Shown: piece after piece, positions 1-45,400 of the stretch
Numbering within the stretch: position 1 is the stretch's first letter
Layout: every line of letters starts with the position of its first letter
NCBI GenBank assembly: GCA_902810715.1
Contig: CADDYS010000007.1
Location: 1 to 45,400, forward strand
Direction of reading: 5' to 3'
DNA length: 45,400 nucleotides
DNA from: a bacterium
GTDB lineage: Bacteria; Actinomycetota; Aquicultoria; Aquicultorales; Aquicultoraceae
Position numbers and translations under genes: made by a program
The notes under the pieces: model-generated
Told to the model about the DNA's origin: nothing
The model's input: only the letters and a program-made list of their open reading frames with translations
Databases searched by the model: none

Positions 1-72
1 AGGTGATACTTTATGTCATATACGGTATGGCTTGATCTTCTATAGTGCTCCATGCCGCAAGCATACTAAAGT

Positions 73-90
73 CTTCGCCTAAAGGCGAGG
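73..90. repeat. Short hairpin, possible IS200/IS605-type end remnant
   Basis: A 7-bp stem (one G-T pair) with loop TAAA is followed by GGATTTTCTCCC. This arrangement resembles the terminal hairpins of IS200/IS605-family elements, but no transposase gene is in the window. The rest of positions 1-263 is AT-rich and I see no gene in it. The assignment is a weak resemblance only. Confidence 0.2.
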
Positions 91-263
91 GATTTTCTCC
101 CAATCCCCGAAATGGACATTAAAAATTGCTACATAACTCTTAGTGCTTGAATTTATTCTTGGTAGATAAATAACTGTTTATCTTCTGCCAGTTATTACTT
201 TTATTACTAAGAATACAAGTGCTTAATTTTAATTTTGCATTTTGACTTTTGAATTAACTTTAG

Positions 264-935
264 TTACGCCTCGGTTTCCATTTTTTGCTCTAAGATGCTC
301 ACCCTGTGGAAGAGCGACTTAAGGTCGCACGGGATCCTAACCTGTGTAACATAGACGCCCTCCGGCGCTTCAATTACCACCGATGGTGTTAAAACCAGAA
401 TGCCTTTCACTCCTGAATGCGCAAGAAGGTTGATGCTGTGCTGAACCCAACTGGGATGGGTAACGACCACGGCCACTTTTATGCCCATCGCGCTTAGCTC
501 GGGTGAAATCGCCTCGACCGGCTCAACCTCCCTGCCGTTGATAACTGCACCGCGGTCGTTTGGGTCCTCAGAGAAGAAAGCAGCCGATATGAAACCGAAT
601 TTCTCCACAAGGAAAAAGCTAAAGAGAGAGCTTATCACTTTTGCCGATCCTACAAATGCTACGGGAGCAAACGGCGGTAGTGCTAAGAACTCACCCAGCA
701 TCTGTCTTAATCCATCAATGCTGTATCCGACTCCACGTTTTCCCGGTGTCTCAGCTAAAAACGACAGGTCGTTCCGCACAGTTACCTCGTTCAGACCTAG
801 GGACGCAGCTATTTCCTTCGAAGTTATCGCGCCCTTTTTCCCGGCTAAAAGCCAATCTGTCAACAGACAATGATAAAGAGATAACCTGTGGAGCACAGCC
901 GCCGGGGCCGGTTTTAAATTCGACAGTTTACTCAC
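264..935 (-). CDS. rex: Rex-like redox-sensing transcriptional repressor
   Basis: Rex repressors sense the NADH/NAD+ ratio and control fermentation and respiration genes. The 223-residue protein has the Rex layout. Residues about 14-75 form the winged helix (LSLYHCLLTDWL, then VTVRNDLSFL and GKRGVGYSI), followed by a Rossmann-like domain and a C-terminal helix (DLKSLFHRVS) that swaps between subunits in the family. The start is GTG, chosen because GGAGGTGAC precedes it at good spacing. The glycine-rich dinucleotide loop, normally VGAGNLG in Rex, reads VGSAKVI at about residues 94-101, so NAD(H) binding may be altered or lost. It stands alone, divergent from the Wzy_C/cytochrome operon at 1569. 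Family membership is firm, ligand binding is not. Confidence 0.85.
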   Translation of the reverse strand: MSKLSNLKPAPAAVLHRLSLYHCLLTDWLLAGKKGAITSKEIAASLGLNEVTVRNDLSFLAETPGKRGVGYSIDGLRQMLGEFLALPPFAPVAFVGSAKVISSLFSFFLVEKFGFISAAFFSEDPNDRGAVINGREVEPVEAISPELSAMGIKVAVVVTHPSWVQHSINLLAHSGVKGILVLTPSVVIEAPEGVYVTQVRIPCDLKSLFHRVSILEQKMETEA

Positions 936-1264
936 CGGTATGTCACCTCCTATTTGTAGTAAATCTTACAAGCTTTAGTTAAGTATATGCAAAACATTGA
1001 CAAAATAGCAACTACATAGGTCTATTATAACTTATATTTGATTTTTCTAGCGAAATACCTTCATGGTATTGAAAATTTTTAGGGAAATCACTTAAATTTT
1101 TTTACCGGATATCCGCTTAATGCCAAAATCCCTCCTAAATACCCTTGCGCTACCATACACAAGGTATTTGCTATCGTTTTGACAACTGGTGAGAAATCCC
1201 TCCACTTTTCTTCCAGGAATTGCCTAATCAACCGGTAACTTCAAAACTAATAAAAAATAAATTA

Positions 1265-1293
1265 TTGACAAAAGGCAGCGGTTACATTATTCT
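1265..1293 (+). promoter_or_regulatory. Sigma-A-type promoter upstream of the 1569 operon
   Basis: TTGACA (1265-1270) and TATTCT (1288-1293) are separated by exactly 17 nt. The predicted transcript starts near 1300, about 270 nt before the GTG at 1569, and would contain the terminator-like hairpin at 1361-1435. A second TTGACA at 997-1002 has no well-spaced -10 hexamer. Confidence 0.6.
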
Positions 1294-1360
1294 ATTGTCA
1301 AATAAATAACAATATAGCATTCAGCTAGGTATGAGACAACCTTATATTGTCGGGGGCACA

Positions 1361-1435
1361 CCAGCTACAAGCTTTTTAATTCGAAACTTAAGGTTTCGGC
1401 TGTCAGGAATAAGTTTGTGGCTGGTTTTTTTATTT
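1361..1435 (+). terminator. Intrinsic-terminator-like hairpin in the leader of the 1569 operon (attenuator or small RNA end)
   Basis: Arms at 1361-1374 and 1411-1424 pair over 14 positions, allowing two G-U pairs, and are followed at once by a run of seven T. An inner hairpin CGAAAC/GTTTCG sits in the loop. It lies about 65 nt after a good promoter and 135 nt before the first gene. It therefore either attenuates the operon or ends a separate small RNA of about 130 nt. I see no known riboswitch class in it. The rest of 936-1568 is AT-rich and has no convincing gene. Confidence 0.55.
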
Positions 1436-1568
1436 GTAGGCCCTACTTTGACACAGCGTTCACAATCTGTTAATAATAAAAGAGCAATAAACAGATTAAC
1501 CAGCATTTAAGCGGTCTGGAAATGAAACCGGTATTCTTTATGCCAACGATATAGTTAGGCGTGATTTA

Positions 1569-3581
1569 GTGGAAGAGAAAGCGGCACAGACAACAGATTT
1601 GTGGAGTAATATTATCCGTTGGGTGGTAGTTGCGGCATTTGCACTTTTGCCTCTCGTAATGTCTACAGCCAATTATGACTTATACGATCTACCGAAAGCG
1701 ATAGTCCTTTATACTTTGACCTTAATTGCAATTGTAGGCTACCTGGCACACTCCCTGCAATCCGGCGGCATCATCATTAAGAGAAATCCTCTTAACAAAC
1801 CATTGCTGGCATTTGCCGTTATGATGACGATCGCTACGCTTGCCTCCCCGGTCATACTTATGAGCATAATCGGAGAGTACGGCCGCTATGAGAACCTTCC
1901 AACGATTTATGGATATGTGATTCTTTGCTTTATGGCCGGTCAGTTCATGGATAAAAAAGAATGGTTAAACCGGCTTGTTTCGCTTTCAGCTATCTCGTTT
2001 GGCATCATGGCTATCTACGGTATACTGCAGTATTTCGGTATCGATATATTGCCGGCAATTATGCGCGGGTTCGAGGGAAGAAGCCGCTCGACTTTGGGGA
2101 ACCCTGTGTTCTTTGGTGGCTACCTTGCGGTTATGATACCACTGCTTCTCAACTACCTCGTAGATAAAGAAGAAAGCCTACCGTATTTACCGAAGTGGCT
2201 AATATCGATACTCGTAGGTCTGGGATTTTGGGCCGCTGTCTTCTCCGAGTCTCGCGGTGCATGGTTTGCAATCTTAGCCGGCGTTGTAGCCGTCCTTATC
2301 CTGCGCAGGCAACAGTTACTCAGGGTCGTGGGAACAACTTTTTCCATCGCGGTCGTCAGTACTGCAATTGCGCTGGTTATAATGTTGGCTGCAGGGCCCG
2401 GTGTGCTTAAAAACACGGTTTCTTCACTCAGTGAGCGAGTCTCTACGATTACTAAATCATCGGTCGGCACTGAGGCCACCCGAATTGAGATATGGAAGAG
2501 CTCTATCGAAATGATATCTGTTCGCCCGCTTGAAGGCTACGGGCCGGATCAAATGTACCTGTGGTCTGCTCCCTTTAACACGCTTAAAAAAGCGCAGCTC
2601 GAGAAAAACACCATTCCCGACAGGACCCATAATATATTTCTGCAGGTTGCTATAAACGGAGGCCTAATAAGTTTGCTGATCTTTTTATGGCTTATAGCAA
2701 CTCTGGTAGCCGTGGGCTTTAGGCTTCTTAAAACTACCACGTCCACAAGTAGTTTTGTAATTGGCGCATTAGCTGCGTTATGCGGCTACATTGCACAGGG
2801 GTTATCCGGCATTGACGTTATCGGTATTACCGCGCCTGTGTGGGTATTAAGCGGAGCAGTTGCCGGTCTATCATGCAACAAGTCGCTAAAAGGAATATCG
2901 ATTCCCGTTAAGGTAAAGCGACATGTTGAAATAGTTACTGTAGCCTCTCTGCTGGCGTCAATACTATTCATCCTTTCCCTTAAGCCGCTGGTAGCTGATG
3001 CGTATTATTTAAACGGGGTCGTAAATAAATACTACAATCTATCCGATCGCGCGATCTCCGATTTTAACAATGCGGTCGGAGCATTCCCTTATCAATCGCA
3101 GTACAGACGAGACCTCATAATTGCCATGGTATCTCAGGGCAGCGCGCTAAAAGATTCTAACCTAGTTGAGAGAGCGATTACAATTGCAGATGAAGGTCTA
3201 AGGTATAACGAGCAGGATTTTGAATTAGTTTTAGCTCAAGCATCCGCCTACAGGGTTTATGGATCAATTGCTAATGATCAATCGATAATCAGCCAGGCTG
3301 AACAGTGCTACGGAGAAGCGATCAGCTTAAATCCATACTCTACAAATCCAAGAAGAGGCCTACTGGGATTATACATGATTCAAGAAAAATACGATAACGT
3401 GATTGAGCAAGCCAAAACAATACTTCAAATCGACCCCAACGACAGTGATGTAAAGTTCCGCTTGGCCCAGGCATACGAAAAAACCGGGAAAATTGGGCGT
3501 GCTAAAAGATTCTATAATGAAATTTTAAAGCAATACCCCAGTCGGGACGACGTCAGGTCCGCCCTTGCTAACATCGAGTAA
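1569..3581 (+). CDS. Wzy_C-family (O-antigen ligase-like) membrane protein with C-terminal TPRs, paralog 1
   Basis: This 670-residue protein has about 12 hydrophobic segments in residues 15-470 and TPR-like repeats in about 480-670. Family landmarks are STLGNP (about 173), ESRGAW (about 228), GYGPDQ (about 323) and the loop DRTHNIF (about 350), whose His matches the position essential in WaaL/PglL-type enzymes. Wzy_C proteins transfer lipid-linked glycans to lipid A or to proteins, or polymerise them, on the outer face of the membrane. The acceptor is unknown here. Start is GTG. Only 6 nt separate it from the downstream multiheme cytochrome, so the two are co-transcribed. This suggests, but does not prove, glycosylation of exported cytochromes. 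Confidence 0.8.
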   Translation: MEEKAAQTTDLWSNIIRWVVVAAFALLPLVMSTANYDLYDLPKAIVLYTLTLIAIVGYLAHSLQSGGIIIKRNPLNKPLLAFAVMMTIATLASPVILMSIIGEYGRYENLPTIYGYVILCFMAGQFMDKKEWLNRLVSLSAISFGIMAIYGILQYFGIDILPAIMRGFEGRSRSTLGNPVFFGGYLAVMIPLLLNYLVDKEESLPYLPKWLISILVGLGFWAAVFSESRGAWFAILAGVVAVLILRRQQLLRVVGTTFSIAVVSTAIALVIMLAAGPGVLKNTVSSLSERVSTITKSSVGTEATRIEIWKSSIEMISVRPLEGYGPDQMYLWSAPFNTLKKAQLEKNTIPDRTHNIFLQVAINGGLISLLIFLWLIATLVAVGFRLLKTTTSTSSFVIGALAALCGYIAQGLSGIDVIGITAPVWVLSGAVAGLSCNKSLKGISIPVKVKRHVEIVTVASLLASILFILSLKPLVADAYYLNGVVNKYYNLSDRAISDFNNAVGAFPYQSQYRRDLIIAMVSQGSALKDSNLVERAITIADEGLRYNEQDFELVLAQASAYRVYGSIANDQSIISQAEQCYGEAISLNPYSTNPRRGLLGLYMIQEKYDNVIEQAKTILQIDPNDSDVKFRLAQAYEKTGKIGRAKRFYNEILKQYPSRDDVRSALANIE

Positions 3582-3587
3582 CATTAG

Positions 3588-4628
3588 ATGGCTAAGCAAC
3601 AGACCAAGGGAAAATATCTTGGAGATGTAATTGGGCAAACCAAAGCCCTAGCGATACTTGCAATCTCGCTTTTTATTTTTGTTGGCGTATCGATGCAATA
3701 TCTCGCGGGGCACGGTATTCCCTGCTCGGCATGCCATGCTACAAGCGGGCAAACCAAATCCTGGAGAACCTCACCCCACCAATCTGTATCCTGCCTTGCC
3801 TGCCACGAAGATCCGGGTTACTTCTCATTTTTGAAGATGCAGCTCCGGGACTCAAAGAATTTTACGTCTTGGCTTTTTCGTTCATACCAGGACCCGATAG
3901 TGGGCTATGTTAAAAACGATAGTTGCCTATCCTGCCATTCCCGGGAGGTTAAAGCCACCATTGTCAGCAAGGGGATCAGGGTCAGCCACAAGGAGTTCTC
4001 ATCGTATCTTTGCACCGCGTGCCACGCCGATGTGGCGCACGAGATGAAGGGGCGCGTAAGAAACCATCCCGATATGGATAGCTGCGCCGGTTCCGGCTGC
4101 CATAACTACACCGAAGGCGATGTCACCTGTGAAAAATGCCACCCGCAGAAGGCCGACTTGGCCAAGCTTTCAAATAGCGGCCCCTGGAAACGGACCCATG
4201 GCCCAAATTGGAAATCGCTTCATGGGATGGGCGATCCCAAGACATGCCAAACCTGCCATGACGATAAATTCTGTATGGGATGTCACCAGAGTCCCGTTCC
4301 CCATACAGAGCCTTGGTCATACCTACATCCCGCCGCCGCAAAGCAAAACGTCAATGGATGTTACCAGTGCCATAGAAAAAGTTTATGCCTGGATTGCCAC
4401 CGCATAGATATGCCGCATCCAGAAGGCTTCATCAAGAAGCATGAGTTTATGGCAAAAGACCGAGGCTACGATTTATGCTGGCGATGCCACACGCCGGATG
4501 CCTGCGTATCCTGCCATTTCAAGGCGGCGCATACGAACGTACCCGGTAAAAAATTCTCGCCTGAATCCAGGGGAGAGAAAAACCCTATGGCTGAACTCAG
4601 GAATCTATTTGGGAGGGTAACCAACTAG
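3588..4628 (+). CDS. Membrane-anchored multiheme c-type cytochrome (about 12 hemes), NapC/NirT-like N-terminus
   Basis: The 346-residue protein has one N-terminal membrane anchor (about residues 17-39) followed directly by CSACH and CLACH, as in NapC/NrfH quinol-oxidising cytochromes. I count eleven CxxCH motifs: CSACH, CLACH, CLSCH, CTACH, CEKCH, CQTCH, CMGCH, CYQCH, CLDCH, CWRCH and CVSCH. There is also one CAGSGCH (CX4CH, at about residue 166). It probably carries electrons from the quinone pool to extracytoplasmic acceptors. It lies 6 nt after the Wzy_C gene, and its stop codon abuts the ATG of the next cytochrome. The ribosome binding site is weak, so translation is probably coupled to the gene before it. 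Confidence 0.88.
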   Translation: MAKQQTKGKYLGDVIGQTKALAILAISLFIFVGVSMQYLAGHGIPCSACHATSGQTKSWRTSPHQSVSCLACHEDPGYFSFLKMQLRDSKNFTSWLFRSYQDPIVGYVKNDSCLSCHSREVKATIVSKGIRVSHKEFSSYLCTACHADVAHEMKGRVRNHPDMDSCAGSGCHNYTEGDVTCEKCHPQKADLAKLSNSGPWKRTHGPNWKSLHGMGDPKTCQTCHDDKFCMGCHQSPVPHTEPWSYLHPAAAKQNVNGCYQCHRKSLCLDCHRIDMPHPEGFIKKHEFMAKDRGYDLCWRCHTPDACVSCHFKAAHTNVPGKKFSPESRGEKNPMAELRNLFGRVTN

Positions 4629-5915
4629 ATGTTCGCAAAAGTCTATCTTTTTACGGCATATATTTATATATCCGGGTTGCTGCAGACCGATTCAGATTCT
4701 CTATTCGGCCGCCTGGTAAACGACATTATACACTGGCGAAAGTTTACCCCTGTCATACTTAATTTCATAAAACATGTGGTAGTGATTTTCAAAAATCCAC
4801 GCCGGTATCCCCGTGAGGCGGTTGTTATAATCTCTGCGATTGCCCTGACGATTATCATCCTTATTCTTTTCATAGCTATAATCTTTTCACTCAAAAAGCA
4901 ATATGAACTCTATCGGGCAGCAAGAAGTGTGAAAAGAGCTATCCCGAAAGAAGAGATTATCAGAAGAGCTGCAATAACCGGAATCATACTGGTGGTTTTT
5001 CTCGTAATGATGAATGTGGGCGCATCTCAGCCGACCCTGTGCGCAAGATGCCATGCTACTGAGAACAGCCATGCGGAATGGCAAAAATCAACGCATAGGG
5101 ATATCGGCTGCCTTAGCTGTCATTACGAACCCGGTGTCTTTGGCTATATCATCGGGAATATCACGGGGGTAGAACACCTGCTGGCGCACTTCTTTAAAGG
5201 GGATAAACTGTCGGGGTCGACCGTATCTAACAGTTCTTGCCTGCAATGCCATAGGGATATCTTTGACCGGGTGGTTATAGATGAAAGGGAGATAAGGGTC
5301 AGGCATAAGGATTTAGTAACCGGCGGATTTACCTGTACCGGCTGCCACCCAAACGTCGCCCATAAGGCCAAAACCGGCAAAACGTTTGCCATGAACAGTT
5401 GCACCGGCTGCCATAATAGCAAGATGGCCAGCGCTAAGTGTAACACCTGCCATCAACAAGATATAGCATATAAGCCCGGACGAACGCTTACAGATTGGCC
5501 CAAGGTAAAGGACATTGGCATAACCTGCACCGGCTGCCATGATGCAAATACTACCCAAAGATGTGTAAACTGTCACGGGCTATCTTTGCCGCATTCAGCC
5601 GAATTTAAGAAACACCACCCGATGCAGGCTGAAGCCCTGAACGGTCTTTGCTACAAATGCCATTGGGAGAAGATGACTGAAAATCGGATGTGCGGCTGCC
5701 ATAGCGAAGGCGAGATTCATGGCTTGCCGGATAAATGGTACTATGAGCACCGCACAGTTGCAAAGAATAACGGGGCGGGTTGTAATTGCCACGGCTTAAG
5801 TTTCTGCGGCAGATGCCATGATAACCCGCAAAGCATCTATCCGATGGGTTATGCCGGGGGCGGAGGTGCCGGCCAGGCGCATGGCGGTTGGAATACCGGG
5901 ATGGGGTTCCGCTAA
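4629..5915 (+). CDS. Membrane-anchored multiheme c-type cytochrome (10 CxxCH plus two CxCH)
   Basis: The protein has 428 residues. Two hydrophobic segments (about 62-88 and 113-133) precede the heme region. Ten CxxCH motifs are visible: CARCH, CLSCH, CLQCH, three CTGCH, CNTCH, CVNCH, CYKCH and CGRCH. Two further sites read CGCH and CNCH, one residue shorter than the canonical motif. The C-terminus is Gly-rich (AGGGGAGQAHGG). GGGAGGG lies 11 nt upstream of the ATG, which follows the previous stop directly. It is probably a partner of the preceding cytochrome in a transmembrane electron conduit. The extra N-terminal segment compared with NapC-type proteins may be a second anchor. Confidence 0.85.
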   Translation: MFAKVYLFTAYIYISGLLQTDSDSLFGRLVNDIIHWRKFTPVILNFIKHVVVIFKNPRRYPREAVVIISAIALTIIILILFIAIIFSLKKQYELYRAARSVKRAIPKEEIIRRAAITGIILVVFLVMMNVGASQPTLCARCHATENSHAEWQKSTHRDIGCLSCHYEPGVFGYIIGNITGVEHLLAHFFKGDKLSGSTVSNSSCLQCHRDIFDRVVIDEREIRVRHKDLVTGGFTCTGCHPNVAHKAKTGKTFAMNSCTGCHNSKMASAKCNTCHQQDIAYKPGRTLTDWPKVKDIGITCTGCHDANTTQRCVNCHGLSLPHSAEFKKHHPMQAEALNGLCYKCHWEKMTENRMCGCHSEGEIHGLPDKWYYEHRTVAKNNGAGCNCHGLSFCGRCHDNPQSIYPMGYAGGGGAGQAHGGWNTGMGFR

Positions 5916-5979
5916 TTATATATTAAGCCCTTTGTTTTGATTTAAGACCTGCAAACACCTATACTAGTTGGCAGAAATC

Positions 5980-6095
5980 AAGTTGCCCGATTCATGGGGC
6001 CTGTAGTTGCTTGATTTATCAAGCGCGCAGTTGCACGACCCGTAGTTGCCCCATTTATGGGGGGCGTGAGGTAGTTGCCCCATTTATGGGGCGAG
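5980..6095. repeat. Cluster of four short palindromic repeats (GTAGTTGC family)
   Basis: Four units of the form GTAGTTGC followed by a small palindrome lie at about 5980, 6003, 6042 and 6071. The palindrome is CCCCATTTATGGGG in two units and CTTGATTTATCAAG in another. The arms change together while the TTTAT centre and GTAGTTGC are kept. Single relatives occur at 14051-14072 and 29839-29872. They resemble REP-type repeats. Spacing and variable arms exclude a CRISPR array. Confidence 0.75.
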
Positions 6096-6111
6096 AAAAA
6101 GTGACTGGTCG

Positions 6112-8121
6112 ATGGGAAAAAAATCAAAACCTAAAGATAGTAGTAGTTTTTTAGATAATCCGCTGGCACTAATTATTGCAGTGGTTCTAGCACTCCTACC
6201 CATCGTTATGTACCCCTACATTGTTGATATATACGCCTTACCCAAGGCCACGTTTCTGTATATATCAACAATGATTTTAGTTATATTCTACATCATACGC
6301 TCCGCTAGAGCCGGGGAATTTATGCTTTACCGTTCCGTCCTTGATATACCGATAATTTTAATTCTTCTTGTAGCTACAGCATCGCTTCTTTTTTCTGATA
6401 TGCCGCTACTTGGTCTTGTCGGCAAATATCGAAATTATGAAACCTTACCGGCTCTTTTTTGCTATGCAGCAATTTATTTTCTTCTAACCCAATCCGTTAG
6501 GGATGAAAAGTCTTTCGAGCGGATTCTCAAGGTATTGGCGATCGGCTTTATACCGGTTGCCACATACGGATTGATCCAGGTATCGGGAATCGATTTTCCA
6601 AATACCGTAAGGTTTGAGTCGCGAGTACATTCAAGCCTGGGTAACCCGATTCTTTTTGGAACTTACCTGGTTATTATGCTGCCGCTCTTGCTAAGCCTTG
6701 CAAGAAGTGTGGAGGAAGAGCGATGGCGGCTGCTGGCATGGGTGCTAATTCTAGTTGGCGGTATCAATCTCATATTTACGGAATCCAGGGGTGCGTGGCT
6801 GGGGCTTCTGATAGCCGCGATTGCAATCTTTGTCAGGTGGAGAAAAAATGCAGCCGTGAAGAAGCGGTTGAAGATGACCCGATCAAAAGCTTCCCGTACG
6901 AAGAGCAAAAACAGAACCGCCATTATGGTAGCCATTTTGGTTGTTGCCATAATACTTATCATCTCCGTCCTTATCGTACCCAACAATCACTTGAAGAATC
7001 GCCTGGTATCGACCTTCACCTTTACAGAAAGCTCGACTGTTATCCGAATAGAAACGTGGAAGACGGCATTTAAAATGATCTCCGACCGGCCGCTTTTGGG
7101 GTACGGCCCCGAGCAGATGGGATACTGGTACCCGATCTATAAGACGGCAAAGCATGTGGCGATTGAGCCAAACGGCATTGCCGACCGCGCGCATAACGAC
7201 TTCTTACAAACGGCGGTTGATGTCGGAATACCGGGGATGCTGCTTTACATTTGGATGTTTACAGTAGCTATCCTGGGATTATTTAAAAGCAGGGCGGTGT
7301 TTCGCTCATCCTACTTAACCGGACTTTTTGGAGCGCTGGTCGGCTACTTAGCACAGGCCCAAACCGGCATACCTTCCGTTTTTACTACGCCTTTGGTATG
7401 GTCGCTTTTAAGTATTGCAACAAATCTCAGATATCCGTTAAAGCCGGTAACGGTAACCGTGCCGCATTGGTTCAAGCCAAAGTTTGTAACCGCAGTTTTA
7501 GCAATCATCTTTGTCGGCTTTACGATATTTGCTATTAATCCTATAGCTGCCGATTATCATATATATAAGGGTCAGCACCTTACAAAAGCACAACCAGATC
7601 AGGCAAGCCCGGAGTTTGATGCCGCAGTCGGTCTCTTCCCGTATCAGACAGAATACGAGAAGGACGCGGCTGAGTTCTACCTTCATTACGCCTCGCTTTA
7701 TCAAAGCAGCATATTTACACGTCAGGCCGCGCTTCTTGCACTGCAGGGTTTAAGTTACAACAAGCGTGACTTTGAGCTGGCCTATTATGCAGGCGAAGCC
7801 AATCTTTTTGAATACAGAATAAGCGAGGATAAAACGGCCCTGGTGAATGCAAAGAAATACTATAGACAAGCTGAGGCGCTGTGGCCATCTATTATCCTTC
7901 TAAAAAGAAGGCTTCTTGATATTGCGGTAATTGAAGGCGACTCAAAAACGATTGAATCAACCGCCAAGGAGCTTATAAAAATGGGAGATAGAGATACGAG
8001 CGTATATTACTTGTTAGCGGTGCGTGCACAAAATAGTGGCAATCATGAAAAGGCCGAGCAGTATTTCAAGAAGATAGACGAGATTGACCCCGGCTTTATG
8101 ATGAAAACAAGAGGAAACTAA
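6112..8121 (+). CDS. Wzy_C-family membrane protein with C-terminal TPRs, paralog 2
   Basis: The protein has 669 residues and the same architecture as the gene at 1569: about 12 membrane segments, then helical TPR-like repeats from about residue 480. Shared landmarks are SSLGNP (about 172), ESRGAW (about 222), GYGPEQM (about 329) and DRAHNDF (about 357). A basic insert (about 242-268, many Lys/Arg) lies in a cytoplasmic loop. It is separated from the cytochrome operon by the repeat cluster at 5980-6095. Its 3' end overlaps the convergent GGDEF gene by 4 nt. The ribosome binding site before the ATG is weak. The glycan and acceptor are unknown. Confidence 0.8.
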   Translation: MGKKSKPKDSSSFLDNPLALIIAVVLALLPIVMYPYIVDIYALPKATFLYISTMILVIFYIIRSARAGEFMLYRSVLDIPIILILLVATASLLFSDMPLLGLVGKYRNYETLPALFCYAAIYFLLTQSVRDEKSFERILKVLAIGFIPVATYGLIQVSGIDFPNTVRFESRVHSSLGNPILFGTYLVIMLPLLLSLARSVEEERWRLLAWVLILVGGINLIFTESRGAWLGLLIAAIAIFVRWRKNAAVKKRLKMTRSKASRTKSKNRTAIMVAILVVAIILIISVLIVPNNHLKNRLVSTFTFTESSTVIRIETWKTAFKMISDRPLLGYGPEQMGYWYPIYKTAKHVAIEPNGIADRAHNDFLQTAVDVGIPGMLLYIWMFTVAILGLFKSRAVFRSSYLTGLFGALVGYLAQAQTGIPSVFTTPLVWSLLSIATNLRYPLKPVTVTVPHWFKPKFVTAVLAIIFVGFTIFAINPIAADYHIYKGQHLTKAQPDQASPEFDAAVGLFPYQTEYEKDAAEFYLHYASLYQSSIFTRQAALLALQGLSYNKRDFELAYYAGEANLFEYRISEDKTALVNAKKYYRQAEALWPSIILLKRRLLDIAVIEGDSKTIESTAKELIKMGDRDTSVYYLLAVRAQNSGNHEKAEQYFKKIDEIDPGFMMKTRGN

Positions 8122-9470
8122 GCGGAATCCGGGGATTCCCGGGTATCCTCGTAGCAGCATACCAGGTTTCGCCCGCGCTGCTTGCAGATATAAAGAGCTG
8201 TACTTACAGCGTTCATCAACTCATCGCAGTTTGCGCCCAAACACGGGTACTCCGCGATGCCGATACTCATTGAAAGCCTTGCCTCTTCTTTGCCATCTCT
8301 GATTGCTATGTCGGCAACCTGGCGCCTTATGCGGTTTGCAAGGATAGACGCCTGCGAGCAATCGGTGTTCGGAAGAAGCATGACGAACTCATCCCCGCCG
8401 TATCTTGCCTTGTAATCGGTCTGGCGCGAACAGGTGACTAAAACCTCGGCGGTCTTCTTTAAAGCCCAGTCCCCTTTTGAGTGTCCAAAGTAGTCGTTTA
8501 TGTAATCCAGGCCATCGACATCCATCAGAAGTATTGCAAAGTGGCCCCCGTATCTTTTTGTCCTCGCCATCTCGGCATCAAGGGTGGCAAAAAAGTGGCG
8601 GTTATTGTAAAGTCCGGTGAGGTTATCGGTTACCGCAAGCTCCTCGTTTTTCTCTAGAAGGACTGCTTTCTGAAGCGCAAGTGAAGCCTGGCTTGCAAAA
8701 GAAGAAAAGATTTTTAACTCCCTATCGGAGAACTGCCGGTCTTTGAAGTCGCCGATGAAAAGAAGCCCTATTACCTCTTCTCCATCCTTAAGAGCAGTGG
8801 CAAGCACAGAGATTGTCCCCTCATTCATAACCGGATTATCAAAGAGAGGCTCCTGGTTGATATCTTCGATAAATACGGGCTCTTCTTCATCGAGAAGGCG
8901 CTCGGTTATCCCCCCAGGCTTGAGCTCCCATACCGGCTCTTTTACCTGCTTTGAGTAGCCGGTCAATCCGGCCAACCGGCAGGTCTCATCTCTTTCATTA
9001 AAGATGATTAAGCTTCCCGCAGCGCAACCGACTGCTTTTACAGCTTGCTCTATTATCGCCTGATATAGGCTTTGGCTATCTCTTCTTGCGGCAAACTCCT
9101 GGGATACGGCCAGAATGCTGTCAATATCATCATGAAAGTTTTTCCCGCCCTCCGCAAGAGCTTTAACGATACCGGCGACCCTGCCCCGAATAACCTCAAC
9201 ATCTTTAAGCTCTTCGACCGACTCGATTGCAACTTGACCATCGGACAAATCAACTATAAGATCAACCTTGCTGATAGCCGGGAGCCGCTCTATTTTATCA
9301 AATAGGGGGATACTTTGCTCTTGCGCGATAACAGCATTAACTGAATTCGGGTCCGGGTCGCAGAACCCGACAATATTAATCGATTGGCATTCACCCAGCG
9401 TAGACAAAATATCGGCGGCCTCATGTCCATCGCTTATTACCGCTATGTTTATTGCGTCTTTTTGCTTCAT
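8118..9470 (-). CDS. Diguanylate cyclase with N-terminal Rossmann-like and GAF domains
   Basis: The gene makes c-di-GMP from two GTP. The C-terminal domain (about 285-445) has an intact GGDEF signature (RYGGDEF). An RxxD inhibitory site (RQTD) lies five residues before it, so product inhibition is expected. Residues about 115-265 look like a GAF sensor. Residues 1-100 resemble a small nucleotide- or CoA-binding Rossmann fold (INIAVISDG, GFCDPDP), an unusual input domain. I start at the ATG at 9470 because GGGGG lies about 10 nt upstream; a TTG three codons earlier is also open. It is convergent with, and between, Wzy_C genes, which suggests c-di-GMP control of surface structures. Confidence 0.85.
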   Translation of the reverse strand: MKQKDAINIAVISDGHEAADILSTLGECQSINIVGFCDPDPNSVNAVIAQEQSIPLFDKIERLPAISKVDLIVDLSDGQVAIESVEELKDVEVIRGRVAGIVKALAEGGKNFHDDIDSILAVSQEFAARRDSQSLYQAIIEQAVKAVGCAAGSLIIFNERDETCRLAGLTGYSKQVKEPVWELKPGGITERLLDEEEPVFIEDINQEPLFDNPVMNEGTISVLATALKDGEEVIGLLFIGDFKDRQFSDRELKIFSSFASQASLALQKAVLLEKNEELAVTDNLTGLYNNRHFFATLDAEMARTKRYGGHFAILLMDVDGLDYINDYFGHSKGDWALKKTAEVLVTCSRQTDYKARYGGDEFVMLLPNTDCSQASILANRIRRQVADIAIRDGKEEARLSMSIGIAEYPCLGANCDELMNAVSTALYICKQRGRNLVCCYEDTRESPDSA

Positions 9471-9622
9471 CTCTTGCAACCCCCATAGTTTTCGCCAAGT
9501 TTCCCGCCTAAAAAATCTATCGTCTACTACACAAAAAGCTTTAGTGGTACTATCAAGGCGGCTCTCAGTTTTAAATCTTGCGCTGCTTTAGAGAATACAG
9601 GAGTTGGATAAATAATTCAAAA

Positions 9623-11623
9623 ATGGGCAATACCATCAGCGGCAAGCAAATTACAGAGCTAGACGATATTATTACATGGGGTACGGTCATGGGGCCGCCT
9701 ATCGTTCTGTTAACATTTTCTCCCTTAAATCTGGACTACTTCGGGCTGCCCAAGCTTACTGCACTATATCTGGTCACGTTATTTCTTATCTACTTTCAGA
9801 TTAGAAGATGGGTTATCTCCGGCAGAGTCGAGGTACCTTTTGAGTTTATCCATCTATTATCGGTAGCTATCATTTTGATAACTATTGCAACCACACTAAC
9901 CTCAGCCAACCCATTGGAGAGTGTATTGGGAGTATCCAGCCGGTATGAGAGCCTGATCGCGCTATTGTGTTACACCGCCATACTGTGGTTCTCCTTCAAA
10001 AGTGCGCAAGAAAAAGATTTTAAACACCGCTTTGAAATGGTATTTATACTGTCATTCCTCGTTATAAATATCTTTGGCTTACTGGAGATATCTGGCCTTG
10101 GTATACTGAACTCACCATTTTTAGAAAACGGAAGGCTGAGCTCCACTCTTGGAAATCCGGTGTTTTTCGGCGCTTTTTTATCGATGGCTCTGCCAATACT
10201 TCTGGCCAAGGCCCTTTTTTTGTCTCACGGGTCAAAACGTGTTTGGGATAGCCCTATAGTGATATTTGCCCTTATCTGTCTTGGGATGGCGATGCTTTTT
10301 AGCACGCTATCAAGAGGAGCCTGGCTGGGGACTGTAGCCGGTTTTCTGGTGGTTTTATACCTAAAAATCAGAGGCAAAAAGGGGGTATCTCCCTTGCCAA
10401 TATTATGGGCAATTATTATCTTGGTCGGCTTGGTAATGGGAGTTATTCTTGCCCTGGGGATTACAAACATAGATATCCCCCACATATTTGGTATGGCAAA
10501 GTCGGCCGGCTCGTTTGACACACGGGTTGAACTTTGGAAGAGTTCGCTTTCCTTAATCTCCAAAAAACCGCTTTTCGGTTATGGTTTAGATCAGACCAAG
10601 GGCTGGATTAACCATTACTCTACTATAAAGCTTGCCAGGGTTGAGAACGCTGTTTTTGATCGTGCACATAATATTTATATACAAACCGCTATAAACGGCG
10701 GTATCCTGCTTCTACTCGCCCAAGTCTGGATGTTTGTATATGTCTTACTTAGAGGAATCAAATCGACGGAGAAAAATCGTGATTATATAACGGCCGGTTT
10801 CACCGGCGCTGTTATCGGCTATCTTGTCCAGGGGATGACCGGGATCGCCACCAACGACCTAAGCGTCTTCCTCTGGTTTATCATGGGCGCTGTTATCGGT
10901 ATCACATCAAAAGAAAATGTGCGGGTTGTAAGATTGCCGGTTATAGGAAGTTCAATTTTAAAAAGGGCCGTTACTCCGATTGTTATCTTGCTCACTTTAC
11001 TGGTACTTTTCCCAATGATTGCCGAAGCCAGATTCGGTGCGTCGTTAGAAGAAGCTTCCGCCACAATGAGTGAATCCGCGCTTGAACAGGCATATGAAGC
11101 CGATGGTTACTGCACCCAGCCTGTTTACCAAAAAAGACTTGCACTACTGTGCCTCTCCTTTGCCCGCAGTAAAGAGGATAAACACTTTGCCAAGCTTGCA
11201 ATAAATACCCTAAAGAGAGGTTTGAAATACTCACCGGATAGTATAGAATTGCTGGAAACCCTCGGGCTTTCCTACCTTGCAGCAGCCGACTACGGAAAAG
11301 ATAAGGAGAGCCTTGCTCTTGCCGGTAAATACCTTAAGCGTGCCCACGAAAGGGCCCCGATGTTTTTAGATATCTACCCAGGCCTGCTTGAGTTTTACAT
11401 ACGAGACGGTGACTACCGCTCCGCGGTAGTGTGTGCGAAAGAGATGAACAAAATAAACGATAAAGACTCAAGATCGCGTGTTGCAGCAGCAGTCTCCTAT
11501 AAGCTTAAAGGAGATAGCAAAAAGGCGGATGTACTATTTAGGGAGATAGATAAGTCAGGCCCAGAAGTTAAAGCTTTAAAAGATAGATTACTTGAAAATA
11601 TCAGTTATCATTTAGATAAATGA
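9623..11623 (+). CDS. Wzy_C-family membrane protein with C-terminal TPRs, paralog 3
   Basis: The protein has 666 residues from this ATG; a TTG 15 codons upstream is also in frame. It is the third copy of the Wzy_C/TPR architecture. Landmarks are STLGNP (about 173), LSRGAW (about 229), GYGLDQ (about 318) and DRAHNIY (about 345), followed by TPR-like helices from about 470. The three paralogs have diverged strongly in sequence but keep these motifs. It ends with TGA used as a normal stop. Its 3' end overlaps the small Cys-rich gene on the other strand by 16 nt. Confidence 0.8.
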   Translation: MGNTISGKQITELDDIITWGTVMGPPIVLLTFSPLNLDYFGLPKLTALYLVTLFLIYFQIRRWVISGRVEVPFEFIHLLSVAIILITIATTLTSANPLESVLGVSSRYESLIALLCYTAILWFSFKSAQEKDFKHRFEMVFILSFLVINIFGLLEISGLGILNSPFLENGRLSSTLGNPVFFGAFLSMALPILLAKALFLSHGSKRVWDSPIVIFALICLGMAMLFSTLSRGAWLGTVAGFLVVLYLKIRGKKGVSPLPILWAIIILVGLVMGVILALGITNIDIPHIFGMAKSAGSFDTRVELWKSSLSLISKKPLFGYGLDQTKGWINHYSTIKLARVENAVFDRAHNIYIQTAINGGILLLLAQVWMFVYVLLRGIKSTEKNRDYITAGFTGAVIGYLVQGMTGIATNDLSVFLWFIMGAVIGITSKENVRVVRLPVIGSSILKRAVTPIVILLTLLVLFPMIAEARFGASLEEASATMSESALEQAYEADGYCTQPVYQKRLALLCLSFARSKEDKHFAKLAINTLKRGLKYSPDSIELLETLGLSYLAAADYGKDKESLALAGKYLKRAHERAPMFLDIYPGLLEFYIRDGDYRSAVVCAKEMNKINDKDSRSRVAAAVSYKLKGDSKKADVLFREIDKSGPEVKALKDRLLENISYHLDK

Positions 11624-11766
11624 CAGCTGCTACAGCTTCCACTACACGATGCGGGGCCGGGCAGGCTGGCCGTGCATCTTGGGCAGACCATTATAAGCAT
11701 ATTTTCGGTTTTAAACCCGCACCTCTTGCAAACCCGAGGCTCGGGTTTAGCTATCTCACATTTCAT
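11608..11766 (-). CDS. Small Cys-rich zinc-ribbon-like protein downstream of feoB
   Basis: This 52-residue ORF reads from an ATG 2 nt after the feoB stop codon. It carries a zinc-ribbon-like pair of CxxC motifs (CKRC and CPRC, about residues 13 and 28) and a C-terminal CSGSCSSCH cluster. Short Cys-rich proteins that follow feoB are common (FeoC-like or Feo-associated), but I cannot assign it to a named family. The position suggests a metal- or redox-related accessory of FeoB. GAG lies just upstream of the ATG and translation may be coupled to feoB. Confidence 0.6.
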   Translation of the reverse strand: MKCEIAKPEPRVCKRCGFKTENMLIMVCPRCTASLPGPASCSGSCSSCHLSK

Positions 11767-11768
11767 CT

Positions 11769-13661
11769 CTAAATCACCCTAACCAAAAGCTGGGCAAGTA
11801 TTCCGCCAAGTCCAAAAGCCAAAATCCAGCTTCCAATCCAAATCAGTACCGCCTGTTTTGCCCCGCGCTCTTTGAAAAGTATCATAATAGACGCTATACA
11901 GGGCACAAACAATGTAATCGTGACCAGTGCAACTACCGTCTGCATAGCAGATAGATGCATCGCATATAGCCCGGCTGCGCCAAAGTCCCTTCTAACGAGA
12001 CCCATGACAAACGCGGTCGCCGCCTCTTTCGGGAGTCTAAGCCACCCGGTAGTAATCGGCGCCCAAAGGTTCTGCCAAATATTAAGCATCCCCGTAACCT
12101 GCATCACCGATACGATAAGCGCGCCCATAAAAAACCAGGGCGTGGCTTCTTTCATGAAGCCGTACGTGCGGGTTGCCGCTTTTCTAACCACGTTACTCGG
12201 CTTCGGAAACCGAAGCGGCGGGAGGTCAATTAAAAGCGGTGAAGACTGTCCCGGAAGCCACCTTGAAAGAACGGTTCCTATAGTTACCAGAACTAAAAAG
12301 ATTATGCCGGCATAAAGCAGGGTATAAGCGCCACCTATTGCGGCTAGAAGAACGGTAATCACACCGAGCTGGGCAGAACAAGGGATGGCCCACTGCAGTA
12401 TCGCAGTCGCAATCGTCTTCTCGCGCTCGGTCCCAAGAAGTCTAGTTGTGATTGTCGCCATAGTGACACAGCCAAAGCCCAATATCAGCGGAACAACGGC
12501 CCGGCCGTTTAGCCCGATCGAAGTTAATACCCGATCCACTAAAGTCGCAAGCCTCGGCAGATAGCCTGAGTCCTCCATCAATGCGAGAGCCAGGTAAAAA
12601 CCAAAGACAAGCGGCAGAAGTAGACCCAAGAGATATGTCACCGTCATCGTCAAAAGACCGAACTCGCCGATTAATATTGTTCCCAGTGCGGTTTTTTGGC
12701 TTATGATCGGATTAACGACCCCCCTTATAAAGGGCTCCCAGTAACCATTCATGACCGTCTTTTCGGTGAAGCCGACAATGATTTGCGCCACAAGAACCCC
12801 GACAAGCTCATATAGCCCATAAAGCACAAGAGCAAGAATTGGGATACCCGCTATCGGGTTTAAAACAAGACGGCCGATTTTCTGGCGGATGGTCTCGGAC
12901 ATCCTCGCCTCGCTTACAACGTGGCCGACGATATCGTTTACCCGCTCGCGCCGCCTTACATATATCTCCTCGCGGTCGGCGGCAGGCTCTATACCGTGCC
13001 TTGCAGCGACATACGGGTCGCCTTCAAGAACCATAAGGGCCTCCGGTTGTGAGCCGACGCGTGAGAGCATTTCGTGAAGCTTTTTATGCAAAAACGAGTC
13101 CTGGTGCCCCTCTCTTGCCTCCAAAAGGGCCGACTCGACATCTGCAAGTCCCCGTTTTTTAACCGCAATAGTTGGGATAACCGGTACCCCTAACAGGTCG
13201 GAGAGTAAATCCACATCAATTTTTAGATCCTGCTCTTCAACCTCATCCATAAAGTTAAGAGCCACGACAAGCGGAAGGCCCATATCGATAAGCTGCAGCG
13301 TCAAGAAAAGATCCCGTTCAATATGCACCGCATCCACTACATTTACAACCTTATCCGCGCTTAGAATGATATCGCGGGCGACTATCTCCTCATCGTTAAA
13401 GGAAGAAACGCCGTAGATTCCAGGGGTGTCGATTATGGCATTATTTTTGTATCTGGCTTGGGATATCTCTATCGTCGTGCCCGGGTAGTTGGACACATCT
13501 ACATAGAGCCCCGAGAAGTAGTTAAAGAATACGGACTTGCCCACGTTTGGATTGCCGACGAGAACAATTTTCTCGCAGTTCTCCGGCAGATCAAGGGCCA
13601 GCGACCCGGAATGGCAATGTCCCCCGTGTGTTGTCTTGGCCACCTTAACTTCTTTTCCCAC
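11769..13661 (-). CDS. feoB: Ferrous iron transport protein B
   Basis: FeoB moves Fe(II) across the cytoplasmic membrane. The N-terminal G domain has GNPNVGKS (G1), NYPGTT (G2), DTPG (G3) and NFMDE (G4). Multiple membrane segments follow, with the two Gate-type regions (about 290-460 and 500-600). At 630 residues it is at the short end for the family. A His-rich stretch (HGGHCHSG) precedes the G domain and could bind metal. Start is GTG with GAGGAGAAG upstream, inside the end of feoA (17-nt overlap), so the two are translationally coupled. Confidence 0.95.
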   Translation of the reverse strand: MGKEVKVAKTTHGGHCHSGSLALDLPENCEKIVLVGNPNVGKSVFFNYFSGLYVDVSNYPGTTIEISQARYKNNAIIDTPGIYGVSSFNDEEIVARDIILSADKVVNVVDAVHIERDLFLTLQLIDMGLPLVVALNFMDEVEEQDLKIDVDLLSDLLGVPVIPTIAVKKRGLADVESALLEAREGHQDSFLHKKLHEMLSRVGSQPEALMVLEGDPYVAARHGIEPAADREEIYVRRRERVNDIVGHVVSEARMSETIRQKIGRLVLNPIAGIPILALVLYGLYELVGVLVAQIIVGFTEKTVMNGYWEPFIRGVVNPIISQKTALGTILIGEFGLLTMTVTYLLGLLLPLVFGFYLALALMEDSGYLPRLATLVDRVLTSIGLNGRAVVPLILGFGCVTMATITTRLLGTEREKTIATAILQWAIPCSAQLGVITVLLAAIGGAYTLLYAGIIFLVLVTIGTVLSRWLPGQSSPLLIDLPPLRFPKPSNVVRKAATRTYGFMKEATPWFFMGALIVSVMQVTGMLNIWQNLWAPITTGWLRLPKEAATAFVMGLVRRDFGAAGLYAMHLSAMQTVVALVTITLFVPCIASIMILFKERGAKQAVLIWIGSWILAFGLGGILAQLLVRVI

Positions 13662-13884
13662 TACGGCTTCTCCTCTCTACAGTGATCGTTTTCGCCAACC
13701 CGCGACCGATTGCGATCTCCTGCCGGTTTTTTCTTAAAACCACCGGACCGAACGGGATTTTGCTGTGGCAGATAACGGTGCTTCCCTCACCGATGCCGAA
13801 CCTGATGAACTGGGTCTTAGCCATGCTATCGGGAATTCTCTTTATGATAACTTCTTCACCGGCTTTTACCTGGTCTAGGCTCAC
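13645..13884 (-). CDS. feoA: Ferrous iron transport protein A
   Basis: The 79-residue protein has an SH3-like FeoA fold that assists FeoB at the cytoplasmic face. Typical features are the GEEVIIKRI start, the FGIGEGSTV turn and the C-terminal EIAIGRGLAKTITV strand. The start is GTG with AGGAGGTTAAG directly upstream. It is the first gene of feoA-feoB-small Cys-rich protein. The fur gene lies 184 nt further upstream in the same orientation, so iron-dependent control is likely. Confidence 0.92.
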   Translation of the reverse strand: MSLDQVKAGEEVIIKRIPDSMAKTQFIRFGIGEGSTVICHSKIPFGPVVLRKNRQEIAIGRGLAKTITVERRSRSGKRS

Positions 13885-13898
13885 CTTAACCTCCTTAT

Positions 13899-13989
13899 TA
13901 GCTCACGGCTCATAGCTGACAGTTAAGAATTAATACCCACACCTCTTGCTTTCACCCTGTGAGCTGTGAACTATCAGCTATGAGCTATT
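13899..13989. repeat. MITE-like palindromic repeat, family B copy 1
   Basis: An imperfect inverted repeat of about 90 nt. Outer arms are built from AGCTCACRGCTCATAGCTGACAG and its complement. The central part holds TAATACCCACACCTCTTGC. Close copies lie at 15265-15400 (reverse orientation), 15909-16003 and 26433-26530, and a fragment at 28781-28817. It carries no coding sequence. Confidence 0.75.
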
Positions 13990-14050
13990 TGAGACTGCGA
14001 CTCCATCTCAGTTGAATTTTAAAAAATATATGCTACTTAAGAATTTTGAC

Positions 14051-14072
14051 GCCCCATAAATGGTGCAACTAC
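14051..14072 (-). repeat. Single GTAGTTGC-family palindromic repeat
   Basis: On the minus strand this reads GTAGTTGC followed by an imperfect CACCAT-TT-ATGGGG palindrome. It matches the units of the 5980-6095 cluster. It sits just downstream of fur. Confidence 0.6.
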
Positions 14073-14503
14073 TGGGTGGCATTACAGCTCCTGCAATAGC
14101 CGTAGATGTTTAGGTTATGGCCGGTTGCCTTAAAGCCGGCCTTCTCACAGGCCCAATCCTGCAACTGCTCGATCAGCGGCTCCTCAAATTCTTCCACCGA
14201 GCCACACTTTATACATATAAGATGGTCGTGGTGCGTGTGTCCGGCAGTATGCTCGTAAGCCGCCCGGCCATCACCGAGATCTATTTTGTCAACAAGGCCG
14301 CTTTCAACCAACAAATCCAGGGTGCGATAAACCGTTGCCCGTGAGGCCTTGCTCCCCTTGGTCTTTAGAATTTTCAAGAGCTCCTCGGCATCCAAATGCT
14401 TGTGATTTGAAAAGACCTCTTCGGCGATACACTGCCTCTCCGGTGTGAAATAAAGTCCTTTTGTTTCAATATAGTCTTTAAACCGCGATGTTTCGGTCCT
14501 CAT
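14069..14503 (-). CDS. fur: Fur-family metalloregulator (Fur/PerR-like)
   Basis: The 144-residue protein has a winged helix in residues about 10-85 (ERQCIAEEVF, ATVYRTLDLL). The metal-binding dimerisation domain follows, with the THHDHLIC signature, and the structural zinc site is built from CIKC (about 97-100) and CRSC (about 138-141). These are all the residues expected of an active Fur or PerR. It lies upstream of feoAB in the same direction and a palindromic Fur-box-like site precedes its ATG. Iron-responsive repression of itself and of feoAB is the most likely role. PerR cannot be excluded from sequence alone. Confidence 0.88.
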   Translation of the reverse strand: MRTETSRFKDYIETKGLYFTPERQCIAEEVFSNHKHLDAEELLKILKTKGSKASRATVYRTLDLLVESGLVDKIDLGDGRAAYEHTAGHTHHDHLICIKCGSVEEFEEPLIEQLQDWACEKAGFKATGHNLNIYGYCRSCNATQ

Positions 14504-14514
14504 GACCCACCCTT

Positions 14515-14533
14515 ATTGAGAATATATCTCAAT
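14515..14533. promoter_or_regulatory. Putative Fur box
   Basis: ATTGAGAATATATCTCAAT is an inverted repeat with 7-nt arms, close to the TGAnAATnATTnTCA Fur/PerR core. It lies 12-30 nt upstream of the fur ATG, consistent with autoregulation. Confidence 0.6.
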
Positions 14534-14584
14534 TTTAATGCGCCCTTACCTAAATGTCAACCAGTTTTTTAAATTATTTAGCTA

Positions 14585-15250
14585 TTATCGCTCCTCAATA
14601 TAGACTCTATTCATAATATCGCCAACCCGAATCTGGTCCACCACGTCCATACCCTCGCTGACTTGGCCGAATACGGTATATTGCCCATTAAGCCTTGGCT
14701 GGTCGGTAAGGCAGATATAGAACTGGCTGCCCGCGCTGTTTATATCTACACTATTATGGGCCATAGCGACCGTTCCTCTAAGATGCGGCACATCATTAAT
14801 CTCAGCCGGGATAGTGTATCCCGGGCCGCCCAGCCCATCGTTGCCGGGGTCGCCGTCTTTACTTAACGGATCGCCACCTTGAATAACAAACCCCGGTTCA
14901 ACACGGTGCCACTTGATGCCATTGAAGAAACCCGAGTTGGCAAGCTTTACAAAGTTGGCAACCGTCTTAGGAGCCTTGTTTGGAAATAGCTGAAAAACTA
15001 TCTTCCCCTTATTCGTCTCGATAACCGCATATTGCTTTTTATCAGCCGATGGTGCATTAGTATCAGATTTTTGTTCAGATGCTTTCGCCGCCTCATTCTG
15101 GGCAGATGTTTCTCCGGTTGCTTGTTTAGACTGCTCATCTGCTGTTGAGCTGTTTTTCTCTACATCTGCTTTTTGGCCCGAGCAACCCGCAATAGCGGCT
15201 ACTATTGCGATGATTGATAAGACGATCAGACCTAATTTAATTCTCTTCAT
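14585..15250 (-). CDS. Lipoprotein cyclophilin-type peptidyl-prolyl cis-trans isomerase
   Basis: The 221-residue protein has a lipoprotein signal (hydrophobic core, then IAGC at about residue 23) and an acidic/Ser/Thr-rich linker to about 70. The cyclophilin domain covers about 72-221. Catalytic-type motifs are present: WHRVEPGFVIQGGDP (Arg, Phe, Gln), GSQFYI and YTVFGQV. It would isomerise X-Pro bonds on the outer face of the membrane and could help fold exported cytochromes. PPIase genes near multiheme cytochrome genes fit that idea (inference). Confidence 0.9.
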   Translation of the reverse strand: MKRIKLGLIVLSIIAIVAAIAGCSGQKADVEKNSSTADEQSKQATGETSAQNEAAKASEQKSDTNAPSADKKQYAVIETNKGKIVFQLFPNKAPKTVANFVKLANSGFFNGIKWHRVEPGFVIQGGDPLSKDGDPGNDGLGGPGYTIPAEINDVPHLRGTVAMAHNSVDINSAGSQFYICLTDQPRLNGQYTVFGQVSEGMDVVDQIRVGDIMNRVYIEER

Positions 15251-15264
15251 TATATACCTCCAAA

Positions 15265-15400
15265 TTAGCTCATGGCTGACAGCTCTTAGCTCACAGGGTG
15301 AGGGTAAGAGATGTGTTTAATTCTTTCCTGCCAGCTGTGAGCTAATATAGAGCTCATGGCTGACAGCTGACAGTATTATAGCCGACAGTTCATAGTTTAT
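15265..15400. repeat. MITE-like palindromic repeat, family B copy 2 (reverse orientation, with extra arm)
   Basis: Same family as 13899-13989, in opposite orientation, with its core at about 15285-15350. A second partial AGCTCATGGCTGACAG arm follows at about 15356. It lies upstream of the PPIase gene and flanks the S23-type gene together with copy 3. Confidence 0.7.
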
Positions 15401-15420
15401 AGTAGCCCTTTATAAATAAC

Positions 15421-15789
15421 TTACAAACTATTTCTTATTGATAATATCAAGCCAGCAAGCATTTTAGCGATTTCATTGCCAGATGTTTTCAATTCTTCGA
15501 ATTCTATATCTGTAACCAGATCATTTTTACGAAACAGTGTTAAAAGGGTAATTGTTTCGTATAAAGAACCACGCGCTATATAAAGAAATTGAATGAACTC
15601 CTTTTTAGAATAGCGGCCTTTGCCTTCGGCAATATTCAGGGCTATTGATGCCGAACAAGCCTCTAATTGCTCTATTAACCGAGAGTGTCTATGACCAGTT
15701 CGGACGTTTGCCGTGATGTTGATGATACGATCAGCAAAATCTATAGCCCTATGCCAAACCTCCAATTCCTCAAAGCTGAATTTTGCCAC
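15421..15789 (-). CDS. Four-helix bundle protein (S23/bAvd-like family)
   Basis: The 122-residue, all-helical protein has the family signature ELEVWHRAIDFADRI at the N-terminus, the central SRLIEQLEACSASIALNIAEG, and YIARGSLYE. Members were first seen as proteins encoded in 23S rRNA intervening sequences. Related proteins serve as Avd in diversity-generating retroelements. No reverse transcriptase or rRNA is in the window, so it is a free-standing member of unknown function. It is flanked on both sides by family B palindromic repeats (15265-15400 and 15909-16003). Confidence 0.85.
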   Translation of the reverse strand: MAKFSFEELEVWHRAIDFADRIINITANVRTGHRHSRLIEQLEACSASIALNIAEGKGRYSKKEFIQFLYIARGSLYETITLLTLFRKNDLVTDIEFEELKTSGNEIAKMLAGLILSIRNSL

Positions 15790-15908
15790 ACAAAACCTCT
15801 TTCTATGATTTTACTGCTTATATATTAGCTACTTGCTTATAGCATCCTTTATTTAAAGACATTTTATTAACCTTATGTTATCTCTTAGCACTCGCTACCA
15901 TCTTCTCT

Positions 15909-16003
15909 GTCAGCTATATTAGCTCACAGCTGATAGGAAGAAATTAATACCCACATCTCTTGCTTTCATCCTGTGAGCTGTGAGCCGTGAGCTTTGAGCT
16001 ATT
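15909..16003. repeat. MITE-like palindromic repeat, family B copy 3
   Basis: The copy nearest to 13899-13989. It has the shared core TTAATACCCACATCTCTTGC and the arm CCTGTGAGCTGTGAGC. It lies just upstream of the promoter at 16008. Confidence 0.75.
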
Positions 16004-16007
16004 TATC

Positions 16008-16036
16008 TTGCCTCTGCAAATCCTGTATGCTATCAT
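16008..16036 (+). promoter_or_regulatory. Putative promoter of the TPR-NHL gene pair
   Basis: TTGCCT (16008-16013) and TATCAT (16031-16036) are separated by 17 nt. They lie about 75 nt upstream of the ATG at 16110. Confidence 0.45.
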
Positions 16037-16109
16037 TTGAATCGTCAATTTTTGGCTCTCCCTTGTGAAAAGGGTCACCTTGAAGTTTAAAGGTTTGAAA
16101 GGAATCAGT

Positions 16110-16781
16110 ATGGATAGTAACATGAGGAAGATTCTGGTCTACATAACAATCCTTCTATCAGTTGCAATTATAGCTATACTTGCGCTCATGCTGAAGGATG
16201 TCTTCTTCGGTAGCGATAAACCCCGCAACCCGGCAGAACAAGCCTACGATCTCGCAAAGGCGATGGTCGCCAAAAATCCTAAAAACCCGGAATACCTCTT
16301 CAACCTTGCAAAGGCAGAGGCCGATTTAAGTAGAACCGGCGATGCGATACAGCACTTAAAGAAGGCAATTGACCTATCGCCTGCGGCACCCATGCTTCAC
16401 TACACGCTTGCACAGATTTATGAGGACAACGGCCGGGAAGACGACGCCATCAAAGAATTAAAGGAAGAGCTCAGAGTTACAGAATTAAAAAATGAGCTTG
16501 CCTGGTATGATCTCGGCGTAATTATGAACAAACGGAAAGATTATAACCAAGCGGCTTTATGCCTGCAAAAAGCTCTTGTAAGGATGGATAGTGGCGCGGA
16601 TGCGCATTATCAACTAGGTATAGCATACGAGGGTCTTGGCCGAGACGACCTGGCAATAAAGGAATACGAAGAGACCCTGCGGTTTATACCAGACCATGTA
16701 GAAGCACAGCGTGCGATGCAGCAAATACAGCTGAGAAAATTACGCGCCGGCTCTACTACTACAACCTCTCCGAAAAAGTAA
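16110..16781 (+). CDS. Membrane-anchored TPR protein
   Basis: The protein has 223 residues from the ATG preceded by AAAGGAA; an upstream GTG at 16065 lacks a good site. One N-terminal membrane helix (about 9-30) is followed by at least four TPR-like helix pairs: NPEYLFNLAKAEADL, APMLHYTLAQIYEDNG, ELAWYDLGVIM and ADAHYQLGIAYEGLG. TPR proteins of this kind scaffold complexes on the outer face of the membrane. It is 37 nt upstream of the NHL protein and upstream of the seleno-cytochromes, so a role in cytochrome assembly is plausible but inferred. Confidence 0.85.
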   Translation: MDSNMRKILVYITILLSVAIIAILALMLKDVFFGSDKPRNPAEQAYDLAKAMVAKNPKNPEYLFNLAKAEADLSRTGDAIQHLKKAIDLSPAAPMLHYTLAQIYEDNGREDDAIKELKEELRVTELKNELAWYDLGVIMNKRKDYNQAALCLQKALVRMDSGADAHYQLGIAYEGLGRDDLAIKEYEETLRFIPDHVEAQRAMQQIQLRKLRAGSTTTTSPKK

Positions 16782-16818
16782 TGTTAAGGCTGATAGATAA
16801 GGGCTAGGAGGCATTAAG

Positions 16819-18285
16819 TTGGTTAGAACTAGAACGCTGATAATCCTGGTAGCAACTTTGCTGCTGACATTAGGACTTCTTATATTCTTCTACTTTTACG
16901 TGTTGAACAGCTCAAACGATAAGGTAGAGACTCAAGGCATGACGCATCTCTTCAGTATCTATGGTTGGGGTGATAGGCCGGATGAACTCTTGAAAAGACC
17001 CACCGGTGTAGCATCCGACGATAAAGGCAATATATATGTTACTTTGCCTACCAGAGGACGGGTCGTTGTATTTGATAACAACGGCAATTTTGTGCGCGTA
17101 TTCGGCAGCAAGGGTATGGCGCCGGGTTCGCTTCGCGGCCCACTCGGGATTGCGGTAGATTCTCAAAGAAAAAGGATATACGTTGCCGACAGGGAACGTT
17201 TCCGCCTGGTAATATTTAATCTCAACGGCAAGTTTTTAAGCGAGACCACACTCATGTCCCCGGTACAGCCATGCGTCGCTAAAGACCGGGTTTACCTTAC
17301 AACGTTTGGACCGATTGCCATCCTAAGCCTCGATGGGAAGATTCTTAATACCTGGGGGGCCAGAAGCCGTTCGGTAGGCGGGTTTGATTACCCGCACGGT
17401 ATCTGCGTTGATAGCCACGGCAGTGTCTATGTATCCGATACCAACAATACACGCCTGGTGGCGCTCAACAAGGTAGGAACAGTCCTCTGGATAAAAGGAA
17501 AGCCGCCAAAGGCCGTACTTGATCCTAAAACAGGCTTAAACCTTCCTGCAGGAATGACAATGGATGATAAGGACCGCCTGTATATTGTTGATGCGTTTGA
17601 TTACTCCATCAAAGTATACAATACCAGGGGTCAGCAGATCGCCACGTTTGGCGGTGGCTCAGGTAACCTGGAGGGACAGTTTAATATGCCCGACGGTATA
17701 GCCTACTTGGGCAACAGGGTCTTTGCAATTGCGGATAAATTTAACGACCGCGTCCAGGTAGTAAGGCTTACAATCCCGGGTGAGGAAAGCCCGTTTGAGA
17801 ACTTCCCATGGTGGGCGTTGCTGCTTATACCACTTCTGATGCTACTGCTCCGCCGCAAGAAGTTCATTGCAAACGAGGATTTCATGGAGCTGGTTATCTC
17901 CGACCAAAAGCTGAGGCTTCTAACTCAGGTTGCAAAACGCGTGCAGGTCAGCCAGGAAATCTTTGATAGATTTGCGGATTATGAAGAAGACGCTCTTAAG
18001 TTTGCAGATGTAGTTACCGTAAGACCGTATTCCAAAGAAAAGGTCCAAGAGCTTATGGAGAAACACGGTATCGAAGAAAGCGCGGCGGCCTTCCTTGCGC
18101 TATCTGGCAAGAAGTTCATCGAGAAGCTAAAGTTTGATAGATTAACGCTGGCATTTGAGGACGATAAGGTGCGCGAGATTTTGGGGTCAAATGGCAAAAA
18201 ACCGCCTAAGATGATCAATTACCAGGAATTTATCGAGAAATACGATGTGCAAGAAGAAGAAACGCTCTCTCAACCCAGCAGCTAG
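16819..18285 (+). CDS. Membrane NHL-repeat beta-propeller protein
   Basis: The protein has 488 residues. TTG start with TAGGAGG upstream. A membrane helix (about 7-29) precedes NHL/6-bladed propeller repeats (about 45-315) with repeated blades such as PTGVASDDKGNIYV, PLGIAVDSQRKRIYVAD and PHGICVDSHGSVYVSD. A second hydrophobic segment follows (about 325-342, WWALLLIPLLMLLL). The final 145 residues form a charged helical domain I do not recognise. With two membrane helices, the propeller should lie outside and the tail inside. NHL propellers recur beside multiheme cytochrome genes in metal-reducing bacteria as far as I recall. Confidence 0.85.
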   Translation: MVRTRTLIILVATLLLTLGLLIFFYFYVLNSSNDKVETQGMTHLFSIYGWGDRPDELLKRPTGVASDDKGNIYVTLPTRGRVVVFDNNGNFVRVFGSKGMAPGSLRGPLGIAVDSQRKRIYVADRERFRLVIFNLNGKFLSETTLMSPVQPCVAKDRVYLTTFGPIAILSLDGKILNTWGARSRSVGGFDYPHGICVDSHGSVYVSDTNNTRLVALNKVGTVLWIKGKPPKAVLDPKTGLNLPAGMTMDDKDRLYIVDAFDYSIKVYNTRGQQIATFGGGSGNLEGQFNMPDGIAYLGNRVFAIADKFNDRVQVVRLTIPGEESPFENFPWWALLLIPLLMLLLRRKKFIANEDFMELVISDQKLRLLTQVAKRVQVSQEIFDRFADYEEDALKFADVVTVRPYSKEKVQELMEKHGIEESAAAFLALSGKKFIEKLKFDRLTLAFEDDKVREILGSNGKKPPKMINYQEFIEKYDVQEEETLSQPSS

Positions 18286-18313
18286 TACTTTATCTTAGTT
18301 AATAGTAGTTAGT

Positions 18314-18343
18314 AAAAAGCAGGCCGAAGGGCCTGCTTTTTTT
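18314..18343 (+). terminator. Intrinsic terminator after the NHL gene
   Basis: AAAAGCAGGCC and GGCCTGCTTTT form a stem with loop GAAG, followed by a T run. It separates the TPR-NHL pair from the seleno-cytochrome array. Confidence 0.85.
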
Positions 18344-18394
18344 ATCCATCTTGCAAGCCCAAGAAAAGAATGTGAAAATTTTTGCAAAAACCGC

Positions 18395-18423
18395 TTGACA
18401 TACGAATAACTATCCGTTAGGTT
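18395..18423 (+). promoter_or_regulatory. Possible promoter of seleno-cytochrome 1, with a long leader
   Basis: TTGACA (18395-18400) is followed after 17 nt by TAGGTT (18418-18423), a poor -10. If used, the 5' leader is about 360 nt long. Positions 18430-18780 contain no gene. I could not match the leader to a riboswitch family. Confidence 0.35.
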
Positions 18424-18792
18424 TATATTGTGAATCTATAAACAAGCTAGGTTAAGGTTGACTGTAAAAAACCTTTACTTTACAGATAAGAGCCTTGAAA
18501 TAACCTGATTACTAATATTATAGATATTCCTAAAAGCGTAAGCCAGATTGAAGTAATCATCGTAGCATCCATCGTAAAACTAAGATTATTTTCTTTCCTT
18601 AAGAAAAGAATTGTTGCACTTACGGTACTCTTGTCTCCAGGAGTTTGACTACAGCTTATAATCTGCGCTTATTTGGTTGTATCTCTGGCAATGTGCCCTT
18701 TGAGAAAGAAATGAAGCGCCTACCGATTGAGTTAGATACACCTCTTAAAAAGGTTTCTAAGTTTATCCTGTAACGAAAGGAGGTGAAAACAA

Positions 18793-21387
18793 ATGAAAAA
18801 GGCTTTAATTATCTTGATGGCTGTTGCGATGTTGTTTGCCATGACCAGTTTAGCACTCGCCACAGATATCACCCCTAACACGTATAGCCTAGGTGCTAAG
18901 GACTGGGGTGAGAAGATTCAGGGTACTAACACGTACTTTAACCCGATAACCGGGGCAACCGTAACTCTTCCGACCTATGGTGGTCTCGGAAATAGCACCC
19001 ATCCGTATGGTACCTGGAACAGCCCGTATACCTATGGAGTCGATGGTTACAACTACAACGATTCTCAGGATTATACGGATACCGGCAAACAGGTGGGCAC
19101 AGGGACTCCTGTACTCTATCCTGTTCCGGGCGCATTCCAGGCTGCTTTGGCGCCGATGGCGCCGATGTACAACGTTCCCGGACAAAGTCGTGCGGACGTT
19201 GTAAGCGGCAACCTTGTTGCGGTTGAGACAACCCTTACAGCGAACTTTACCTCGGGTCCACATGGTGGCTACCTAACATCTACCCACAAATGCCGTGAGT
19301 GCCACGCAGTCCACCGTGCGGCTGGTAAGTTCAAATTGATGAGGGCCAACACCAGGTTTGAGGCATGTGATTGGTGCCATGGTACCGGTGCAGGCTCTGG
19401 ATTTAACATCCAGATGGACAGCGATGATGCCTACACCACGGAGTACAATACCGGCCACACCATGGGCTTCGGTATCCAGAGCGGTAAGTGGAAAGCTCCA
19501 GATGATACCTATCCGGCGTTTACGCCAAACTACTGGTTGGGTGGATTCTCTTGCTTTGACTGCCACAGCCCGCATGCTAACCCGCAGAGGATTATGGGTT
19601 ATGACCAGAACGGTAAACCGATCGAGTCAATAGTCAGGCTACAAACCGGCGAGGTATTTAACATGGGTAATCCAGGTCATGACATGTATCTGACTGGTAG
19701 CCCCGCACAAGCGTATCCTACCGAGCCTCTCCAAGGCGGCTCTGGGTATACTCAAAACAACGACCAGGAGAGTGCTGCTAACTACAAAGAGCATGCAGAC
19801 GGATATGACTGGGTGCCGAACTTGGGTGGTCCGCTTCCTGGAGTGCCAAAACCATACTACCTAGCCGGTAGCTGGCTTCTGCTTAAGGACCCAGACCGCG
19901 AGTTGGCAACCAGTGCAGTGGCTTCCACAACGGCTGATATCAGTTACTTCAAGAGAGGCAACGGATGGGGAGACGATACCACCATTCGCAATTCGGTTGT
20001 AGCTGCATATGGATCCGCTAACCCTCTAAGCTCAGTGATGGTTACGCGGGATCCGAGTATTAACAACATCATGAATGGTGCTCCGAGACCTAACCCGGAC
20101 CCAGGTGTTCTTTATGGTAGTACAAACTATGATGCCTATGGAATGCCGATTCCGTATGCTGATCCGACGGCGGGTGGTGCAAATGTTAATATCGCCGCTG
20201 GAGAGGAGATTCCAGATACTATTGACGTTCCTCTAAATCAGTTTAGTGCGTCAACAGCGTATCCTATCAACAAGGTGCCGACAGACTGGAACAACGACCT
20301 CGGTAGCGCCAGCATATGGGCCTCCACCAATATGTTTGGTATGGTTGCCCCGAGCAACTACTATGGCTACAACGTAAGGAACCCGCTCTGCAGGTCGCTT
20401 ATCGTTGACGAGTTCTGCACCGACTGCCATGATGGTAACGCAGGACTGCACACCATAGCAGCCCCGCTATTCAGCGAGGATCGTGCGCTGAGGGATCAGA
20501 CACAAACAGGTGGCAGTGACGGTACTTTAGAGGCCACCAGCAATCCAAGCGCTACCAATGCCACGCAGTGGAAGGGCGAGTATGACATCGCATACGGCCA
20601 CGACGTTGCATCAAGGCACTGAGCCCGCATGACAAGATTCAATCCGGAGGATGGAATCGATGGCGGACCAAGGTGCCGCATGTGCCACAAAGGCTCAAGT
20701 GGTTGCGGCGGATGCCACAACAACGGCGAGGAAGGTATTGCAACCGATACGGCCAGCGTAGCGAACGACGATAGTCGTGATATCGTCACGTTCTTGTTTG
20801 CGAGTATGTTCCAGATGGCGGGCTTCCCGGGTCCAACCCCAGCGGATGTCTTCCCATACACCGAGTTCAAGCTGACAACTACAAGCCAGGGCGAGATAAA
20901 CGCTATCAACATGGCGCTGACTAAAGACACCAGCACCGGCCTGACCAATGCATTTGCACCGGCCAGGATACTCAAGAACTCTCGTACGGTTAATTGGACT
21001 ACCGGCTGGAGATCGGATGTAAATCCGAATAGCGCGACTTGTTCTGACGACGGTCTAAGCTGGCCACACAGAACCCTTGGTTGGAAAATGCTGAAGGATG
21101 ACCTGTTTGGTATCGATATAGCAGGTAATACCAATGGCACGTCCAAGGTCGTCGGCCCAGGAGAGACAAGGTCGATGCAGGTTATGGGTACGGCAATAAA
21201 CTCAAAAGCTCATGACCTAGACAGCGTCTGCTTAGATTGTCACAACCCGACAGTCTGGAACGCTAGCCAGGTACAGAATAGTGCCGGTCATGTTGACACA
21301 ATCGTGCCGAATACTCCATACGGTACTGGCGATGCCCAGACCTACGACAACAACTACGACGAGACCTTGCTAAGAGGCTTGCCGTAA
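18793..21387 (+). CDS. Selenocysteine-containing seven-heme c-type cytochrome, copy 1 (TGA at codon 610 read through)
   Basis: The full frame has 864 residues counting the recoded codon. A signal peptide (about 1-23, ending LALA) is followed by an aromatic, Tyr/Asn-rich region, then CRECH (166), CDWCH (192), CFDCH (254) and CTDCH (542). The in-frame TGA (20620-20622) follows ASRH. CRMCH, CGGCH and CLDCH come after it. A conventional annotation would end at 20622 and start a second gene at 20629. That second part has no signal peptide and no ribosome binding site, so its hemes could not be attached. A hairpin sits 23 nt after the TGA. AAAGGAGGTG precedes the ATG. It is likely exported for extracellular electron transfer; the role of selenocysteine is unknown. 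Confidence 0.85.
20620..20622 (+). other. In-frame TGA, predicted selenocysteine codon (copy 1)
   Basis: The TGA lies in an uninterrupted frame with context SRH-TGA-AR. It is at the same aligned position as TGA 25542-25544 and TGA 28101-28103, and the protein is conserved on both sides. Confidence 0.82.
20636..20658 (+). promoter_or_regulatory. SECIS-like hairpin (copy 1)
   Basis: GATTC (20636-20640) pairs with GAATC (20654-20658). After a 1x1 A/G mismatch, ATCC (20642-20645) pairs with GGAT (20649-20652). The loop is GGA (20646-20648). The loop begins after 23 nt from the TGA. The bacterial SECIS rules I recall ask for about 16-37 nt and a G in the first two loop positions. Confidence 0.78.
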
Positions 21388-21486
21388 GAGCTGTCAAGAC
21401 TTACAAGAATTGCTTGCAAAAACTTACATAAACATTACTTACAAAAAACTTACAAGAATTGCTTACAAACAACATAAAACACACAA

Positions 21487-21520
21487 GAGGCCCGTTATCA
21501 AACGGGCCTCTTTCTTTTTA
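21487..21520 (+). terminator. Intrinsic terminator of seleno-cytochrome 1
   Basis: GAGGCCCGTT and AACGGGCCTC form a perfect 10-bp stem with loop ATCA, followed by TTTCTTTTT. Between the gene and this hairpin, ACTTACAAGAATTGCTTRCAAA occurs twice (about 21399 and 21448). Confidence 0.92.
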
Positions 21521-21618
21521 ACTGATAGGTCTATATACTGGTTTCTTTACCAAGAAGCTGCTAGAATAGTAAAAGAGTTAATTTTCACAAACCAAGTACG
21601 CAGAAGAGGTGTTAGTGT

Positions 21619-23328
21619 TTGGCGAAGTCTAATCAAAAACCTCAAACCGACAAGCAAAGACTAACAATGCCTAGCGCACGCAAAATAGCAGTCTTTGCTT
21701 TTGCCTTTTCCGGAATGGCAGCGCTTATCTATGAAGTGGTCTGGACAAGAGAGCTCTCTCTTGTTTTTGGGTCGACGGTTTATGCGGTCTCCATGATGCT
21801 TACGGCTTTTATGTCCGGCCTTTCTCTTGGGGCATTCCTGGGTGGAAAGTGGGCGGATAAGAGCAAGAATCTTATCGCTCTTTTCGGGAAGCTTGAACTC
21901 GGTATCGCTATATTCGGCCTGCTTACCATCCCGCTCATCCAGGTGCTTCCAACGTTTTATTTTCTTGTATTCAATACCTTAAAACCAAGTTTCTATTTGT
22001 TCTTTTTCTTCCAACTGCTTTTATCCTTTATCATCATGCTTGTTCCGACAACGTTTATGGGCGCGACATTTCCGATTGTCGCTAAGATAAACACGGCATC
22101 TATTGAGGAGCTGGGCTATGATGTAGGAAACGTTTATTCGATTAACACAGTTGGCTCAATTCTTGGCTCTTTAGGTTCCGGCTTTTTCCTCATCCCCCTT
22201 ATCGGCATAAAAGGGACGACTTTTGTTGCGGCCGGTTTGAATCTTTTTGTCTCGATGACCATGATCTTCGTCTCAAAGTCGGATAATGCCAAGAAACTTC
22301 TTGCGACCGGGGTTATCATTTTGGCGGGTACCGGCCTGCTCGCGGGTGCAATTCAATCACCACCCATCACCCACAACTTTTATAGAATAGCCGACTATCA
22401 ATCGTATGATGAATACAAGGAGAATACCGGCGACATGCGAACGCTCTTCTTTGACGACGGCCTTTATGGGCGGGTTACCGTCTTTGAGGTGTCAAACGGT
22501 GAAAGATCTCTTTCAACAGATGGTAAAGTTGAAGGATCAAACACGCCATACGATAGGCAGGCGATGTCGCTTTTCGCGCTCATCCCAGATGAGAGTATTA
22601 AAAAACCAAAATCCATACTTGTAATCGGGCTCGGTACCGGTTTTACAGCGTATGCGGCCCTCTACGGAACAAATGCCCGGGTAGACATAGCTGAAATAAA
22701 CAAAGCGGTTTTGTCGGCATCAAAATATTTCGTCGGAGACGCCATTGAGAATAATCCACGGGCTAAATTCTATTTAAACGACGCACGGAACTACCTCTAT
22801 ACTACGGACAAAAAATATGATGTGATAACTTCTGAACCGAGCTATCCTGTTTCAACACACATAGCGCCTCTTTTTACCAGGGAGTTTTTCGCGCTTGTAG
22901 CCAAGCACTTGAACAAAGATGGCGTTTACTGCCAATGGATTCCCCGCTATATCATGAGGGACGATGACATGCTTATGATGTTTAAAACCTTTACGTCCGT
23001 CTTCCCCCGAACCTATGTCTGGGGATCCAATTATGGACCGGCGCAGGCAGAGGATGTTATGATGATCGGTGTAAACGGCAACCGGGAGCTTGATGTCAAA
23101 GAGATCGAGAGAAATGTGCGTGAAATAGGGCGGAATAGACTCTCTCTTCCACCTCTTGATTTTAGTTTCTACGCATATCCATCAACTGTTTTAAAGCTTT
23201 CTCAAGGAACGCTTTCGGATGGTAGCCCCATACCCTTAAATACCGATGATCGCCCGCTTCTTGAATTCATAGCGCCAAAGAACCACATAGATTTCTTCAG
23301 GGAAGGAACCAAGGGGTTTCATTTTTAA
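21619..23328 (+). CDS. Polytopic membrane protein fused to a spermidine synthase-like methyltransferase-fold domain
   Basis: The 569-residue protein has a TTG start with AGAAGAGGTG upstream. Residues about 22-235 contain six or seven membrane segments with a transporter-like N-terminus (ALIYEVVWTRELSLVFG). Residues about 260-569 form a spermine/spermidine synthase fold. VIGLGTGFTA is the nucleotide-binding loop, DIAEINKAVL the acidic strand and NDARNYL follows. The site that is usually an Asp-rich DxxDP reads TSEPSYP, so the substrate may not be putrescine. These fused proteins often lie near multiheme cytochrome genes in my recollection, without known function. It sits between seleno-cytochromes 1 and 2. 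Confidence 0.8.
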   Translation: MAKSNQKPQTDKQRLTMPSARKIAVFAFAFSGMAALIYEVVWTRELSLVFGSTVYAVSMMLTAFMSGLSLGAFLGGKWADKSKNLIALFGKLELGIAIFGLLTIPLIQVLPTFYFLVFNTLKPSFYLFFFFQLLLSFIIMLVPTTFMGATFPIVAKINTASIEELGYDVGNVYSINTVGSILGSLGSGFFLIPLIGIKGTTFVAAGLNLFVSMTMIFVSKSDNAKKLLATGVIILAGTGLLAGAIQSPPITHNFYRIADYQSYDEYKENTGDMRTLFFDDGLYGRVTVFEVSNGERSLSTDGKVEGSNTPYDRQAMSLFALIPDESIKKPKSILVIGLGTGFTAYAALYGTNARVDIAEINKAVLSASKYFVGDAIENNPRAKFYLNDARNYLYTTDKKYDVITSEPSYPVSTHIAPLFTREFFALVAKHLNKDGVYCQWIPRYIMRDDDMLMMFKTFTSVFPRTYVWGSNYGPAQAEDVMMIGVNGNRELDVKEIERNVREIGRNRLSLPPLDFSFYAYPSTVLKLSQGTLSDGSPIPLNTDDRPLLEFIAPKNHIDFFREGTKGFHF

Positions 23329-23343
23329 AATTTTAATTTTTCC

Positions 23344-23372
23344 TTGACAGCTTGCGAACGTATCATTATAAT
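23344..23372 (+). promoter_or_regulatory. Consensus sigma-A promoter of seleno-cytochrome 2
   Basis: TTGACA (23344-23349) and TATAAT (23367-23372) are perfect matches with a 17-nt spacer. Transcription would start near 23380, giving a leader of about 435 nt before the ATG at 23817. Confidence 0.85.
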
Positions 23373-23560
23373 TTCATCGACTGCATGAGTATCAAGCAGT
23401 ATCCGCCCAAGTAATAACTTCATATGCATACCCTAGATTTTTATGCTGATACGCATAAATCACTTCGCAATATGATGGCGATATTACTGACAAGGATTGA
23501 CATAAAGAAAGAACCTTGAAGGCTATAGCATGGTCTTTAAGTAACTTTCTTTTATTACAT

Positions 23561-23620
23561 TGAAGTGGCTAAGCGATTAAAGCGACGCCTTAGCAAGATT
23601 TGTAGTTTTCGTTAAAGCAC
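23561..23620 (+). promoter_or_regulatory. Conserved leader element shared with seleno-cytochrome 3
   Basis: GTGGCTAAGCG, a GACGCC/GATGCC block and TTCGTYAAAGCA occur in the same order and spacing here and at 26614-26671. In this copy GCTAAG can pair with CTTAGC across the loop. It is in the long leader, about 200 nt before the start codon. It does not match a riboswitch I know. Confidence 0.5.
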
Positions 23621-23816
23621 GGCTTAAAATTAAGAGCTTTTTAATCGGCAATAGTCACTTTATTTGTTTTACAGGAGATCTATGCCAGTTAGCCAGAACC
23701 AGGACAGAAGAACAAGCTATACCCCAGACAGAGTAGGTCACACTTTATCTTGCTATTCCTCTATGCCCTTTTTCGGGCAGATAAATAAATTCTTGCTTGG
23801 AAAGGGGGTGATAAAG

Positions 23817-26306
23817 ATGAGGAAAAGCTTTGTAGTTTTAATGACTACAGGCCTTGTCCTAACAGCCGGCAGTGTTGCCCTTGCAGATGATATCACTCCT
23901 ACCAACTACAACTTGAGTCAGCCTAACCGCATTAGCCCTGGTGATAATACCACAGCTAAGGATTGGCATGAGCTGATTCAGGGTACCAGCACGTACTTTA
24001 ACCCAATAACGGGCGAGAGCACAACCCTGCCGGAGTATGCCCAGGCTAACCTCAACAGCACGCACCCGTATGGCACCTGGAATAGCCCGTATACCTATGG
24101 AATCGATGGTTACAACTACAACGATGCCCAGGATTATACGGATACCGGTCAACAGGTAGGTACTGGGGACCATGTGGTCTATCCTGTCCCAACAGGATTC
24201 CAGGCAGCGCTTTATGGCCTTGCGGGAATGTACGGAAGTCATGCGATCACTAGTGGGAGCAATCTTATTGGTGTTGAGACAACCCTTACAGCGAACTTCA
24301 CCTCGGGTCCACATGGTGGCTACCTAACATCTACCCACAAATGCCGTGAGTGCCACGCAGTCCACCGTGCGGCTGGTAAGTTCAAATTGATGAGGGCCAA
24401 CACCAGGTTTGAGGCATGTGATTGGTGCCATGGTACCGGTGCAGGCTCTGGATTTAACATCCAGATGGACAGCGATGATGCCTACACCACGGAGTACAAT
24501 ACCGGCCACACCATGGGCTTCGGTATCCAGAGCGGTAAGTGGAAAGCTCCAGATGATACCTATCCGGCGTTTACACCAAACTACTGGATGGGTGGATTCT
24601 CTTGCTTTGACTGCCACAGCCCGCATGCTAACCCGCAGAGGATTATGGGTTATGACCAGGCTGGTAAGCCGATCCAGTCGATAATCAGGCTGGGTACCGG
24701 CCAGGTATTTAACATGGGTAACCCGGGCCACGATATGTATCTGACTTCTAACATATCCGGCTATCCGCAAAATGCCGATCAGGAAACTACGGCTACCTAT
24801 GAGGAGCATGCAATTGGCTATGACTGGGTACCGAACTTGGGTGGTCCGCTTCCTGGAGTGCCAAAACCATACTACCTAGCCGGTAGCTGGCTTCTGATTA
24901 AGAACCCGGACCGCGAGTTGGCAACCACTACTGAGACTGCCCTAGCGGCTGACATCAGTTATTTCAAGAGAGGTAACGCATGGCCGGATGATACCAGCTA
25001 TACCGCATACGGTGGTGTAAGCCTAACCGTTCCGAGAGACCCAGCCATTAGTGGCCTGTATGGTAGTACCACTACCGATTCTAATGGAATGCAAGTTCCA
25101 TACGCTGATCTTGAGAATGGTGCGGGCCAACCTTTTGAGACCACTACCACCGTTAATCCTGGACAGGAGATCCCGGACTTTGTTGACAGCAACCTGTTCG
25201 AGTTTAGCACGTCAACGGCGTATCCTATCAACAAGGTGCCGACAGATTGGAACAATCCTCTCGGTAGTGCCAGCTTATGGGCCTCCACCAATATGTGGGG
25301 TATGGTTGCCGCAAGCAACTACTATGGCTACAACGTAAGGAACCCGCTCTGCAGGTCGCTTATCGTTGACGAGTTCTGCACCGACTGCCATGATGGTAAC
25401 GCCGGACTGCACACCACGGCAGCCCCGCTATTTAGCGAGGATCGCGCGCTGAGGAACCAGCAGCCGCAATCCGGTACGGATACCGTGACCTGGAAGGGCG
25501 AGTATGACATCGCATACGGCCACGACGTTGCATCAAGGCACTGAGCCCGCATGACAAGATTCAATCCGGAGGATGGAATCGATGGCGGACCAAGGTGCCG
25601 CATGTGCCACAAAGGCTCAAGTGGTTGCGGCGGATGCCACAACGATGGAACAGAAGGTATTGCAACCGATACGGCCAGCGTAGCGAACGACGATAGTCGT
25701 GATATCGTCACGTTCTTGTTTGCGGCTATGTTCGACATGGGCGGTTTGAGTGGCTACTTTGGGGCGGATAGCCCAAGTACCTACTTCCCATACACCGAGT
25801 TCAAGCTGACAACTACAAGCCAGGGCGAGATAAACCCGATCAACATGGCGCTGACTAAAGACACCAGCACCGGCCTGACCAATGCGTTTGCACCGGCCAG
25901 GATACTCAAGAACTCTCGTACGGTTTCTTGGACTACCGGCTGGAGATCAAGCGTAGATGTGAACAACCCAACCTGTTCCGACGACGGTCTAAGCTGGCCG
26001 CACAGAACCCTTGGCTGGAAGATGCTGAAGGACGACCTGTTCGGTATTGACGTAACAGGTAGTACCGGCGGCGGATCAACAGTCGTCGGCCCAGGAGCGA
26101 CAAGGTCGATGAAGATTATGGGTACGGCTATAAACTCAGCAGCTCATGACCTAGATAGCGTCTGCTTGGATTGTCACAACCCGACAGTCTGGAACGCAGC
26201 CAGCACGATGAACCATACCGATACCGTTGTACCAGATTCGGCTGGTCATGACACCCAGACCTACGATAACAACTACGACGAGACCTTGCTGAGAGGCTTG
26301 CCATAG
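23817..26306 (+). CDS. Selenocysteine-containing seven-heme c-type cytochrome, copy 2 (TGA at codon 576 read through)
   Basis: The full frame has 829 residues. The start is the ATG after AAAGGGGGTG. A longer frame reaches back to 23664, with an ATG at 23682 preceded by AGGAG, but it would place 45 residues in front of the signal peptide (MRKSFVVLM...ALA). Hemes 1-4 (CRECH, CDWCH, CFDCH, CTDCH) precede the TGA at 25542-25544 and hemes 5-7 (CRMCH, CGGCH, CLDCH) follow it. The sequence around the TGA is identical to copy 1. Blocks of several hundred bases are almost identical to copy 1 while other parts differ, which suggests gene conversion. It has its own consensus promoter and terminators. 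Confidence 0.85.
25542..25544 (+). other. In-frame TGA, predicted selenocysteine codon (copy 2)
   Basis: Same aligned position as in copies 1 and 3. Codons before and after stay open, and the downstream sequence encodes the conserved FNPEDG segment. Confidence 0.82.
25558..25580 (+). promoter_or_regulatory. SECIS-like hairpin (copy 2)
   Basis: Identical in sequence to the hairpin at 20636-20658: a two-part stem of 5 and 4 bp, loop GGA, 23 nt after the TGA. Confidence 0.78.
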
Positions 26307-26331
26307 TAATTACATGCCGAAAGGCAGACCG

Positions 26332-26355
26332 TTAAGCTGCCGACGGGCAGCTTAA
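26332..26355 (+). terminator. Hairpin after seleno-cytochrome 2
   Basis: TTAAGCTGCC and GGCAGCTTAA form a perfect 10-bp stem with loop GACG. The following AGTTTTAG is only a weak T tract, so it may be a first terminator or a processing signal ahead of the one at 26398. Confidence 0.55.
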
Positions 26356-26397
26356 AGTTTTAGACTTATAGTTAAACATTGTACTTGCGCGCAATTT

Positions 26398-26424
26398 GAG
26401 GGCCCGCTTGGCCAGCGGGCCCTC
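26398..26424 (+). terminator. Strong GC-rich hairpin, likely terminator of seleno-cytochrome 2
   Basis: GAGGGCCCGC and GCGGGCCCTC form a perfect 10-bp stem with loop TTGGCCA, followed by TACTAATTT. The resemblance to the terminator of copy 1 (GAGGCCCGTT stem) suggests duplication with the gene. Confidence 0.7.
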
Positions 26425-26432
26425 TACTAATT

Positions 26433-26530
26433 TAGCTGACAGCTTATAGCTCACGGCTGACAGAAAGAAATAATACCTCACACCTCTTACCCTCACCTGT
26501 GAGCTTAAGAACTGTGAGTCATGAGCTTAT
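26433..26530. repeat. MITE-like palindromic repeat, family B copy 4
   Basis: Arms AGCTTATAGCTCACGGCTGACAG and CTGTGAG...ATGAGCTTATAA flank the core AATACCTCACACCTCTTACC. It lies between seleno-cytochromes 2 and 3. Confidence 0.75.
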
Positions 26531-26613
26531 AAAGTCCCGCCTTTTTAAACCGATAACAATTACAAAGCATATGTATAGGAAAACGTCTAAATCGCGGTTT
26601 CCCAGGCAAATTT

Positions 26614-26671
26614 AAAGTGGCTAAGCGGTTGATTGATGCCGCAGTAATTTTCAAAGTCTTCGTCAAAGCAG
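26614..26671 (+). promoter_or_regulatory. Conserved leader element of seleno-cytochrome 3
   Basis: Second copy of the element at 23561-23620. In this copy GCGG pairs with CCGC across a TTGATTGATG loop. It lies about 100 nt upstream of the ATG at 26772. I found no clear promoter between it and the repeat at 26433. Confidence 0.5.
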
Positions 26672-26771
26672 TACATGATCTAGCACAACCAACCGGTTGG
26701 CCGCTTTGCTTTTGCAGAAACATATGACAATTAAATGCTTTGTAAGAATTTCCTTGGAGAGTGGTGAAAAG

Positions 26772-28778
26772 ATGAAGAAAGGTTTTTTAATTATCGCAAT
26801 TCTAGGTCTTACCTTAATGGTTGGCAACATATCATTAGCCGCTCCATCGGATATTACTCCAACCACATATAATATAACGGCGGGCAATATCTGGTACGAT
26901 GTCATAAACGGCAACGTAAAGACTTATGATGGCTTTGGAACCAGCACCCATCCCCAGGGAACCTGGAACAGCCCTTATACCCTAGGCGTTGATGGTTATA
27001 ACTATAACGACGCCCAGGACTACACTGAAGAGACCGGCTGGGGCGGTAGTTTTTCAGGAGGCAAATATACCGCCGGTCCTCACGGCGGTTATGTCACAAC
27101 AAGCCACCGGTGTCGTGAGTGCCATGCGGTCCACCGTGCGGCGGGTAAGTTTAAGTTAACCAGGGCTAGTACCAGGTATGAAACATGCGACTGGTGCCAC
27201 GGATTTGGCGCAGGGTCCGGCTTTAACATCCAGACAGACAACGATGACAATAGCACAACCGAGTATAATGTCGGCCACTCGCTGGGCTTCGGTATATCCA
27301 CCGGTAAGTGGAAAGCACCGGACGACACTTTCCCGGCGTATACGCCGAATTACTGGTTGGGTGGTCTTTCCTGCTTTGACTGCCACAGCCCGCACGCTAA
27401 CCCGCAGAGACTTCTTGGCTTTAATAACGTAGGCAATCCTGTAGGCATCTCCGGCTCTGGAGTTGATTCGGATGACCCGTTGGGACGAGACCAATCCGGC
27501 CTGGTATTTTCAATTGCAGACCCGGGACACGATACTTTAGGCAACAATACTCAACTTTGGAACTCTACTGCGAACAAAGACGAGCCGATATATCTTGCCG
27601 GAAGCTGGCTTTTGATTAAAGACCCCGACCGCGAAGTATCCGCAAAGGCCGGTACCGAGACGGTTTCCTTCTGGAACCTTGACACCGGTAGCGCGGACAC
27701 AACACAGGTCGCACCGGGTGCAGAGATACCCGATGTTATCGCGTCGCTTACGATTAGCGGCACCGATTATGGGTGGATGAATATGTATGATAACAGCACG
27801 CCCTATCCAGTAAACAAAGTGCCCATAGACTGGAATAACCCGATAGGTGCCGCAGATTCATCGACTGTAGGCTCTGAAAATATCGGCTTTACAAGTAGAA
27901 ACGCCGGCAAGCCGGTCTGGAGCATATCGGAGTTTTGCACCGATTGCCATGATGGCAATGCCGGCCTGCACACAGTTCAGGCGCCGCTATTTAGCGAAGA
28001 CCGCGCGCTCAGGAACCAACAGCCGCAGTCCGGTACGGATACCGTGACCTGGAAGGGCGAGTATGATCTGGCCTACGGTCACGATGCACAGCCGAGGCAC
28101 TGAGCCCGTCAGATGAAGTTCAATCCGGAGGATGAACTTTTGATCGGCCCGCATTGCCGCAACTGCCACAGGGGATCCAGCGGCTGCAATGCCTGCCATA
28201 TTGCAGGCAAGGGCGGCTACACTGCGATTGCAAACATCGGGGCCGACAACACCTTGGGTAAAACAGTATTTAACACGCTTTGGGTAAGCACGGCGGTTAC
28301 CTATGATGTTCTTAATAGTACGCCCACGGCCTACCCGCCAACCCAGACAAATGCCGGCGTGCAGTTTAAGTGGGAGCGTTCGGTATCATTCCCAAGCAAC
28401 TGGAGGCAGCTTGAGACAACGTCATCAGCTTCTTGCTCAGATGACGGCTTTAGTTGGCCTCATAGAACGCTTGGCTGGATGATGCTAAAAGATGACCTAT
28501 TCGGACTTGATTTTAACGGCAACCCGATAGGCCCGGGAGAAACAAGATCGTACTTGAGTGGGGCCGACTTGGCCAACCAGATAAACAGCGGCAGTGCGTA
28601 CAACAGTACCGACACCTACACTTGGCTTACCAGCCACCCGACACATGATATAGATAGCGTCTGTTTGGATTGCCATAATCCGACAGTCTGGAATGCAACA
28701 AGCCAAGACCATGTTGATAGCTCAACAGTCAGCGGCGACGAGTATAACGATGAGCTTCTGTTAAGAGGATTACCATAA
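26772..28778 (+). CDS. Selenocysteine-containing seven-heme c-type cytochrome, copy 3 (TGA at codon 444 read through)
   Basis: The full frame has 668 residues, shorter than copies 1 and 2 and clearly diverged. The start is the ATG preceded by GGAG at 26756; an open frame reaches back to 26697. The signal peptide ends near ISLA. Hemes are CRECH, CDWCH, CFDCH and CTDCH, then the TGA at 28101-28103 after QPRH, then CRNCH, CNACH and CLDCH. The residues after the TGA read ARQMKFNPED against ARMTRFNPED in copy 1, so the possible restart ATG is one codon away from that of copy 1. This argues against two separate genes. The divergence makes this copy the best evidence for a conserved recoding signal. 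Confidence 0.85.
28101..28103 (+). other. In-frame TGA, predicted selenocysteine codon (copy 3)
   Basis: Aligned with the TGA of copies 1 and 2 (RH-TGA-AR in all). The flanking protein has diverged elsewhere but the TGA is kept. Confidence 0.82.
28116..28139 (+). promoter_or_regulatory. SECIS-like hairpin (copy 3) with compensatory changes
   Basis: AAGTTC (28116-28121) pairs perfectly with GAACTT (28134-28139). After one bulged A, ATCC pairs with GGAT and the loop is GGA (28127-28129). The loop again starts after 23 nt from the TGA. Against copy 1, two lower-stem pairs change together (A-U to G-C and G-C to A-U). Confidence 0.8.
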
Positions 28779-28824
28779 TAAGCTCGCAGCTCATGGCTGG
28801 CAGCTCATAGTTAGTAAGCAAAAA

Positions 28825-28905
28825 CATGTAGGGGCAGACAAGCTCGGCCCCTACATGTAGCGCAGCCCTTAAGGGCTGCCAAGCAGGGCTAAAGCCCTGC
28901 GCTAC
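28825..28905. repeat. Compound palindromic repeat, likely bidirectional terminator
   Basis: CATGTAGGGGC pairs with GCCCCTACATG (28825-28857). A second structure has outer arms GTAGCGCAG/CTGCGCTAC (28857-28905) enclosing two small hairpins, GCAGCCC/GGGCTGC and GCAGGGC/GCCCTGC. It lies between the convergent seleno-cytochrome 3 and htpX genes. A partial family B repeat precedes it at 28781-28817. Confidence 0.7.
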
Positions 28906-28916
28906 GTTTTACCTGT

Positions 28917-29765
28917 TCACCAGCTCACCGGTAGGTTATATCTTTTAAGTCTTGCTACGCGCTCGGCGATTGGCGGGTGCGTGCTAAACAAGCTTGCGAA
29001 GCCCGCGCCAGATAGCGGGTTTACAATAAACATATGTGACGCCGCAGGGTTTATATTCATTGGGATGGCTTGCGCGCCGCGCTCGAGTTTGAGAAGCGCG
29101 TTTATCAGCCCGTCCGGGCGACCGGCGATTCTTGCCCCGGCCTCATCGGCGCCGTACTCCCGCGAGCGCGATATCGCTAGCTGCACAAGCATCGCGGCAA
29201 TCGGCATAACAATAATTGTTACGATGGTGCCGACTAGTCCAAACGCGCTGTCCTCGTCATCTCGTCCAAAGATCAAACCCCACCGTGCAATGCTGGCAAG
29301 CACGCTTATCGCGCCGGCCATCATCGCCGCCATCGAGCCGATTAAGATATCCCTGTTTTTAACATGGGCAAGCTCGTGCCCCAAGACACCTTCTATCTCT
29401 TCCCTATTTAGTATCTGCATCAGTCCCTCGGTTACCGACACGACCGCATGATCGGGATTTCGGCCGGTCGCAAACGCGTTGGGCTGCTCCGAAGGCGTAA
29501 TGTAGACCCGCGGCATAGGGAGCCCGGCCCGAAGCGAGAGGTTTCTAACTATAGCGTAGAGCTCGGGGGCTTCCGCCTCGCTTACCGGCCTTGAGCCGGT
29601 CATCTTGATAGCGATTTTGTCGCTCCACCAGTAGCCGGAGAAGTTCATGATTATGGAGAAAACCAGCATAAACATCATCCCTGTATTACCGCCAATAACC
29701 TTTCCGGCAAACACAAAAAGAACCGTGAGCAATCCCATCAAAAGCCAGGTTCTAAAATTGTTCAC
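28917..29765 (-). CDS. htpX: Membrane zinc metalloprotease HtpX
   Basis: The 282-residue M48 peptidase acts in membrane protein quality control. Two N-terminal membrane segments (about 8-45) precede the catalytic HELAH motif (about 131-135, GHELAHVKN). The third zinc ligand is in the Glu-containing REYGADEAGA segment (about 200). Two further membrane segments lie at about 145-190. Start is GTG with GGAGGTATTGAA upstream. It is a stand-alone gene, convergent with seleno-cytochrome 3. All active-site residues are present. Confidence 0.93.
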   Translation of the reverse strand: MNNFRTWLLMGLLTVLFVFAGKVIGGNTGMMFMLVFSIIMNFSGYWWSDKIAIKMTGSRPVSEAEAPELYAIVRNLSLRAGLPMPRVYITPSEQPNAFATGRNPDHAVVSVTEGLMQILNREEIEGVLGHELAHVKNRDILIGSMAAMMAGAISVLASIARWGLIFGRDDEDSAFGLVGTIVTIIVMPIAAMLVQLAISRSREYGADEAGARIAGRPDGLINALLKLERGAQAIPMNINPAASHMFIVNPLSGAGFASLFSTHPPIAERVARLKRYNLPVSW

Positions 29766-29838
29766 TTCAATACCTCCGTCTCTGTAGATAACTAGATTTT
29801 ATAACTGCTGAGAGGTTTCTGCAATAATCAGAAAACTG

Positions 29839-29872
29839 GTAGTTGCTCGATTTATCGAGCGCGCAGTCGCAA
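29839..29872 (+). repeat. Single GTAGTTGC-family palindromic repeat
   Basis: GTAGTTGC followed by CTCGATTTATCGAG and GCGCAGTCGCAA. It has the same layout as the unit at 6003, but with stem bases changed on both arms. Confidence 0.65.
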
Positions 29873-29932
29873 AACGGTAACGGTTAATGTGTGCTTGTGA
29901 GCAGGGGAGTTTTGATATATCATGATTAAGTT

Positions 29933-30973
29933 ATGAAAGTAGGAATTATCGGACTTACAAAGTCGGGAAAGACAACCGTTTTTAACGCCCTGACCGGGTC
30001 ATCGGCCCAGACGGGCACCTTCGGCGTGCAAAAAGCAAACCTAGCGGTTATAAAAGTCCCCGATGGGCGTGTCGATTTTTTATCGGGGATATACAAACCG
30101 AAAAAGACTACTTATGCGGAGATATCCTTTGTCGATGTCCCCGGCCCGAGCGATGCCGCAGCAAGTTCGTTAGGCGGCACCCAAACCATCGACTTGATTA
30201 AAGGTGTAGACACCCTGGCGGTTGTTGTTCGCGCTTTTGATAATGGCTCAGGCGATGTGGCAAACCCCCTAAAGGATTTCCAGGCGATTGAGTCGGAGTT
30301 GATCGTTCTTGACCTTATCATGCTTGAGAAAAAGCTTGAGAGACTTGAGAAAGAGCATAAAAAGGACACCGAGTATGATTTAATTAAGAAATGCAAAAAC
30401 GCGCTCGATGGGGAAAAACCCTTAAGAGACCTTGACTTAGACGAAGCCGAAACAAAATCCTTGAGCGGCTTTCAGCTTCTTAGCCTAAAGCCGGTCCTTA
30501 TCGTGGCAAACACCGGCGAGAACGCAAGTATTGATTTAACGGCACTTAAAGAATTTGCCGCAGGGCGAGGTATCCCGATGGTCGACTTTTGCGGCACTAT
30601 TGAGATGGATATCGCCGAGATGAGCCCGGAGGAACAGTCTGAGTTTCTCGAAGGCTTGGGGATTACCGAATCCGCCCGGACCAAATTTATCCGCGCGGCT
30701 TACGAACTCTCCGACTTGATATCGTTTTTAACCGTCGGAGAGGACGAGGTACGCGCCTGGACGATAAAGAAAGGGACACTTGCCCCGCAGGCCGGTGGAA
30801 AGATACATACCGACATCGGGCGGGGCTTTATTCGCGCCGAGGTTGTATCCTTTGAAGATTTCCGCGCGCTTGGCAATATGGCTAAGGCAAAAGAGGCCGG
30901 GAGGGTCCGCCTTGAAGGAAAGCAATATGAGATACAAGACGGCGATATTATTAACTTTAGGTTTAACGTCTAA
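29933..30973 (+). CDS. YchF-like P-loop NTPase (Obg/YchF family)
   Basis: The 346-residue protein has a P-loop GLTKSGKTT at residues 7-15, Walker B-type DVPG at about 71, and a coiled-coil insert rich in Glu/Lys/Leu (about 120-155). The specificity motif reads NTGE rather than NKxD. YchF proteins carry NxxE there and prefer ATP. A C-terminal TGS-like/DUF933 region (about 262-346) includes GRGFIRAEVV and QDGDIINFRFNV. YchF-type proteins bind ribosomes and respond to stress. The gene differs from canonical YchF in P-loop surroundings, so it may be a paralog. Confidence 0.85.
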   Translation: MKVGIIGLTKSGKTTVFNALTGSSAQTGTFGVQKANLAVIKVPDGRVDFLSGIYKPKKTTYAEISFVDVPGPSDAAASSLGGTQTIDLIKGVDTLAVVVRAFDNGSGDVANPLKDFQAIESELIVLDLIMLEKKLERLEKEHKKDTEYDLIKKCKNALDGEKPLRDLDLDEAETKSLSGFQLLSLKPVLIVANTGENASIDLTALKEFAAGRGIPMVDFCGTIEMDIAEMSPEEQSEFLEGLGITESARTKFIRAAYELSDLISFLTVGEDEVRAWTIKKGTLAPQAGGKIHTDIGRGFIRAEVVSFEDFRALGNMAKAKEAGRVRLEGKQYEIQDGDIINFRFNV

Positions 30974-31006
30974 GTTGCTGCAGCTCTTAGAAGAAAGGAT
31001 TCTTTG

Positions 31007-31156
31007 TTGTCAGATATAGTATTAGTAATAATAGCAATAGCGGCCTATTTAATCTTAAATAAGTGGCTTCTGCCAAAGATAGGCGTATCCACTTGAATGA
31101 GTGCGCCAACAAACACGGATCGTGAATCCGAAAATCCGCAAAATAAGGGTTGTTGA
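31007..31156 (+). CDS. Small single-pass membrane protein, possible selenoprotein (TGA at codon 30)
   Basis: From a TTG preceded by AGAAAGGA, a 29-residue peptide with one membrane helix (about 3-20) ends LPKIGVST at TGA 31094-31096. The frame stays open after the TGA for 19 more residues (MSAPTN...NKGC) to a second TGA at 31154. A hairpin CGGAT/ATCCG (31116-31130) has its loop starting after 24 nt from the first TGA, close to the 23 nt in the cytochromes. If it is not recoded, the product is a 29-residue membrane peptide (31007-31096). I have no homolog in hand, so both readings stay open. Confidence 0.4.
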
Positions 31157-31209
31157 TTTACTAACTCACCCTGCCACCTGTTTATAAAAGCTTGCTCAAT
31201 TTCCCTTAT

Positions 31210-31226
31210 TGCAATATTATTGCAAT
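31210..31226. promoter_or_regulatory. Metalloregulator-type operator palindrome upstream of the second Fur-family gene
   Basis: TTGCAAT-ATT-ATTGCAA is a perfect inverted repeat of 7-nt arms with a 3-nt centre (about 31209-31225). It sits directly before the ATG at 31227, the geometry of Zur/Fur-family boxes, and suggests autoregulation of the regulator-transporter pair. Confidence 0.55.
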
Positions 31227-31673
31227 ATGAGGTATACAAAAGAGGCGCAAGAGACCTTAAAAAACCACGGTTTTCGCCTTACGCAATCCAGAAAAACGGT
31301 AATTAAAGTACTGGATAAATCCAAGGGGCCGCTTTCGCCGTACGACATCCAAAAACTCCTGCAAGAGGACAAGGTTGAGCTAAACCATGTTACCATCTAT
31401 AGGGTGCTTGACCTCCTGTGCTCTCTAAACCTGGCGCATAGAGTAATAACGAAAGGCGGCTTTATGAAGTGCACCTTGGAGGGCGCAGAAGGCTGCCACC
31501 GCTATATGGTGTGCCGCGCCTGCGGCGCGGTCGCCGAGTTCTCCGACGGTTCGCTATGCAAGCGAGAAAACGAGGTTGCCGAGAAGCTGGGATTTTACGC
31601 CGAGCAGCACATAACCGAATTTACCGGGCTTTGTGCCAAATGCCGTGGGAGCCACAGAGGAGGTCATATTTGA
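31227..31673 (+). CDS. Fur-family metal regulator (Zur/Nur-like)
   Basis: The protein has 148 residues from the ATG; a TTG six codons earlier lies inside the operator palindrome. The winged helix (GFRLTQSRKTVIKVL, VTIYRVLDLL) is followed by a dimerisation domain. Structural zinc Cys pairs CRAC (about 96) and CAKC (about 136) are present, but the HHDH signature of Fur is replaced by GCHRYMVC. This pattern is nearer to Zur-type members. Its TGA stop overlaps the ATG of the downstream transporter, so the two form an operon and the metal is probably that carried by the transporter. Confidence 0.85.
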   Translation: MRYTKEAQETLKNHGFRLTQSRKTVIKVLDKSKGPLSPYDIQKLLQEDKVELNHVTIYRVLDLLCSLNLAHRVITKGGFMKCTLEGAEGCHRYMVCRACGAVAEFSDGSLCKRENEVAEKLGFYAEQHITEFTGLCAKCRGSHRGGHI

Positions 31674-32557
31674 TGAGCGGGCTGCCCATTGGCGGTTTCC
31701 CAATCACGCCTGTTACGGCAATTATATATTCTTTTGTTTTTGGCCTACTCCATGGGGTTATACCCGACGAGCATACCTGGCCTATTACATTCAGCTATGC
31801 AATTGGCGGCGCAAGTGGAAAAGAAGGCATGAAAGCGGGTCTTTACTTCTCAGCTGCATTTACAGTTCAGCGTATGATCATCTCGGAGCTTGCTTACTTT
31901 GTTTTAGCGCCGTTTTTCAGTTCCCCAACATTCAGTGGTATTGTCTATATAATCGTCGGTATAGCGATGTCAATCGCCGGGGGTATCGTCCTTCGCCAGA
32001 ACCGCTATACTCACCTGCACATACTTGGACATCATCACGAAGAAGGAGAGTGCATGGAAGCGGCAGGCAAAGTTTTAACGAGGCGTTGTGCAAGGCCTTC
32101 AAAAATAGTGTCCGTACCGCCTAAACGGTGGACAATCATTCACGGTTTTATTGCCGGTTTTGGATTCGGCGGCTTTTCGGTCTTCATCAACACAGTCGCC
32201 GCTCCCGCAATGGGAAGCCCGTTTTTAGGCTTTTTGCCTGGGCTTTTTTTCGGAGTGGGAACGATGATCATGCTCGTCATAGTTGGGGGGATATTTGGGG
32301 CCTCTTTGCGATGGACACATGCATTGACAGAACAGGAGGCCAAGCGGATAGGGGCTAAGACGGGCGGAAGAACGCTCTTTTTAGGCGGTTTGCTTTTTGC
32401 CGCAGCGGGCATCATCACTCTATTAGGCCTAGACCGTTACATACCTATCGATACAGGATACTTGCTCATCGGTCTTTTCATGCTTATCATCGCAATCCCG
32501 GCCTTTATTTATTCATTAAGACAAGGTAGACAAGGTGTCAGACACCGATCAAACTAA
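31673..32557 (+). CDS. NiCoT/UreH-like membrane metal transporter
   Basis: The protein has 294 residues. The ATG overlaps the stop of the Fur-family gene (TGATG) and AGAGGAGG lies about 11 nt upstream. An open frame extends further upstream but belongs to the regulator. About seven membrane segments are visible. The first helices hold HGVIPDEH, matching the HX4D(x)H motif of nickel/cobalt transporters. A cytoplasmic His-rich loop HLHILGHHHEEGEC (about 120-133) should bind metal. A second half-like segment begins HGFIAGFGFGGF. The substrate could be Ni, Co or Zn; export is also possible. Confidence 0.72.
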   Translation: MSGLPIGGFPITPVTAIIYSFVFGLLHGVIPDEHTWPITFSYAIGGASGKEGMKAGLYFSAAFTVQRMIISELAYFVLAPFFSSPTFSGIVYIIVGIAMSIAGGIVLRQNRYTHLHILGHHHEEGECMEAAGKVLTRRCARPSKIVSVPPKRWTIIHGFIAGFGFGGFSVFINTVAAPAMGSPFLGFLPGLFFGVGTMIMLVIVGGIFGASLRWTHALTEQEAKRIGAKTGGRTLFLGGLLFAAAGIITLLGLDRYIPIDTGYLLIGLFMLIIAIPAFIYSLRQGRQGVRHRSN

Positions 32558-32679
32558 CTACCAGCTATAACAGCATAGGCTAAACAAGAAAGTGTGCACT
32601 TGTGAAGCTAAAACTCTATCTGGCAACCCGCGGTACAATGCTCGAATTGCTCCGGCATCTGCAGCGACACCTGCTTTTT

Positions 32680-33051
32680 TTACCCCAGCCACTTTGATAG
32701 TTCAGCAACAAACATCGCTTTCGGCTTGGCGCCTACAAGTCTGATCTTTTCTTCACCGTTTAGAAAGACGATGAACGTGGGGATTCCCCTCACCTGATAT
32801 CGACCGGCCAGACGCTGGTTACCATCTATATCTAACTTGGCGAATTTAACCTTATCTGAATATTCGCCCGCGAGTTCCTCGATAACCGGGGCTACGGCAT
32901 TACAGGGTGGACACCAACCTGCCCAGAAATCGACCATGACGGGCTTGTCGGATTTCATGACTTCCGCGTCCCATGATTTCTCATCCACTTTGATAACTTT
33001 TGCATTCACAGCCTCTTTAAGCCCTCCTTTTTTAGCCAGCCGATAACACAT
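32680..33051 (-). CDS. Thioredoxin-like protein with WCPPC active site
   Basis: The 123-residue protein has a thioredoxin fold with WAGWCPPC at about 44-51, cis-Pro in RGIPTF (about 90-95) and the usual C-terminal helix. The CPPC active site replaces the CGPC of standard thioredoxin, which alters redox potential. Residues 1-16 are an extra N-terminal extension. GAGGTCGTTT precedes the ATG. It is the last gene of the ArsR-DsrE-TauE operon, 24 nt after the second DsrE-like gene, consistent with a sulfur-relay reductant. Confidence 0.9.
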   Translation of the reverse strand: MCYRLAKKGGLKEAVNAKVIKVDEKSWDAEVMKSDKPVMVDFWAGWCPPCNAVAPVIEELAGEYSDKVKFAKLDIDGNQRLAGRYQVRGIPTFIVFLNGEEKIRLVGAKPKAMFVAELSKWLG

Positions 33052-33075
33052 AAACGACCTCGCGATTAACCTTAC

Positions 33076-33507
33076 CTAGAAGGTGAGGTTCATATCCGCC
33101 TGCATCACCACGTCTTTGTAATAGGTTGACGGGTCGGCAACCTTCGCCCCAAGCACAAAATTTTCAGAAGTCATACCGAATAAAGGAACATTAAGCGGGC
33201 AGGCAAGTATTTTGGCTCCTTCAAAGTGGAGCATCTCAAGAAGGTCGCGCGCGGTGGGAAGCTCCATCTCCTCCATCCGCCTCATAACTGCCTCACCTTC
33301 CTCTTTTGGTTGATCGGGAAGGCAGATAAGGTTATCTACTTTATCTTTGTGAAGAGCATTTACTCCCCGGGAGCCAAAAAAGATTGTAACTTCTGACCCA
33401 CTTCTTCGCAGGCTAAGCGCTGTCATTAAAGCATTGAAAACCTGGCAGAGTTCATCATGAAAGCACATGATAGAAACCTTTTTGGACGGCTTTGACTGAG
33501 AAACCAT
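33076..33507 (-). CDS. DsrE-family protein
   Basis: The 143-residue protein has a DsrE/F-like fold: first strand VSIMCFHDEL, then LSLRRSGSEVTIFFGSRGV, a central acidic stretch, and GAKILACPLNVPLFGM with a Cys (about 107) at the position that carries persulfide in related proteins. Such proteins pass sulfane sulfur or regulate sulfur enzymes. GGAGGTATTTAAG precedes the ATG. It lies 42 nt after the TauE C-half gene and 24 nt before thioredoxin. Confidence 0.8.
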   Translation of the reverse strand: MVSQSKPSKKVSIMCFHDELCQVFNALMTALSLRRSGSEVTIFFGSRGVNALHKDKVDNLICLPDQPKEEGEAVMRRMEEMELPTARDLLEMLHFEGAKILACPLNVPLFGMTSENFVLGAKVADPSTYYKDVVMQADMNLTF

Positions 33508-33549
33508 CTTAAATACCTCCTATTAGAGACGAACCGCGACCGACTTTAT

Positions 33550-33948
33550 TTAATAGACGCCAAGAAGATTGAGCGCCAGTAGGACCAGGCCAATGCCCGC
33601 CACCCTCTTTACCCACAGAGGGCTCATGCGCTTGGCAATCTGGGGACCGATAAACCCACCCAATATCGCCGCAGGAAACATGATGAGGAAAAATACCGGG
33701 TCGAAATTTCCGAACTGGTAGTGACGCATTGTCCCCATTAACGTATTGAAAAAGATAGCAAGGAGCGAGCTACCTACAACCAGGTACATCGGAAGACCCA
33801 GCGCAACCGTCATCAAGGGAACTACAAACGGGCCCCCGCCGAACCCGAACATGGAGGATATAATAGCGATCAAAAATCCCCCGATGCATCCTAAAACAAT
33901 GTTTATCTTGAACTCATGTCCCCAGAATTCTACTATCACGGCAATCAC
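33550..33948 (-). CDS. TauE/SafE-type permease, second half as a separate gene
   Basis: The protein has 132 residues and four membrane segments. The half-repeat motif FGFGGGPFVVPLM (about 33-45) and GGFIGPQIAKRM (about 97-108) are those of TauE/SafE sulfite/sulfoacetate-type exporters, which are normally about 250 residues with two such halves. The matching first half is the adjacent gene, 6 nt upstream. GTG start, with a further GTG three codons in. A two-subunit transporter assembled from half-permeases is the simplest reading. Confidence 0.82.
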   Translation of the reverse strand: MIAVIVEFWGHEFKINIVLGCIGGFLIAIISSMFGFGGGPFVVPLMTVALGLPMYLVVGSSLLAIFFNTLMGTMRHYQFGNFDPVFFLIMFPAAILGGFIGPQIAKRMSPLWVKRVAGIGLVLLALNLLGVY

Positions 33949-33954
33949 TCCCCT

Positions 33955-35160
33955 TTAAGCGTTGGCATTAGCGTCAGCGTTGGCCTTGGCCACCGCGGCC
34001 TCTTCTGCCTTTTTCTTAAACTCCTTCAAAAGCGCTTGTTCCTTTTTATTCTTCGCGATGTAGCCCGGCGTTGTCTGCCAGAACATAAGAGCGGCTAGGA
34101 TGAGAAGAATCCAACCAAAGACGGACTTGAACTGAGATAGCGTGATCATCTCGGTTAGCTTGGGGCCGATAAATCCTCCCGCAACCATCGCCAGGCCTAT
34201 GCTCACCCCCAGCTTCCAGCTTATAAACTTTATCTTCGAGTAATTGTAAATGCCGCTCGCCTGCGAAAAGAGCACGGTGGGCATAACCGTTCCCGCCACG
34301 ATGGCGTGGGGTAGCGGCCATAAGGAAACAAACAGAGGGTTCATTATAAACCCGCCTCCGGCGCCCATAAGAACTCCGAAAATAACAATTAGCAGGGTTA
34401 GCAGGAAAGGACCAAACAAGTTCAGGCTGGTCCCGGCATTGCTAAGGTAGACATTTGGAAAGCTAATATTGTTTGTGACTGTGACGGGCTGGCTTCTTAG
34501 ATTTTTCCCCGCAACAGCCACGACCGTATACTTGCCGGGGGCGGAACCCGCATCAATTTTGACCCTGGCGGTGTAAGTACCATCGGGGCTCACCTCCACA
34601 GTGGGGACTAAAAGTTTATCCGGATTCCTAAACCGGGCCTTAACAAGCTGCATCGAGCGTTTTTTATCCTCATCTTTACCCATTGCCGCCAGCGGGGTCC
34701 CACGCGAGCCGATGATGCTTCCCATCAAGGTTGCCTGGTACTTGTCTATTTTGATCTTGGCCGGGATCGAGTAAGCGATATCCGCGCCCAGGTCTTTCAG
34801 TGCCTTGGAGTAAGCCCATTTCTCGCCCTCTTTCTTGATTTTGCCCAGTTCATCCCGCATGGCCGCCGGCACGTATATTTTGTAATAGGCGGGCATTTCG
34901 TAGGTCATGTAGAGGATATAAGGTCTCTTGCCGGTCTCTTTATCGATGTCGGCATCGAAGCGCGAGGCGCGTACTTTTCTTTCGGTATACACTTCAAGAT
35001 ACACGGGCTTGCCTGCCGGTGCGACCCCTGAGACGGTGATCGTGCCCCCGTTGTTTAGCGAACTCTTGTCCACCTTAATAGTGGGAAGCGATGCGGCCTC
35101 ACTTACTGCGGTTTTTCCCGCCTGCAATACAAAAATCCCGGTAACCACCGAAATAAGCAA
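33955..35160 (-). CDS. TauE/SafE-type permease first half with a large extracytoplasmic N-terminal domain; in-frame TGA in the signal peptide
   Basis: As listed, the frame begins at a TTG and has 401 residues. A well-placed ATG with GGGGTGG upstream lies at 35181, but the fifth codon after it is TGA (35169-35167), giving MKRI-stop-LLLLISVV. The intended product is clearly a signal peptide followed by an Ig-like extracytoplasmic domain (about 20-235), four membrane segments of a TauE half (GAGGGFIMNPL, GGFIGPKLTEM) and an Ala/Lys-rich coiled tail. The TGA may be a nonsense mutation, a sequencing error or, less likely, a recoded codon. Translation could also restart at the TTG. Confidence 0.72.
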   Translation of the reverse strand: MLISVVTGIFVLQAGKTAVSEAASLPTIKVDKSSLNNGGTITVSGVAPAGKPVYLEVYTERKVRASRFDADIDKETGKRPYILYMTYEMPAYYKIYVPAAMRDELGKIKKEGEKWAYSKALKDLGADIAYSIPAKIKIDKYQATLMGSIIGSRGTPLAAMGKDEDKKRSMQLVKARFRNPDKLLVPTVEVSPDGTYTARVKIDAGSAPGKYTVVAVAGKNLRSQPVTVTNNISFPNVYLSNAGTSLNLFGPFLLTLLIVIFGVLMGAGGGFIMNPLFVSLWPLPHAIVAGTVMPTVLFSQASGIYNYSKIKFISWKLGVSIGLAMVAGGFIGPKLTEMITLSQFKSVFGWILLILAALMFWQTTPGYIAKNKKEQALLKEFKKKAEEAAVAKANADANANA

Positions 35161-35211
35161 CAGTAATCAGATACGCTTCATAAGCCTGCCACCCCTTATA
35201 ACTCATTTATG

Positions 35212-35532
35212 CTAAAAAGTAATAACCCTGTCGCTTTCTTTTACAATCTGATGCATGTCCTTTAGCCCTCCTACAGGACAAGCCTGCGGCTCAAATCCCC
35301 TTATCTTTTTCGCACAGGTACCGCAACAAAGAATTTCTCCGCCTAAAGCTTCTAAATTTTTCATCATCCCTTTAACCGGGAATTGCACGGTGCTTATGTG
35401 CTCTGCTTCAACGCCGGGGCCGGTTAAAAAGACCTTTACTTCATCTCCCGCTTTTACGATGTGCTCCCCGTACCTGAATGCATTCCAGACCGTTTCCGGA
35501 TCATTTGAGCTAATAATAATCCCAATCTTCAT
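35212..35532 (-). CDS. DsrE-family protein with CCGTC cysteine cluster
   Basis: The protein has 106 residues from the ATG that follows GGAGGCGTTA; the open frame extends 17 codons further upstream into arsR. The DsrE/DsrF fold begins MKIGIIISSNDPE. LGGEILCCGTCAKKIRGFEPQACPVGG holds four Cys in the region that carries the active persulfide Cys in DsrE. Its ATG overlaps the arsR stop (TAATG), so the two are coupled. The likely role is sulfur transfer near the TauE transporter. Confidence 0.85.
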   Translation of the reverse strand: MKIGIIISSNDPETVWNAFRYGEHIVKAGDEVKVFLTGPGVEAEHISTVQFPVKGMMKNLEALGGEILCCGTCAKKIRGFEPQACPVGGLKDMHQIVKESDRVITF

Positions 35533-35870
35533 TAACGCCTCCTGTTTCCTGGATAAGTTCCTTTTTTTGTGACGGGACAGCAAGCCGGTGCCGGCAGGCT
35601 GTCTTTATACTCTTTCCTAAGAATTTTTAGAAGATCGGGCACCATTGGGTCGACAAGAAAATAACAGCGCAGTCTTCCATCCATGTAGTAATCGATAAAA
35701 CCGCACCTTCTCAAAAGCCCCAGGTGCTGTGATACGTTTGGCTGGCTTGCCTCAATAGATTCCTCAAAGTCGCTTACGCATTTAACCCCCTTTTCCAGCT
35801 CCTCAAGTATCTGTATTCTTACGGGGTGTGCGATAATTTTTAGTATCTCGGCTTTTTTAATTCTCGATCG
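35532..35870 (-). CDS. ArsR-family transcriptional regulator
   Basis: The protein has 112 residues from the ATG preceded by GGAGGTTGTTTAT. The ArsR winged helix is clear: KIIAHPVRIQILEELEKG, SQPNVSQHLGLLRRCGFI, then the beta hairpin YYMDGRLRCYFL. Cys residues occur at about 29 (KCVSDF), 68 and 100-101 (ACCPV). The spaced Cys pattern would suit a persulfide or metal sensor such as SqrR/BigR types, but I cannot assign the signal. It is the first gene of the sulfur operon and should repress it from the palindrome upstream. Confidence 0.87.
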   Translation of the reverse strand, partial: RSRIKKAEILKIIAHPVRIQILEELEKGVKCVSDFEESIEASQPNVSQHLGLLRRCGFIDYYMDGRLRCYFLVDPMVPDLLKILRKEYKDSLPAPACCPVTKKGTYPGNRRR

Positions 35871-35907
35871 CATATATAAACAACCTCCAAAAGCATCCCA
35901 AACACTA

Positions 35908-35923
35908 AATATATGCATATATT
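35908..35923. promoter_or_regulatory. Palindromic ArsR-type operator
   Basis: AATATATGCATATATT is a perfect 16-bp palindrome located 38-53 nt upstream of the arsR ATG, in an AT-rich promoter region. ArsR proteins commonly bind such ATA-rich dyads. Confidence 0.5.
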
Positions 35924-36004
35924 ATTATATTATTATATAAGCGTCAAGGGGATATCTTTAAAAAAAGCTTGTGCGTTATAGACCAGAAGGTAATAGAAAA
36001 GCAA

Positions 36005-36027
36005 AACGGGGTCAAGTTGGCCCCGTT
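36005..36027 (-). terminator. Intrinsic terminator of the subtilase gene
   Basis: AACGGGG and CCCCGTT form a 7-bp stem. On the minus strand it is followed by TTGCTTTTC. It lies 27 nt after the subtilase stop. Confidence 0.7.
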
Positions 36028-36053
36028 CTTATCGCCTATTATTAACTATTTTC

Positions 36054-37247
36054 CTATGGCATTACAGCGCTGGCCGCGTCGACCAAGCCGTCTCCGTAAA
36101 TACTATCCTTGCCGGGGCTTCCTAAATCCCTTGCCGTGGCCTCCAGCTTAGCCTGTACTTCAGCCGGGTCCCAAATGCCGTTTCCATTTAGATCATAAGC
36201 ACCAACCGGAGTAGCTAAAACTAAGGCGGCCACACCGGTTACATGGGGAGCCGCCATCGAGGTTCCCGAGAGCGTCTTATATGTCCATCCTTTATAGGTA
36301 GAATAAATACTAACACCGGGAGCTGCCAAGTCTATCTCTGGGCCAGATGAAGAGAAGTAAGCCACCGCATCAGAATAATCGGTTGCCGAGACAGCTATTA
36401 CCTCGGGATATGCAGCCGGGTAATTAACCGCGCCTCCCGAATCGTTTCCCGCCGCGGCAACCAGGGTAATTCCAGCATTATGAGCGGCTACTATTGCATC
36501 ATGCTCGGCTGAATCAGACCCGCTGGCGCCGAAGCTCATATTTGCAACCCGTATGTCATTGGTTGGATCTGTGTCGGTGTGTGTGCTCACACACCACTGT
36601 AAGCCTTCGATGATATCGGATGTCCAGCCCCAGCCGGCTTTATTTAAAACCTTCACCGGGTAGAGATTGGCTTGGTGTGCAACCCCAACAACGCCGATAG
36701 AGTTGTTAACTGCAGCCACGATGCCGGCAACGTGTGTGCCGTGACCGTTATCGTCATTCGCACTTTTGCCCGGTCTTATTGCATTAAATCCCGACTTTAT
36801 ATTTGCCTGCAGGTCGGGGTGGGTTAGATCGATGCCGGTATCAATGATTGCAACATTTATGCCGGATGCCGTGGAAGTAGCCCAAGCAGAAGGAGCATTA
36901 ACTCTTTCCACACCCCAGGGCGTAACCTGCGGTGTCGGTTGGGCTGGAGTCTTTCTTCCCAGCGCAAAAACAGGCAAATCGTCTTCAATTCTAACGACCC
37001 CTTCGGACCTTGCTAAGTCTGCTGCAGCCTTAGGTGGCAGCATCACAACCGCACCATTAACAATAGGAAGGCCTTTTAATTTAACGCCGAATTTTTTAAT
37101 CAACACATCTTGTGCCGGTGATTTGACCGTCTTGTTAAAAACCACGATCTTTCGAACGTAATTCTGCTCGCCTGTTGCTATGGCTGGAAATGAGAGTGCA
37201 ACAAACACCATAATGGCAAGCAAAACCGCAACCGACTTTTTACCCAT
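36054..37247 (-). CDS. Secreted subtilisin-like serine protease (S8)
   Basis: The protein has 397 residues, starting at the ATG placed 8-9 nt after GGAG rather than the one three codons earlier. Signal peptide (about 1-26), I9-type/fervidolysin-like propeptide (about 30-95), then the catalytic triad: Asp in IDTGIDLTHPDL (about 137), His in GHGTHVAG (about 171) and Ser in GTSMAAPHVTG (about 328). The oxyanion Asn lies in AAAGNDSGG (about 255). An EF-hand-like DLNGNGIWD segment near 360 may bind calcium. It is a complete extracellular protease. The gene is monocistronic. Confidence 0.93.
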   Translation of the reverse strand: MGKKSVAVLLAIMVFVALSFPAIATGEQNYVRKIVVFNKTVKSPAQDVLIKKFGVKLKGLPIVNGAVVMLPPKAAADLARSEGVVRIEDDLPVFALGRKTPAQPTPQVTPWGVERVNAPSAWATSTASGINVAIIDTGIDLTHPDLQANIKSGFNAIRPGKSANDDNGHGTHVAGIVAAVNNSIGVVGVAHQANLYPVKVLNKAGWGWTSDIIEGLQWCVSTHTDTDPTNDIRVANMSFGASGSDSAEHDAIVAAHNAGITLVAAAGNDSGGAVNYPAAYPEVIAVSATDYSDAVAYFSSSGPEIDLAAPGVSIYSTYKGWTYKTLSGTSMAAPHVTGVAALVLATPVGAYDLNGNGIWDPAEVQAKLEATARDLGSPGKDSIYGDGLVDAASAVMP

Positions 37248-37333
37248 GAGCCCCATCTCCTTTTGCCAATAAAATGAACCGTCGATTACTATAGTACCAC
37301 ATAAAGGATAGCAAGCACAGCTTGCGGTTTATG

Positions 37334-37666
37334 CTACTTATGTTTTCGAGCAGCAAAAGCGAAAAAATAAAAATACTGATTTAAGTCATCAAGCGACGTG
37401 CTATATTCACCGTCGCTAAACACAGTATTGCAGAACACTTCTCTTATTCGCGTTATTTCTTTTAAACGATTCCTCCAGCGCAGATCTTCTATAGTTAAAT
37501 CAAAAAGATCTAGTGCTCTGTTTATTGTGTTTTCAAAAAGCTGTTGGTTCTTTCCTTGAAACTTAAGAGCACGGTTTATTTCACTGCCAATATTGCCCAT
37601 CTGCTCGGCCAACGAAAGAGTTTGCCATCTCCCCTTTGCTGAATTAACGTGAATAAGATTACTCAT
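37334..37666 (-). CDS. Conserved hypothetical protein paired with DUF5674 protein
   Basis: The 110-residue, mainly helical protein begins MSNLIHVNSAKGRWQTLSLAEQMGNIGSEI. I recall this family as a frequent neighbour of DUF5674 proteins. It overlaps the upstream DUF5674 gene by 8 nt, so the two are translated together. The compact overlapping pair looks like a toxin-antitoxin or defence-type module, but no function is established by what I see. Confidence 0.7.
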   Translation of the reverse strand: MSNLIHVNSAKGRWQTLSLAEQMGNIGSEINRALKFQGKNQQLFENTINRALDLFDLTIEDLRWRNRLKEITRIREVFCNTVFSDGEYSTSLDDLNQYFYFFAFAARKHK

Positions 37667-38009
37667 AAATAACCAACTTATTTAATATATTGATGATTCT
37701 TTCTCTTATTTTGGGATTCTCAACTTCTCTTGAGCGATTGTTTTGTGACGGCCTTATATTAATAAAAGAATCAAACTCAACCCATTCTTCTTGTTTCATT
37801 CCCGGCCATAAGTTAATTCCCCATAAATTATTTTGCTTAGAGCCCTGTTCTAAAAGAATAGCTTCTTCATCTGCATGAAGCTCACCGCCGATAGCTATGA
37901 TTTCCCTGTCTATATCAACAACTGCTTTTACTAAGTCACCAAATTGATTCCTGGCAATCTCTACTAGTTCTTTTAAAGCAATGGGCTCTTCTATGATTTT
38001 TATTTCCAA
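37659..38009 (-). CDS. DUF5674 family protein
   Basis: The 116-residue protein has the DUF5674 landmarks: a long helix LKELVEIARNQFGDLVKAVVDI, then IAIGGELHADEEAILLE, LWGINLWP, and FDSFINIRPSQNNRSREVE. The strongly conserved GELHADEE and INIRPSQ..RSR segments look catalytic or ligand binding, but no reaction is known to me. It is the first gene of the pair with 37334-37666. Confidence 0.8.
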   Translation of the reverse strand: MEIKIIEEPIALKELVEIARNQFGDLVKAVVDIDREIIAIGGELHADEEAILLEQGSKQNNLWGINLWPGMKQEEWVEFDSFINIRPSQNNRSREVENPKIRERIINILNKLVIYE

Positions 38010-38138
38010 TCGACACCTCGTAGATGGGATAATCGCTTAATTTTGCTTATTATTCTAGCAAAAGAACATGCCCATGCCAAAGTGCTATCTATGTGGTTCA
38101 CTCGTTTCCCTTATTAATACAAAAACTTTAAGAGGGCT

Positions 38139-39416
38139 TTATATAAGCAAATTTACAAATTGGCCGGATGGAAGTAGCGAGGACCAGATCGAGGCCTTGT
38201 TTGCAGCGCCGAGATAGTTGTAAACGCTAAGGTAATTGTTGTTTGCGGCGGGTAGAGGATTGGCAAACGTGTTCAGCGGATTGGTTGCTATTTGCTGGGA
38301 TTGCGACCCCACTTCTACGGCCAAGCCGCCCAGCCCGCTAAAAGCCGCCTGGACAGAGCCCAGGTTGTTCTGCAGAGCATTGTTAAGGGCGGTTTGATCT
38401 ACTGCCAGGGTTTGGTCCGGGTTTTGCGTGATGCCGGCAGCCCCCAGTGCTGGGGCTTGCGTGCTGTAGGCACTGCTTAAGTCAAGCGCAACTTGTGGAT
38501 TTATATATGTCTGGTTTGAGTTCACATAGGTTTGCAGGCTATTGTAGGCGGTAACAAAATTGTTAATGGAATCGCTTATGGCCTTTGTATCTGAGGTCAC
38601 AGATACAGTGGCATTGCTTGTTGTGCCGGACAGATTCATTGTGACTTTGCCGTTATCCAGATAGACACTGTTTCTCGAAGAGGTAGAGCTAACACCGTTT
38701 ACGCTGTAGGCTGCATTTGCAGCAGCCTTGGTAACCGTTCCGGCCCCTGTATAGCTCACGGCGCTGCCGACAACGTCGCTTAAGGTAAAAGCGTTTGCGG
38801 TGCCGGTACTGTTGGCGTTTATAACAAGTTTGCTTGTTCCGGCGGCTGCATCGCTTGAGACGCTTGCCGTCACACCCGCCCCAACAGCATTAATGGCCTG
38901 GGTCATGTTGTTTAGAACCGTTTGCTCGGTATCACCGGCACTCACATTAAACGCTACGGTGTAGTTGGTATTGTTAACATTAAGGTTGAAAGTGTAATTA
39001 CCGACCGACAGCCCGGTCGCGGCTGTGCTCGTCAGGGCGGCACCCACGTTCTGCTGTGCGGAAGCTACCTGAGTTACGCTAACGTTATAGGTGGCAATAG
39101 TCGCCCCGGTTAGGGCCTGGGCCGTCACTGCATTTGAGTCGGAAGACGTCGCTGCCCTTTGATTAAAAACGTTTCCTGAATTATCCGTCTGCAGCGCCCT
39201 TGAGGCCTGCCAGGTCTGGTTGGCGTAGCTGCTAAAGGTTGTCAGAGTATTGGTCATCGTGGAGGGTTGCTGCCTGTTCCAGTTATTTATCCACAGGGCC
39301 TGCTGGGCTAGGTTATAGACAGATAATTGCTGGTTTGAGCCTTGGTTATTGTAGGAATTTAAGATATAGGAAGTAGCCCAGTAATTTGGATAACTGCTAT
39401 ATAAAGGGTTAATCAT
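38139..39416 (-). CDS. FliD-like protein with flagellin hook-IN motifs
   Basis: The 425-residue protein is rich in Asn, Thr, Ser and Ala, with no Cys. Residues about 105-180 contain a flagellar hook IN-type domain (YNVSVTQVASAQ, VGNYTFNLNVN, ATQAINAVGAGVTASVS-like). The following part resembles the FliD_C region (SDSINNFVTAYNSLQTYV; ALNNALQNNLGSVQAAFSG). It is shorter than typical FliD and its first 60 residues are Tyr/Asn/Gln-rich. No other flagellar gene is in the window. It is probably secreted or a filament cap; flagellar function is uncertain. Confidence 0.7.
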   Translation of the reverse strand: MINPLYSSYPNYWATSYILNSYNNQGSNQQLSVYNLAQQALWINNWNRQQPSTMTNTLTTFSSYANQTWQASRALQTDNSGNVFNQRAATSSDSNAVTAQALTGATIATYNVSVTQVASAQQNVGAALTSTAATGLSVGNYTFNLNVNNTNYTVAFNVSAGDTEQTVLNNMTQAINAVGAGVTASVSSDAAAGTSKLVINANSTGTANAFTLSDVVGSAVSYTGAGTVTKAAANAAYSVNGVSSTSSRNSVYLDNGKVTMNLSGTTSNATVSVTSDTKAISDSINNFVTAYNSLQTYVNSNQTYINPQVALDLSSAYSTQAPALGAAGITQNPDQTLAVDQTALNNALQNNLGSVQAAFSGLGGLAVEVGSQSQQIATNPLNTFANPLPAANNNYLSVYNYLGAANKASIWSSLLPSGQFVNLLI

Positions 39417-39622
39417 TACCTTACCATCCCCTTCTTAACCCTTATTATCGTCAAATATGAGGCAAATCTTTACATATTGTGGCAAATAATGGCCTTAGCA
39501 ATTGCATCTTGTAGTACTTACTGTTTGGGATAAGCTAGCTGTTCAGAAGCCCAGGGGTGTCAACTAATTTATAGCCGCTTGCCCGGAGGTAGTCGAAAAC
39601 TGGACTTTAACGGGAAATACGC

Positions 39623-39733
39623 TATAATTGTTTTAGGCCGCATTTATTACTGCTAGTTGTCCTTCGTTAAACCTAGGACCTTTCGGATTAACTGCGTCTA
39701 AAAAAAGTTGTGCGATTGATAAGTTAGACGCAC
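39623..39733 (+). promoter_or_regulatory. Promoter -10 and structured leader of the DEAD-box helicase gene
   Basis: TATAAT at 39623-39628 has a weak -35 near 39600. The leader of about 110 nt ends in a perfect 8-bp stem GCGTCTAA/TTAGACGC (39694-39701 and 39724-39731) that stops only about 7 nt before the ribosome binding site AAGGAG. Such leaders are typical of cold-induced RNA helicase genes. The rest of 39417-39747 has no gene. Confidence 0.5.
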
Positions 39734-39747
39734 GTTAAGGAGATTAT

Positions 39748-40968
39748 ATGTCATTTAAACGTTTAGGGCTTATGCTGCCCCTGGCTGAGTGGGCGGAGAC
39801 GATGGGCTATTCTGAACCTACGCCGATCCAGGAAAAAGCCATTCCCCAGGCACTGGTGGGTCGGGATATTATCGGGTGCGCTCAAACCGGTACCGGTAAG
39901 ACAGCGGCTTTTGTGCTGCCGACACTTCAGCGAATAACCAGGAGCAAAGTTATTAAGGCTCTTATTGTCACACCAACCCGCGAACTTGCCACCCAGATAG
40001 AAGAGGTTGTCTGCAGCTGCGCGGGTTACACCAACCACAGGGCGATGGCTGTTTATGGTGGTGTACCGTATGCTCCCCAGGCACGCAAGGTTCGCCGGGG
40101 GATCGATGTTTTGGTAGCAACACCCGGTCGATTGCTCGATATGATGCGCCGGGGCGATGTCGATCTTTCGGCAATTGAAATCTTTATCCTTGACGAAGCA
40201 GACCGGATGCTCGATATGGGTTTCTTGCCCGATGTTAAGCGCATCATCAAGGCATTGCCCCAAAAGCGCCAGAGCATGTTATTTTCTGCAACCGTATCAC
40301 CAAGAGTACTGGATGTTATCAACGGCACCCTTAACGAACCACTCTATGTTGAAGTAGGCCGCCCTGCAACTCCGGTCAAGGCGATTAAGCAGGCAATCTA
40401 TCCTGTGAATGCAATGCAAAAGCACGATTTGCTTGTCGAACTCTTAAAACGGCGCGGCCTGGACAGAGTCATTGTTTTTACCCGGACGAAACGCCGTGCT
40501 GACTTTCTAAGCAGGGTATTGTCGCGGCGCGGCGTAACGGCTACGATAATGCACTCCGATAGAAGCCAGAGTCAAAGGCAGGCCGCGCTCGCCGGTTTTA
40601 AGTCCGGTCGCTTCAGAGTGCTTGTTGCCACCGACATCGTTTCGCGAGGCATCGATGTTGACGGCATATCCCATGTTATAAACTTCGATATCCCATCCAA
40701 TCCTGAAGACTATGTGCATAGAATCGGGCGTACTGCACGTGCCAGCGCGGATGGCATAGCGATTAGTTTTCTTTCAAATGAAGAGATAGGCAACCTTCGC
40801 GATATCGAATCGTTAATCGGGCACAGAATAAAGCGTGAACAACTCACAGGGTTTGAATATACAGGACAGTTTGTACCAAACCAAAACCGCACTGCCAACG
40901 TAGCTACAAAAGTTGCTTACGATGGTGGTGCCAGGCGTGGCATGAAGCGCAGGGCTAAACGCCGCTAA
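39748..40968 (+). CDS. DEAD-box ATP-dependent RNA helicase
   Basis: The 406-residue protein has every core motif: Q motif (PTPIQEKAIP), AQTGTGKT (I), PTRELATQ (Ia), TPGRL (Ib), DEAD (II), SAT (III), then VFTRTKRRAD (IV), TDIVSRGIDV (V) and HRIGRTAR (VI). A short basic tail ends MKRRAKRR. TAAGGAG precedes the ATG. It unwinds RNA duplexes in ribosome assembly, mRNA decay or cold adaptation. It lies 36 nt upstream of an RRM protein, a common cold-shock partner. Confidence 0.95.
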   Translation: MSFKRLGLMLPLAEWAETMGYSEPTPIQEKAIPQALVGRDIIGCAQTGTGKTAAFVLPTLQRITRSKVIKALIVTPTRELATQIEEVVCSCAGYTNHRAMAVYGGVPYAPQARKVRRGIDVLVATPGRLLDMMRRGDVDLSAIEIFILDEADRMLDMGFLPDVKRIIKALPQKRQSMLFSATVSPRVLDVINGTLNEPLYVEVGRPATPVKAIKQAIYPVNAMQKHDLLVELLKRRGLDRVIVFTRTKRRADFLSRVLSRRGVTATIMHSDRSQSQRQAALAGFKSGRFRVLVATDIVSRGIDVDGISHVINFDIPSNPEDYVHRIGRTARASADGIAISFLSNEEIGNLRDIESLIGHRIKREQLTGFEYTGQFVPNQNRTANVATKVAYDGGARRGMKRRAKRR

Positions 40969-41004
40969 TAAGTTCCCGGGATGCCGGGAGAAAGGAGCCT
41001 TAAA

Positions 41005-41337
41005 ATGGCAATGAAACTTTATGTAGGAAATCTCTCTTACGACACAACCGAGGATGGCCTTAACGCTAAGTTTAGCGAACATGGCTCAATTGAATCGGTA
41101 AATCTAATCGTCGATCGGGACTCCGGCAGGAGCAAAGGATTTGCTTTTGTTGAGATGGCGGACGACAATGAGGCAAAAGCAGCTATCGAAGCCCTTAACG
41201 GTGCTGAAATCGATGGTCGCACTATTAAAGTAAGCGAGGCAAAACCGCAAGAGCGCCGTGGTGGCGGGGGTCGCGGTGGTTTCGGCGGTTCTCGGGGCGG
41301 CGGCGGAAACCGCAGCTTCGGCGGGCGCAGATTCTAA
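41005..41337 (+). CDS. RNA-binding protein with RRM domain and Gly/Arg-rich tail
   Basis: The protein has 110 residues from the ATG after AAAGGAG; an in-frame ATG at 40981 lacks a site. A single RRM: RNP2 LYVGNLSY (about 5-12) and RNP1 KGFAFVEM (about 44-51). The tail (about 82-110) is RGG-like (GGRGGFGGSRGGGG). Bacterial RRM proteins of this type are cold-induced RNA chaperones in cyanobacteria and others. It is probably co-transcribed with the upstream helicase. Confidence 0.95.
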   Translation: MAMKLYVGNLSYDTTEDGLNAKFSEHGSIESVNLIVDRDSGRSKGFAFVEMADDNEAKAAIEALNGAEIDGRTIKVSEAKPQERRGGGGRGGFGGSRGGGGNRSFGGRRF

Positions 41338-41446
41338 AATCTTAGAAAGCTGGCTAGCCTGCTCTAAACCACAAAAAGTTCCCCATCTTAAGATTAGATT
41401 CTTGACCAATTAATGGGACTAGTACTTCATCAAGCGTGAGTTGATT

Positions 41447-41545
41447 AAAACCTGTCATTGCGAGAGGCGGTAGCCCCTCCGAAGGAGCTTGGAAAGCAAT
41501 CTCGGGGATTGCTTCGCTACCGCTCGTAACGACAAAAGAGTGCTC
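41447..41545. repeat. Dispersed palindromic repeat (CATTGCGAG / CTCGTAACGAC type)
   Basis: GTCATTGCGAGAGGCGGTAGC, GGAAAGCAATCTCG, GGGATTGCTTCGCTACCGC and TCGTAACGAC form a long imperfect inverted repeat. This type is widespread in bacterial genomes as an intergenic repeat. Only one copy is in the window. Confidence 0.6.
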
Positions 41546-41593
41546 GGGGTGACGACACAGGGCAGACTCTCCTAAGAAAACACTTGTCCTAAA

Positions 41594-41627
41594 GGCACCG
41601 GTACCTGGTTTGAAAGATTTGAAAGAT
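41594..41627. repeat. Dispersed ACCGGTRCC-TTGAAAGAT repeat, copy D1
   Basis: GGCACCGGTACCTGGTTTGAAAGAT followed by a second TTGAAAGAT. Related copies at 41726-41782 and 45254-45318 share the order ACCGGTGCC, TGGCTTGAAAGA and TTGAAAGAT. Confidence 0.65.
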
Positions 41628-41725
41628 CGGGCTGCTGCCAAAGCACCTCAAATTTTTATCAACAACAGCTGGACCGGTAAAATGAAATTCTGCCGGTCCA
41701 GCATTTTATTTTGCCAGCGGTTAAG

Positions 41726-41782
41726 AAACCGGTGAAACCGGTGCCTGTGAAACCGGTGCCTGGCTTGAAAGATTGAAAGATG
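41726..41782. repeat. Dispersed ACCGGTGCC-TTGAAAGAT repeat, copy D2 (three ACCGGTG units)
   Basis: Three tandem AAACCGGTG units with GCCTGTG/GCCTGG spacers end in CTTGAAAGATTGAAAGATG. It abuts the 3' end of the decayed BrnA-like antitoxin gene, whose frame reads straight into it. Confidence 0.7.
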
Positions 41783-41975
41783 AACACATCCTTGATTTTA
41801 CAATGCAGCTTTTTCTCTTCGTTAATTTTTTTAGCCAGCCATTGCTGAATCAAGCTCTGATACGGTATGTGTTTCTGGGCGGCAATTTGCTTGATCTCTT
41901 CTAGAGGTCATGATCTTCAACAAACCTGGCGAATTCTTCTTTAGTTTTGAGTTTAGTCATCTTTTTCTTGCTCAT
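41783..41975 (-). pseudogene. Decayed BrnA/CopG-type antitoxin gene (internal deletion and frameshift)
   Basis: From the ATG at 41975 the frame reads MSKKKMTKLKTKEEFARFVEDHDL then stops at TAG. A few bases later, in another frame, comes EEIKQIAAQKHIPYQSLIQQWLAKKINEE. Together these match the two ends of a BrnA-like antitoxin (N-terminal EFARF..HD and the C-terminal ribbon-helix-helix). About 30 middle residues are missing. The 3' end runs into repeat D2. Confidence 0.6.
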
Positions 41976-41976
41976 C

Positions 41977-42075
41977 TTACCTCTCCTTATAGGGCTTCCG
42001 CTCACCTTTCGTCATATCTCGCGCCGTTAGAATGTAAGCAACTTTACTTTTAGGAATAAACGCTACCCTTAATTG
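41977..42075 (-). pseudogene. 3' remnant of a BrnT-like toxin gene
   Basis: Just upstream of the antitoxin remnant (stop 2 nt from its ATG), one frame ends VAYILTARDMTKGERKPYKER. This is the typical C-terminus of BrnT/DUF4258-type toxins. The frame is closed by TAA near 42077, so only about 30 residues remain. Confidence 0.55.
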
Positions 42076-42090
42076 TAATAATTATTTATA

Positions 42091-42114
42091 ATACCTATAT
42101 GGGTATGTTATAAT
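42091..42114 (+). promoter_or_regulatory. Promoter with a CsoR/CstR-like operator before the FTR-TusA gene
   Basis: ATACCTATATGGGTAT (42091-42106) is an inverted repeat lying in the spacer just before TATAAT (42109-42114). ATACC/GGGTAT half-sites are typical of CsoR-family copper or persulfide (CstR) repressors. The -35 would be TTATAA at 42086. Regulator identity is inferred. Confidence 0.5.
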
Positions 42115-42134
42115 ATGTTCAGGAGGGCTTGCCG

Positions 42135-42776
42135 ATGAAAGAAACTCTTGCGATGATGAAATCTTTTTTCTCGGATGTTTGGCGCTACCGCAAAGAGCTT
42201 AAAAAACAAGACGGGTGGATCAAGCAATTTGCAAAAAAGAAGGGGTACTCGGTTAATCCCCATTGGATGATATATACCAACTTAAAAATTTGGCTCATCC
42301 AATCGGAGAAAATGTTTGGCAAAAGATATTGTCCTTGCTTTGAGCCCTCGGGTGACCCTGAGTTGGATAAGAAGTTAATTTGTCCGTGCGCTTTTGTAAA
42401 AGAAGAAACAGAAAATAACGGTACGTGTCACTGTACACTTTTTGGTAGGGCTGGGCTATCAAGTGCCGAATTTAAAAAGGCAGAATCCAGGCTTATGGAG
42501 GAGTATCAGGGAGTGGCTCTTGATATCAAAAATGGTGCGCTTGATACGCGTGGCATGCCCATAAACGGCCCGCGTGGGCTCCAGGTACCGGATGCTCTTC
42601 ATCAGACCAAGAGAGCGCTATCGCTCATGAACGGAAACCTCTCCAGGGTCATTGTCTCGACTCAGGCTGAGGCCGGTCACTTAGTTTTGCTAGGAAAATC
42701 AAAGGGGCTTGACCCAACCATTACCAGTGAGAATGGTTGCTTTGTAGTAGAGTTGGCACCAACCCGCCGGCTTTAA
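42135..42776 (+). CDS. Ferredoxin:thioredoxin reductase catalytic-type domain fused to a Cys-less TusA-like domain
   Basis: The protein has 213 residues from the ATG that follows AGGAGGG. Residues about 25-120 hold the FTR beta pattern of three CxC motifs: RYCPCF (about 70), LICPCAF (about 87) and TCHCTLF (about 102), which bind the 4Fe-4S cluster and active disulfide. Residues about 137-212 resemble TusA/SirA (LDTRGMPINGP, then ALHQTKRALSLM, VIVSTQAEAGHLVLLGKSKG). The sulfur-carrying Cys of the TusA CPxP motif is absent. No FTR alpha subunit is nearby. It is likely a ferredoxin-linked disulfide or persulfide reductase. Confidence 0.85.
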   Translation: MKETLAMMKSFFSDVWRYRKELKKQDGWIKQFAKKKGYSVNPHWMIYTNLKIWLIQSEKMFGKRYCPCFEPSGDPELDKKLICPCAFVKEETENNGTCHCTLFGRAGLSSAEFKKAESRLMEEYQGVALDIKNGALDTRGMPINGPRGLQVPDALHQTKRALSLMNGNLSRVIVSTQAEAGHLVLLGKSKGLDPTITSENGCFVVELAPTRRL

Positions 42777-42945
42777 ATCCATAAAATTTACATTAATCCT
42801 TCGTTTTTCCACCTGCAATGACGATGCCTTCGAGTATTGCAAACCATTTAAGATTGCAAGCAATTTATAAATTTATGTAACATTCTACCTTGCCGATATT
42901 AATTTTTATAACCTCTACGGATTTCCGCGCTTTAAGGAGGAATAA

Positions 42946-44220
42946 ATGGCAAGCAAATTTGAGATGAATATACTGGAGCTCACAATGTGTCTTTCGGATG
43001 CAGTTGATCTCATTAACGAAGCCGTTACCAACCACCACAGACAGGTTTCCTACATTGCATATAGTATCGGGAAGGCGTTAGGCCTTTCCGCCAAAGAGCA
43101 GAATGACCTTTTGCTGGCCGGAGCACTGCATGATATCGGCGCGCTCTCCCTTAAAGAGCGGTTAAACGCACTGCATTTTGAGGTCGATCATCCGCATGAG
43201 CATGCTGTTGCAGGTTACCGCCTCTTAAACATGTATCACCCCTTCTGCGAAATAGCCGCAATTATTCGGATGCATCACGTGCCATGGAAAAATGGGGCAG
43301 GGTTAGAATACCTGGGAGTTGAGGTTCCGATCGCCAGCCATGTCCTGCATTTGGCCGATAGAGTTGCCGTCTCAATAATAAGAAACCAGGAGATACTCTC
43401 GCAGGTTGAATCAATTTGTGAAGCGATCGGGGCTCGCTCCGGCACATTATTTATGCCGGAGGCCGTAGAGGCTTTCATGGAGCTTGCGGGCAAGGAAAGT
43501 TTTTGGTTTGATTCAGTATCGAAATCAGTCGGGCCGCTTCTTCTGGATAAGCTAGACCTGCCAAGAATATCGGTTACCCTAGATGAAACACTGGGCTTGG
43601 CGGAGTTGTTCTCGCATATTATCGACTTTAGAAGTAGGTTTACGGCAACTCATTCAAGCGGAATAGCCGCTGGATCAGAGGCCCTTGCGCATCTGGCCGG
43701 TTACCCGACGGATGAGTGCAAAATGATGCGGATAGCCGGTTATCTGCACGACCTAGGCAAGCTTGCAGTACCTGTAGAAATTCTGGAGAAACCGGCCCCG
43801 CTGACCAGGGATGAGTTCAGGGTTGTTAAGAAGCACTCCTATCTCACCTACCGTATCCTTGAGAAAGTCGAGGCGCTCTCAACTATCAATACCTGGGCAG
43901 CTCTTCACCATGAGCGCCTGGATGGGAACGGATATCCGTTCCGTTTGAAAGCCAAGGACCTGCCGGAAGGCTCGCGGATCATGGCGGTAACTGACGTGTT
44001 TACCGCGATAACAGAGGATAGGCCCTACCGGCTGGGTATGAATGATGAGAGGGCGCTTCAGGTGCTGCAAAAGATGGTCCTCGAATCGGCGCTGGATGGG
44101 GATATAGTCGCTCTGCTAAGGGAGCATTTTGATGAAATAAATGATGTCCGCATCAAAGCACAAGAATCGGCACGCAATAAGTATCAAGAATTCGAAGACA
44201 CTCTCATCAAATGCGCTTAA
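42946..44220 (+). CDS. Tandem HD / HD-GYP domain protein, probable c-di-GMP phosphodiesterase
   Basis: The protein has 424 residues. The first HD domain (about 25-190) has HHRQVSY, AGALHDIGAL and RMHHVPW. The second (about 225-410) has GYLHDLGKLAVP and HHERLDGNGYPF, the complete HD-GYP signature, plus DVFTAITEDRPYR. HD-GYP enzymes hydrolyse c-di-GMP. The first domain lacks the GYP segment and may be regulatory or degenerate. AAGGAGG lies 7 nt before the ATG. It is a stand-alone gene, and its activity would oppose the GGDEF protein at 8118-9470. Confidence 0.88.
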   Translation: MASKFEMNILELTMCLSDAVDLINEAVTNHHRQVSYIAYSIGKALGLSAKEQNDLLLAGALHDIGALSLKERLNALHFEVDHPHEHAVAGYRLLNMYHPFCEIAAIIRMHHVPWKNGAGLEYLGVEVPIASHVLHLADRVAVSIIRNQEILSQVESICEAIGARSGTLFMPEAVEAFMELAGKESFWFDSVSKSVGPLLLDKLDLPRISVTLDETLGLAELFSHIIDFRSRFTATHSSGIAAGSEALAHLAGYPTDECKMMRIAGYLHDLGKLAVPVEILEKPAPLTRDEFRVVKKHSYLTYRILEKVEALSTINTWAALHHERLDGNGYPFRLKAKDLPEGSRIMAVTDVFTAITEDRPYRLGMNDERALQVLQKMVLESALDGDIVALLREHFDEINDVRIKAQESARNKYQEFEDTLIKCA

Positions 44221-44273
44221 GTCGGGCGATCTAACGGCGGTTCGTAAAATACAAATGGGTTTTTCTGAAGTAC

Positions 44274-44441
44274 TTAGCGGTTCTCAAATAGTTCTTTAAT
44301 AAGCAGTTTTTTGTCTATCTCTAGATGCACGGAAATATCGTTGAGAATGTTATTAAATGTGTCAATTCTTAAGGGCTTATGCTCCGTAATCGCGATACGG
44401 TGTTCTCTCTGCCTCCGATATCCCTCGGGACCCTCATACGG
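44274..44441 (-). pseudogene. HicA/YcfA-like toxin remnant
   Basis: Directly after the HicB-like gene, a frame without a start codon reads GYRRQREHRIAITEHKPL and DTFNNILNDI. It resembles the C-terminal half of HicA-like toxins (the His before the beta strand and the TLxxILRD helix). The frame is closed by TAG upstream. It is probably a truncated partner. Confidence 0.4.
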
Positions 44442-44640
44442 CTATGGCCTCGTCCTTTACCATGTGCAATCTAATTAGGCTTGGCATATCTTTATCTTCA
44501 AAGTGAGCCTTCACGGCATCCTTCACAGCCCCTTTTAATTCCTCTAAAGTATCAGCCTCCGTATAGATAGAGTGATCAAGGGCTTTTGCCTCATAACCGC
44601 CCTCCGCTGATTCCTCAACTAGAAAGATAACCTCTTTCAT
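44434..44640 (-). CDS. HicB-like antitoxin family protein
   Basis: The 68-residue protein has a HicB-like fold: VIFLVEESAEGGYEAKALDHSIYTEADTLEELKGAVKDAV, the classic half-RNase H antitoxin beta-beta-beta-alpha. It has no C-terminal DNA-binding helix-turn-helix, as in the shortest family members. AGGTG lies upstream of the ATG. Its expected HicA partner follows it only as a remnant (44274-44441), so the pair is probably inactive. Confidence 0.78.
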   Translation of the reverse strand: MKEVIFLVEESAEGGYEAKALDHSIYTEADTLEELKGAVKDAVKAHFEDKDMPSLIRLHMVKDEAIAV

Positions 44641-44734
44641 TATTTTTCACCTCTTAAATGAGATAGCAAACCAAATAAAAATGTTTACATAATAATACAT
44701 TACTAATTGCTACTTGCGTTGTAAAAGATGGCAT

Positions 44735-44974
44735 TTATGCTCCTATTAAATTCGAGGTAAAGTTCTGAGGAACATCAAACTCCACAATTTGTTTTACGAG
44801 AAAAGGCACATTGCCAAACCGTTCATAGCCTTGGCGAATAGCATCGATTTTTGTATCAAAAACATCGATTACCTGGTCATCCTTAATTAAAGCGAATTTG
44901 CCTTTTGCTTTGCCTATTAATTCGTCCTTATGAGTTTCGTATGTCTGAAGCTCCTTTTCTAATAGCTTTTCCAT
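44735..44974 (-). CDS. DUF5678-like hypothetical protein
   Basis: The protein has 79 residues from the ATG that follows GGAGG at 8 nt; the open frame reaches 21 codons further. The pattern LLEKELQTYETHKDELIGKAKGKFALIKDDQVIDVFDTKIDAIRQGYERFGNVPFLVKQI is a compact domain I recall from small bacterial proteins often annotated DUF5678, of unknown function. No clear partner gene is next to it. Confidence 0.72.
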   Translation of the reverse strand: MEKLLEKELQTYETHKDELIGKAKGKFALIKDDQVIDVFDTKIDAIRQGYERFGNVPFLVKQIVEFDVPQNFTSNLIGA

Positions 44975-45253
44975 GCTAGATGCCTCCATCAATATCTTCA
45001 GGTTATAACCTTTGCTTTCGACATATTTTGTTATCACATTAATTATATACTATCGGCAACAGGTTTTAGCAACGAAATCCTTTTTAGGGCTTGGCTAGAT
45101 ATGCTTTGGATTACTAATAATATAATAAAATATACACTTTAAATAAGCAATTACCAGCACTTATATCCAATTCTATTTGCAATCCCACAATGATATCTAC
45201 TTTATTGTACCCGTAATAATAAATCAGGGTACAACTAAAGTAAAAATCCCCAG

Positions 45254-45318
45254 TAACCGGTGCCAGTAACCGGTGCCTGTAACCGGTGCCTGGCTTGAAA
45301 GATTGAAAGATTGCAAGA
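45254..45318. repeat. Dispersed ACCGGTGCC-TTGAAAGAT repeat, copy D3
   Basis: Three tandem TAACCGGTGCC units are followed by TGGCTTGAAAGATTGAAAGATTGCAAGATG. It belongs to the same family as D1 and D2. The surrounding 45038-45340 is AT-rich without a convincing gene. Confidence 0.7.
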
Positions 45319-45346
45319 TGAAGAAGATTGTAGTAAATAGACCAGG

Positions 45347-45400
45347 TAATTATCGAACCCCCGCTCCTCTCGTGCAAGGCAGGCGCTCTCCTAAAAGTTC
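45347..45400 (-). tRNA. Degenerate or partial tRNA-like sequence at the window edge
   Basis: On the minus strand it reads GGAGAGCGCCTGCCTTGCACG, then a GGGGGTTCGAT segment. The first part matches the D-arm and anticodon arm of tRNA-Ala(TGC). The 3' anticodon strand (GAGAGG) and the T-arm do not pair properly. It is more likely a tRNA fragment than a working gene, and the 5' end lies beyond the window. Confidence 0.25.

Follow-up and report, generated by a model that had tools for sequence, protein, structure and literature searches.

Enzymes of the ferredoxin:thioredoxin reductase (FTR) type reduce protein disulfides, and the solved FDR structures 7pwe (a glutaredoxin fusion from Desulfotalea) and 4tpu (Methanosarcina) have the same catalytic fold and six cysteines as the protein described below. 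YedF (TIGR03527) consists of a TusA half joined to a DsrE half. The supply of selenium to SelD is attributed mainly to selenocysteine lyase/NifS-like proteins in the consulted part of PMC7595633. The NADH oxidoreductase fused to SelD is proposed, in the consulted part of PMC2432076, to supply SelD by reducing a selenium compound, and the SelD fusions in the corresponding part of PMC4561486 are all N-terminal. A search of the open-access literature for 'ferredoxin-thioredoxin reductase' or 'ferredoxin thioredoxin reductase' together with TusA found no paper.

The present analysis concerns the window, a stretch of 45,400 nucleotides that constitutes an entire contig (G000:C7) of a draft genome of 2.43 Mb with 98.16% completeness. 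The open reading frame 42135-42776, 213 codons from the ATG at 42135, was judged to be a real gene, and its product, an FTR catalytic domain followed by a TusA-like domain devoid of the active cysteine, is hereafter referred to as FTR-TusA' (Table 1). Best-segment identities to the full-length homologs are 45-57%, and no model in NCBIfam or Pfam covers the whole protein. The gene stands alone, flanked by genes for an RRM protein and an HD-domain protein. An intergenic 34-nt repeat, containing ACCGGTGCCTGG followed by TTGAAAGAT units, occurs in the window at 41593-41626, 41748-41781 and 45278-45311; two copies, 97% alike and about 3.5 kb apart, flank the FTR-TusA' gene, and the third is 71% alike. 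The window also encodes a DUF5674 protein at 37659-38009 on the minus strand (E 3.3e-38).

Table 1. Features of the FTR-TusA' locus in window coordinates
Feature	Position	Strand	Evidence or remark
FTR-TusA' gene, 213 aa + stop	42135..42776	+	ORF list; full-length homologs L041-L079
Candidate ribosome-binding site AGGAGGG	42121..42127	+	Sequence; 7 bases before ATG
FTR/FDR catalytic domain, residues 22-107	42198..42455	+	Pfam PF02943; PDB 7pwe, 4tpu
First CPC, C66 + C68	42330..42338	+	Kept in 40/40 sequences
Second CPC, C83 + C85	42381..42389	+	Kept in 40/40 sequences
CHC, C98 + C100	42426..42434	+	Kept in 40/40 sequences
Linking helix, residues 110-125	42462..42509	+	AlphaFold2 model
Cys-less TusA/SirA-like domain, residues 129-213	42519..42773	+	Profile alignment; family Pfam/PDB matches; AlphaFold2 model
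GMPINGP, residues 140-146	42552..42572	+	Connects strand 1 to helix 1, within an apparent family-specific insert
V151-P152-D153, equivalent of TusA CPx	42585..42593	+	hhalign; Val/Ile, Pro, Asp in 40/40

The catalytic domain (residues 22-107) matches Pfam FeThRed_B (PF02943) with an E-value of 7.1e-16 and 58.6 bits, above the cut-off of 22, and all six FTR cysteines are present in each of the 40 aligned sequences (the window protein and 39 homologs). We take C68 and C100 to be the redox pair, with C100 at the cluster, the ligand and redox roles being assigned by analogy with spinach FTR. The closest solved sequences, 7pwe (3.4e-10) and 4tpu (8.3e-09), are reductases with the same motif spacing, and the predicted structure superposes on 7pwe with Z 10.8 (2.7 Å over 101 residues) and on 4tpu with Z 9.9. 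The window's genome has no FeThRed_B match besides FTR-TusA'. Across the phylum, 55 of the 396 genomes (own included) match the protein at an E-value of 1e-5 or lower; outside its own genome the best identity is 41%, mainly over the FTR part, and many of the FTR proteins inspected carry a rubredoxin-like tail. An in-frame TGA occurs in many of these phylum matches (e.g. G049:C5:71482-71739 and G118:C52:161551-161775), a feature to be expected of FTRs that contain Sec in the manner of the FtrB double selenoprotein. A sister architecture, FTR with rhodanese, was seen at L102:424-945 and L114:4257-4790 (Hydrogenimonas, Sulfurovum), the former recognised by Pfam (FeThRed_B 4.2e-34, Rhodanese 1.6e-16) and the latter assigned by alignment only.

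The C-terminal segment of the window protein, scanned alone, has no match in Pfam (E up to 1) or NCBIfam and lies below the TusA gathering score. When 38 family members were searched one at a time, however, 20 matched TusA (PF01206) at E-values up to 1, the best being 8.1e-07; every other Pfam family was matched by one member at most. The family profile finds the SirA-like structure 3hz7 as its best PDB match (E 0.0048) and also matches the TusA half of a YedF (G449, E 4.3e-7). Profile alignment with hhalign gave a P-value of 4.3e-5 against 18 TusA-type sequences and of 7.7e-6 against the five YedF-like ones among them, whereas the best value from 40 unrelated families used as decoys was 0.045, and the TusA alignment run in reverse gave 0.27. 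The AlphaFold2 model of the protein (pLDDT 93.2, pTM 0.87) folds residues 135-206 as strand-helix-strand-helix-strand-strand; in VIA-align, residues 133-210 fit best on 3hz7 (Z 6.7, 2.2 Å, 70 of 74 residues), with YeeD next at Z 5.5. Modelled alone, the domain has a pLDDT of 77.5 and its top Foldseek match is again 3hz7, with an E-value of only 0.044. Such middling Z values are common, yet 3hz7 spans the full length of the domain and its match is in line with the sequence profile; the TusA fold is accepted.

In the hhalign alignment the TusA motif RGLxCPxP falls on RGLQVPDA of the window protein, so that the cysteine is replaced by Val151 (VPDA being residues 151-154). The family version of the stretch is RGL(P/Q)(I/V)PD(A/M/S/T), with Val in 13 and Ile in 27 of the 40 sequences at the cysteine column, followed in all 40 by Pro and then Asp. 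The carrier cysteine of CPxP was found in none of the 40 and, because this defining residue was tested and is absent, the protein is not a TusA carrier. No other cysteine column of the TusA-like domain is conserved among the 40 sequences; the most frequent cysteine, at residue 194, occurs in 10, and a C-terminal tail cysteine in six. The latter is part of a flexible-looking tail that ends in SCG(N/S/T) in L044, L045, L047, L049, L050 and L054 (six of the 39 relatives), and may be a mobile substitute for the lost cysteine. Seven residues of the domain (D137, T138, R147, P152, D153, H156 and K159) are invariant in all 40 sequences. The loss of the cysteine together with an invariant Pro-Asp-x-x-His-x-x-Lys is consistent with a surface kept for binding but not with decay; the simplest reading would be that the active cysteine had already gone when the family began to spread, and that the new constraint replaced it. 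For a carrier fold that is unable to carry, docking is the function that suggests itself.

These results partly confirm an earlier note on this DNA, which had described a protein with the three FTR CxC motifs intact and a TusA-like domain without its active cysteine. The CPC, CPC and CHC motifs and the PF02943 match support the former, the TusA fold is borne out by the 3hz7 match, the family profile and the predicted structure, and the survey of homologs makes the absence of the CPxP cysteine a family trait. The note had placed the lost site at GMPINGP, whereas the alignment places it at VPDA; of the two segments it had proposed for profile searches, the FTR part was matched directly but the C-terminal part was matched by TusA only in relatives of the window protein.

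Single-sequence scans for relatives found none in genome_contigs or viral_contigs, and the family surfaced only in an alignment-based scan, which yielded 242 confirmed relatives; the best 80 of the 242 were kept, of which 39 (L041-L079) were taken to be the full-length family. These 39 are mostly from Campylobacterota, with scattered representatives in other phyla, and many of the hosts are named Sulfurimonas or Sulfurovum. A phylogenetic tree was inferred from 38 rows (the window protein and 37 relatives), L048 and L077, which are cut by contig ends, being left out. A Campylobacterota group comprises 31 rows, including one labelled Anaerolineales and one labelled only 'bacterium'; the seven rows outside it are the window protein, L041 (Actinomycetota), L042 (Bacillota), L043 (Chloroflexota) and three fusions with SelD. 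The window protein is sister to L041 (97/88), both on long branches. FTR-TusA' is rare, being present in eight of the 328 genomes of one Campylobacterales sample, and among the 396 phylum genomes the C-terminal domain was found in the window's own genome only. Searches with tblastn gave no match in phages and one in plasmids, confined to the FTR part. The rare and scattered distribution suggests horizontal transfer.

The association with selenium metabolism rests on gene fusions, gene neighbours and co-occurrence. At three of the 39 loci (L053, L057 and L046) the module forms the C-terminal part of a SelD reading frame, the N-terminal part being recognised as SelD (NF002098/TIGR00476) with E-values of 1.9e-133 in L053 and 1.4e-130 in L057; the SelD portion of L046 is partial, at a contig edge (E 2.3e-53). 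The contigs come from Spirochaetota and Myxococcota and the fusions form one clade (100/99), and thus count as one event. In G408, which carries L053, the fusion is the sole SelD match in the genome. The SelD parts of L053 and L057 have a CxC motif within HGSGCGCK, and the linker between SelD and the FTR-TusA' module has a conserved FNAxCxPPxP, the cysteine of which could act as a moving selenium carrier in the fusions. The gene in L042 is preceded by the DsrE half of a YedF (TIGR03527 positions 86-194, E 6.6e-34; Pfam DsrE 1.7e-07). In G396, the genome that carries L041, a lone YedF DsrE half with CGTC is flanked by selD and selA, all three on one strand (L186:44-3381), and G403, which carries L048, has only the DsrE half of YedF. 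In L041 and L048 the gene is preceded by those for a double-cubane reductase (NF040772) and an activase (TIGR00241); the STRING partners of selenium-linked proteins of Slackia given in the consulted part of PMC5322559 include a 2-hydroxyglutaryl-CoA dehydratase subunit and a CoA-substrate-specific enzyme activase. The neighbours in Campylobacterota, which count against a selenium role, are mostly unrelated housekeeping genes that vary by locus; over all loci, no neighbour family is present in more than six of the 40 stretches (window included).

SelD was found in 37 of the 39 homolog genomes (E up to 1e-20), 36 of them over the cut-off, and in 34 of 36 when the fusion genomes are left out; it was not found in the two draft carrier genomes G414 and G431. 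SelD is, however, widespread in any case: the rate in the window's phylum is 211 of 326, a comparison drawn from that phylum while the carriers are mostly Campylobacterota. In the window's own genome neither SelD, for which the best match is a thiamine-phosphate kinase (ThiL), nor YedF was found, and three TusA proteins score over the cut-off. Among its relatives, SelD is present in G002 and absent from G001, both of the same genus, and is present in all of G003-G009 of the same family. The lack of a detectable SelD in the window's own genome, despite its 98.16% completeness, is the main argument against a selenium role. Loss, an assembly gap or a different use could each explain it, so that in this genome the protein may act on sulfur or the selD gene may have been missed.

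Full-length YedF was found in two of the 40 genomes examined. The proposition that FTR-TusA' replaces YedF and excludes it was not borne out: YedF is present in one of eight carriers and 84 of 320 non-carriers in the Campylobacterales sample (p 0.69); the eight carriers derive from nine rows, G449 having been dropped as its match is a YedF. A second comparison, between 1 genome in 32 and 85 in 328, gave p 0.002, but it combines differently drawn sets and takes no account of kinship, 32 being our own count of the Campylobacterota clade.

Taken together, we favour, with about even confidence, the view that FTR-TusA' is a ferredoxin-driven disulfide or chalcogenide reductase of a selenium-delivery pathway. 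The [4Fe-4S] centre would take single electrons from ferredoxin, and the C68/C100 pair would attack a partner protein at an S-Se, S-S or perselenide bond. The partner might be a selenium-carrying cysteine, for example in the CGTC of a stand-alone DsrE/YedF half, or the Cys/Sec of SelD. The TusA-like domain would carry no atom but, having preserved the docking surface known from YedF's TusA half, would hold the partner at the reductase; the selenide produced would be consumed by SelD. FTR-TusA' would then play, with ferredoxin, the part proposed for the NADH oxidoreductase found by others in fusion with SelD. A more specific version, tentative and somewhat doubtful, is that YedF has been split, with a Cys-less TusA docking arm on an Fe-S reductase and the DsrE half as selenium carrier, the reductase releasing selenide to feed SelD and being fused to it in one clade.

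The earlier note had suggested a reductase directed to a sulfur-carrier client. The reductase joined to a conserved Cys-less TusA-like domain stands, but selenium appears the better client in view of the SelD fusion, the neighbouring DsrE half and the presence of SelD in 37 of the 39 genomes. The sulfur version, in which the Cys-less domain docks the reductase on TusA, DsrE or Hdr-type partners whose persulfides or disulfides are reduced with no special tie to selenium, is rather unlikely: the sulfur-related names of many hosts, the thiosulfate-uptake protein YeeD among the TusA-fold PDB matches and an own genome with three TusA proteins and neither SelD nor YedF speak for it, whereas the SelD fusion, the selD-DsrE half-selA cluster and the frequency of SelD in carrier genomes speak against it. 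It may hold for the window's own genome.

Less probable still is that the reductase maintains SelD by keeping its Cys/Sec pair reduced, with the TusA-like domain docking SelD and the selenium atom not being handled. The CxC of the L053 and L057 SelD, fused in cis, would suit an enzyme that reduces protein disulfides, but the neighbouring DsrE/YedF half and the retained chalcogen-carrier fold are left unexplained. Selenium delivery is placed ahead of sulfur-carrier reduction, and the latter ahead of SelD maintenance. That the C-terminal domain is a mere structural or dimerising addition to a disulfide reductase of thioredoxin-like clients seems very improbable; FTR domains with other extra domains, such as rubredoxin-like tails, are common in the phylum, but seven invariant residues exceed the needs of a scaffold, and the fusion to SelD also argues against it.

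If the selenium-delivery reading is true, it would give a purpose to a TusA domain without its cysteine, and a conserved ferredoxin-linked reductase in cis with SelD would tie the reductive step to a definite protein that can be tested. Compared with known systems, FTR-TusA' matches the CPC-X14-CPC-X12-CxC spacing of 7pwe; 7pwe and 4tpu carry other domains, whereas FTR-TusA' adds the Cys-less TusA and in one clade has SelD in front. Its best NCBIfam match is the FtrB double selenoprotein NF041072 (E 1.2e-14; 54.1 bits, below the cut-off of 160), which has two Sec codons where FTR-TusA' has Cys in a frame without TGA. The window protein has no NCBIfam match to YedF TIGR03527, the TusA half of which is matched by the C-terminal family profile; unlike YedF, FTR-TusA' lacks the CPxP cysteine and the DsrE half and has an FTR domain, in the order FTR-TusA'. 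The NADH oxidoreductase-SelD and NifS-SelD fusions (in the consulted parts of PMC4561486 and PMC2432076) likewise join SelD to an enzyme expected to prepare selenium, whereas the partner in the present fusions is of the ferredoxin and not the NADH type and lies on the C-terminal side. Judged from sequence, what is new here is the fusion of an FDR with a Cys-less TusA domain and, in one clade, its position C-terminal to SelD.
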